Part shown: piece after piece, positions 1 through 36,578 of the stretch
Layout: each line of letters opens with the position of its first letter
Position numbering within the stretch: the stretch's first letter is position 1
The notes under the pieces: model-generated
Told to the model about the DNA's origin: nothing
Databases searched by the model: none
Seen by the model: the letters and a program-made list of their open reading frames with translations, nothing else
Made by a program: the position numbers and the translations under genes
Origin: a virus
Length of the DNA stretch: 36,578 nt
Virus record (IMG/VR): IMGVR_UViG_3300048997_000078
Location: 1-36,578 of that record
Direction: 5' to 3' (one strand)

Positions 1-608
1 ATGCGCTGCAACGTCGACGCGAGCTCCTGATGGCGCTCGATCGACATCTCGCCGTAAGTGCCGAGGCCGGTAGATTCGCCAATGTATGGCGGGTCCAGGA
101 AGAACAAACTTCCCTTCCTGTCATAACGCTTGACGCAATCAACGCAATCGCGGCATTCCAGCTTTACGTCTTTCAACCGCTCTGAAACTTTTGCCAGCAG
201 ATCTCTAACTTGAGATACCGGCTTGCGCTGTGGACGCTGGTCCAGAAATCCGCCGGCGTAGTGTTCTTGCTTTCCGCCGAAGGAGTGCCAGGCCAAATAG
301 CAGAACCTGACAGCGCGTTCTATCTCGTCCGGGCTCTGCGCAGCGCGCAGCTCTTTGAACCGGACCGGATGGATTATTTCTCGTTCAATGGCTTCTACCA
401 GCTCCGCCACTCGATGCTTTACAACTCTGAAGAAATTTATGATTTCGTGATTTACGTCGTTCAATAGTTCCCAGGAGCTCGGCGGCTTATTCAAAAGCAA
501 CTTTGCGGATCCGGAAAATACTTCAATGTATGAATCGTGCTCAGGGAGGATCTTGATCAGATCCCCCAACATATTGCGTTTACCAGGCCAGGGGAATGCA
601 CTCAACAT
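1..608 (-). CDS. dam: DNA adenine methylase, Dam/D12 class (3' end cut by window edge)
   Basis: Predicted N6-adenine methyltransferase acting on DNA with S-adenosylmethionine. I read it directly from the minus strand: the first ATG after an in-frame TAG opens a protein starting MLSAFPWPGKRNMLGDLIK. It has the SAM-binding motif FSGSAKLLL (about residues 34-42), the LNDVNHEIINFFR segment typical of D12 enzymes, and the catalytic DPPY box about 30 residues before the edge. About 202 residues are visible against roughly 260-280 in the family, so 60-80 residues are missing. It follows the lysis genes. It may mark phage DNA against host restriction, act as an orphan methylase or tune gene expression. 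GATC as its target is inference from the family. Confidence 0.93.
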   Translation of the reverse strand, partial: MLSAFPWPGKRNMLGDLIKILPEHDSYIEVFSGSAKLLLNKPPSSWELLNDVNHEIINFFRVVKHRVAELVEAIEREIIHPVRFKELRAAQSPDEIERAVRFCYLAWHSFGGKQEHYAGGFLDQRPQRKPVSQVRDLLAKVSERLKDVKLECRDCVDCVKRYDRKGSLFFLDPPYIGESTGLGTYGEMSIERHQELASTLQR

Positions 609-642
609 CTATTCGGTTTTCAGTTCTTACCCTTTCTATTTT

Positions 643-1224
643 TTATTGTGAAGTTTTGTCGCCGGCCGCCAGCAGTTCCGTCTTGCGATCAGATCCGCGG
701 CTGCTGCCGTAGAAATATGTCACCGCGGCGCCCCACGCGGATCCAACAGATCCGACGAGCATGTACACCACTGCCTTGTTGTCAGCAGGGATCGTGAGTT
801 TCAATAGTCCCCACACAATCAACGTGACCAGGGCGGTCAAAAGATAAAAGCCAATTTCAGGCGTATGGTCCTTCGCGGCCACTTCTCTCGCGCGTGCATC
901 CGCGCGGTCCGCGTTCTCGAGCTGGAGGATCTTCTCTACGCTCTCGAGGCCCATCTGCTTGCACTGCAGCTCGAATTGCCGCTCGGCCTCTTTTGCCTTC
1001 TCGATGATGTCAGCCGGCGCGCCGGCCGCGGTCAATGCCGCGGTATATATCTGTTCGCCTTCGGCGAGCGTCGATGGCACGGACGTCGATCCGATCGCCT
1101 TTGCCAGGATGTTGCCGGCAAGGCCTCCCATCGGACCAGCGACTGATAGTCCAGCCGAGATGAACGGCATGGCATGCTGCAGGAAGGATTTGAATCCACC
1201 AGGTTGTTTCTGATCGTCGGCCAT
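643..1224 (-). CDS. holin-like membrane protein
   Basis: A 193-residue protein lying 8 bases downstream of the endolysin. The N-terminal part is Gly/Ala-rich and amphipathic. The middle (about 75-125) is charged and probably helical. The C-terminal part has two hydrophobic helices around a short polar turn: IGFYLLTALVTLIVWGLLKL and a second near 150-172, followed by YFYGSSRGSDRKTE. Paired C-terminal helices ending in a GSS-x-GS-x-RKTE tail are a recurring pattern in phage holin-like proteins. Its likely job is to permeabilise the inner membrane so that the endolysin can reach the wall. The pairing with the endolysin gene supports this. The exact family is uncertain, and a structural membrane protein remains possible. 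Confidence 0.65.
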   Translation of the reverse strand: MADDQKQPGGFKSFLQHAMPFISAGLSVAGPMGGLAGNILAKAIGSTSVPSTLAEGEQIYTAALTAAGAPADIIEKAKEAERQFELQCKQMGLESVEKILQLENADRADARAREVAAKDHTPEIGFYLLTALVTLIVWGLLKLTIPADNKAVVYMLVGSVGSAWGAAVTYFYGSSRGSDRKTELLAAGDKTSQ

Positions 1225-1232
1225 AAATCTCC

Positions 1233-1829
1233 TTACGCTTTTTGCGCGAGTGCGATAGTTGCTTTTGCGGCGTAGCCCAGGTGCTCAACAACTTTCAGGT
1301 GCTCTTCAACCTTCTCGAAGTCGGCATAGCCGTTCAAGCCGCCATTGACGCGGCGCCGGACTTGATGCCAGTCGCCGGTATTGGCAGCCTTGTCCACCCC
1401 ATGTTCCTTAAAGAAGATCGCGAGGATGTGAGCTGCAGCCAGCGGATCGCAAGCCAGCTCTGAATGTGTGACCAGGTCCGCATTTATCTTGCGGCCGTAG
1501 GTCTCGTAATTCTTTCGGCCTGTGATCTGAACAAATCCGCGGCCGCAAAATTTGGCGCCATCGCCTGGCTGCGTATTCCCCAGGTCAGCGCGATTTTCAT
1601 AGTGCTTCGTGAAATACGCGACGTTGCCGAATTCTCTGATTGGCGCGAATGTGTGCGCGGTCTCGACAGCAACGGTCGCCGCGGCCGCGATCTCGCATTC
1701 CGGCGTCAGTATTCCTTCGAACTCCAACGCGTCCTGGAGTAATGGCCAGTTCTTCGCGATGTTCTTCGAAGCCAGCGGGAACATTTGTTGCAGCTGCTCG
1801 ACACTCACGGTTCGAGTGATCGGAATCAT
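1233..1829 (-). CDS. endolysin, glycoside hydrolase family 19 (chitinase-like lysozyme)
   Basis: Predicted peptidoglycan-degrading endolysin of 198 residues, a normal length for a single-domain GH19 phage lysin. Visible signature: the catalytic-Glu region VAVETAHTFAPIREFGN (about 53-69), the substrate-cleft segment YFTKHYENRADLGNTQPGDG, and the hallmark FCGRGFVQITGRKNYETYG (about 94-112). There is no signal peptide, so export should need the holin-like gene just downstream. The start ATG overlaps the previous stop codon as ATGA, so translation is probably coupled. Family assignment rests on these motifs and is secure. Cleavage of the glycan strand is family knowledge. Confidence 0.93.
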   Translation of the reverse strand: MIPITRTVSVEQLQQMFPLASKNIAKNWPLLQDALEFEGILTPECEIAAAATVAVETAHTFAPIREFGNVAYFTKHYENRADLGNTQPGDGAKFCGRGFVQITGRKNYETYGRKINADLVTHSELACDPLAAAHILAIFFKEHGVDKAANTGDWHQVRRRVNGGLNGYADFEKVEEHLKVVEHLGYAAKATIALAQKA

Positions 1830-2062
1830 CGCGCTCCAGCTCGCTGCGCGCGGCGTTGAGGCGGCGCAATGGAGAGATGACCTTCGACGTGAGAGATGCG
1901 GTCGCCGTGGTATCGAACGTCGTCTTCGACGACGTTAATGCGGCGATCATTCTCTTCGTCGCGACGTTTGTCGTAGCCTCGGCGGCCTATAAGGCCCGCC
2001 ACGCCGATGCCGGCTTGGACTACAAAACCAACGGAGAGTGTGATTATCGTTTCGGAAGTCAT
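1826..2062 (-). CDS. small membrane protein with coiled-coil tail (spanin- or holin-like candidate)
   Basis: A 78-residue protein starting MTSETIITLSVGFVVQAGIG. One hydrophobic helix (about 5-26) is followed by a charged segment rich in Asp/Glu/Arg (RRDEENDRRINVVEDDVRYH) that looks like a short coiled coil. I chose the internal ATG because AGGAA sits about ten bases upstream and the longer reading frame begins with a non-protein-like stretch. It ends in an ATGA overlap with the endolysin. Membrane anchor plus helical tail next to an endolysin fits an i-spanin or an accessory holin. No partner o-spanin with a lipobox was found, so the role is inferred from position only. Confidence 0.6.
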   Translation of the reverse strand: MTSETIITLSVGFVVQAGIGVAGLIGRRGYDKRRDEENDRRINVVEDDVRYHGDRISHVEGHLSIAPPQRRAQRAGAR

Positions 2063-2094
2063 GGGAAAAGTTCCTGGTAGGAGATGGGGGGAAT

Positions 2095-2140
2095 CAATTC
2101 GGCCGCGGCCGCTGGCCACGAAACAGCCGTCGACCGAATT
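2095..2140 (-). terminator. inverted repeat in a short intergenic gap (terminator-like)
   Basis: The gap between the zinc-finger microprotein and the lysis cassette holds the inverted arms AATTCGG and CCGAATT, with a GC-rich centre (GGCCGCGGCCGCTGGCC). It could form a stem and attenuate transcription before the lysis genes. No clear U-tract follows, so this is a weak call. Confidence 0.3.
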
Positions 2141-2166
2141 ATTCGTTGCTGGTTGGCAGCGAATCT

Positions 2167-2289
2167 TTAACTTGGCTTGCAGTCTTTTGCGTGTTTGGTC
2201 CGCGCGCGCTGTGAACGCAGGTGGGCTCCGCAAAATCCACAATCGCGACGTCCGGACGGACGCGGTTTTGCTTTTGGGCGTGTCTTCAT
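2167..2289 (-). CDS. 40-residue zinc-finger-like microprotein
   Basis: A very small basic protein starting MKTRPKAKPRPSGRRDC. The pattern is C-x2-C (CGFC) followed eleven residues later by H-x3-C, a compact Cys2-His-Cys arrangement like a C2H2 or CCHC finger. The N-terminal tail is rich in Lys, Arg and Pro, so nucleic-acid binding is plausible. The start is the ATG four bases after the upstream stop; a longer reading frame through the upstream gene is unlikely. It sits in a run of tiny Cys-rich genes. No specific function is recognised. Confidence 0.6.
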   Translation of the reverse strand: MKTRPKAKPRPSGRRDCGFCGAHLRSQRARTKHAKDCKPS

Positions 2290-2293
2290 AAAC

Positions 2294-2503
2294 TCAGTTG
2301 TAGCGGCGCCGGCCGGCGTTGCAGTCTGGGCAGTTCTTGATCTTGCTGCCGATGGGCCGGGTAAAGTTGCGTGGACACGATTCACACATCTTCATCTCGC
2401 GCCTGGTCTCGTCGATCGGGACCTCCACTGGCGCCAGAGGAATGGGAAGGCCGCTGAGAACGGCATCAGCGATCAGATACTCTCTGCTGCGTTGCATAAT
2501 CAT
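2294..2503 (-). CDS. small zinc-ribbon protein, unknown function
   Basis: A 69-residue protein. The C-terminal half has two C-x2-C knuckles, CESC and CPDC, about 20 residues apart with basic residues between them, and a RRRYN tail. This is a typical zinc-ribbon layout. The N-terminal half (SREYLIADAVLSGLPIPLAP) is not recognised. It lies between two other small genes on the same strand with short gaps, so probably in one transcript. Nucleic-acid binding is inferred from the ribbon and basic charge. Confidence 0.6.
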   Translation of the reverse strand: MIMQRSREYLIADAVLSGLPIPLAPVEVPIDETRREMKMCESCPRNFTRPIGSKIKNCPDCNAGRRRYN

Positions 2504-2522
2504 TTTTCGGATGGAGCGGCGA

Positions 2523-2708
2523 TCAGGCCGTGGCCGGCCGGATATAGATCTTCACTTGCTGGTCGAGTTGGAACTCGCCGTCGTGCGCGATCTTGAAGGA
2601 ACTGAAGAAAGGCGCGGCATTTTCTACCGCGATCGTGATGCGCTGTCTCTTGTCGCTATAAGACGAGGCGCCGTCGATGGACGAGATTCGGCCCTTGATC
2701 ACGATCAT
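2523..2708 (-). CDS. hypothetical protein, small beta-rich
   Basis: A 61-residue protein starting MIVIKGRISSIDGASSY. The alternation of hydrophobic and polar residues (MIVIKGRI, RQRITIAVENA, QQVKIYIRPA) suggests a small beta-barrel or OB-like fold, which is only a guess. No Cys pairs, signal peptide or membrane helix. It is spaced 15 bases from the upstream gene and 19 from the next, so it fits the operon. It may be a small nucleic-acid-binding protein; function not recognised. Confidence 0.55.
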   Translation of the reverse strand: MIVIKGRISSIDGASSYSDKRQRITIAVENAAPFFSSFKIAHDGEFQLDQQVKIYIRPATA

Positions 2709-2723
2709 ATTTTAGGGGTGGAT

Positions 2724-3119
2724 CTAGCGCGCTAAAGCTGAAGCGCGTTCTTGCGCGGCTTTCGGATCGGGAATGAATATCCGGCCGGCGATGACGGTGA
2801 CCGCGCGTAGATTCTCGCGCCGGTAAATCTTTGACCAGTTGCGGACCTTGATCCGCGCGTCATTTGTGAACTTGCCTCGGACTGCCGCGGCATTTGCTTT
2901 CGACTCACCGGCGGTGATGGTCCTGGCTTTCGAAGGATCTGGCCGCTTACGGCCGATCCGCTCGATTTCTAATGGATGGCCCTGGGCGAGCTCCTCGTCG
3001 GTCGTGACCTGGATGTAGTTTCCAGATCGGAGCATCTGCCATGCTTGTTCTTCAGGGACGCGTTTCTGCACGTTGCCGGAAGCACCTCTCACTTTAGCCC
3101 GGTTGCGGTGATAAGCCAT
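2724..3119 (-). CDS. hypothetical basic protein, first gene after the 3.3 kb promoter
   Basis: A 131-residue, strongly basic protein (many Lys/Arg, for example KVRNWSKIYRRENLRAV). I chose the internal ATG (MAYHRNRAKVRGAS) over a longer frame because the upstream peptide looks non-coding; no clear ribosome site is seen before either. It is the first gene downstream of a sigma70-like promoter, with a leader of about 180 bases. Charge suggests nucleic-acid binding, but no family is recognised. Confidence 0.6.
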   Translation of the reverse strand: MAYHRNRAKVRGASGNVQKRVPEEQAWQMLRSGNYIQVTTDEELAQGHPLEIERIGRKRPDPSKARTITAGESKANAAAVRGKFTNDARIKVRNWSKIYRRENLRAVTVIAGRIFIPDPKAAQERASALAR

Positions 3120-3309
3120 AGAGTCCAGTGTTGAGTGTTTTGGCCGTAGACACACGTCTAGCGACCTATGCTACGGCCGATGTCGCTCAGCGAGGGAGAA
3201 TATGGTCCGGCAGGACTGCCGCCACAACCCGCGTCAGGTGGATGTGCTGAAGGCGCCGAAGCGTTAGCAAATCGCCTGAAGCTAAATTGAAAAGCTATGA
3301 AGCTGAGTC

Positions 3310-3339
3310 AACATACTGGACGGCGGAACTTGGCGTCAA
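3310..3339 (-). promoter_or_regulatory. sigma70-like promoter
   Basis: On the minus strand TTGACG (-35, at 3334-3339) is followed after 18 bases by TATGTT (-10, at 3310-3315). It would start transcription near 3303 and read toward the small genes and the lysis cassette. It lies in the only long noncoding region of the left half and just after a terminator-like inverted repeat, which supports a true transcription boundary. Confidence 0.55.
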
Positions 3340-3342
3340 GAG

Positions 3343-3370
3343 AAAAAACCTTAACCCGATTCGAGGTTTT
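3343..3370 (-). terminator. weak terminator or operator-like inverted repeat
   Basis: Arms AAAACCT and AGGTTTT are separated by 12 bases and followed on the minus strand by six T residues. It ends only four bases before the -35 box of the promoter at 3310-3339. It could stop upstream transcripts or be an operator. The stem is AT-rich and the loop long, so it is weak. Confidence 0.4.
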
Positions 3371-3441
3371 ACCTGAGCTGACTCCCATCTCGTCGTAACC
3401 TTCGCTCTTTGTTCAGTGGTTCTATCCATCATTTTTCGTGA

Positions 3442-3450
3442 TTATCGACA
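3442..3450 (+). other. DnaA-box-like site
   Basis: TTATCGACA matches the E. coli DnaA box TTATCCACA at eight of nine positions. A second near match on the other strand lies at 3985-3993. Either one alone would be chance; their position on both sides of the iteron array gives modest support for a replication origin. Confidence 0.3.
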
Positions 3451-3497
3451 GAGTTTGGTACTAGGGTTGCGCTTCTGCTTATTCAGGAAAGGGTGGG

Positions 3498-3522
3498 TTC
3501 GGGAGGGCCGTGCCCTCCCGAA
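3498..3522. repeat. perfect 11-bp hairpin in the origin-like region
   Basis: TTCGGGAGGGC and GCCCTCCCGAA form a perfect 11-bp stem with a 3-base loop. Neither strand has a good U-tract after it, so it is not a standard terminator. In this setting it may be a structural element of the origin (for example a single-strand initiation or extrusion site) or part of an untranslated RNA. Confidence 0.6.
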
Positions 3523-3663
3523 AGATGTAACGCATTTGTACTTACATTCGATCGCGATAGCGATCGGTCCTCTTAAAGAATTCCACACCGTCCACAGTCG
3601 AAATCAACCACGGCTAGCTCAACCTAATTACACAATCAGAGGCCGACGGCCAATAACAAAATG

Positions 3664-3740
3664 GGAAGTTTGTCTCAATGAGATTGAACTTTGTCTCTTT
3701 TAAAATGATTTCCGTCACAGGTGGGTAGGAACTTTGTCAC
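3664..3740. repeat. four iteron-like direct repeats (putative replication origin)
   Basis: On the plus strand: GGAAGTTTGTCTC (3664-3676), TGAACTTTGTCTC (3685-3697), a degenerate GATTTCCGTCAC (3707-3718) and GGAACTTTGTCAC (3728-3740). The GTC steps are 21, 21 and 22 bases apart, two helical turns. An AT-rich stretch (TCTTTTAAAATGATT) lies between units two and three. The array lies about 260 bases beyond the 3' end of the winged-helix initiator candidate, in a noncoding region. Equal phasing and neighbouring initiator gene are the hallmarks of an iteron origin. The replication role is inferred. Confidence 0.65.
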
Positions 3741-3862
3741 ACGCTTTTTCGATTTCCACATCTCAGTGCATCGCCTGGCTCGACGTCTGCATTGTTTCGC
3801 CGGCGAAAATACAGAGCTGCGCGACGTGGCGCTGATCGCGTCCTCTCGGCCTTATCGGAATC

Positions 3863-3878
3863 GGTAACTTTTGTTACC
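3863..3878. repeat. palindrome GGTAAC-TTTT-GTTACC
   Basis: A perfect 6-bp inverted repeat with a 4-base spacer in the noncoding region between the iterons and the initiator gene. This size suits a dimeric regulator operator or a replication-protein site. No family assignment is possible. Confidence 0.5.
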
Positions 3879-3933
3879 AATTGAAATTGCGGAAAATCGC
3901 GAAACCCGCACCAATAGCGGAGCAAATGAAAAT

Positions 3934-3961
3934 GGCCGCGGGAGACAATTCTCCTGCGGCC
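3934..3961 (-). terminator. strong terminator after the initiator candidate
   Basis: On the minus strand GGCCGC-A-GGAGA, loop ATTG, TCTCC-C-GCGGCC form an 11-bp stem with one mismatch, followed by ATTTTCATTTG. It lies about 40 bases after the stop of the gene at 4002-5045 and probably ends the long early transcript. From here to 3120 I see no convincing gene. Confidence 0.7.
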
Positions 3962-3984
3962 GTTCACTTACGATCCTAATTTGT

Positions 3985-3993
3985 GGTGGATAA
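3985..3993 (-). other. DnaA-box-like site
   Basis: On the minus strand TTATCCACC differs from TTATCCACA at one position. It lies just after the stop codon of the replication-initiator candidate. Suggestive only together with the iterons. Confidence 0.3.
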
Positions 3994-4001
3994 AGAGGCT
4001 A

Positions 4002-5045
4002 TCAGCCTGGTGGCCTTGGGATTAGCGCTTCGATGTACTTGTCAGGAATGCCGCGGCTGCGCATCCTGGTCCAGCATTCGCTCCAGAACCTTCCGATTGT
4101 GCGACGTTGGCCCATAAATTCGCGCACGAGGGCCGTGTGGATGTCGCCGGCGGGAATCCACCAGCCGGAGTTCCTTAAGCCGCCAGCGAGCGACTGTCGC
4201 GCAAAGCGCTCTACCTCTGCTTGCGCTTGCGTCTCGTTGAATTCCTTGCCTGGTAGATACCAGATCTTGTTGTATTCCTGAGTAAACATCGCTCCGTCAG
4301 TGCCGGCTGGAACCTCTACCCCATTAAGAAAGTACGCTCCTTGCTGCTCTTCAACCGACAGAACGTGAATGCTCTGCCAGAAATTTATGCTAGCCGCGAC
4401 CGTATCGCGGTGGATCCCCAAGCAGCCGGCTATGTGTGGGTACGAAAGCTGCAGATGATCTTTTTTCATCCTGCCAGTCTTCTCGTCGATCGCCAGCAAA
4501 CCATGAAACGCTAGGACCAGCATCACCAAGCGATCGATCGCGCTGCCTGGCGCGTTCACATCGAACAGCCATCCTGGGATCCAGGCATAGTCCGCGAAGG
4601 CGCCGCCTTTCTTCAGGTTCTGCAGCCTGGCTTCAAGATCCCGCCAGTAGCCGCCGAATTGAGGATGCCGGCACATCTCTTTCGCGCGCGGCATCTTGAA
4701 CCCGGATCCTTTGACGTAGTGGCCGGCCGCCTCGCCCTGGTCAAACGCGAAGGCGTAGACGCATGCCTTTGCTGCCTTCTTAAATTGTTTGGTAAGCAGC
4801 TTCGGGCTGCGGCGAAGATTGCGATTAAAAGACTCGCGACATTTGAAGCCGGCCTTTTGCGCCAGGTTCTTTTGTTGCCGCGGCTGTGTGTACATCGCGC
4901 TCTTTCCATGTTGCGGGAGAGCTGATGAGGCGACCAGCGCAGCCATCACTTTCATGAGCGCACTCTTATCGAGCTGCGCGCGGTATCCGTCAGGATTCTT
5001 TACTTTATGTTTCGTGTGCTCTTTGCCGATCATCGCGAAGAACAA
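4002..5045 (-). CDS. winged-helix protein, replication initiator candidate
   Basis: About 347 residues. The central region (about 165-250) begins AWIPGWLF, continues with SAIDRLVMLVLAFHGLL, and then has a helix-turn-helix, YPHIAGCLGIHRDTVAASIN, followed by a strand pair: a winged-helix layout common in phage and plasmid replication initiators. It is the last early gene before a strong terminator and the iteron array. The start is uncertain: TTG at 5045, ATG at 5033, or CTG at 5159, which has a TGGAG about eight bases upstream; the frame stays open back to the TAA of the preceding gene. No polymerase, primase or helicase accompanies it, so it would recruit host replication. Role is inferred from fold and position. 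Confidence 0.6.
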   Translation of the reverse strand: MFFAMIGKEHTKHKVKNPDGYRAQLDKSALMKVMAALVASSALPQHGKSAMYTQPRQQKNLAQKAGFKCRESFNRNLRRSPKLLTKQFKKAAKACVYAFAFDQGEAAGHYVKGSGFKMPRAKEMCRHPQFGGYWRDLEARLQNLKKGGAFADYAWIPGWLFDVNAPGSAIDRLVMLVLAFHGLLAIDEKTGRMKKDHLQLSYPHIAGCLGIHRDTVAASINFWQSIHVLSVEEQQGAYFLNGVEVPAGTDGAMFTQEYNKIWYLPGKEFNETQAQAEVERFARQSLAGGLRNSGWWIPAGDIHTALVREFMGQRRTIGRFWSECWTRMRSRGIPDKYIEALIPRPPG

Positions 5046-5186
5046 TCCGGACCAACGGAACTCTCCGCCGTGGCCGGACGGTACATTTGCAAATGCCGGG
5101 ACGGATCGCGGCGCAGGAACGCAATGGACTCCCTTCCGTGTTGGCGACGGCTTGCTCAGCGATTTTTCTCCAGAGACTTCATTTGA

Positions 5187-5399
5187 TTAGACAGAAGCAC
5201 CTTCGCCTTGCAAAGTATCCGCGTGGCTTCCCCTGCAGAGCGTCGTCCGCGGATCGCGACGCACTAGAATTTGTGAATTGGTTTTGGCGAGACAGAAACA
5301 GCAATTGCCGGCAGGAACAGTTAACGAGCGAATGGGCTCGACGCCAGCGTTCTTGCTCTTCCAGCAATCCTCGCAAATGAGATGCTCCCAGGGACTCAC
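5187..5399 (-). CDS. small Cys-rich zinc-binding protein
   Basis: 70 residues with C-x2-C at CEDC (9-12) and a second cluster CCFC (33-36), plus a late Cys. The frame LICEDCW...VPAGNCCFC...ILVRRDP resembles small phage proteins of the form HLICEHCW...CCFCG...IYVRxDP, a zinc-ribbon family of unknown role. The GTG start overlaps the stop of the ParB-like gene as GTGA, so translation is coupled. Its TAA is in the same frame as the downstream initiator candidate, with no other stop between. Confidence 0.75.
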   Translation of the reverse strand: MSPWEHLICEDCWKSKNAGVEPIRSLTVPAGNCCFCLAKTNSQILVRRDPRTTLCRGSHADTLQGEGASV

Positions 5400-5755
5400 G
5401 CTCTTCTCCGGTATTTGTATTTCGCGAACGTCTTATCCAACTCAAACACCCGAGCCATAATCCACTTGCGGCCGATTGATCTCGCCGCCTCTACGCGATG
5501 ATGGCCATCTGTAAGCATCAATCCGTGACGGTCACGTACAACCATGATTGGATTAACGAAACTACCAAGCAGTCCGCGCTTCTTGAATCTGCGAACGTAG
5601 TAATTTACGGACTCGACTGAAAGGTCCTTTTGTATTCCTTTCAAGTCACAGATCCGGACCTTGCGCCAACGAATCCCTAAAAACTCGTCGATTTGGTTGA
5701 TCACTCTGGCCGAACGGTTCTTAGTCGTCAAACGAAGGCGCGATCTCATCTTCAA
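5396..5755 (-). CDS. ParB-like (ParB/Srx superfamily) domain protein
   Basis: 119 residues. The C-terminal half, GSFVNPIMVVRDRHGLMLTDGHHRVEAA, then SIGRKWIMARVFELD, has the core of a ParB N-terminal-like domain: a strand with a conserved position, the D-G-H-H-R motif and a following helix. The N-terminal half is basic and helical (VRICDLKGIQKDLSVESVN) and could bind DNA. There is no typical ParB HTH core or C-terminal dimer domain, so it is a stand-alone ParB-like protein. Start is TTG at 5755, overlapping the ATPase stop as TTGA with AAGGAG five bases upstream, or ATG at 5749. Lying between a HerA-like ATPase and an initiator candidate, it may act in partition or DNA processing; nuclease or CTPase activity is possible from the superfamily but not shown. 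Confidence 0.72.
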   Translation of the reverse strand: MKMRSRLRLTTKNRSARVINQIDEFLGIRWRKVRICDLKGIQKDLSVESVNYYVRRFKKRGLLGSFVNPIMVVRDRHGLMLTDGHHRVEAARSIGRKWIMARVFELDKTFAKYKYRRRA

Positions 5756-7578
5756 AACAACTCCTTCGCTGCTTTGATTTCGCCGCGGCCGACATTCTCA
5801 ACGATCCGTCGCGCACTCAAACGCTGGATGTAAGCATCGCGCGACGATCGCTTATAGCCAGTGAGCTCGTCCAGGTTGTCCCGTGAGATTGCGGATCCGC
5901 CGGCATCAAGCAGAACTTTGAGAATCTTCTTTTCGCCTTCGGGAAGTTTGTTCAGCCAGTACTGCTGCAGATCTACTCCGGTCGGCAATGGCTCATAGTC
6001 GGAGCCAAGCGCATCGATGCCGGCTTGCGTTGCGGTTAGGGAATTGCCGGCGACGTCGACGAATCCCTTTTCACGCAGCCGCTGGATGTAAGCATCGCGC
6101 GACGACCGCTTGTAGCCGGTGAGAACGCTCAGCTGATCACGTTCGGCGCCGCCTTCATATTGTGCGATCGCGCGAAGTACCGATTTCTCGCCAACCGGCA
6201 ATGATGAGCTGTGTCCGTTTTGGGTACTAGGCGTCTTAGCTGGCTTGCGGTCGTCGACTGGCAGGGGTCCGACACCGTGGCCAGGCTTATAGCCATAGGC
6301 CGCGTGTTTGAATTCGCGTTGAGCTGGAGCAGTCAGGGACGTCGCCGGCATCTCGATCGCGATCTTCTCGTCGGGCGGCACAAATCCGGTTTTGTTGAAA
6401 GACGTCGCAAGCGAGTCCATCACTTCCTTGCGATATTTCCGCACGGCCGCGGTCCATGAAGTGTCACGCTTCTTGATCGCAGACTCCACTGCGCGCGTGA
6501 TCTGAGCTTTCAGTTTTTCCGGATCCGGAGCGGCGGCCGTCGACGTGGACGGCGCTGCAGATTTCTTAGTGAGCTCCTTCTTTAGCTCCGCCAGCTGTTT
6601 CTTCAGCTCCCTGGGATCGTTCTCCTTCGCGCGCTCGATTGTGGCAGCCATGCGTTGCGCGTATTTTGCCAGATCAGGTTTGGCTCCCGATCCTGTCACC
6701 TTACGGCCGCGTTCGCCGGGCTTAGGCGTTGCACTCGAGTCAAACGTTCTGCGCTGACGGAAGCGGACGACTCCTTCAAACTGCAGCCAGCCTGGTGAAA
6801 CGACCAGCGCTGTACCGACGTCGAGCTTCCGGATTTTCTCCACCATCGCATTCACTTCAGCTTTGGGTACATGCTCCCCTAGCCAGTCGGTGATTGCGCC
6901 GATCGAATTAGGACCTACGATCCTGAACGCGATCACTGCGTCCGCAACTTCTGAAACGCTCTTTGCCATGCGCGCACTGCGTTGCGTCAACAGGCCAACA
7001 CCTATGCCGATGTTTCTTCCCTCTTCCACCATCTGTTCCCACGCAGCAACGCATAGCGCCATCTTTGCGTCGCCGGCACGGATCGTTTGCGGAATGTAAC
7101 GCGCTGCCTCATCTAGCAGCTGAAAGATTGGTTCGCGCCGGCGGCCGCCGACCAACTCGCCCTGCCGCTGGAAAAGTCGGTAGGTGTAGTCAGTAATGAA
7201 CTGGATCTTCTCGCCGATACTCCACATCTGCCCGTTCGGCCGTCGCGAGAAGTCGATGATCACGTTCGCTGATTCGTCGACTACCAGGTCCGCTACGATG
7301 GCGCCGCCTGTGGGCTCGATCGGAATGTCGCCGTGCGTTCCTCCTAGGATCAAACACTCGACACCTTTTCCTTTGCCATCGGCCGAGTGGCGAAGTCCCC
7401 ACCAGACGCCAAGTGGATCCAGCGCGCACCAGCGTAGCCCGGCCGCGTCGAGCTCTTCGACCAGGACGGATCCGAGATTAGTTTTTCCCATTCCTTTGCC
7501 GCCGTAGATAACGGTCGTCGACGTCACCGTCTCGATCGGAAGGGAAAAGTTCTCGCCGACTTTTAGCTTTCTACTCAA
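5752..7578 (-). CDS. HerA/FtsK-like ATPase with duplicated C-terminal winged-helix repeats
   Basis: 608 residues. Walker A GGKGMGKT at about 26-33, a conserved ALDPLGVWWGLR segment at about 52-63, and Walker B FQLLDEAARYIP at about 152-163, then GVGLLTQRSARM as sensor. This matches the HerA-type ATP-binding family widespread in phages and integrative elements, related to DNA-translocating ATPases. About 290-400 is a charged linker with coiled coil. The C-terminal quarter has two tandem helix-turn-helix units sharing the same 15-residue block, LTGYKRSSRDAYIQR, near 486 and 572. Start is a TTG with GAGG about 13 bases upstream. It is followed directly by the ParB-like gene. Probable DNA pump or remodeler in replication or partition; the biological role of the family in phages is not established to my knowledge. 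Confidence 0.85.
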   Translation of the reverse strand: MSRKLKVGENFSLPIETVTSTTVIYGGKGMGKTNLGSVLVEELDAAGLRWCALDPLGVWWGLRHSADGKGKGVECLILGGTHGDIPIEPTGGAIVADLVVDESANVIIDFSRRPNGQMWSIGEKIQFITDYTYRLFQRQGELVGGRRREPIFQLLDEAARYIPQTIRAGDAKMALCVAAWEQMVEEGRNIGIGVGLLTQRSARMAKSVSEVADAVIAFRIVGPNSIGAITDWLGEHVPKAEVNAMVEKIRKLDVGTALVVSPGWLQFEGVVRFRQRRTFDSSATPKPGERGRKVTGSGAKPDLAKYAQRMAATIERAKENDPRELKKQLAELKKELTKKSAAPSTSTAAAPDPEKLKAQITRAVESAIKKRDTSWTAAVRKYRKEVMDSLATSFNKTGFVPPDEKIAIEMPATSLTAPAQREFKHAAYGYKPGHGVGPLPVDDRKPAKTPSTQNGHSSSLPVGEKSVLRAIAQYEGGAERDQLSVLTGYKRSSRDAYIQRLREKGFVDVAGNSLTATQAGIDALGSDYEPLPTGVDLQQYWLNKLPEGEKKILKVLLDAGGSAISRDNLDELTGYKRSSRDAYIQRLSARRIVENVGRGEIKAAKELF

Positions 7579-7583
7579 ATCGC

Positions 7584-7889
7584 TTACCTAACCTCTCTCA
7601 TCACCATGCCGTGTTTGAAACGGTGACGTTCACCCTCGCTATGGCGATGCGGGAAGTGCCGCCAGTTGCAAGTACACATCGGCAATACTTCCTCGATCAC
7701 TGCACAACCCAAGCGCCGTCCGATCTCCATGTAAGCATCCGTGAAAGCCTGTCGATATTTTCCGGCATCCTTCCTGTTGAGGAAGTTGGTTCCTGGCCGC
7801 AAATGGAGCTGCTCGGCTGCATATGCCATTGCCAACTCCTCACGATTCGGAAGCGGCGGTATATACGGCCTGACCTGTGGTTTCCCCAT
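7584..7889 (-). CDS. hypothetical protein with C-terminal Cys/His cluster
   Basis: 101 residues. The C-terminal part MCTCNWRHFPHRHSEGERHRF has two Cys and several His, which may bind metal. The N-terminal half (REELAMAYAAEQLHL, then RKDAGKYRQAFTDAYMEIG) is helical. An AAAGGA ribosome site sits eight bases before the ATG. It directly precedes the HerA-like ATPase, five bases away, so it is probably co-translated. No family is recognised. Confidence 0.6.
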   Translation of the reverse strand: MGKPQVRPYIPPLPNREELAMAYAAEQLHLRPGTNFLNRKDAGKYRQAFTDAYMEIGRRLGCAVIEEVLPMCTCNWRHFPHRHSEGERHRFKHGMVMREVR

Positions 7890-7903
7890 CGAACTTCCTT
7901 TCT

Positions 7904-7931
7904 GAGGATCCGCGTTTCACCGCGGATCCTC
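7904..7931 (-). terminator. perfect 11-bp hairpin between early genes
   Basis: GAGGATCCGCG and CGCGGATCCTC form a perfect stem with a 6-base loop. On the minus strand it is followed by AGAAAGGAAG, the ribosome site of the next gene, not by U residues. It may be an attenuator, an RNA processing site or a stability element separating the 8-12.8 kb gene chain from the ATPase group. Confidence 0.55.
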
Positions 7932-7939
7932 GGCTGGTG

Positions 7940-8149
7940 CTACGTTCGCTGAAGGACCGGCACTAAAGAGAAGCACCATCGATTGAATTTCTGAATCGTG
8001 GTACTCTCTTTGCTAGTCGCGTTTGGTTTAGGCAACGGCCGGCGGCGAGCTGCAACTTGCTGCCGGCGCAACATAGGCTTATCGAAGTAGATCTCGGGAG
8101 TTCCTCCCGATACCGCCTCCGAATAAATCCTGAACGCTATCACTTTCAA
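7940..8149 (-). CDS. hypothetical basic protein (TTG start)
   Basis: 69 residues. The open frame extends further upstream, but that part reads across a zinc-finger gene in another frame. I set the start at TTG 8149, which overlaps the preceding stop as TTGA and has GGAGG four to five bases upstream. The protein starts LKVIAFRIYSEAVSGG and has a basic middle (MLRRQQVAARRRPLPKP). Nothing is recognised. It ends just before a strong hairpin. Confidence 0.5.
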   Translation of the reverse strand: MKVIAFRIYSEAVSGGTPEIYFDKPMLRRQQVAARRRPLPKPNATSKESTTIQKFNRWCFSLVPVLQRT

Positions 8150-8289
8150 CTTCCCTCCTTGGTTTTCGACTTTCCAAACAACAACATCGAGTGGATGTGA
8201 CTCCAGCACCATCCACAAACTTTTTTGCCGCAGTGTGGACACGTCTTTCGGCGTCGACATTTGTCTCCGCAGTCCTGGCATAACCTCAT
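8146..8289 (-). CDS. 47-residue zinc-finger microprotein
   Basis: Starts MRLCQDCGDKCRRRKTCPHC. Seven Cys at 4, 7, 11, 17, 20, 25 and 28 with His 19, 31 and 33 form C-x2-C pairs typical of zinc ribbons or double-knuckle fingers. The ATG overlaps the previous gene's stop as ATGA, the joint used throughout this region. A longer frame on the same strand across this interval is therefore probably spurious. Basic residues between knuckles suggest nucleic-acid binding. No family is recognised. Confidence 0.65.
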   Translation of the reverse strand: MRLCQDCGDKCRRRKTCPHCGKKVCGWCWSHIHSMLLFGKSKTKEGS

Positions 8290-8648
8290 CCTGCGAGTAC
8301 CACTAGTTTTTCCCATGGCGGCACGAGCCCTTGTTCGGGAACGTCATACAGCACGACATATCCGTGAATCAGCCCTGGGATATTTAGCGAAGGTGACATC
8401 GCATAGACGCCGGCGGTAGCGCGTTGAAATTCGTAGCGATCCAGTGGGATCTGAACTGGCCCAATTCTTTTGTCCAACATAATGAATAGATCGCCCTCCA
8501 TCATTCCCGCCGACAATTCATTACCGCGGTGTAGGACCAGAGCCTCTGCCCATTTCAGAAATAGCTGGCAGACAGGAATGGAAGGGTCGCCAAATTCTTC
8601 AGCTGCTCCCAAGCACCATCTCGTCAGGTCCGTGGAATTGTTGATCAC
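8286..8648 (-). CDS. hypothetical protein
   Basis: 120 residues, GTG start in a GTGA overlap with the upstream gene. Helical N-terminal part (TDLTRWCLGAAEEFGD, then QLFLKWAEALVLHRG) and a beta-rich C-terminal part (LIHGYVVLYDVPEQG). No signal peptide, membrane helix or recognised motif. Stop overlaps the zinc-finger microprotein. Confidence 0.6.
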   Translation of the reverse strand: MINNSTDLTRWCLGAAEEFGDPSIPVCQLFLKWAEALVLHRGNELSAGMMEGDLFIMLDKRIGPVQIPLDRYEFQRATAGVYAMSPSLNIPGLIHGYVVLYDVPEQGLVPPWEKLVVLAG

Positions 8649-8854
8649 CCGCGTTTCTCCTTCCGCGGCTTAGTTCGGCGATCACTTGCTCCACTAAGGG
8701 CTTCGGCCAGAATCTGCGCTACACTCCGTCCGTTCGCATCTCGTCCATCGGCATCCAGCTTCGCGCTGTTCGTTTTGCCATTGCGCTCGATGGTGTATGC
8801 GCCGCCACGATCGTTCCACTCTGCGTCAATCTTGACGTCTATAGCCTTACGCAT
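8645..8854 (-). CDS. hypothetical protein
   Basis: 69 residues starting MRKAIDVKIDAEWNDRGGAY. Beta-like N-terminal part (IDVKIDAEW, AYTIERNGK) and a basic C-terminal tail (DRRTKPRKEKRG). The ATG directly follows the upstream TGA. No recognised family. Confidence 0.55.
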   Translation of the reverse strand: MRKAIDVKIDAEWNDRGGAYTIERNGKTNSAKLDADGRDANGRSVAQILAEALSGASDRRTKPRKEKRG

Positions 8855-9109
8855 TCATGCACTCGCTTTCTGAAACTCGCCATGGTCTGGCTGTGGCGGT
8901 TTCTTCTCTTCATCGGCCTCCGGATCTGGATCCGGACGGCCGTCATGTTCTTCGCCACGGACGAACACGGCCGTCTCGCCGCTTGGCGCGTGGACCGCGA
9001 TCGGGAACTGCGCGCGATCGCCAAGCGTCCTGATTGCCAGGTCTGCGGCATCACGCGCAGTGACTCCCTTCACATTCAAGATCGCGCCGGCATCGACAAC
9101 AAAGTCCAT
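8855..9109 (-). CDS. hypothetical protein with acidic tail
   Basis: 84 residues. N-terminal half looks like a small alpha/beta unit (MDFVVDAGAILNVKGV, DAADLAIRTLGD, QFPIAVHAPSG). C-terminal part is acidic and low complexity (RPDPDPEADEEKKPPQPD). Start overlaps the preceding stop as TGATG. Unknown; the acidic tail could act as a DNA-mimic or partner-binding segment, which is speculation. Confidence 0.55.
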   Translation of the reverse strand: MDFVVDAGAILNVKGVTARDAADLAIRTLGDRAQFPIAVHAPSGETAVFVRGEEHDGRPDPDPEADEEKKPPQPDHGEFQKASA

Positions 9110-9360
9110 CAGCTGACCTTCTCCGCGGGGAACTCCACAACTTTCTCCAGGAATTGGTCCACCAGCGGCGTATCAAATTGAACCGCATCGGTCGTGCTGC
9201 GGTCCTTCGTAATGAAGCAATACACAGCAAAGACGAGGAAGAACGGCGCACAGCCGATCATCAACAGAAATGTGTTGAGATGTCCTGGCGCTTCTTTCCC
9301 CTCGATGTATTTGCTCCAGAGCAAACATTTGCCGATGCGCGGATTGAGATTGATTCGCAA
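9109..9360 (-). CDS. small single-pass membrane protein
   Basis: 83 residues with one clear membrane helix, FLLMIGCAPFFLVFAVYCFI (about 31-50), and a soluble tail. TTG start with AAGAGG nine bases upstream, just after the upstream stop. No signal-peptidase site is evident, so it is probably an anchored inner-membrane protein. It could be a host-takeover or superinfection-exclusion protein as seen for small early phage membrane proteins, but nothing specific is shown. Confidence 0.55.
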   Translation of the reverse strand: MRINLNPRIGKCLLWSKYIEGKEAPGHLNTFLLMIGCAPFFLVFAVYCFITKDRSTTDAVQFDTPLVDQFLEKVVEFPAEKVS

Positions 9361-9361
9361 A

Positions 9362-9565
9362 CTAAGCCTCTTTCCTGATCAGCCCGGACATGGCTTGTTC
9401 GAAGTCGCGCTGTGTCGCGCCGATCGGGCGAATGAAATGTTCTGAGAACATCGCCTGGCGCTGCAGCAGCTCGACTACTTCCGCGAATGTCAGCATTGGT
9501 TTGATCGTCTTTGGTCTACCTTTCGCTCGTCCCTGCAAGGCCGGCGTCACTGCGATTGCGTTCAC
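9362..9565 (-). CDS. hypothetical protein
   Basis: 67 residues, GTG start with AAGGAG seven bases upstream. The middle (MLTFAEVVELLQRQAMFSE) is helical and the N-terminal part is basic (GRAKGRPKTIKP). It could be a small DNA-binding or adaptor protein. No family is recognised. Confidence 0.55.
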   Translation of the reverse strand: MNAIAVTPALQGRAKGRPKTIKPMLTFAEVVELLQRQAMFSEHFIRPIGATQRDFEQAMSGLIRKEA

Positions 9566-9582
9566 GTTTAGGCTCCTTGGAT

Positions 9583-9906
9583 TTAGTTTTTAACTACGTG
9601 TTCAACAACTTTTCTTCCTCGTTCATGGGATCTGCGCAGATGTAAACGCGAGAGCCCAAGCTTCTTCGCGGCCGCGGTGACATGCCTGTCGCACTTGGCC
9701 AGGATCACTTCCAAAAAGAAAGCGCGAAACATGGATTGCGCTTCGCGGTAGGTGTAGCCTTCTTCCGCCAGCACGTTGGACACGTTGAGCAACGCGGTCC
9801 GCATGCGTGGATTAGGTTTGCGCCGGATCTTGAATGCCGGCGGCCGCTGCTTCTTCTTCTTGCGACGGCGTCGATCGGAGATTGGACTGGAGAAGTGAGG
9901 TCGCAT
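9583..9906 (-). CDS. Fis-like helix-turn-helix DNA-binding protein
   Basis: 107 residues. Basic N-terminal tail (RRRRKKKKQRPPAFKIRRK), then FRAFFLEVILAKCDRHVTA, then AAKKLGLSRLHLRRSHERG. The last two segments match the C-terminal HTH of Fis-family proteins (helix, AA-xx-LG-ISR, then the recognition helix). Probable DNA-binding regulator of phage early genes or nucleoid-like protein. ATG directly follows the preceding stop. No N-terminal AAA+ domain is present, so it is not an NtrC-type activator. Confidence 0.7.
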   Translation of the reverse strand: MRPHFSSPISDRRRRKKKKQRPPAFKIRRKPNPRMRTALLNVSNVLAEEGYTYREAQSMFRAFFLEVILAKCDRHVTAAAKKLGLSRLHLRRSHERGRKVVEHVVKN

Positions 9907-10215
9907 CTACCCTTTCTCCTTCTCGTGTACCGCGCGAAGCGCCAACTCAAAGACAACCATCTGCAGCGATGCGCTCTTTAGCGCCTTCTTTATTTCGAAG
10001 GATTGTTCATCGCCCTGCTTCGGCCAGCTGTTGATCAGCTCGTCGAGCTGCTTTCGCGCGACGACGATATCTTCCGCGGTGGCGAGTAGCCGGCTTATCC
10101 AAACAGCTCGTTCTTCTGTCGGCTGCTTCGCAATATCGTTCGCCAAACGATTCGCCGCCTGGTCCAGCGGATCGCAGCTCACGTGCGCGGCGCTCCCACA
10201 ATTTGGGCATGGCAT
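9907..10215 (-). CDS. hypothetical protein with N-terminal CPNCG zinc knuckle
   Basis: 102 residues starting MPCPNCGSAAHVSC: C-x2-C plus His and Cys, a possible zinc site. The rest is helical (LDQAANRLANDIAKQ, AVWISRLLATAEDIVVARK). The ATG is preceded by GCGCG and lies eleven bases after an 11-G tract. If that tract had one more G, an upstream GTG frame would fuse to this one and add about 14 residues (see findings). No family is recognised. Confidence 0.6.
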   Translation of the reverse strand: MPCPNCGSAAHVSCDPLDQAANRLANDIAKQPTEERAVWISRLLATAEDIVVARKQLDELINSWPKQGDEQSFEIKKALKSASLQMVVFELALRAVHEKEKG

Positions 10216-10256
10216 CGCGCTTTTACCCCCCCCCCCAGCAATTCAGCGGCCGTCAC
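10179..10256 (-). CDS. short GTG frame running through an 11-G tract
   Basis: GTG at 10254-10256 overlaps the stop of the Cys-rich gene as GTGA, the joint used by neighbouring genes. It reads VTAAELLGGGVKARC and stops after 25 residues. The G tract makes the frame sensitive to a one-base change: with 12 G residues it would continue into the gene at 9907-10215. Possibly the true 5' end of that gene, a phase-variable leader or a sequencing artefact. Confidence 0.3.
   Translation of the reverse strand: MTAAELLGGGVKARCHAQIVGAPRT
10226..10236. repeat. 11-base G homopolymer (C on the plus strand)
   Basis: Eleven C residues on the plus strand (G on the coding strand) between the GTG of a short frame and the ATG of the next gene. 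Tracts of this length slip easily during replication and transcription and are also error-prone in sequencing. Confidence 0.85.
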
Positions 10257-10423
10257 TGAGCAGCCTCCAGGTCAGCCACTGCGTCCGCGATCTCGCCGTC
10301 GATGTTGCATGGCCGGCAATAGCCGCAGTTCGAACACTGCTGAAGAAAGTTTTTGGAATCGCACTTAAGGCAAACCCAACAAGCTGTTAACGGCGAAGCC
10401 GAATGTCCTTTTCCGCAGCTCAT
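10253..10423 (-). CDS. 56-residue Cys-rich zinc-ribbon microprotein
   Basis: Starts MSCGKGHSASPLTAC. Eight Cys at 3, 15, 18, 21, 30, 33, 36 and 39 in C-x2-C spacing (CWVCLKC, CSNCGYCRPC), then an acidic tail. Probably binds one or two zinc ions. The ATG overlaps the upstream gene's stop (ATGA) and its own stop overlaps a GTG. No family is recognised. Confidence 0.65.
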   Translation of the reverse strand: MSCGKGHSASPLTACWVCLKCDSKNFLQQCSNCGYCRPCNIDGEIADAVADLEAAQ

Positions 10424-11004
10424 AGCGCGTATCCCTCCCTGCGAACAAGCGAGTGCGCGCTGCGAATCAGCGATGAATAAATCAGCTCTACCTTTCGCGC
10501 ATTCCGAGCAGTGACCGTTTCGCGGTTGAGCTGCAGAGCGAGAGACTTTCCGCCGAGTTTTCTCGCGATCCAGCTTCTAGAGAAGCCGACCTTCAACATC
10601 CGGTTGATCAGCTTCCAGGTTTCCGCAGCCGGTACTAACGCGCCGCCGGCGCAAGTCTCTTTTCCAACGGCGAGGATTCGCCGCTCGGTCTCGGCACGGA
10701 TGTGTGTTTTCCTGCCGGACTTGATTTCCTGGAGGCAGGTCTCGCCCACCTTCGAAGCGATCGAGGCCGTGCGACGGCCGCATCCGGCTTGAGACAGCTT
10801 AAGGAGATGCCGGCGCGCTCTCCTTGCCGAGACAAGGCCATTCCATCGGCCAGCTTTGCGTTCGGCAAGGCGCATCGTCTCGTAGCGAGAGTTCGCCGCA
10901 CGACATGGCACACACTTACATCCGGCCATGTATCTCAACCGAGTGCCGTGAGGCTTTTCAGCGCCGAGTATTTTTGCTGATGGGAGCGGTCCGCGATTTC
11001 TCAT
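10420..11004 (-). CDS. DNA-binding-like protein with N-terminal C-x2-C and HTH segments
   Basis: 194 residues from the ATG at 11004, which overlaps the upstream stop as ATGA; the longer frame starts with unrelated sequence. Order: basic start, HGTRLRYMAGCKCVPCRAAN with CKC-x2-C (about 20-39), a helical region ARRHLLKLSQAGCGRRTASI, and KSGRKTHIRAETERRILAV, then WKLINRMLKVGFSRSWIARK with an HTH feel. This pattern resembles a family I recall from actinobacterial phages and genomes, of unknown function. Probable nucleic-acid-binding regulator. Confidence 0.65.
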   Translation of the reverse strand: MRNRGPLPSAKILGAEKPHGTRLRYMAGCKCVPCRAANSRYETMRLAERKAGRWNGLVSARRARRHLLKLSQAGCGRRTASIASKVGETCLQEIKSGRKTHIRAETERRILAVGKETCAGGALVPAAETWKLINRMLKVGFSRSWIARKLGGKSLALQLNRETVTARNARKVELIYSSLIRSAHSLVRREGYAL

Positions 11005-11564
11005 TCGCCGACCTTTCCGCCGATCAGTTCCTCGACCTGGCTCTTCGTGATGTGGCGCCACTGTGTTCCGGAGTAGCCACTCTTCCAGCGATTGCGCGCG
11101 TGGTAAGGACCGTTCGCGTCATACGCGGTGAAGCTGACCAGCGCGAAGCGTTCGTCGGCGTCGGCGTAATGCTCGATCCACAGCACATGGCCGCGCAGCT
11201 CCGGATAAGGAACCAGCATCGGAAGAATTTCCGTCGCGATCGTGTCGGCCGCGTTCGTGACGCTCACACCGACATTCATGTCGGACAAGATCACGATCAT
11301 TCGCTCCGCCGGATTGAGCTTGTCGAGATCGGGTCCAGACGTCTCTGTCGATAAGCCGACTTCCTGTCCAAGATTCACATCTATCGACGGCGCCGGCTGG
11401 CTCACCACTTCCGCCATCTTGACCAGGCGGCCGATCGCGCTCGGATCCGCGAACACCCGGACGCGGCATTGCGACGGCACTCGCCCATACGCTTTGTAGT
11501 CATGGACCAGGTCCATGATTTTGCGAATGCCGGTTTGAAGATTGGGAATCGTCGGAGCGCTCAT
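11001..11564 (-). CDS. hypothetical protein
   Basis: 187 residues starting MSAPTIPNLQTGIRKIMDLV. Mixed alpha/beta, with an acidic middle (ETSGPDLDKLNPAERM) then MIVILSDMNVGVSVTN and a C-terminal part rich in aromatic residues (HARNRWKSGYSGTQWRHITK). No Cys pairs, membrane helix or recognised motif. Both ends overlap neighbours by four bases, so it is a chain member. It is the longest gene of this chain apart from the DNA-binding-like protein. Confidence 0.6.
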   Translation of the reverse strand: MSAPTIPNLQTGIRKIMDLVHDYKAYGRVPSQCRVRVFADPSAIGRLVKMAEVVSQPAPSIDVNLGQEVGLSTETSGPDLDKLNPAERMIVILSDMNVGVSVTNAADTIATEILPMLVPYPELRGHVLWIEHYADADERFALVSFTAYDANGPYHARNRWKSGYSGTQWRHITKSQVEELIGGKVGE

Positions 11565-11833
11565 TGCTGGCCTCCGATTACGACGCTATGCCGTCGCTTC
11601 GCCGGAAGAAAAAGATGCGGCCGGCAGATTGCAACTATCGCCGCCACTGCATCGCGGCGGGTGACAATGGCGGACTCTTCGTTTTTAGCGTCCGGCGAGT
11701 TGATAAAGCGAACCATCGCCTTCGCGATGCCGACTAGATTCTCGTCGGTGAATTTATCCATTCGCTTGTCCGCTACTTCGAATGCGCGTTGGATCCGCGC
11801 GGCGTCGCGCTTGCTCATCGTGAGACGTCTCAT
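11561..11833 (-). CDS. hypothetical basic helical protein
   Basis: 90 residues starting MRRLTMSKRDAARIQRAFEV. Predominantly helical with a basic C-terminal tail (CRPHLFLPAKRRHSVVIG). The start ATG overlaps the upstream stop. No recognised family. Confidence 0.55.
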   Translation of the reverse strand: MRRLTMSKRDAARIQRAFEVADKRMDKFTDENLVGIAKAMVRFINSPDAKNEESAIVTRRDAVAAIVAICRPHLFLPAKRRHSVVIGGQQ

Positions 11834-12012
11834 TGCACACCTTCTTTTCTGCCGGTGTAGGCATTGAGAGCGTTAGTGATCGCGCGCGCAGAGGCTTCTT
11901 GGCACACGCTGGACATGCCGCTGTCGATTTGCGCTATGACTTGCGGCGTGGAGTCGAGGATCTCGTAAACGAGCCGAGGATTTCGCTGCCAGGTGAACGG
12001 TCCCTTGATCAT
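11830..12012 (-). CDS. hypothetical protein
   Basis: 60 residues starting MIKGPFTWQRNPRLVYEILD. ATGA overlap with the upstream gene, using the recurring GGTGCGCGATGA joint. No recognised motif. Confidence 0.5.
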   Translation of the reverse strand: MIKGPFTWQRNPRLVYEILDSTPQVIAQIDSGMSSVCQEASARAITNALNAYTGRKEGVQ

Positions 12013-12263
12013 CGCGCACCTGCTTTCATGTGCGCGGTTCCATAGCCCATGCCGTTCTCGTCGTAGGCATGGTCAGGATGCTGCATTCGCACCGTGAAAG
12101 TGACCTCGGTAATTCGGCGCCCTTTGATGCGCGACTCTTTGCGCATCCTGCTCATCGCGCGGCTGGCCGCTAGTCCAGGATTGCCGGCCGGAACAGAAAC
12201 CATCTGCTCGGCGATAGCGCTGGGAAGTTCTGGAAAGGTAGCGAGTACGGTCCAATGTTTCAT
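12009..12263 (-). CDS. hypothetical protein
   Basis: 84 residues. N-terminal part MKHWTVLATFPELPSAIAEQ with beta/alpha alternation, then basic helix MSRMRKESRIKGRRI and strands EVTFTVRMQH. The two-strand plus helix order could form a dsRBD- or ferredoxin-like fold, which is a guess. It ends in KAGAR, as does the upstream gene, because both joints use the same nucleotide motif. Confidence 0.55.
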   Translation of the reverse strand: MKHWTVLATFPELPSAIAEQMVSVPAGNPGLAASRAMSRMRKESRIKGRRITEVTFTVRMQHPDHAYDENGMGYGTAHMKAGAR

Positions 12264-12757
12264 CGCGCACCCGCCTTCGGCTTGCGAGGGTCTCTGCCAA
12301 GCGCGACCTGGAGAGTTTCAATTGTGGATTTGATTTCGGCGATCTGGTCCTTATGCCAGTCGTCGTCCACGTAAAGCGTTACTAGTGCTTTCCGGAGAGA
12401 GTCGATCGCGAGATCGAGTGCATCATTCTTTCGCAGCATTGCTGCTGCGTCCGGCCGAATCGGCACATGCCCGAGATCGCACACGAGTATCGTGCGGATC
12501 TCTTCGATGTCGTCGAGGACCGGGAAGAATTTCTCTGCAGTCGATTCCTCGACTTTCATCAACCGAATCTTCGCGCTGAGATCGACGCAACGAGAATGTG
12601 CGCGGCCGAATTGTGGAAGTGAATTGAGTCTGGGATTGCGGGTTGGAGGTTTTGGGCTGCGTCGCGATCGCTGGGATTTCGGCGATGGACGTTGTTTGCG
12701 GATGGCGGCCGCTTCGGTCACGTTTCGTCTCCGAGTCTTAAATGCCGTTGCCGGCAT
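12260..12757 (-). CDS. hypothetical protein, first gene of the early chain
   Basis: 165 residues. The first 60 are basic and low complexity (KTRRRNVTEAAAIRKQRP, then SQRSRRSPKPPTRNPR); the rest is helical and acidic (DIEEIRTILVCDLGH, LDLAIDSLRKALVTLYVDDD). The true start might lie further inside, for example MKVEESTAEKFFPVLDD, but no ribosome site favours one. First gene downstream of the attachment core in the direction of transcription. No recognised family and no clear promoter in the 115 bases before it. Confidence 0.5.
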   Translation of the reverse strand: MPATAFKTRRRNVTEAAAIRKQRPSPKSQRSRRSPKPPTRNPRLNSLPQFGRAHSRCVDLSAKIRLMKVEESTAEKFFPVLDDIEEIRTILVCDLGHVPIRPDAAAMLRKNDALDLAIDSLRKALVTLYVDDDWHKDQIAEIKSTIETLQVALGRDPRKPKAGAR

Positions 12758-12779
12758 CTAGTTCGGGTTGCGCTGTGAC

Positions 12780-12799
12780 CGACGGTAAAACTTCCGTCG
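12780..12799. repeat. short hairpin near the attachment site
   Basis: CGACGG and CCGTCG separated by eight bases. It lies about 75 bases from the attachment core and could be an integrase arm element, a terminator stem or chance. Confidence 0.35.
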
Positions 12800-12833
12800 T
12801 TCGTTACTGCTGACTTGGATGGCTTGCGTCAGT

Positions 12834-12865
12834 CTTCAGCTCAACCACATTTGGTTGTGCTGAAG
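12834..12865 (-). terminator. hairpin directly beside the attachment core
   Basis: CTTCAGC-T-CAACC, a 6-base loop, GGTTG-T-GCTGAAG: a 12-bp stem with one T-T mismatch, seven bases from the tRNA-like core. It follows the Xre-like gene in the direction of transcription and may end its transcript, though no U-tract follows. An accessory role in recombination is also possible. Confidence 0.5.
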
Positions 12866-12872
12866 CATTCTT

Positions 12873-12917
12873 TGGTGGCGGCGTGTGGACTCGAACCACA
12901 GACCTACGGATTATGAG
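12873..12917 (-). other. attP: tRNA-Met (CAT) 3' half, probable attP core
   Basis: On the minus strand it reads from the anticodon loop CTCATAA through the variable region GGTC, a T arm (TGTGG-TTCGAGT-CCACA), acceptor CGCCGCC, A73 and the CCA end. The base before the loop gives a T-T clash in the anticodon stem, no proper D arm follows, and no 5' GGCGGCG acceptor is present, so this is only the 3' half. A tRNA 3' half with CCA beside a tyrosine integrase is the classic attachment core that rebuilds the tRNA after integration. Phage genes on both sides point to attP rather than attL or attR. Confidence 0.8.
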
Positions 12918-12930
12918 ACCGTCGGTCGAA

Positions 12931-13188
12931 CTAGAGAGTTCCGTGGGTCGATCTGCTGCTCAAAGGAATGGCTTCAGCGGTTTCAATTGGAGAGAACGTC
13001 TCAATGCGCTTGACGGTCCTCTTCAATCCAAGCACTTTCAAAACACCTGGCCCAGGTACGCGAGTACCATTCAGTACACGACCGAAATATTGCGGTGACA
13101 ATCCGATGTGTGCTGAATACTTGTTCTGACTCATCCCTCGGGATTTCATTTCCTTCCGCAGGAGCTTAATTACATCGGCACGAGTCAT
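12931..13188 (-). CDS. Xre/Cro-like HTH regulator
   Basis: 85 residues. MTRADVIKLLRKEMKSRGMS, then QNKYSAHIGLSPQYFGRVLN: helix 1, then a classical helix-turn-helix (MSQNKYSAHIGLSPQYFGRV) of the lambda-repressor-like fold. The C-terminal part (RIETFSPIETAEAIPLSSR) has no obvious domain, so it is short for a full CI repressor and could be a Cro-like repressor, an immunity regulator or an excision regulator. A near-consensus promoter and a palindrome lie just upstream. Its stop codon lies 14 bases from the attachment core. Confidence 0.75.
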   Translation of the reverse strand: MTRADVIKLLRKEMKSRGMSQNKYSAHIGLSPQYFGRVLNGTRVPGPGVLKVLGLKRTVKRIETFSPIETAEAIPLSSRSTHGTL

Positions 13189-13199
13189 ATACGAGACAT

Positions 13200-13230
13200 A
13201 CTATAGTCGCGCGGTGGGCTAGGGTGTCAA
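13200..13230 (-). promoter_or_regulatory. sigma70-like promoter with palindromic site
   Basis: Perfect TTGACA (-35, 13225-13230) and TATAGT (-10, 13200-13205) on the minus strand with 19 bases between, slightly long. The -10 overlaps the palindrome ACTATAGT (13200-13207), a possible operator for autoregulation. Transcription would start about twelve bases before the ATG of the HTH gene. The -35 overlaps the integrase stop codon. Confidence 0.6.
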
Positions 13231-14384
13231 TAGGAAAATTTTTGCTGCCCGCCTTGCCGTTGCCGATGTTGGTACTCAGCCGATTGAACAGGCCGCCGCG
13301 GCACCGCATAGATATTGCCTTCATAGGCCGCGTTCACCGCCATTCGCTGGGCTTGTTCGCAGATCTGCGTGTAGTGCCGGACCATCTTTTCTTCGATATG
13401 TCCTGACATCGACATGATCACGCCGATCGGCGTTCCGGCTTCTGCCAGGCGCGTGATCGCGGTGTGGCGCGTGTCATGGATCCTAAAGTGCGGTAGGCCT
13501 GCAGCCTTGCGGATCTCGTCCCACGGTTTCTTGATCCCGGAATTCGACATCGGCCGCGACGGATCGAAATGATTCCGCACGATGCGGAATGGGAAGAGAT
13601 AGTGCTGCGGTTGTGTGCTGCCCAGCTCGCGCGCGTCTGCCAGTAATTCTCGGAGCGCCCACTGTGCATCCGGCGGCAGAGGCATGCTCCTGATCCGGAA
13701 CCTATTCTTCGCCGTTCGCGCTTGCACCTGGACGATCCCTGTTGCTTCAAACGCGTCGCAAAGACGAATGTGCCTCATCTCGCAATTAGTTGCCGTCGCG
13801 CGAAACGCCAGCGTGGAATACAGGTGCACTTTCCGCCATTCAAATCGCGAACCGGAAACTTGGATCCAATGATCTTGTTCCTCTGGAGTGAGCGCGCGCG
13901 GAATGTCTTTCTCTTGCCGCTGCAGATATTCAAAATCTTCCTTCATCTCGTCGGTCCAACACTTCGCACGTTTCAGTATCGTTACCAAGGTGAACACTTC
14001 TTGATTTACCTTGTTCGGATTTACCTGGACCCGAGCTCGCTCGATCTTCTGTTCTGTCCATTGCCAGAGAAATGGATCTGCTTTCAATTGTTCCACTGTT
14101 TTGTTTTGTTGCTTCGCGCAGAGCTCGACGACTTTGTCCGCGGGAATGCCGAGTTCGCCGGATGTCCGCATCGCTTGGTATTCGCGGATGTGGCCAAGAT
14201 GGATTTCTTCGACGACATGGTCCTTGAAAAACCTGTTGAGCGCCCGAATATATTCTTCGTAGCTCTTGATGGTCCCCGGCGCTACATAACGAGCGCGCGT
14301 AGATCCATTTACGAATCGACGTGAATCTATCCATTGCTGCGCGGCCAGAGCAAACTTCTCCCTCCTGCTTATATTGCAGTTCAT
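13227..14384 (-). CDS. int: tyrosine-type site-specific integrase
   Basis: About 385 residues from the ATG at 14384, chosen because GAGG lies nine bases upstream and the longer frame starts in non-protein-like sequence. N-terminal SAM-like core-binding domain (about 10-160, SYEEYIRALNRFFKDH). Catalytic domain: first Arg in NCEMRHIRL, the Lys region in TAKNRFRIRSMPL, H-x2-R in RIHDTRHTAITRLAEAGT, GH in SMSGHIEEKM, and nucleophile Tyr in VRHYTQI. All catalytic positions are present, so it should be active. It catalyses recombination between the tRNA-derived core just downstream and a host tRNA-Met gene. No separate excisionase is recognised. Confidence 0.95.
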   Translation of the reverse strand: MNCNISRREKFALAAQQWIDSRRFVNGSTRARYVAPGTIKSYEEYIRALNRFFKDHVVEEIHLGHIREYQAMRTSGELGIPADKVVELCAKQQNKTVEQLKADPFLWQWTEQKIERARVQVNPNKVNQEVFTLVTILKRAKCWTDEMKEDFEYLQRQEKDIPRALTPEEQDHWIQVSGSRFEWRKVHLYSTLAFRATATNCEMRHIRLCDAFEATGIVQVQARTAKNRFRIRSMPLPPDAQWALRELLADARELGSTQPQHYLFPFRIVRNHFDPSRPMSNSGIKKPWDEIRKAAGLPHFRIHDTRHTAITRLAEAGTPIGVIMSMSGHIEEKMVRHYTQICEQAQRMAVNAAYEGNIYAVPRRPVQSAEYQHRQRQGGQQKFSY

Positions 14385-14493
14385 GATCGACGTCCTCGCG
14401 TGGTCACACGCAGGACACCGCACATGGTCTGGCGTGTGTTGTAGTTTTGTTGGTGCTACATGAGAACGCAGATTGGCGTTGAATCCCATACAT

Positions 14494-14523
14494 CCCCCGG
14501 TGGTCAAATTGCGCCATTGGGGG
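14494..14523 (-). promoter_or_regulatory. inverted repeat in the integrase leader
   Basis: CCCCCGGTGG and CCATTGGGGG pair at eight of ten positions around a 10-base loop. It lies in the 180-base stretch between the terminator and the integrase ATG. It could be an operator or an attenuator. A TTGCCA with a weak TACGGT 17 bases on (about 14537-14565) is the best promoter-like pair I see here. Confidence 0.4.
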
Positions 14524-14566
14524 AATGACGGGGTATAACCGTAACTTAGGCTATAGTTATTGGCAA

Positions 14567-14617
14567 GAAAAATCGGGGACCTAGACTCCGGCGCCATTCC
14601 GGATTCCAGGTCCCCGA
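14567..14617 (-). terminator. strong intrinsic terminator closing the late operon
   Basis: On the minus strand TCGGGGACCT and AGGTCCCCGA form a perfect 10-bp outer stem, with an inner TCCGG/CCGGA stem, followed directly by TTTTTCTTG. It lies 80 bases after the HIRAN gene and before the integrase leader. It should separate the late tail transcript from integrase expression. Confidence 0.85.
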
Positions 14618-14695
14618 CGGGTTTCTTTTACAGCCTCGTGGAGACGAGAAACGTGCAGTCAATTTACCACGAGAGCCACTTCTATCCAATGCTCA

Positions 14696-15103
14696 TTATG
14701 GTTCGCTATTACGAAAGAGCATCAATGATGCGCCTTTGCTGATGTGGCTTCCCACGCGTGTGCATATCGCCGCCCATCGTTCGCCGGCGTCTATCCTCGG
14801 CGCGACGTCGGCCGCCAGGTCTCGATCGACATGACCTATTTGGATCTTGTCGCCATCGATCGTGGCCATGACTTTGATCGCGTTGTAATCCCACTGATCC
14901 TGCGGATTGCGGACCAGGTCCACCAAGTCGAACTGTGCCATCTTCGCGATCGCGTCCTGGCGCGAGGATCCGTCCTCATTCTTCGACATGACCCCGACGA
15001 CCTTCGTATGGATGCGCCGATCGTGCGACGGCAAAAGTTTGCCGAGCAGCGCGAGTTCGACGCGCTCTTCGTCTCGTGTTCGTTGCGCCGCCGTCCTGGA
15101 CAT
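14696..15103 (-). CDS. HIRAN-domain protein
   Basis: 135 residues. After a helical N-terminal part (QRTRDEERVELALLGKLLPS) comes a HIRAN fold: RIHTKVVGVM, FDLVDLVRNPQDQWDYNAIK, VMATIDGDKIQIGHVDRDLA, ADVAPRIDAGERWAAICTRV. The N-x2-D-x-N-A-(I/V) core and the GHV/GYV step are the diagnostic features. HIRAN domains bind DNA ends or damaged DNA and are usually fused to SNF2 helicases; here it is stand-alone. The ATG lies two bases after the tail fibre stop and before a strong terminator, so it should be expressed late with the tail genes. Confidence 0.85.
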   Translation of the reverse strand: MSRTAAQRTRDEERVELALLGKLLPSHDRRIHTKVVGVMSKNEDGSSRQDAIAKMAQFDLVDLVRNPQDQWDYNAIKVMATIDGDKIQIGHVDRDLAADVAPRIDAGERWAAICTRVGSHISKGASLMLFRNSEP

Positions 15104-15105
15104 AA

Positions 15106-16341
15106 TTAAGTTGCGTCCCGCGTCTCAATCATCGTTACAAAGAAGGTGACCGACCCGCCCGTCTTGTTCTCTATGCGGTAGGCGGTCGAGCCGTTATAAA
15201 ACAAATTCACCTTGGTCGAAGTTCCTGAGGTGATTGAATACACACTTTGGCCGTCGCTTACTACATAGCAAATTCCACCAGCGCAGACAAATAATCCCAA
15301 TTGGCCGGTCGTCCGGTGAATAGCTATGATTCCGGAGCCTGCGGCTAAATCATAGGTCGCATTATTCGCCAATGTAATGAGTGCATTTGAATTGGCCGCA
15401 TTGATTGTCCATGCAGATGATGGCGTTTGGTTGGCGACCACGTTGGCAGTAGTAACTGTCGCAAAATTGCCAAACCCCGTTGTGCTGATACTCGCGACAT
15501 CACTGGTGTTTGACGAATTGCGTACAGCGAAAGCGTTTCCGGTTGGTGAGCTGTCTGTCTTTCGTACTACCTGGATAGCTTCATCGCCGTTAGCGTTTTG
15601 ATTGACTATTTGATCTTTAGACGACAAGCTTCCCGATAGAGCCAATGAAGCGCCTGTAGCTGCGCCAATGTCTGGCGTCGTGAGAGACGCGGACGTCTGC
15701 TTGACTAGGTTCCCACTGCCAGTCGAATTGCTTGTCGTGAGCGCAGTGCCGCCGCCGATCGACAGACTTGGCGTTGTCATTGAAGAACTCGCTGTTACAG
15801 TCGGCGCGGCTATTGACGAGCTGGCCGTTACTGTCGTCGCCGTAAAAGCCCCTAGAGAAAACGATCCTGTCACGGTCAGGTTTCCATTCACCGTAAAATT
15901 CCCTGTCGTACTCGCCGGCGTTGGTAGTGGAAGCGTCGTGAACATCGAACAGGCGCACGCGTCGAACGACCAGGTCGTGCTGGTCGGTTGAACGCCGGTG
16001 TAGTGGATCAATTCCTGGTTCGTCAGCGAATCTTTCACCGTCACGCGATAACTGATTCCAGTCGGCGATGTCGACGCTGGAGTCGCGACCTGAAGTGATC
16101 CGATGACTCCGTTAGTGATGCTTGCGCACTTGGCGCGCTTCACCACTTGCCCTCCGCCGCCAGCCTGAAAGTTGATCGGGTTGTCGTTTGAGTCTGTGGC
16201 GAGAAAACATATCTGGCCGGCAACAAGCTTCGCGCCGCTGGCGTCTTGGACGTTGCCTCCGGTGATCGTCGTATATTGCGCTGCAGCCGGCAAGCACACT
16301 GCCGCCAGCAACGCCGCGTAAAGCAGCATTCGTTTGATCAT
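15106..16341 (-). CDS. fibre-like structural protein with Sec signal peptide
   Basis: 411 residues. A textbook Sec signal peptide: MIKRM, then LLYAALLAAVCLPAAA, with a likely cut at AAA-Q near residue 21. The N-terminal domain (about 22-130) looks like a beta-rich carboxypeptidase-regulatory-type module (QYTTITGGNVQDASGAKL). The middle is low-complexity, Ser/Thr/Ala-rich repeats (TVTASSS, IAAPTVTASSS, SMTTPSLSIGG) typical of trimeric fibre shafts. The C-terminal part is beta-rich, for example VNLFYNGSTAYRIENKTGG. SD AAGGA upstream of ATG. Its place after the tail-tip gene fits a fibre or receptor-binding protein; the signal peptide is unexpected for a virion part. Confidence 0.7.
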   Translation of the reverse strand: MIKRMLLYAALLAAVCLPAAAQYTTITGGNVQDASGAKLVAGQICFLATDSNDNPINFQAGGGGQVVKRAKCASITNGVIGSLQVATPASTSPTGISYRVTVKDSLTNQELIHYTGVQPTSTTWSFDACACSMFTTLPLPTPASTTGNFTVNGNLTVTGSFSLGAFTATTVTASSSIAAPTVTASSSMTTPSLSIGGGTALTTSNSTGSGNLVKQTSASLTTPDIGAATGASLALSGSLSSKDQIVNQNANGDEAIQVVRKTDSSPTGNAFAVRNSSNTSDVASISTTGFGNFATVTTANVVANQTPSSAWTINAANSNALITLANNATYDLAAGSGIIAIHRTTGQLGLFVCAGGICYVVSDGQSVYSITSGTSTKVNLFYNGSTAYRIENKTGGSVTFFVTMIETRDAT

Positions 16342-16361
16342 GTGATTTTTCCTTTTTGTTT

Positions 16362-19112
16362 TTAGTAGGCGTTGCCGATCAGGCCTGGACCAGGTTCGCC
16401 ACCACCGCCATCACTACCGCCGCCGCCGCCGTCCTGGCCGCCTGCGCCACTCGCATCTGGCGTTACTGTGTCGCCGATGTGAATGTGCCCAAGCGCCGTC
16501 GCAGCGATCATGTCGCGGTAAGTCGTCAACAGGTAGATCTCCGCGCTGAGTGGGTTGTACATCGCGAAGTAAGCGGTCGATAGGGCGAGCCCGGGGAAAC
16601 TTTGGGCTGCGACGTTGATTACTGTCTCGTCGGCTCTGGTAAAAATCCACGCGTCAGTCGAGACGCCCGTTCGCAGATACACGCGAACCGTGGCCGCTGT
16701 GAAAGGCGGGCCGCCGGTCCCGATTGAATCTACCTTCGCGTTATTGCTGACGATCTGGCCGGAGTTATTGAATATGCCGCCAAGGGCGTGAGTGTAGTCA
16801 GTGACGTCGGCGAGGCTTTGCTCGCGAGCTCCAAAGGTATTGAAGCTGGTGAACTTCAAATGCGCAGTGGCGCCAACATCCTGTGATCCGAATGAGAGCT
16901 TCAGTACTGCATCGTCCAAGCGTAGGAACTTTTTCCCAATCGCGTGCGAAAGGATCGGCGTTCCGTAGACGCCGCGGCGCAGATCTGTCAGGTGGTACCG
17001 GTTTCCTGAAACGAGAGTTGCTGTCTTGTAGCTGATAAGTTCGTACTGACCGCCAGCGCCTTCGATGTAGCAAAGAGTTCTGAAGGTATCGCGGTCATCA
17101 TTTGTTCCTGAAAGGAGCTCGCCGGCGGATATCGCCAGGTCTACGTCGATCGTGTTCGTGACGTCGTGATCGATGCCGACCGGAAGAAGCGTTTGTATCG
17201 TTCCCATGCGCGCTTTGCCGGCAACGCGGCATCCAGGAAATGGCTGTTTGAATGTGGCGCCGTCTTTTGAGGACCAGATGGTCGCGCCTCCCCAATCCGC
17301 GCTCTGTCCTGTGACTCCGATCCACAAGTCGTAATCGGCTGCGTCTTTGATTTTGTCCGGCGGCTCGAATATGACCGGCGCTTCTACTGATCCAGGATCC
17401 TTTGCCGTATCTGGACCACTGCCGGCCGCAGCCTCTTTCGGATAAAGAGTCGCGTGCGCCGTTCCCCAGGGAAAGTCTTCCGCAGTCCAGCTCGTCACTC
17501 CAGTCGACGGATCCTCGTCGCCCTCGACCAGGCGAACAGGTTTCTTGATCCAGCCTTGTTCTTTTACCGTGAGCGTGACCAGGTCCATCGGCTCGAGACG
17601 CTCGTATTGCCAGCCAAGCCTGAAATGAATCTTTAGCGGATCGATCTGCGCAATGCGCAACCGGCGATGATTTGCAACCTTGCCGGCGACGTCGGGATCG
17701 CAGATGAATGGATAATTGCGAACCTGTTGTTCAGGAACGGCGCCGAAGCGAAACACTAATGCCGCATCCTGGTCTGGAGCGACGTCATTGTTATATTCAA
17801 TCTTTCGATTGCGAAACTGGACCTTGACTTGGTTCGCCGTCGTTTCCGGATCTTCGGTCTCGATCGTTACGGCCGGCTCGTCACCTTCTGCGATGAAGTC
17901 ATCGTCGTCCAGGTCATAAACCGGCGTGAGATTCGGCGTGTAAGCATGGCCGTTGCCGGCAATCGCTCTGTCGCCATAAGGAATGAACTTGAGAACGCCT
18001 TCTGACCACACCGGTCCTAGGTTGGCGGCGTCAACAATGTCCTGCAGAAGTTGTGCATCCGCGCGCTGGGCGTCGATCACCGGCGAAAAGAAGATTCCCG
18101 CGGACGCTGTGTATGCCAGCGTGTCTGTGAGATCTCCAGTCTTCGATGTGTCCCATCCATTCAGCGCCAGGTGAACGCGAATGCAGTTGTCTACACTGGC
18201 ATCCAGGATGCCGGCGCCGAACGCGCTATAAAGTCCGTAGACCTCGAATCCATAGTTCTCGAGGTTGCCGCCTGTGCCGAGATCTGCAGCTTCGTTCGCG
18301 ACGTAGGCAGTGCCGCTGTATCCCAGCGCGCGGTCCGGATGCTTGCTCACCATGTACGACCAGGCCGACTGGCCGAAGTCGCCATTAAAGACAGTGAAAT
18401 TCAGGATGCCGGTAGGAGCTCCGGTCGTTCCATCGGACGCCGCCGGCGCGTGCGTGTAATGGATCGTGATCGTTTTGCCTTCTTCGGCCGCGTTGAAAAT
18501 GTAAGTCGTTCCGGAAAGTGAATACTGGCCAGGTCCGGGAGCGCCGGCAACGAATACAAGCGGCGTCTCTGTAGTCTGGGGATCGTAGTGTCCGCTTCCG
18601 CCTGGCATGCCGCCATTGTCAGGAAGCCTCGATCCCTCATCCCAATCCGCAACCCATACGTTCGTGGTTGTCCGCACTGCAGCGCCGCGGTCGTCATGGA
18701 ACGTTGATGCTTGCGCCGGCACATGATCGTGTGAAGGTGAGAGAACGAACGTCTCGGCATCGCTCGTGACTGAATATTTGCCTTTTGAATCCCAGATCTG
18801 GCCAATGCCGCGGACCTTCTCAGCTCCAACCCTACCGACGCACAGCCCGATGACCACCGCTGCCGTGTATGTATAGGTCGTCGTGGTTTGTTGCTTTTGT
18901 CCGCCGCCGCCGCCTTTGCCGCCAACATTCTGTACGCTCGTGTGCGCGATCGGCGTGAAGTCAACGTCGTCAAGCAGCTTGCCCGGAATTCTGGCCGTGC
19001 CGACAACCACAGGAAGAACCTGGCCGTAAGCGCTGGTCTGCACGCGAAGCGAATGCAGTGTCGGCGTGACCTGCGATAATGGATTGCCGCCGCCCTTCCC
19101 TCCTCCAAACAT
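16362..19112 (-). CDS. large tail-tip protein (GTA gp15/lambda J-like)
   Basis: About 916 residues. The start is MFGGGKGGGN at 19112, overlapping the NlpC stop as TAATG with GGGAGG upstream; the longer frame adds only Arg-rich nonsense. N-terminal LHSLRVQTSAYGQVLPVVVG, then GTARIPGKLLDDVDF is the classic start of these tip proteins, followed by YTYTAAVVIGLCVGRVG. A central region (EGDEPAVTIETEDPETTANQ, then QVKVQFRNRKIEY) and RLRIAQIDPLKIHF is the conserved phage tail tip domain. The C-terminus is extremely Gly-rich (GGQDGGGGGSDGGGGEPG). It forms the central baseplate hub that contacts the host and follows the Dit, Hub and peptidase genes in GTA order. Confidence 0.88.
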   Translation of the reverse strand: MFGGGKGGGNPLSQVTPTLHSLRVQTSAYGQVLPVVVGTARIPGKLLDDVDFTPIAHTSVQNVGGKGGGGGQKQQTTTTYTYTAAVVIGLCVGRVGAEKVRGIGQIWDSKGKYSVTSDAETFVLSPSHDHVPAQASTFHDDRGAAVRTTTNVWVADWDEGSRLPDNGGMPGGSGHYDPQTTETPLVFVAGAPGPGQYSLSGTTYIFNAAEEGKTITIHYTHAPAASDGTTGAPTGILNFTVFNGDFGQSAWSYMVSKHPDRALGYSGTAYVANEAADLGTGGNLENYGFEVYGLYSAFGAGILDASVDNCIRVHLALNGWDTSKTGDLTDTLAYTASAGIFFSPVIDAQRADAQLLQDIVDAANLGPVWSEGVLKFIPYGDRAIAGNGHAYTPNLTPVYDLDDDDFIAEGDEPAVTIETEDPETTANQVKVQFRNRKIEYNNDVAPDQDAALVFRFGAVPEQQVRNYPFICDPDVAGKVANHRRLRIAQIDPLKIHFRLGWQYERLEPMDLVTLTVKEQGWIKKPVRLVEGDEDPSTGVTSWTAEDFPWGTAHATLYPKEAAAGSGPDTAKDPGSVEAPVIFEPPDKIKDAADYDLWIGVTGQSADWGGATIWSSKDGATFKQPFPGCRVAGKARMGTIQTLLPVGIDHDVTNTIDVDLAISAGELLSGTNDDRDTFRTLCYIEGAGGQYELISYKTATLVSGNRYHLTDLRRGVYGTPILSHAIGKKFLRLDDAVLKLSFGSQDVGATAHLKFTSFNTFGAREQSLADVTDYTHALGGIFNNSGQIVSNNAKVDSIGTGGPPFTAATVRVYLRTGVSTDAWIFTRADETVINVAAQSFPGLALSTAYFAMYNPLSAEIYLLTTYRDMIAATALGHIHIGDTVTPDASGAGGQDGGGGGSDGGGGEPGPGLIGNAY

Positions 19113-19720
19113 TAGTCGTCCTCCCAGGGTGAGCGCGGAGCGACGGCCGCGAGATCGACGGCGCCGAGCGCGAGGGCAGAGTCGCTTACGACGGAGCCCT
19201 CTGAAACATCGTCGTTCCAAAGCGAAAACACTTTGACCAGGCCAAGACGGATCTTCTCGCCGATCTTCGGGTCGCGGACCGCGTCTACCAGGACCACGCC
19301 GCGGTGAAGGTGTGCATGAATACAGATCGGCCAGTCGATCACGATGGCGCCGTGCGAATATGCGCGCGCAAACTTAACCAGGATGAAGTCGCCAGGCTCT
19401 GGCTTGCGGATTTGCGGAGGTTCAACTTCGCCGCCGCCTGCTTCTGTGATCAGCTGCTCAACGATCGGGAGATATCGCTCAGCGTCGCGATGAAGATGCC
19501 AGTCCTGCGGGTAGTAGGGAATGTCGGGATCGGTTACACCTGGATCTCCCTCGACAGTCAGCCGGCGGATCAGTCCTTCTTCTGAATAAACCTCCAGCGG
19601 CATCATTGCGCAGTCGGCTCCGTGGCCTTTCACGCGCTGCATGTGCCGATAAGGCGTGTTCATCCATTGCCGCGCGAGCTCAACCACGCGGCCGCGTTCT
19701 GCTGCGATATCTGTTTGCAT
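19112..19720 (-). CDS. NlpC/P60-type tail peptidase (GTA ORFG14-like)
   Basis: 202 residues. The catalytic Cys lies in GHGADCAMM (about 33-41); the His in the YSHGAIVIDWP strand (about 121-131). Preceding ELARQWMNTPYRHMQRV matches the N-terminal helix of NlpC/P60 enzymes. It cleaves peptidoglycan stem peptides so that DNA can enter the host. Located just before the tail tip gene as in GTAs. Overlaps it by one base (TAATG). Length fits the family. Confidence 0.9.
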   Translation of the reverse strand: MQTDIAAERGRVVELARQWMNTPYRHMQRVKGHGADCAMMPLEVYSEEGLIRRLTVEGDPGVTDPDIPYYPQDWHLHRDAERYLPIVEQLITEAGGGEVEPPQIRKPEPGDFILVKFARAYSHGAIVIDWPICIHAHLHRGVVLVDAVRDPKIGEKIRLGLVKVFSLWNDDVSEGSVVSDSALALGAVDLAAVAPRSPWEDD

Positions 19721-19740
19721 TTTGTTTTTGGGGTTATCGA

Positions 19741-19766
19741 GAAACGAGAAACTGGAAACGAGAAAC
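19741..19766 (-). repeat. 12-nt direct repeat in the leader of the peptidase gene
   Basis: GAAACGAGAAAC occurs at 19741-19752 and 19755-19766 on the plus strand (GTTTCTCGTTTC twice on the coding strand), separated by two bases, in the 51-base gap between the hub and peptidase genes. Possible RNA-binding or slippage site; function unknown. Confidence 0.6.
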
Positions 19767-19771
19767 CGCTC

Positions 19772-20692
19772 TTAGATCGCCGCTTCCGGAGCCGGCACGA
19801 AGGGATATCCGCCGTACCGAGCGAGATTGCTGAATTTCGCGCAACCACCAGCTCCCTGCGTTAGATCGCATCCTGGAACGGCATAGAACGTGTCGCCGAT
19901 CTGCGGCGTGAAGATCATCGGCGCAACCAGAATCAGCCCATCAGCTTGCGTTGATTGCTTGACTGCTTGCGCCAGGCCTTTGTTCTGGCCGCTAGTGAAG
20001 ATCACAAATCCTTTGTCGAAATATTCATCCGGCTGATGCACTCCCAGCGCCGCGGCTTTCAACAGCACAGAAGAACCTCCGCCGGCTATCACGCATGCGA
20101 CCTGGAACGCGGCCATTGAGACGCCACATCGTTCATCTCCATAATGCGAATATCCGCAAGACGGCTGCATTACAGTTTGCGGGATCTGGCGCTGCAGCTT
20201 CTGCATGTGCGATTGAACGTCGAACGCGACTTTGGTCCGCGTGTTCTCTGTTGCTTTCGCGATTGTGCCGCCGAACTTGTGGACCGGCGCCCAGGGAGGA
20301 ATCAGTCCAGGCGTACCTCCCCAGAAGAGCCTGGTCACCAGGACTTCAGCTTTATCCAGGAATCGGCAAGTGACGAGCTGCTGCAGCGTCAAGCCATTCA
20401 GTACTATCGGAATATTTGCAGACTCGTCTTCGCCGATCAGGAAATCGAGAGTCATCTCGTCCACGTCGAAACCTACAGACGTCTTTGTGGGCCCCCGCTC
20501 GGGAACGATATTGCCGGTACCGGAGTAGGTATTGCCGCCGATCGTGACGTCGCCATCAAAATCGGTGAAGCGCAGCACGTCGCCGTTGGTCGCGGTTAGC
20601 GTGAAGAGCTCGCAGTACATCATCTCGTCCACGCCGCCGGCGTCAATGATCGAATTTAAATAGTCGTTTAGACTTGAATCGACGGTTTTCAT
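19772..20692 (-). CDS. DUF2163 / phage BR0599-type tail hub protein (GTA ORFG13-like)
   Basis: 306 residues. N-terminal LNDYLNSIIDAGGVDEMMYC and ELFTLTATNGDVLRFTDFD lead to a C-terminal half with the conserved Cys pattern: CGYSHYGDERCGVSM (about 185-199) and PGCDLTQGAGGCAKF, followed by NLARYGGYPFVP. This matches the GTA hub protein, where such Cys bind a metal or Fe-S site; the binding here is inferred. It forms the ring between Dit and the tip. ATG directly follows the Dit stop. Confidence 0.88.
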   Translation of the reverse strand: MKTVDSSLNDYLNSIIDAGGVDEMMYCELFTLTATNGDVLRFTDFDGDVTIGGNTYSGTGNIVPERGPTKTSVGFDVDEMTLDFLIGEDESANIPIVLNGLTLQQLVTCRFLDKAEVLVTRLFWGGTPGLIPPWAPVHKFGGTIAKATENTRTKVAFDVQSHMQKLQRQIPQTVMQPSCGYSHYGDERCGVSMAAFQVACVIAGGGSSVLLKAAALGVHQPDEYFDKGFVIFTSGQNKGLAQAVKQSTQADGLILVAPMIFTPQIGDTFYAVPGCDLTQGAGGCAKFSNLARYGGYPFVPAPEAAI

Positions 20693-21334
20693 TTAAGGTT
20701 TCACGGTGATCAGCGGCACTGTTGGCGCTTCCCAGAAGTAGGCCATCCAGTTATTGAAGTCGATTTCGTCCGCATCGAATCTCACTCGATAAGCCAGCGT
20801 GAAGTCCGCGGTCACGAGCTGGCCGGCAGTCGGCGCCGCGATCCTATATTTGCCCTTCCCCAAGTCAGTCGCCGCGGTGGCCACGCCGTCGACGTAGATG
20901 ACAACCGGTCCTTGCGGCCAATACACCGCCTCCAGCCATCCGCCAACATTGCGCACGAGTTGGAAGTCAGTCGTGACGCCATCGGCGGTCGCTATCAATT
21001 CGCCCAGGCGCGTGAACTTCGCCAGATCGATCGCGTTTAATCCCTGAAAAAGAAAACTCTCGTGTTCCCCGCCGTGCCGGTTCAGGAATCCGAACAGCGT
21101 CTCGAAATCGGAATATACCGCGGAGCCATCCGCCGATGGCTTTGGCTGCTTGTCTGATAAGAAAGCGTCATCGCTCGTGCCAAAGCTGATCGTAATTTTC
21201 AGCAGCGGCTGCGATCTGAACTTTGTACGTACAGATCTGCCGCTCCGGGCGTTCTGGATGCCGGTACTCCACTGAGGTGCAATGTGGAAGTTCCAGCCGA
21301 CACCTCGCAGCTTTGGGAAAAGAAGATTGGACAT
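20693..21334 (-). CDS. DUF2460 distal-tail protein (GTA ORFG12-like)
   Basis: 213 residues. SNLLFPKLRGVGWNFHIAPQ, then WSTGIQNARSGRSVRT is the classic DUF2460 start (F-P-x-IS-G-W xxP-x-WxT-x-I/VQ-x-SGRE). A middle DFETLFGFLNRHGGEHESF (R-x-G-x-xES-F), and the C-terminal FTLAYRVRFDADEIDF. Equivalent to the Dit ring that joins tail tube and baseplate. Its ATG lies 11 bases after a terminator-like hairpin. Confidence 0.92.
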   Translation of the reverse strand: MSNLLFPKLRGVGWNFHIAPQWSTGIQNARSGRSVRTKFRSQPLLKITISFGTSDDAFLSDKQPKPSADGSAVYSDFETLFGFLNRHGGEHESFLFQGLNAIDLAKFTRLGELIATADGVTTDFQLVRNVGGWLEAVYWPQGPVVIYVDGVATAATDLGKGKYRIAAPTAGQLVTADFTLAYRVRFDADEIDFNNWMAYFWEAPTVPLITVKP

Positions 21335-21344
21335 AGAAATAGAA

Positions 21345-21366
21345 AAGCCGCTCGGCTGAGCGGCTT
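21345..21366 (-). terminator. terminator-like hairpin upstream of DUF2460 gene
   Basis: On the minus strand AAGCCGCTC, loop AGCC, GAGCGGCTT, then TTCTATTTC: a perfect 9-bp stem with a U-rich tail. Its stem is identical to the one at 27073-27094. It probably attenuates transcription from the tape-measure side into the baseplate genes. Confidence 0.75.
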
Positions 21367-21391
21367 GTTAGCACTAATGTTTTGATCGCTT

Positions 21392-21931
21392 TTACCCGAT
21401 CAGCTCCTGGAAGATGTACTTGCCGAATTCTTCCACACCGTAGCTTTGGCCTGTCGCCTGGCCGGCAAGCTGTACTTCCACATGAGTATCGCCGATTAAC
21501 CTGAATGAGGTTCTAATCCCGCGAGTCGTATTCCTCGCATCTTTGATCGAAAGGTTGATCGCCACAGCGTCGAACGAGACTGTTACCGCCGTCTTGTTTT
21601 TCGATGAAAAATTGCCGATCACAACGAAAGTCTCGCCTGGATTTTGCTTGATCGAGACAACATCCGATCCGAACTTAGTGTTAAAGGCTGCAGTGTTCTC
21701 GCTCACCCATTTGCGCAGATCGCTCCAGTATTGCGCTCCCAACCGTTTCTTGAGCCCTTGCTCATTATTGAAGCGTTCGTCCTGGACTCGCTGGTCACTA
21801 ACGCTGTCTTTAATTTTCTTAACTGCATCATCCATCCAGTCAGTCACGTTTCCTCCGAGGAAAGTATTCTGACCAGTATGCCGTGAGATGCCGGCGGATG
21901 ACAGTTCTAATTTGAATTCGAGTCGAATCAT
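21392..21931 (-). CDS. hypothetical protein inserted between tape measure and Dit genes
   Basis: 179 residues from the ATG at 21931, or about 151 from GTG at 21847, which has GGAGG four bases upstream; the second may be the true start. Helical N-terminal part (WMDDAVKKIKDSVSDQRVQ, then YWSDLRKWVSENTAAFNTKF), then a beta domain (GETFVVIGNFSSKNKTAVTV, SFDAVAINLSIKDARN). No known tail family is recognised. Flanked by a terminator on its downstream side. Might be a virion cargo or a moron-like gene. Confidence 0.6.
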   Translation of the reverse strand: MIRLEFKLELSSAGISRHTGQNTFLGGNVTDWMDDAVKKIKDSVSDQRVQDERFNNEQGLKKRLGAQYWSDLRKWVSENTAAFNTKFGSDVVSIKQNPGETFVVIGNFSSKNKTAVTVSFDAVAINLSIKDARNTTRGIRTSFRLIGDTHVEVQLAGQATGQSYGVEEFGKYIFQELIG

Positions 21932-21936
21932 ATTTT

Positions 21937-24549
21937 CTAGGCGAAGCGCGGCGTCATTCGCATTGCCCGCTTCATCTCCTTCGCAAACGACTTCCTATTG
22001 TCCCGGACCATTCTGCGAACACTCTGGCCGTCGATCGCGGAGTAGTATTCCGCGTGATGTACGGTCGGCTGTGACGTCGGGCCGGCCGAGCCGGTCCCTG
22101 GTGAGAATTGCATGCTGGAGATCACGCTGCGCAATCCGCCGGCGATCGGCGCCGGCAGGATCATTTCGTCCTTGTGTACCTGGGCGATCTGGTCCTCGGG
22201 AACTTGTCCCCATCCACCCGCAGCTGATGCCATCGATCCGAATGCCATGATTCCCGCAAATGCGGCCGCGGCCGCGATCGGCGCCAAGGCAGGTCCTATG
22301 ATCGGGATGTCAGACACGGAAGCGTAGGCACGCGCCGCGCCTTTCTTCGCGGACTGAAAGACGTCTTTGATTGTGCCAGCGAGAGTGACGGCTTGCTTCG
22401 TTTCTTCGGCCGCGGCATGTGTTGCGACCTCAGTTGTCTTAGCAGCTTGATGGATGAGCGTCATCTTGATCTGCGCGCCAAGCCAATCCATTACCATCCG
22501 CTCAAAGCTCGACCCGAGATTCGCGACGAAACCGTTCCACGACTGACCCAGCGACTGCAGGAACCCGCCGTTGCCATTCCCCATCGATGACAACGCCGAA
22601 TGAAACGCGTTATTGATCTGGCCGAATGCAGTGTCGTAAATCTTGAACTTGCGGGATGCCGTCTGTTGATCAATCTTCAACTCGTCCGTCGCGTGTTTCT
22701 GCACTCTCTTGTCGCGTTCAACTTCCATGCGGGCCTTTTCCTTTTGTTCTAGGCCATCGAGGGCGAGTTTGCGATTAAACTGCCGAAGCTCCATTTGGTA
22801 TTCGCGGTCGAGAATGTTAGCAAGGGCAGCGAGTCGTTTCTCTTCTGTAAGAATCTTGTGCTGCGCGAGAAAGTCGATTTGTAATCTCTCTCTATCAAAT
22901 GCTGCCTTTCGGTTCTCAGTTTCAGCGTCGATGGCGGCAATCGCGATTTGACGCTGTTGTTCGGCATATTGGCGTTCCGCTTCGATCTTCGAACGTAAGG
23001 CAGACTTGTATTCCTCAGAGTCGAGACCATATGTCTGCCGCATGTATTCCACTAGAGCAAGTTCAAGCCGGACGCGTTCCTGCGAGCCCTGCTTTGTGGC
23101 CGCAATCTCGTTTTCTATGCCGGCGGCGCCAGCGGCGGCCTTTTGTCGCCACTCCTCGACTTTCAGTTTTGTCAGCGCCGCCTGGTGAGACGACTCCAGG
23201 GACTCTAACTGGCCGTTGAGATTGGCTTGGTACGCCGCATCTTTCGCCGGATCCTTTTCATGCAGCTTCTTTGAATCCTGTAGAAACTTTTTTTGCAATT
23301 CGTATTTATTGGTTTCAAGTGCTGTCAATCGCACAATTTCTTGCTGTGCCGAGATCTTGCCGGTCTCCGCTTCCGCCCTGGCCATCTCCTCGTCTAACGC
23401 GATCTTGGCCATCGCGCTTTCCCGCTTCGCAGCGAGTTGGGCCTTGGCGATATCGCGCGCCTCGTTGATCGCTTCCTTTGAGCCGGCGACCATTGCATCC
23501 GGAATATCTTCCTTTTGCAATTTCTCCAGCTTGCTATGAAGTGCGGCGATCTGATCGGGAAGATTCTTTAAATCTTCTTTCGCCTGTTCTACTTCTGAAT
23601 CGCGGCGGCCAGAGGAATTGGGGACGGTCACCGTCTGACTCGTTCCGCCATGCGGCCCAGCGGAGTTAAGCGTTACCTTGTGCGTGCCATTGATGAGGTC
23701 ATTCGCATCTTTGTACCGTTTGAGCAATTCGTTCAGCTCTATCCCTTGGCTCTTCAAGTCTTCAGTAAAGGCCTTTACCTCGGCGCGCGACTTTGCCGAT
23801 CCCGTCAGCAACTTTTCATTGCGATGGTGTTCCCGGACTTCGAGCTCCTCCACAAACTCAATCTGCTTGCGGTTTAGTTCGGTTTGTTTCTCGTACGCTT
23901 TCTGCGCGGCTTCGCCCCAGCCGGCCAGCTTATTGATGATTTTTTCGATCGCTTCAGGTACTTCGCTCAGGAGTTCAACCACGGCGAAGATTGCAAACGC
24001 GTTAAAAGCTGAAGACATGAGCGGACCGATCAGCGGCAGGTCCGCCATGAAAGCTCGAACGTGTCTATTCATTTTGATGCCGATCTCTTCGCCGGCCAGT
24101 GCGAACGCTCCCTTTGCTTCATCGGCGGCTTCGGCAGTTTCAATTGTCGCTACAGCCAGCTCTTTTTCTGCGCCCGAAGCGACGCGTACGGCCGCCGTTT
24201 TTTGCACCAGCAGATCATCAACCGCTTTTAGTGCTATTGCCTGGCGGTTGAGTGCGTCAGTATGGTCGCCGGTCCCTTTTCTCAAAGCGTCGGTTGAGGA
24301 CCTAAGTTCTGTCTGCGCGTGCCGCAACTGATCGCAGACTTCTGCTACCTTTAGCCATTCCGCGCTTGTCTTCTTCCCTGCATCGGCTAACTGACCGAAT
24401 TGCCCTTCCAATACCTTTGCCTGTTGGCCGGTGGAACGGAACACGCCCTCGGCCTTAGTCAAGCTGGAGTTGATCGTCGAACCAAGATCGACGAAGTTCT
24501 CGTTCACGCCAGCAGTGTTCGCGACTATGGCAATATTTAAGTCTGGCAT
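21937..24549 (-). CDS. tape measure protein
   Basis: About 870 residues from the ATG at 24549 (MPDLNIAIVANTAGVNENFV). Long coiled coils with Lys/Glu/Gln-rich heptads (300-640), hydrophobic stretches near 175-210 (LPLIGPLMSSAFNAFAIFAV) and 770-800 (GPALAPIAAAAAFAGIMAFG). The C-terminus has the typical GWGQVPEDQIAQVHKDEMIL, then PAPIAGGLRSVISSMQF motif. It sets tail length during assembly and may help DNA pass the inner membrane. Its 2.6 kb would predict a tail of roughly 130 nm (about 0.15 nm per residue). Confidence 0.95.
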   Translation of the reverse strand: MPDLNIAIVANTAGVNENFVDLGSTINSSLTKAEGVFRSTGQQAKVLEGQFGQLADAGKKTSAEWLKVAEVCDQLRHAQTELRSSTDALRKGTGDHTDALNRQAIALKAVDDLLVQKTAAVRVASGAEKELAVATIETAEAADEAKGAFALAGEEIGIKMNRHVRAFMADLPLIGPLMSSAFNAFAIFAVVELLSEVPEAIEKIINKLAGWGEAAQKAYEKQTELNRKQIEFVEELEVREHHRNEKLLTGSAKSRAEVKAFTEDLKSQGIELNELLKRYKDANDLINGTHKVTLNSAGPHGGTSQTVTVPNSSGRRDSEVEQAKEDLKNLPDQIAALHSKLEKLQKEDIPDAMVAGSKEAINEARDIAKAQLAAKRESAMAKIALDEEMARAEAETGKISAQQEIVRLTALETNKYELQKKFLQDSKKLHEKDPAKDAAYQANLNGQLESLESSHQAALTKLKVEEWRQKAAAGAAGIENEIAATKQGSQERVRLELALVEYMRQTYGLDSEEYKSALRSKIEAERQYAEQQRQIAIAAIDAETENRKAAFDRERLQIDFLAQHKILTEEKRLAALANILDREYQMELRQFNRKLALDGLEQKEKARMEVERDKRVQKHATDELKIDQQTASRKFKIYDTAFGQINNAFHSALSSMGNGNGGFLQSLGQSWNGFVANLGSSFERMVMDWLGAQIKMTLIHQAAKTTEVATHAAAEETKQAVTLAGTIKDVFQSAKKGAARAYASVSDIPIIGPALAPIAAAAAFAGIMAFGSMASAAGGWGQVPEDQIAQVHKDEMILPAPIAGGLRSVISSMQFSPGTGSAGPTSQPTVHHAEYYSAIDGQSVRRMVRDNRKSFAKEMKRAMRMTPRFA

Positions 24550-24556
24550 AAATGGC

Positions 24557-24580
24557 AAAGCCGCCAGAGATGGCGGCTTT
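24557..24580 (-). terminator. hairpin immediately upstream of the tape measure start
   Basis: AAAGCCGCC, six-base loop, GGCGGCTTT: perfect 9-bp stem on the minus strand, ending seven bases before the tape measure ATG, so it covers the ribosome-binding zone. It may be a terminator for the upstream moron-like gene or a structure limiting tape measure translation. Confidence 0.65.
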
Positions 24581-24598
24581 GGAAGTTACAAAAGTGAT

Positions 24599-25207
24599 CT
24601 AATTCTTAACGTTTTTCACTTGAGCGGAGATTAGGGAAATAACGGCGTCTGATTTTTGTTGGCACTGCGTTTGCTGAATGGAGACCGGTGAGCGGTCAGT
24701 AATCACCTTTTCAATATCGCTCTGACAAGCTCTGGCCTGATCTTCGTAAGCGCTTTGCATGTCGGCCAATTCCTTTAAGTCCTGCGTGGCATTAGAAACG
24801 GCCTTTGCTCCCAAGACTCTCCGGTCACGTTCAATTTCTCTTCTTCGCTTGAACATGTCGTTATAAACCCATTCCTCCCTGACGGCGCTGTCAAAACGTT
24901 TAATCAAAAGGAGAGCTTCCTTATCCCGTTTTGTAACAGCAGCACGAGACGCTGTGTCAACAGCCTTACTCGCATCGAGTTTGACAATTTCAAAAGTATT
25001 TTTCGTGCCACTGAAATCGGACAAGCGCTTTATCGCGTCTCTAGCCTCGAGCGCAGCAGTGTTGAAGTTGCCAGAAATGGATTCGTCAGTCATTTGCTGG
25101 CGGACCACAGTGACAACTATGATCGCCAGGATCACGATTAGCCCTGCGACAAAAAGTGGGATTGTGAGAGGGTTGGACTTATTAACGGGTTCTATGGCGT
25201 CTTCCAT
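24599..25207 (-). CDS. membrane-anchored coiled-coil protein, moron candidate
   Basis: 202 residues. Short cytoplasmic start, then one strong helix PLFVAGLIVILAIIVVTVVR (about 17-36), then a helical, charged region (KNTFEIVKLDASKAVDTASR, RDRRVLGAKAVSNATQD), with two Cys. Local base composition looks more AT-rich than the flanks. It has its own 40-base leader and a hairpin behind it, and sits between chaperone/zinc genes and the tape measure, where no tail protein belongs. That fits a moron such as a superinfection-exclusion or envelope protein. No family is recognised. Confidence 0.6.
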   Translation of the reverse strand: MEDAIEPVNKSNPLTIPLFVAGLIVILAIIVVTVVRQQMTDESISGNFNTAALEARDAIKRLSDFSGTKNTFEIVKLDASKAVDTASRAAVTKRDKEALLLIKRFDSAVREEWVYNDMFKRRREIERDRRVLGAKAVSNATQDLKELADMQSAYEDQARACQSDIEKVITDRSPVSIQQTQCQQKSDAVISLISAQVKNVKN

Positions 25208-25247
25208 AACGAGACGGCATCCTACACCCTAGCCTAGTTATAGGCAA

Positions 25248-25514
25248 TCAGGCTTTTTCCGGCGTCCGAATCTGGAAAAAGAATAGAGGCTTCTTCGCCT
25301 TGTCCTCTGCCACTTTGGCCGATTCATGAAACCGGTGAAGGTGCCCGAGCGCTGTTCTCATGGCCGGGCTTACCTCTTCCCCGCATGACGGGCAGCCTTC
25401 CGGCGCTCCTGTTTTGTCGGCGCGGAACGTAGTCTCAGTCTGGCAGGATGGACATCGGAGCGTTACGGTTGTGATGTCGCCGCGCTCTCCGATGGAGACC
25501 TTATAGATCGTCAT
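25248..25514 (-). CDS. zinc-ribbon protein between tail chaperone and moron
   Basis: 88 residues. Two C-x2-C knuckles: CPSC at about 21-24 and CPSC at about 41-44 (LRCPSCQTETTFRADKTG, then APEGCPSCGEE) form a zinc ribbon; helical C-terminal tail (MRTALGHLHRFHESAKVAED). A protein with two CPSC knuckles next to tail genes could be an assembly factor or a regulator; role unknown. Confidence 0.65.
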   Translation of the reverse strand: MTIYKVSIGERGDITTVTLRCPSCQTETTFRADKTGAPEGCPSCGEEVSPAMRTALGHLHRFHESAKVAEDKAKKPLFFFQIRTPEKA

Positions 25515-25544
25515 GCTGATACGTTACCACGCCTTTTCAAGCCT

Positions 25545-26215
25545 TCAGTTCGGTAGTTTGCCCTTTGTCTGTTCAGCCCATTCCAGGATCGCGCGTACGT
25601 CATCCGGCATTTTCTCCACTTCGCCGGCAACGGCTCCGCTGATCTGGAATAGATCGTTCTGCGCTTCGTGTCCGTTCTTCGGCTTCTTGCTCTTCGCGAT
25701 GCTCAATCCATATCGCGCTGCAAGAATCAGATGAACAGGCGGACACTTCGCCCAGTAGCGATAAAGTCGGCTAACGTCGTCTAGCGTGAGCTCGTCCCGA
25801 ATGTATTGGATGGTCCAGCCGGTAGCAGTAATGAGCTCGCCGTAGAGCTCATCCCAGTCTATGCCGCCGGCGTCGTTTCCCCCGGCGCTGCTTTTGTATA
25901 TCCTGTCGCTCCCGCGATCGCCGCCAAGACGATGCGAAACGTGTTCAAGTCGATCATCTCGCTCAATTCCGCTTCAGTCATCTCCGGATAATTTCTACGG
26001 AATGCTGCAAGCATGAGCGGCATGGCGGCGCGAATCTTGTCTGGCATTCTGTCGCCCTGGATGCCGTCGACGGTGCGGATCGTCTCGTCGAACTTTTCCA
26101 CCTGCCCGAGCGTCAACGCCGGAATTACGAAGTCTTGGCCACAGAGCGAGATCTTGAAACCTTCGATCTTTGGCGCAGGCCACGTTTTAGGAACTATTGC
26201 TTTTACTTTCTTCAT
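25545..26215 (-). CDS. tail assembly chaperone GT fusion, made by -1 frameshift
   Basis: About 223 residues if the ribosome slips -1 on the five-G run at 25879-25883 (0-frame codon GGG re-pairs as GGG). The -1 frame then reads GNDAGGIDWDELYGELITA, then TGWTIQYIRDELTLDDVSRL and YRYWAKCPPVHLILAARYG, up to a TGA at 25545. This frame has no start codon of its own near its 5' end and has strong protein character. It is the T part of the G/GT pair that assembles tails on the tape measure in lambda-like phages. Confidence 0.85.
25859..26215 (-). CDS. tail assembly chaperone G
   Basis: 118 residues. SD GGGAGGG, start MKKVKAIVPKTWPAPKIEGF. Domain core FVIPALTLGQVEKFDETIRT, then DVNTF-like LSEMIDLNTFRIVLAAIAG. 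This form of G (with VIPALTLGQ and a final IxLNTFxxVLxAIxG) is a common phage chaperone family. It ends a few codons after the slippery G run, the usual design of a G protein. It binds the tape measure during tail assembly. Confidence 0.82.
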   Translation of the reverse strand: MKKVKAIVPKTWPAPKIEGFKISLCGQDFVIPALTLGQVEKFDETIRTVDGIQGDRMPDKIRAAMPLMLAAFRRNYPEMTEAELSEMIDLNTFRIVLAAIAGATGYTKAAPGETTPAA

Positions 26216-26250
26216 AACCCTCCCTGGGTTCTGTTCGTCAAAATGGTGCA

Positions 26251-26283
26251 GCGGACGGCTGCACTTTTCATGCAGTCGTCCGC
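26251..26283 (-). terminator. hairpin after the major tail protein gene
   Basis: GCGGACGACTGCA, 7-base loop, TGCAGCCGTCCGC on the minus strand: 13-bp stem with one mismatch, 12 bases after the tail protein stop, before the chaperone ribosome site. Likely to limit readthrough or protect the abundant upstream mRNA. Confidence 0.65.
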
Positions 26284-26294
26284 CGCCTTACTGT

Positions 26295-27041
26295 TTAGTT
26301 GGTATCCATGTAGATCTTCGCGAGAAGCTCATTGTCGTCGCAGAACGCGGTGAACATCACGTCTGAGACCCAGAAGTCTTCCTGTTTGGTGGGCAGCGCC
26401 ATGGAGTCCATGATGCAATCCACTAGCTCGATCGCGAAGTACTTGCCGCGGAAAGTGTTGTAGAGCAGCGCTTTGAATTCCGGCGCATAGCCCATCAGCT
26501 GGTTGTTGATCGTGACCGTCTTTCCGGCCGCAGCGCTGTTCCAGGTGTAGCTGATCTTCACAGCCGCGTTCGCATCGGCTGCAGCGAAAGTGTACGTGCC
26601 CGTTGCTTCATCAACCGAGTACTGGCCCGCCGCCGGCGCGCCCGCCACTCTTTCAAATTGCTGAGAGCCTTTGCGAACGCCGAAATCTTCCACGAAGGTC
26701 GCGCCGTGGGCGACTATGTCGGTGTATGGGCCGACGCCCGGGACAGCAACGGCTTCATCATCCGCCATCACATGCATGCCGGTCGTAGCGACTTGGCCAA
26801 GGAAGAGCTGGTTGAAAAGTCCGGGATCGAGACCGGCGAATTTGGCTTTCACGCTGACTTCGATCTTGCCGCGCGCGCCGGCGACCGGAAGCTGCTTCTG
26901 GCCATACAGCTTTTTCGTGTCGCCTTTGATGGTGACGTCGGCTTCTTGAAGGATGCCGAATTTGTAGGGGGTGGGATTTGCGGCTTCGTTGCCGGCTACT
27001 GGTTTGCCGAACAGCACACCGCTGCCGAATTGCTTTTGCAT
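26295..27041 (-). CDS. major tail tube protein
   Basis: 248 residues with strong SD CAGGAG. Starts MQKQFGSGVLFGKPVAGNEA. A tube-like order: YKFGILQEADVTIKGDTKKL then LPVAGARGKIEVSVKAKFAG (first beta sheet), a middle insert with FERVAGAPAAGQYSVDEATG, then YTFAAADANAAVKISYTWNS, and a C-terminal strand region KYFAIELVDCIMDSMALPTK. Position just before the chaperones and the abundance-style hairpins on both sides support a highly expressed tube subunit. Confidence 0.85.
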   Translation of the reverse strand: MQKQFGSGVLFGKPVAGNEAANPTPYKFGILQEADVTIKGDTKKLYGQKQLPVAGARGKIEVSVKAKFAGLDPGLFNQLFLGQVATTGMHVMADDEAVAVPGVGPYTDIVAHGATFVEDFGVRKGSQQFERVAGAPAAGQYSVDEATGTYTFAAADANAAVKISYTWNSAAAGKTVTINNQLMGYAPEFKALLYNTFRGKYFAIELVDCIMDSMALPTKQEDFWVSDVMFTAFCDDNELLAKIYMDTN

Positions 27042-27072
27042 ATGATTCTCCTGAGAGTGTGGGTCAACAAAA

Positions 27073-27094
27073 AAGCCGCTCGTGAGAGCGGCTT
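27073..27094 (-). terminator. strong terminator upstream of the major tail protein
   Basis: On the minus strand AAGCCGCTC, loop TCAC, GAGCGGCTT, then TTTTGTTGACC: perfect 9-bp stem followed by six T residues in all. Stem identical to 21345-21366. It sits between tail completion and tail tube genes. Confidence 0.8.
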
Positions 27095-27118
27095 GCAGTT
27101 GCCGGATTTACTGGAGCC

Positions 27119-27589
27119 TTACGGCACCAGAATGTGGAAGGGGACTACAGCCATGCACTGCAGTCCGAGGACTCCGGGATCGAGGTCGGTTGCGCCTTCG
27201 ATCCAGCAGTGCGATACGAGTCCACCTAAAGTCTGTACCTGGTTGTAAGGATCGTCGTCGTCCGGAACCAATGCATCGTCCAGGTTCGCGAGATGTTTCA
27301 GCATTCGCGTTTCGCCCAGGTCCGTTTCTTCGCCTGGGAGCTCGCCATTGTCCGGTTGAAAGTCGTAAATGATCAGGAAGCCGTCGAGCTGCTGCGTCCC
27401 GCCAGTGCCGCGAGGCTTTGGCGCGCTGGATCGTCTTAGCACTGATTGAAACAATGCCGGCTGCATGTCCTGCGTCAATGTCGGCGGCGAAATATGCTTC
27501 CGGCCCATCGTCACGTACTCATCTTGGAGCTTCAAAACTAGGCGGTCATATAACGCCTTCGCGATTTTCTCGTAATCGATCTTGCTCAT
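27119..27589 (-). CDS. tail terminator/minor tail protein candidate
   Basis: 156 residues starting MSKIDYEKIAKALYDRLVLK. Beta-rich middle QLDGFLIIYDFQPDNGELPG, then C-terminal GLQCMAVVPFHILVP. By position (after HK97 gp10-like, before the tube protein) it corresponds to the tail terminator (gpU-like). Family match is by context mainly. ATGA overlap with upstream gene. Confidence 0.6.
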   Translation of the reverse strand: MSKIDYEKIAKALYDRLVLKLQDEYVTMGRKHISPPTLTQDMQPALFQSVLRRSSAPKPRGTGGTQQLDGFLIIYDFQPDNGELPGEETDLGETRMLKHLANLDDALVPDDDDPYNQVQTLGGLVSHCWIEGATDLDPGVLGLQCMAVVPFHILVP

Positions 27590-28143
27590 GCCGTCGCCTT
27601 GATCGCTTCTTGGATCCGGTTGCTGATCGTGCTAATGATCTGGTCGCGTTGCGCGTCCAATGTGTTCTCGAGGAAGTTGCTGCCGGCAACCTGAAAAGCT
27701 TTGCGCCGGTAGAACGGATGCCCGGCGCCAGGAAACATCAGCGCTTGCCGTACAGCATTGGGCCCGATCGCCGTTGCGCTGCCACGGACCTTGAGTCCTT
27801 TAGCACGCTTCTTGTCTTTGGCTACAGCGGATCCGTACTTATCGCGGATATCGAATGCTTTGTTCGTTGTGCCGTGGTCTTTCCAGAGCGCGATTCGCGC
27901 GCTGAAGAACATGTTCTTTCCCAGGCGGCCTGTGATGAGAGTGGGACCTTCTTCAACGTAAGCACTCTCACGAAGTTTTTGCGCCAGCTGGCCGGTCATA
28001 CTGCCGGCGGCATTGGCTTCCGCGTTGGCGAGCTCGTTTGTAGCTTCGAGCATGCCTTCGCGGATCCCATTGAGGACCGCTTCTTTTACGCGAGCTGGAT
28101 ACTCTTTGAACTCGGCGGCATTGAGAAACTTCAACTCAAGCAT
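27586..28143 (-). CDS. HK97 gp10-like head-tail joining protein
   Basis: 185 residues. MLELKFLNAAEFKEYPARVK, then a helical region LNGIREGMLEATNELANAEA and SGLLRxSI-like region MTGQLAQKLRESAYVEEGP, with HPFYRRKAF near the C-terminus (compare HPF-x-R-PAL in the gp10 family). Links the neck to the tail. Overlaps the previous gene as TAATG. Confidence 0.78.
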   Translation of the reverse strand: MLELKFLNAAEFKEYPARVKEAVLNGIREGMLEATNELANAEANAAGSMTGQLAQKLRESAYVEEGPTLITGRLGKNMFFSARIALWKDHGTTNKAFDIRDKYGSAVAKDKKRAKGLKVRGSATAIGPNAVRQALMFPGAGHPFYRRKAFQVAGSNFLENTLDAQRDQIISTISNRIQEAIKATA

Positions 28144-28784
28144 TAGAGAAGGGCCTCATTGCGGCTATAACGCTCGATTACGGCTTTTGTCGTCGCCGGC
28201 ATATCGAGCTGTGAATACTGAATCGATTCGCCGGTATTCAAATGCTTTGAGGTTTGGCCGACGGAGTCACGAGTCCTGTAACGGAACACAACCCACTCGA
28301 TCACTGCTTGCTCGATGTCTTCGGGAACGGAGTTATAGCCAGCGTCGTAGACAACAATCGCGGCTGTGTCGCGGTTGAACGAAGTCGATGCGCCAATGAG
28401 ATACAAAGTATTGCGCGCTTCGTCCTCTTCGTTCTCGTCGTAGAAGAAACCGTCGGTCGTGCCGTCGGAGGCTACAACTGCGGTGCCGTCGATCGTGACG
28501 CTGGTGATCGCTTGGATTGGCCAGTGGCGAAGGCCGACAACCGATATTGCCTTTTGCGCAGCGCCGGCACAGCTCCGCGAACCTTCAGGATTTCTGCGAT
28601 CGATCGTAACGACTTCGATGTAGCCTTTGCGCGGCGTTAGATCGTGTCGATCTACGGCCGTCATAAAGTCACGGCTCACGGCCGTGATCAATCGCGTAAG
28701 CAACGCGTCCGCTGTTGGCGTCGACGCGGCGATGTTCGCCCAGGCCTTCACATCTTCAAGTTTGCAGAGATCGATATCAGCCAT
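28143..28784 (-). CDS. head-tail connector (HK97 gp6-like)
   Basis: 213 residues. LCKLEDVKAWANIAAS, then DALLTRLITAVSRDFMTAVD is the typical start of gp6-type adaptors (helical Y-linker). Then beta segments (YIEVVTIDRRN, ITSVTIDGTAVVAS) and C-terminal helix PEDIEQAVIEWVVFRYRTR. Forms the ring below the portal. SD not obvious. Confidence 0.75.
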   Translation of the reverse strand: MADIDLCKLEDVKAWANIAASTPTADALLTRLITAVSRDFMTAVDRHDLTPRKGYIEVVTIDRRNPEGSRSCAGAAQKAISVVGLRHWPIQAITSVTIDGTAVVASDGTTDGFFYDENEEDEARNTLYLIGASTSFNRDTAAIVVYDAGYNSVPEDIEQAVIEWVVFRYRTRDSVGQTSKHLNTGESIQYSQLDMPATTKAVIERYSRNEALL

Positions 28785-28821
28785 GATTTTCGGTTTCAGC
28801 GGCGCCCTCTAGCTGGTAAGG

Positions 28822-28864
28822 CGATCGAAGGGAGGACCTGGCGGTCCTCCCCCTTTCTCGATCG
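28822..28864 (-). terminator. nested hairpin after the capsid gene
   Basis: Outer arms CGATCGA and TCGATCG, inner perfect 9-bp GGGAGGACC/GGTCCTCCC with loop TGGC. It lies in the 178-base gap between the capsid gene and the connector. Probable terminator or stabilising structure for abundant capsid mRNA. Confidence 0.7.
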
Positions 28865-28895
28865 ACAGGCCACAACGGGAGGGAGTTCGGCGGCC

Positions 28896-28975
28896 TGTTA
28901 TTCCGGATGGCCGCGCGCAGGTTGCGCGGCCGTTATTCCGGAGGTTTGGTTGGATCCAGCCGTTATGCCTGGACC
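28896..28975 (-). repeat. three imperfect repeats at the 3' end of the capsid gene
   Basis: On the plus strand GTTATTCCGGA occurs near 28897 and 28932, with a third degraded copy CGTTATGCCTGGA at 28961, covering the capsid stop codon. The first two flank a hairpin. Confidence 0.55.
28909..28931 (-). terminator. hairpin between the two capsid-end repeats
   Basis: GGCCGCGC, 7-base loop, GCGCGGCC: perfect 8-bp GC stem lying between the two GTTATTCCGGA copies. Together with 28822-28864 it forms a double structure after the capsid gene. Confidence 0.6.
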
Positions 28976-30222
28976 AGGTACTTCAACGCCTTGGTGCTGG
29001 CGCTGACGAGGCGGCTGTCGCCGCGGTACCACGCGATGAAGGCCGTCTGGTCCGCATCAGCGAAGCGTTCATTCAGCCGGCGAAGCACGATGTTCCGTAC
29101 GTCGCGGATGATGAACTTGTTGAAGTCGCCGAACAGGACCGTCTTGTTGCCGGTGGCAAGCAAAGCCATGTCCTGGTTGGTGATGAGCGGTTTGCCCAGC
29201 AACGTTGACGGCTGATTCGGGACTGTGGAGATGTCCAGAATGTAGCGGCCGTTTCCGTCTTTCAACTTGCGGATCGCGCGGATGGTGTCGTCGTTCATCA
29301 TGAACGCGCTCTTCGGATTGTTCCGATAGCCCGGATCGACCGAGTGCTGCAGGTCGATCAACTCGTCCATGGTGATGGCGGCAACAGCAGCGGCCGTCTT
29401 GCCCAGAGAGGCGGCCACAACGCAGCCCTGATAGGTGCTGACGCCTGAGCCCAACGTGTACTTGTTGTTCTGCCGGCGCCCGATGCGCTCGCCCAACATG
29501 GAAGCCAATTCGGCTTCCAGGTTCAAGCCTGTGTCCTCGAACAACTCGTTCGGGACCTTGATCTGCCCGGATCCGAGCTTGTACGCGCTCAGGACCACTT
29601 GGCCGAATGCAGCGTCCTGGTCAGCGGCAGCAACGTTCTCTGCCTTGTCTTCGCCGCTGTTCGCGGTGTCGTCCGTGGTCGGCCAGGGCAGCGGATTGCC
29701 CGTGGTCGTCGGCAAGATGCGCGCGATGTTGCGCACGCCGCCGAAATACAGCACAGCGCGTTCCAGCTCAGCCATGAAGCCCTGGGGAACGGTGTACGCG
29801 CCGGCAGCGCCGGTGACGTCAGACAGTGCGCGGCCTTCTTTGTCGATCTTCACGAAGCCCTTCTTCAAAGTTGCGCGCTGCTCCGGTGTCATTTCAGCGC
29901 CGCGGATATATGCGCCGAATGCGCGCTCGTACTGGCGGGCTTCCTTCGCGATCACGGCCTTCTGGTCATCGGTCAGGTCGCCGCTTTCGAATCGCAGGTC
30001 GGATTCGTTCGGATCGATGATCGGCTTTTGCTGGGTGGCCATCTCGCGTTCGCGCGCTTCCTGGCGCTCGCACAGTTCAATGTCCTGGTTGAGTTGCGTG
30101 ATGTCGTTTTCCATCGCAGTGACGGAAGTCCGGACATCGGCGGTCAGTTCGCCCTTTTCGAGCAGCACGCGGACGTCATTGATCAACTTTCCACGCTTTT
30201 CGCGGAGTGCTTTCGATTTCAT
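28963..30222 (-). CDS. HK97-fold major capsid protein
   Basis: About 419 residues from the ATG at 30222 (MKSKALREKRGKLINDVRVL), with GAGG nine bases upstream; a TTG frame would add 17 residues. N-terminal coiled-coil scaffold (delta) to about 110, including ITQLNQDIELCERQEARERE. Then GAYTVPQGFMAELERAVLYF and GGVRNIARILPTTTGNPLPW mark the mature head fold, with YKLGSGQIKVPNELFEDTG and AFMMNDDTIRAIRKLKDGNG later. The C-terminal VNIVLRRLNERFADADQ-type loop fits HK97 capsids. The protease upstream should cut the N-terminal part during maturation. Confidence 0.95.
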   Translation of the reverse strand: MKSKALREKRGKLINDVRVLLEKGELTADVRTSVTAMENDITQLNQDIELCERQEAREREMATQQKPIIDPNESDLRFESGDLTDDQKAVIAKEARQYERAFGAYIRGAEMTPEQRATLKKGFVKIDKEGRALSDVTGAAGAYTVPQGFMAELERAVLYFGGVRNIARILPTTTGNPLPWPTTDDTANSGEDKAENVAAADQDAAFGQVVLSAYKLGSGQIKVPNELFEDTGLNLEAELASMLGERIGRRQNNKYTLGSGVSTYQGCVVAASLGKTAAAVAAITMDELIDLQHSVDPGYRNNPKSAFMMNDDTIRAIRKLKDGNGRYILDISTVPNQPSTLLGKPLITNQDMALLATGNKTVLFGDFNKFIIRDVRNIVLRRLNERFADADQTAFIAWYRGDSRLVSASTKALKYLVQA

Positions 30223-30305
30223 TTTCTTTTCCTCGGTTTTTTGTGAAATGGGTAGAGCTGTGCGAATCGCCAATTCCTCTGCCGAGGGCCTTTTGGTTCG
30301 CTGAT

Positions 30306-30344
30306 CGCGCGCTGGACGGACGAATGCCTTCGTCCGCTCGCGCG
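30306..30344 (-). terminator. hairpin between protease and capsid genes
   Basis: Outer stem CGCGCG with CGCGCG and inner perfect CGGACGAA/TTCGTCCG with a 4-base loop. No U-tract. Might reduce polymerase passage or be an RNase processing point before the highly translated capsid gene. Confidence 0.55.
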
Positions 30345-30378
30345 GGAAACTTGATGTTTTGTTAAGTGGTGAGCTGGG

Positions 30379-31080
30379 CTAGATCTTCTCGGCCAGCCTC
30401 ATCTTCATCTCGGTAAGTTCTTTGAAATTCCGAGAGGTGCGCTGCATGCAGCCGGCGCAATCGGAAACGTCACAATCTGCGTTGCTACATTCGGCACAGT
30501 TGCCGGCTTCGCATTCTGCGCAGTCACATGCGCAACGCTTTGCCGTCTTCTTTCGGAATTCTTCAGGGATCTCGACGTCTCCGTCCGGGAACAGGCTGCG
30601 CGCGCTAACACTCGTCGCGTCATACGCCGGATATGTAACCGCGGACACGTCGTACAGGTCCACGTCGATGATCTCGCGGATCAGCTGATCGCCTTCCTCG
30701 CGCCATAATTGCTTTGTGGCCACGAATGCGAACGAGCTCTGGTCGATATCGCCGCGGATAATACTTTCGCGCAGATCGTTGGCAATCGTTGTGTTCGGCG
30801 GATCGATCTCGTAACGCAAGCCTTTGGCGTCGACTGTGAGCCTGAGCGTCTTGCTCTTTGTCCGGCCGAGTACCAGGTTGGAATCGTGATTGATCAAGGC
30901 GCGAACGTCCTGGTTCTCTTGTAAAGCGCGCGTAAAAGCGCCAGGCTTGATGATCTCAGTAAAGAAATCGCCGATTTTTGTGGCCTGATCGAACACGGCC
31001 GCGTATCCGGAGATCTGCGGCTTCTCGTCGCCGGCCGCGCGCATTTCAGAATTGTTGGTAAATCTGACTTCACGTTTCAC
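30379..31080 (-). CDS. HK97-type prohead protease with Cys-rich tail
   Basis: 233 residues, GTG start with AGGAG nine bases upstream. Protease core: ISGYAAVFDQATKIGDFFTE, IIKPGAFTRAL, catalytic His in ALINHDSNLVLGRTKS (His65) and Ser in DIDQSSFAFVATKQ (Ser115/116). It trims the capsid N-terminal scaffold. Odd: residues 183-211 have nine Cys in a C-x-C-x-C-x2-C and C-x2-C pattern (RCACDCAECEAG, NCAECSNADCDV, SDCAGC), and a short helical tail follows. The tail could bind zinc or link to another protein. Core assignment is firm. Confidence 0.92.
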   Translation of the reverse strand: MKREVRFTNNSEMRAAGDEKPQISGYAAVFDQATKIGDFFTEIIKPGAFTRALQENQDVRALINHDSNLVLGRTKSKTLRLTVDAKGLRYEIDPPNTTIANDLRESIIRGDIDQSSFAFVATKQLWREEGDQLIREIIDVDLYDVSAVTYPAYDATSVSARSLFPDGDVEIPEEFRKKTAKRCACDCAECEAGNCAECSNADCDVSDCAGCMQRTSRNFKELTEMKMRLAEKI

Positions 31081-31139
31081 AGGTTGATCTCCTCTTCAAA
31101 CTTTTGTAGTGCCCACGTCGGCCATGTGGTCGTTTTTGG

Positions 31140-32618
31140 CTATTCAGAATAGAAATCGACTGCGATGCGCGAACAGAACTCATCCACATCAATCCTGCTT
31201 GCCTCCAGCCTGACGGCGAACGATCTGAATACTGGAGCGAAGGCTTCGGCGATTCTGTGCGAGTCGTGCCGTTCCCACTTGGAGACACGCACTGCCACGT
31301 CGCTTAGCCAGGCCGTATGCATTGACCGCGCGGCGCTTAAGCTGTCGGTGCCGCCGGCTTGCGGATCCTGCTTTGGCGTCGTTGCTGGCTGTGTGCCCTG
31401 TTTTGCGATGATCTCGTCGACCTTGTCCAGCGGAGCGAAGCCTTGCTGCACGAAGTAACGGCTTCCGTGTCCACCAGGTATGGGATCGAGATCCTCCCAA
31501 TCGCGGATTTCGTCTGAGCAGAGTGAGCTCGTGGACCAAAGAACCTTGTAGAGTTCGGCGCGCGATTTCGGATCGCCGCGGAGCAAGCCGTTGAGGTCCA
31601 GCTTGCAATAAAGATTGTCGTTGTTCGGAAACAGCTTCCGGTTGAATTCTTGCTCGATGAGCACTGCCCACGGCGCGATCGTAAATTTTATGAATGCCAG
31701 AAAGAATGCATCGGCACTGGAGTATGTTGACGTCTTGTCAGCCAGGCCGATCAGTACTGCCGGCACTCGGTACATTCGCGCGATATCGCCCAACTGGAAA
31801 ACGCGAGTTTCAATGTATTGAGCATCTGCTGGCGGGATCTGCATCGCGTTCCACTTGATCGCTCCGCTGAGAACTGGAACCTTGCCGTGATTTCTTGCGC
31901 CTCCAAAACGAGAGAACCATTTGCGTTCTAGGTCCTCGCGCTCGTCTTTCCGCATGGGCTTGTCGACGGAGAGATATCCGGACGGCCTCGATCCATTTCC
32001 AAAGAACGCAGCGCCGGCGGCTTCGGCAGCTAGTCCTAGCCCAATTCCCTGCCGGTGCAGCTCGATTGGCGACATGCCTGAGACTCCGTCGATCGCCATT
32101 GCCGGTATCTGAATCACATCCGATCCGTCCAATGTGTCTTGTCGTCCATTTCGGCGCGTGACTTTGTAGACCAGGCTCAGTTCATCCAGGCCCTCGTACA
32201 CCTGCACGGTCCACCAGGGCAGCGGACGGAAATACTTTGTGCGGCCGGCGCCATCACGAATGATCTCGATGTAGCCATTTCCGGACAACAGCGCGTTTGC
32301 AGCAAATGCCATCCTGAAAGTGAAGGAAGACATCATCGGATTGGGCTCAGAATGGAGTAGGTAGTGCTCGGTCCGATTCTTTGCCACAGTCTTATTTTTG
32401 CCGTCGCGCTGATACACGTCCCAAGGGACTTGCGCCAGCGTCTGCGCTATGACGTTGATGCACGCATAGACGCCGGAGTACTTCAATGCATTTTTCGGCG
32501 ACACGCTGATGCCGGAATCTGTACGCGATCCACCGAAGGCGTCGAACAGCCAGGCTGCGGGATTGCTTAGGAATGTCGTGCCGTCTCGCGCCTCGAGTGC
32601 TTTGCTCAGGAATCCCAT
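31140..32618 (-). CDS. HK97-family portal protein
   Basis: 492 residues, good length. Start MGFLSKALEARDGTTFL. Conserved ALKYSGVYACINVIAQTLAQ then VPWDVYQ (about 45-72), NPMMSSFTFRMAFAANALLS, then GNGYIEIIRDGAGR; PLPWWTVQV; and the IETRVFQLGDIARMYRVPAV segment, all diagnostic. It forms the 12-subunit portal ring for DNA packaging. C-terminal 70 residues are helical and less conserved. Confidence 0.95.
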   Translation of the reverse strand: MGFLSKALEARDGTTFLSNPAAWLFDAFGGSRTDSGISVSPKNALKYSGVYACINVIAQTLAQVPWDVYQRDGKNKTVAKNRTEHYLLHSEPNPMMSSFTFRMAFAANALLSGNGYIEIIRDGAGRTKYFRPLPWWTVQVYEGLDELSLVYKVTRRNGRQDTLDGSDVIQIPAMAIDGVSGMSPIELHRQGIGLGLAAEAAGAAFFGNGSRPSGYLSVDKPMRKDEREDLERKWFSRFGGARNHGKVPVLSGAIKWNAMQIPPADAQYIETRVFQLGDIARMYRVPAVLIGLADKTSTYSSADAFFLAFIKFTIAPWAVLIEQEFNRKLFPNNDNLYCKLDLNGLLRGDPKSRAELYKVLWSTSSLCSDEIRDWEDLDPIPGGHGSRYFVQQGFAPLDKVDEIIAKQGTQPATTPKQDPQAGGTDSLSAARSMHTAWLSDVAVRVSKWERHDSHRIAEAFAPVFRSFAVRLEASRIDVDEFCSRIAVDFYSE

Positions 32619-32792
32619 TTAGCTGACATCCTCTGTTCTTTTTGGGATCTGAGCGCTGGCTACGACCAGGCCAGCAATGATCAACCCGGCGCCGGCGACA
32701 ACAAACGCCGCGGCGACAGACCATCTCGCCACACCCGCCACGATCAATGCGAGTCCGATCATTGCCAAGATTTCCGCGCTATTCTTCTTCAT
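32619..32792 (-). CDS. two-helix membrane microprotein between terminase and portal
   Basis: 57 residues from the ATG inside the large terminase end (14-base overlap), with AGGA upstream. Hydrophobic helices AEILAMIGLALIVAGVARW and VAAAFVVAGAGLIIAGLVVA, a short basic linker and a soluble PKRTEDVS tail. Conserved placement of a tiny membrane protein next to the packaging genes is unusual. Function unknown. Confidence 0.65.
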   Translation of the reverse strand: MKKNSAEILAMIGLALIVAGVARWSVAAAFVVAGAGLIIAGLVVASAQIPKRTEDVS

Positions 32793-34617
32793 AGTCGTCT
32801 TCCTGCTGTTGTTCGTCTTCGCGTTCTTGGATGGAATCAATTGCGACCATCGTGCCGCTGGTCAGACTGTCAGCTCGCGTCAGTGCGATCATTAAAGCGA
32901 CGGCGCCGTCGATCTTCCGGTCCGGAGATTCTTTATCCGGAAAGATGTTGTCTTTCGAGATGACCTTCGCCTTCAGGTTGTCAATCATCCAGGCCAGTGC
33001 TTTATCGCCGGTGTGATGGATTCGGCCGTCGAGGACCAGCTTTTCGAGCAGCTTCATCGCCGGCGACATATTGGCGACGTTTTGATTTACCTTTACCAGC
33101 TCCACGGACTGGTCCCATTCGGGATCTTGCTCCACGAACTGCACAAGTGGCGCCGCGTGGTAAGGATCGTGCGCGAGCTCTCGCACAGAAAAGGTCCTGG
33201 CATCTTCGACCAAGTCAGACTTGATCGCCGGATAATCCGTGACGTTCCCACCTGTCACGGTCAGCAATCCTTCAGCCGCCCATTCCTGATAATGTTCGCC
33301 GCGGGCTTCTTCAACAGCCTGGCTGTTCAAGTAGTGCTTCGCGAAAACGAAATAGTGTGGCTGGCCGGCCGTGTCACGCCGGAAGATTTTCACCTTTGAA
33401 GCAATATCTACTTCGCTGGCCAGGTCGAGGCCGATGACGCACTCCTCGCCGGCTAGATCTTCTTCTGTGAACTCATCTGTGGCCAGCGCCGCCCACTTCT
33501 CGGCCGGAATGAATTGCGTCGAAGCGTTTACCCAGATGTTCAGGTGCTTCGTCTTGAAAATGTTCTGCTTGCGGACCGACTGGATAGCTTCCGCCTGTTG
33601 GTCGCGCAGAAACTGCAGCTCTACTGAGACGCCACAGTTAGGATTGGCCTTGATCAGCGCCATGTCACTCTGCCAGTCGTCTTCAGGATCGATCGTAAAG
33701 ACAATGCCGAACAGGCGATCGTTCACCATCGTGCCGGCGAGTACTCGCTCGACGTCGCGCTGAAATAAGAAACACGGTCCGCCGCGGTTGCTGCCGGCCG
33801 TGGTGATGATGAACTGCAGGGGATTCTCTCGAGCTCCCATGCCGGTCTTCATCGCGTCCACCAGCTCGTCGGTCCGGTGTTCGTGATATTCGTCGACGAT
33901 TGAGCATGATGGCGAATCGCCATCGCCTGGCTTGCCGATAATGGCCTTCAGGATCGAGCCATCTTCCTTCGCCAAGTTGTGAGTGTTCACCTTGACGTGG
34001 AAGGCATCCAGGAAACCGGTCGCGCCCTTCGCCATTTGCTTCGCGACTTTGAAGCCCAGGCGTTTTGCTTGCGCCTCGCTCGTCGCGCCGAAGTAGACCT
34101 CGGCCGCATATTCTCCGTCGCCGGCGAACTTCAATAATCCGATGCTGGCGCCTAAAAAGGATTTTCCGTTCTTACGCGGAAGGATTACTCCAGCTTCTCG
34201 AAAGCGATATCGCGTCCTGTCCGCGACTTCAACCCATCCGAACAAGCAGCAGACAATGAAAACTTCCCAAGGCTCGAGGCGGAAGAACTCTTTTTTCTTC
34301 GCCCACTTTCCTTTTACGTGCGGGAACGCTTCAATGTATTCGCACGCGTAAGACGCAGACTCCGCGTCGTACACATATTCCCACTGCCGATCTGGATCAA
34401 AGAAGCCATCGGCATCTAGCGCCGATGCTTTCTTTAAGTCATCCAGATGCCGTTGGCACGCTTGCTTGACCTGCTTGCAAGCTGGTATCCGTCCAGCAAG
34501 GATGTCATCGCAATACTTCAGGGCGATGGCGGTGTAGTCACGCTTACTGGATGTCCTCTGGTCCTCGGCCGCGGGATCGAGCTGCGAGCTGGCTGAATGT
34601 GTCAGTGGCTGGTGCAT
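32779..34617 (-). CDS. terL: terminase large subunit
   Basis: About 612 residues. ATPase: Walker A PRKNGKS (about 147-153), Walker B SIVDEYHEH (about 239-247). Nuclease: first Asp in CVIGLDLASEVD (about 393-404), late acidic site in PDRKIDGAVALMIALTRAD near the C-terminus. N-terminal PACKQVKQACQRHLDDL matches the terminase_1 family. It pumps and cuts concatemers into the portal. Start overlaps small terminase by 74 bases; the only ATG in frame. Confidence 0.95.
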   Translation of the reverse strand: MHQPLTHSASSQLDPAAEDQRTSSKRDYTAIALKYCDDILAGRIPACKQVKQACQRHLDDLKKASALDADGFFDPDRQWEYVYDAESASYACEYIEAFPHVKGKWAKKKEFFRLEPWEVFIVCCLFGWVEVADRTRYRFREAGVILPRKNGKSFLGASIGLLKFAGDGEYAAEVYFGATSEAQAKRLGFKVAKQMAKGATGFLDAFHVKVNTHNLAKEDGSILKAIIGKPGDGDSPSCSIVDEYHEHRTDELVDAMKTGMGARENPLQFIITTAGSNRGGPCFLFQRDVERVLAGTMVNDRLFGIVFTIDPEDDWQSDMALIKANPNCGVSVELQFLRDQQAEAIQSVRKQNIFKTKHLNIWVNASTQFIPAEKWAALATDEFTEEDLAGEECVIGLDLASEVDIASKVKIFRRDTAGQPHYFVFAKHYLNSQAVEEARGEHYQEWAAEGLLTVTGGNVTDYPAIKSDLVEDARTFSVRELAHDPYHAAPLVQFVEQDPEWDQSVELVKVNQNVANMSPAMKLLEKLVLDGRIHHTGDKALAWMIDNLKAKVISKDNIFPDKESPDRKIDGAVALMIALTRADSLTSGTMVAIDSIQEREDEQQQEDDYEEE

Positions 34618-34996
34618 CCGGTCCGCGTGGATTCTTTACGGCGATCTTGCTGCGGTCGGCGGCGCTCATACCCATCTTTGCCAGCATGGAAACGATGAGG
34701 ACTCGCTCGGCCGCTTTAAGTGGTTCGTTGACGCGAAGGACAGGATCTCGATCGCGCGCGATTAGTCGGCACGTCATCTCCACCATGATCCGGTCCGCGT
34801 TTGTGAGCACGCCTGGAGGCGCACTCGATGCCAGCTCATTCCAGATGCTCTTTTCGAGATCTGTCAGGAGCTTGTAAGGCTCACCCAGGGGACCGGTTGG
34901 AATAGGCTCGTTCGCCCGATCAGCCTTGCGTTGCGGATCGTGCGCGAATGCGCCGCTGGCTTCGTGCATTGCTGTCGGCTTTGGGATTCGAGCCAT
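34544..34996 (-). CDS. terS: terminase small subunit (P27-like)
   Basis: 150 residues. KLLTDLEKSIWNELASSAPP, then GVLTNADRIMVEMTCRLIAR (about 43-82) is the P27-type core; helical C-terminus ERVLIVSMLAKMGMSAADRS. It recognises packaging sites and assists the large terminase. ATG follows the preceding stop directly. Confidence 0.9.
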   Translation of the reverse strand: MARIPKPTAMHEASGAFAHDPQRKADRANEPIPTGPLGEPYKLLTDLEKSIWNELASSAPPGVLTNADRIMVEMTCRLIARDRDPVLRVNEPLKAAERVLIVSMLAKMGMSAADRSKIAVKNPRGPDAPATDTFSQLAARSRGRGPEDIQ

Positions 34997-35140
34997 TTAC
35001 TTGATCCATTGCAGATGTTCCGCGCAGGACCAGGCCACGGCGACTACGCCTTTGACCACGGTTGTCACGCCAATCACAACTAGCGCGACAATTACCCACA
35101 CGTGCCAGTCCTTCGCGTTTTTGAAGAGCGATGAATACAT
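34997..35140 (-). CDS. 47-residue single-pass membrane microprotein
   Basis: Starts MYSSLFKNAKDWHVW, then one long hydrophobic helix VIVALVVIGVTTVVKGVVAV and a short tail AWSCAEHLQWIK. The ATG overlaps the upstream stop as TAATG and the stop is directly followed by the small terminase ATG, so a tightly packed gene. Function unknown. Confidence 0.7.
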   Translation of the reverse strand: MYSSLFKNAKDWHVWVIVALVVIGVTTVVKGVVAVAWSCAEHLQWIK

Positions 35141-35442
35141 TATTTTTCGAGTTGGAACGTCTCTCTGATGTAGTCCGGATTAGGACCATCGGAAACGGCC
35201 ATGATGATCGGCTGCAGCGGACCGCCGAACGTGAGTAGCGTCAGGAAGATATCTGCGCCGGCGGCGATCGCTTTTCGCTGTTCGTCATTCGGCGACCAGC
35301 GCGACATAACTTCACTGCTGAAAGTCTTAGAGCGCAGCGCGCGAAGCGGATTGTATTGCGGCTGACTGGCCGCGAATATCAGCTCGTGCTTTTCGAGGCC
35401 TTCAACAACTGGCTTCGCTGCTGGATGAATTGGTTCGTACAT
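35140..35442 (-). CDS. hypothetical protein
   Basis: 100 residues from the ATG at 35442 (MYEPIHPAAKPVVEGLEKHE), with GGGAGG eight bases upstream; a longer frame would read into a structured noncoding element. Helical region NDEQRKAIAAGADIFLTLLT then FGGPLQPIIMAVSDG. No recognised family. Confidence 0.65.
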   Translation of the reverse strand: MYEPIHPAAKPVVEGLEKHELIFAASQPQYNPLRALRSKTFSSEVMSRWSPNDEQRKAIAAGADIFLTLLTFGGPLQPIIMAVSDGPNPDYIRETFQLEK

Positions 35443-35469
35443 TGTTCGCGACCTCCCAATCGCCGCCCA

Positions 35470-35526
35470 CCCTGGACGGTGAGTCCGGACGGCCGTTAGT
35501 GGCCGGTCTGCGAACGTCGTCCAGGG
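35470..35526 (-). other. structured noncoding element upstream of the packaging genes
   Basis: Outer perfect 9-bp arms CCCTGGACG/CGTCCAGGG, a palindrome GTCCGGAC, and an inner 5-bp hairpin CGGCC-GTTAGT-GGCCG inside it: a branched Y-like fold, in the 95-base gap between two small genes. Candidate packaging-recognition (cos/pac), terminator or RNA regulator. Confidence 0.45.
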
Positions 35527-35537
35527 CGAACTTCTCT

Positions 35538-35723
35538 TTAGTGAACTTGGAATATCTTGGCGATCGCCCAAACGAGGAACGCGATCACGTCGACGATGGC
35601 CGCGAGGACCATGAAGATGACGCTGGCCACGGCGTTGGCGCCGTCGCCCTTATCGCCCTTTAGCCAGGCGGACAGGAACACGACCAGGTTAAGGATCAGG
35701 ATTGTTCCCACAATTGGGGACAT
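35538..35723 (-). CDS. two-helix membrane microprotein
   Basis: 61 residues. SD GGAAGGGC, ATG. Helix 1 IVGTILILNLVVFLSAWL, a polar turn KGDKGDGAN, and helix 2 AVASVIFMVLAAIVDVIAFL, then VWAIAKIFQVH. Probably inner-membrane. It could be a holin-like or superinfection protein; nothing specific is recognised. Confidence 0.65.
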   Translation of the reverse strand: MSPIVGTILILNLVVFLSAWLKGDKGDGANAVASVIFMVLAAIVDVIAFLVWAIAKIFQVH

Positions 35724-35782
35724 TTGCCCTTCCGATCAAAAACGTGAATTTTGCGGATATGAAAAGACGATCGAGCGGCGGT

Positions 35783-36205
35783 CTAGCGCGCGCCGCCGTC
35801 GAGATTCGACCCCACCCCGGATGCCATCTCATTTACGGCTTGGAGGGCCTCTGGGATGGCCAGCGACGGTACGACGGCTACTTTGCCCTCGTCCTCTGCA
35901 GCGAACGTATGCACCCCATCCTGTGACGCGATAGGTGTGGCCACAGCCTCGGCAGTCTTGCCCTTCCAAATGAAGTTGAAGCCGTTGTTTGCCAGCTCCA
36001 CCAGCTCGTATTCGTGGCCAGGCAGCCGCTCCTCGAGCTTGTCGGATATGGCGCGCAAGATATCGTCCACGCCTTCAGCCGTGAAGCCAGTGCCAGGCTT
36101 AGGCTTGAACAGGTGCCTCTCGCAGTGACCGTTGCCAGGCATGAAGACTTTCACGCGGACGATCTTGTACAGTTTTTCGCCGTCTTTGGAATAGTGTCGA
36201 CGCAT
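35783..36205 (-). CDS. hypothetical protein
   Basis: 140 residues starting MRRHYSKDGEKLYKIVRVKV, then FMPGNGHCERHLFKPKPGTG; a beta/alpha start followed by an Ala-rich C-terminal tail (VAVVPSLAIPEALQAVNEM). No recognised family. TAATG overlap with the upstream gene. Confidence 0.6.
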   Translation of the reverse strand: MRRHYSKDGEKLYKIVRVKVFMPGNGHCERHLFKPKPGTGFTAEGVDDILRAISDKLEERLPGHEYELVELANNGFNFIWKGKTAEAVATPIASQDGVHTFAAEDEGKVAVVPSLAIPEALQAVNEMASGVGSNLDGGAR

Positions 36206-36576
36206 TATTTATCCTGTTCTGACGATGACACCTTCTCAACTACAGCGGTACGTTGATTGAGTTGCTGCAGCCGGCTACGCAGTGGCGCAGCCTTCGCTTC
36301 GAGCTTCTGCAGTTGCAGTACTATCTTGGTCGCTTCCTTGACGTCTGCCTGAGCGTTTTTTTCGATGAGTTGCTGCTGGGCCCGTTCGACGGCCGTATAT
36401 GTAACGAAGCTCTGCTGAGACTTTTTCAATGAGTCGGCAGACGCTTTTCTTTTGTCGGAGTCTTCTTTGTCTTTCTGCTTTTGAACATCCTTCATGGCAT
36501 CGTCATAGCCCTTCTGCTCGAGTGCGGACTTCTGCAGTTCGGCCTTCACGGTTGACGTGTCCGAGATCTGCGCCAC
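36205..36576 (-). CDS. coiled-coil hypothetical protein (may continue past the window)
   Basis: About 123 residues. Rich in Lys/Asp/Gln/Ala (KGYDDAMKDVQKQKDKEDSD, then KATKIVLQLQKLEAKAAPLR-like heptads). GTG start two bases from the right edge; a start outside the window is as likely. TAATG overlap with the next gene. No family recognised. Confidence 0.5.
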   Translation of the reverse strand: MAQISDTSTVKAELQKSALEQKGYDDAMKDVQKQKDKEDSDKRKASADSLKKSQQSFVTYTAVERAQQQLIEKNAQADVKEATKIVLQLQKLEAKAAPLRSRLQQLNQRTAVVEKVSSSEQDK

Positions 36577-36578
36577 AT

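Follow-up and report, generated by a model that had tools for sequence, protein, structure and literature searches.

Iteron origins combine phased direct repeats with an AT-rich region, most of them also have DnaA sites, and they are read by winged-helix initiators (PMC4980987, PMC5043065, PMC3832669). The F plasmid origin oriS has a TGTGACAAAnT core repeated at steps of 21–22 bp, an AT-rich part and DnaA sites nearby, and its initiator RepE belongs to the Rep_3 family. An extra array 3′ of the F initiator gene, incC, controls copy number (PMC13028717). The tailed phage P1 carries iterons, also at steps of 21–22 bp, in two arrays (oriR and incA), of which incA is likewise found 3′ of the initiator gene; its initiator, RepA, is a different protein. 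The lambda O-type initiators combine a winged helix with phased direct repeats that are located inside the initiator gene, many of them with a GACAAA core. The origins of uncultured phages are seldom located. The locus described here shares its core sequence and step with F oriS, its position 3′ of a candidate initiator gene with P1 incA and its type of core with many lambda O-type genes, while the protein encoded next to it matches none of these initiator families. The array is probably the set of origin iterons of the phage, bound by this adjacent protein.

The window, that is the whole stretch of 36,578 bases that was analysed, is one virus record (IMGVR_UViG_3300048997_000078) without end repeats. 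A frame on the minus strand at 3–608 resembles by eye a Dam-type adenine methyltransferase (FLDPPY motif); the record is cut at its start because this frame runs off there. The early operon is transcribed entirely leftward and comprises an integrase gene (13,227–14,597), small genes, a HerA-like ATPase, a ParB-like protein and finally the ORF with a probable winged helix. The largest coding gap of the window separates this operon from the lysis genes (endolysin at 1233–1829) and harbours the array (Table 1). No RNA family was matched within the gap and its comparison with phage sequences gave no convincing match. Relatives of the terminase were too distant to help the comparison.

Table 1. Features of the intergenic array and of the adjacent genes.
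Feature	Coordinates	Strand	Remarks
Gap without convincing gene	3156..4001		846 bp, contains the iteron array (coding scores, gap list)
DnaA-box near match	3442..3450	+	TTATCGACA; one mismatch
Low-stability AT-rich stretch, candidate DNA unwinding element	3652..3701		Third least stable 50 bp
Iteron copy 1	3664..3677	-	Minus strand TGAGACAAACTTCC; F-plasmid matrix rank 2
Iteron copy 2	3685..3698	-	Minus strand AGAGACAAAGTTCA; F-plasmid matrix rank 40
Iteron copy 3, degenerate	3706..3719	-	Minus strand TGTGACGGAAATCA; 8/12; F-plasmid matrix rank 10
Iteron copy 4	3728..3741	-	Minus strand TGTGACAAAGTTCC; F-plasmid matrix rank 4
DnaA-box near match	3752..3760	+	ATTTCCACA; one mismatch
DnaA-box near match	3888..3896	-	TTTTCCGCA; one mismatch
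Hairpin directly 3′ of the stop codon of the winged-helix gene	3931..3964	-	z -6.3
DnaA-box near match	3985..3993	-	TTATCCACC; one mismatch
Orphan protein, candidate initiator	4002..5159	-	Probable winged-helix domain, residues about 190–310
ParB-like small protein	5396..5755	-	PHROG matches E 7.7e-06; 119 residues
HerA/DUF87-like ATPase	5752..7578	-	Relatives adjoin replication and partition genes

An earlier note on this DNA had described four repeats at steps of 21, 21 and 22 bases. These steps were found again on the + strand, together with three strong copies of a 12-mer (GAAGTTTGTCTC at 3665, GAACTTTGTCTC at 3686 and GAACTTTGTCAC at 3729), but the copy at 3707 (GATTTCCGTCAC) is weaker and shares no more than 8 of its 12 bases with the consensus. 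This degenerate copy is in register; the site reads TGATTTCCGTCACA on the + strand and retains, when read on the minus strand, the TGTGAC half of the array core TGwGACAAAnT. The locus thus features three good direct repeats and a degenerate one in helical phase, as expected for an iteron origin. Exact matches to GAANTTTGTCWC are confined to the array within the whole record. The array is also the only place in the window with three 12-mers within 100 bp that agree at 11 or more of 12 positions; when the window was shuffled with a first-order Markov model, 8 of 1000 sequences contained any such triplet. A single 12-mer at two mismatches showed no enrichment over the window, so that the evidence for the array is the clustering and not the word. 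A second array was found neither 5′ of the winged-helix gene nor elsewhere in the window. The array matched no plasmid sequence. Looking for two of the window's own repeats close together brought up a single contig, which is unrelated.

The other elements of an iteron origin were searched for in and around the array. The array overlaps the 50 bp from 3652, which rank third among the least stable stretches of this length in 36.6 kb; an easily opened AT-rich segment is therefore present at the array, as had been claimed. The presence of DnaA-box near matches on both sides was likewise confirmed: five one-mismatch sites, one of them inside an iteron, are found in 3442–3993 and none is perfect. 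Local shuffles contained 1.3 such sites on average and reached five in 16 of 1000 cases. No match to an IHF site was found in the gap. The strong hairpin noticed earlier near the array is accompanied by others, three genuine hairpins being found in the gap (3498–3522, 3859–3882 and 3931–3964). The last one probably corresponds to the end of the early transcript; no T-run follows it according to a terminator scanner. The window contains a single perfect palindrome, GGTAACTTTTGTTACC at 3863–3878, which is possibly an operator. The cumulative GC skew, proposed earlier as a check of the origin, has a maximum near the array whereas a bidirectional origin is expected at the minimum, a result that is uninformative or slightly contrary.

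The minus-strand copies look similar to the F plasmid iteron, a likeness that was then tested against the F sequence. A matrix built from eight F iterons places the four window sites at the ranks given in Table 1 among 73,120 positions. Chains of four sites at steps of 20–23 were scored with this matrix, giving 18.1 for the window array and 27.5 for F oriS. Among 300 shuffled windows the top chain scored -0.9, and about 110 other viral loci reached -11.8 at most, while column-permuted F matrices gave a maximum of -3.3 and in none of 500 trials reached the window score; these raw figures overstate the significance because F was chosen after inspection. With this reservation, the iteron sequence and the step are F-like. 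The locus is not F-like in its protein, since Rep_3 (PF01051) has no match in the record at E 10 and BLAST gave no similarity to RepE. The window array differs further from oriS by its position 3′ of the candidate initiator gene and by the lack of a perfect DnaA box. The matrix of P1 iterons does not hit the array, in line with the unrelated sequence of the P1 repeats.

IMG/VR was scanned at the DNA level only for three GACAAANT cores separated by 12–37 and then 12–15 bases. At least 120 contigs carry such a phased triplet. It occurs once in the window and in 0 of 100 window shuffles, and in 1.38 Mb of other viral loci no triplet was found of the GACAAANT core or of any of 60 permuted cores. 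The matches listed comprise 90 distinct arrays, which are not independent samples as groups of related phages recur, and 64 of them lie inside an ORF of 100 residues or more. Among these 64 ORFs at least 36 match phrog_678 (replication initiation, O-like), at least 33 phrog_270 and at least 26 phrog_428. As a control, 62 other genes were taken from these contigs; the matches listed for them include no initiation family. Of 15 ORFs among the matches listed whose core runs antisense to the gene, 8 still matched phrog_678, which argues that the core is a signal at the DNA level and does not merely encode a DK repeat. Among the matches listed, intergenic arrays are found next to six HTH_36 proteins, one RPA and one TrfA initiator, and several have perfect DnaA boxes. 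The same core is thus found in and beside phage initiator genes elsewhere. First steps fall, among the matches listed, into groups of 20–24, 30–38 and 40–45 bases; the window, with a first step of 43 followed by one of 21, is compatible with this grouping. One contig of the scan (L197) carries at 6038–6150 repeats TGACAAATTAANTGTCG with the GACAAANT core which, judged by eye, we take to resemble Tn7/CAST transposon ends. The O-type initiators with phased direct repeats (L096, L106 and many of the contigs L114–L233) have their iterons inside the gene. The window differs: its repeats are outside the gene, its protein matches none of those families, and PHROGs gave no match to an initiator.

The earlier note had placed a winged-helix gene 260 bases from the array. 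The distance holds, ORF 4002–5045 ending 261 bases away, but the winged helix is plausible and not established. The gene start is uncertain (TTG at 5045 or CTG at 5159), since no stop codon interrupts the frame as far upstream as this CTG, which follows a GGAG. HTH_Crp_2 of Pfam matches the protein weakly (E 0.22). A structure model of residues 185–312 displays three helices followed by a strand pair (mean pLDDT 66) and had no significant fold match; the full-length model is poor (pLDDT 35). Comparison with phage initiator profiles by hhalign aligned the right domain, weakly (E 0.035 and 0.026, probability below 2%). No relatives were found in IMG/VR, in GTDB genomes or in phage and plasmid records, Pfam gave none, and there was no match in PDB sequences or in PHROGs, where initiator families were included. 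The site is of a known type, but its presumed reader is a protein without known relatives. With such an orphan, binding to the array is inferred.

The HerA-like ATPase encoded further upstream in the operon is related to 22 proteins in IMG/VR and to one from a Gemmatimonadota MAG; these relatives are almost confined to viral contigs and plasmids. Their neighbours include ParB (L085), DnaB (L087), a replication protein (L108) and a family A polymerase (L101). One relative (L091) shares its contig with ParA, a RepA_C initiator and three iterons (CTACCAACTTATGCGTGGA, 16153–16240), and two others (L096 and L106) with the O-like initiators that have iterons inside their gene. By position only, these neighbourhoods suggest that the genes next to the array form a replication module. 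Repeats were also seen at other places. In L107 many TGCGAC repeats span about 500 bp directly behind the HerA-like gene (2454–3100). The C-terminus of the window ATPase contains two winged-helix-like repeats that have in common an exact DNA repeat of 26 bases (5822 and 6080). In L103, three palindromes of the GGCACAGACTGTGCC type at 32-bp steps (14030–14125) are found approximately 370 bp past a gene that appears by eye to code for a winged helix. This layout is similar to that of the window, but the protein is unrelated and L103 was rejected as a counterpart.

The reading of the array as a replication origin, already proposed from the sequence alone, is the best supported, with a core that elsewhere is found mostly in initiator genes and with a likeness to F oriS in sequence and step. 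The four TGwGACAAAnT sites on the minus strand are spaced by about two helical turns (22, 21 and 21 bases). An initiator bound to each of them would lie on one face of the DNA and bend it. Binding could then help to melt the neighbouring AT-rich DNA so that a host helicase can load, and the near DnaA boxes may allow host DnaA to assist. The initiator would most likely be the orphan winged-helix protein, encoded by the last gene of the early operon that also includes the HerA-like ATPase and ParB-like genes.

The main competing explanation is that the repeats serve copy control, titrating or handcuffing the initiator while the true origin lies elsewhere, as in incC of F and incA of P1. The array does occupy the same 3′ position as P1 incA and as F incC (PMC13028717). 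The origin is nevertheless preferred because no second array exists 5′ of the gene or elsewhere in the window and because the low-stability stretch is found at the array, where near DnaA boxes also cluster; we consider copy control unlikely. The next candidate, also unlikely, is an array of operators where a regulator would act on the leftward lysis and late genes beyond the gap, or on the early operon. In phage lambda the late promoter is located between early operon and lysis module, the place taken by the gap in the window; the early operon ends in a terminator-like hairpin, and the palindrome mentioned above is typical for an operator. However, the sole promoter match on the minus strand lies about 330 bp away from the array, the repeat has no copies at other promoters, and its core elsewhere is mostly found in initiator genes.

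The remaining possibilities are lower in rank. A centromere-like partition site read by the ParB-like protein, whose gene is directly upstream of the winged-helix gene, would have a comparable layout in some mycobacterial phages, which carry a direct-repeat parS immediately downstream of repA (PMC7157519). We regard it as very improbable: the 119-residue protein has no visible separate DNA-binding domain and ParA was not found among the window proteins searched, so that the ParA and DNA-binding ParB of a parABS system are missing from that set, and an integrase is present. Sites for recombination, either integrase arm sites or end repeats of a transposase, are suggested by the Tn7-like ends in L197, whose GACAAAT core is similar by eye; yet the integrase gene is 9.5 kb from the array, no transposase was identified among the genes examined and the window core lacks the TGTC partner present in L197, which leaves this explanation with hardly any likelihood. 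It is also very doubtful that the repeats are a chance cluster in a spacer. Only three copies are good, a triplet arises in 0.8% of the shuffles, and many patterns are tried by anyone who scans for them; against this, a fourth half copy is in register, stability is low, and the core was matched and then found in initiator genes of other phages.

If the array is the origin, as we favour, it marks the site where replication of this phage would start and, in a lineage that has no close members in culture, a new initiator. We propose tentatively, as one possibility, that a GACAAA-type core at steps of 21–23 bp is common to diverse winged-helix initiators, those of the F plasmid and of many tailed phages included, of which the window protein would represent a new, hitherto unrecognised family encoded beside a HerA-like ATPase. 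On the origin reading, three phased GACAAANT cores would also provide a simple signature for finding initiator genes in viral contigs where no protein match is available.
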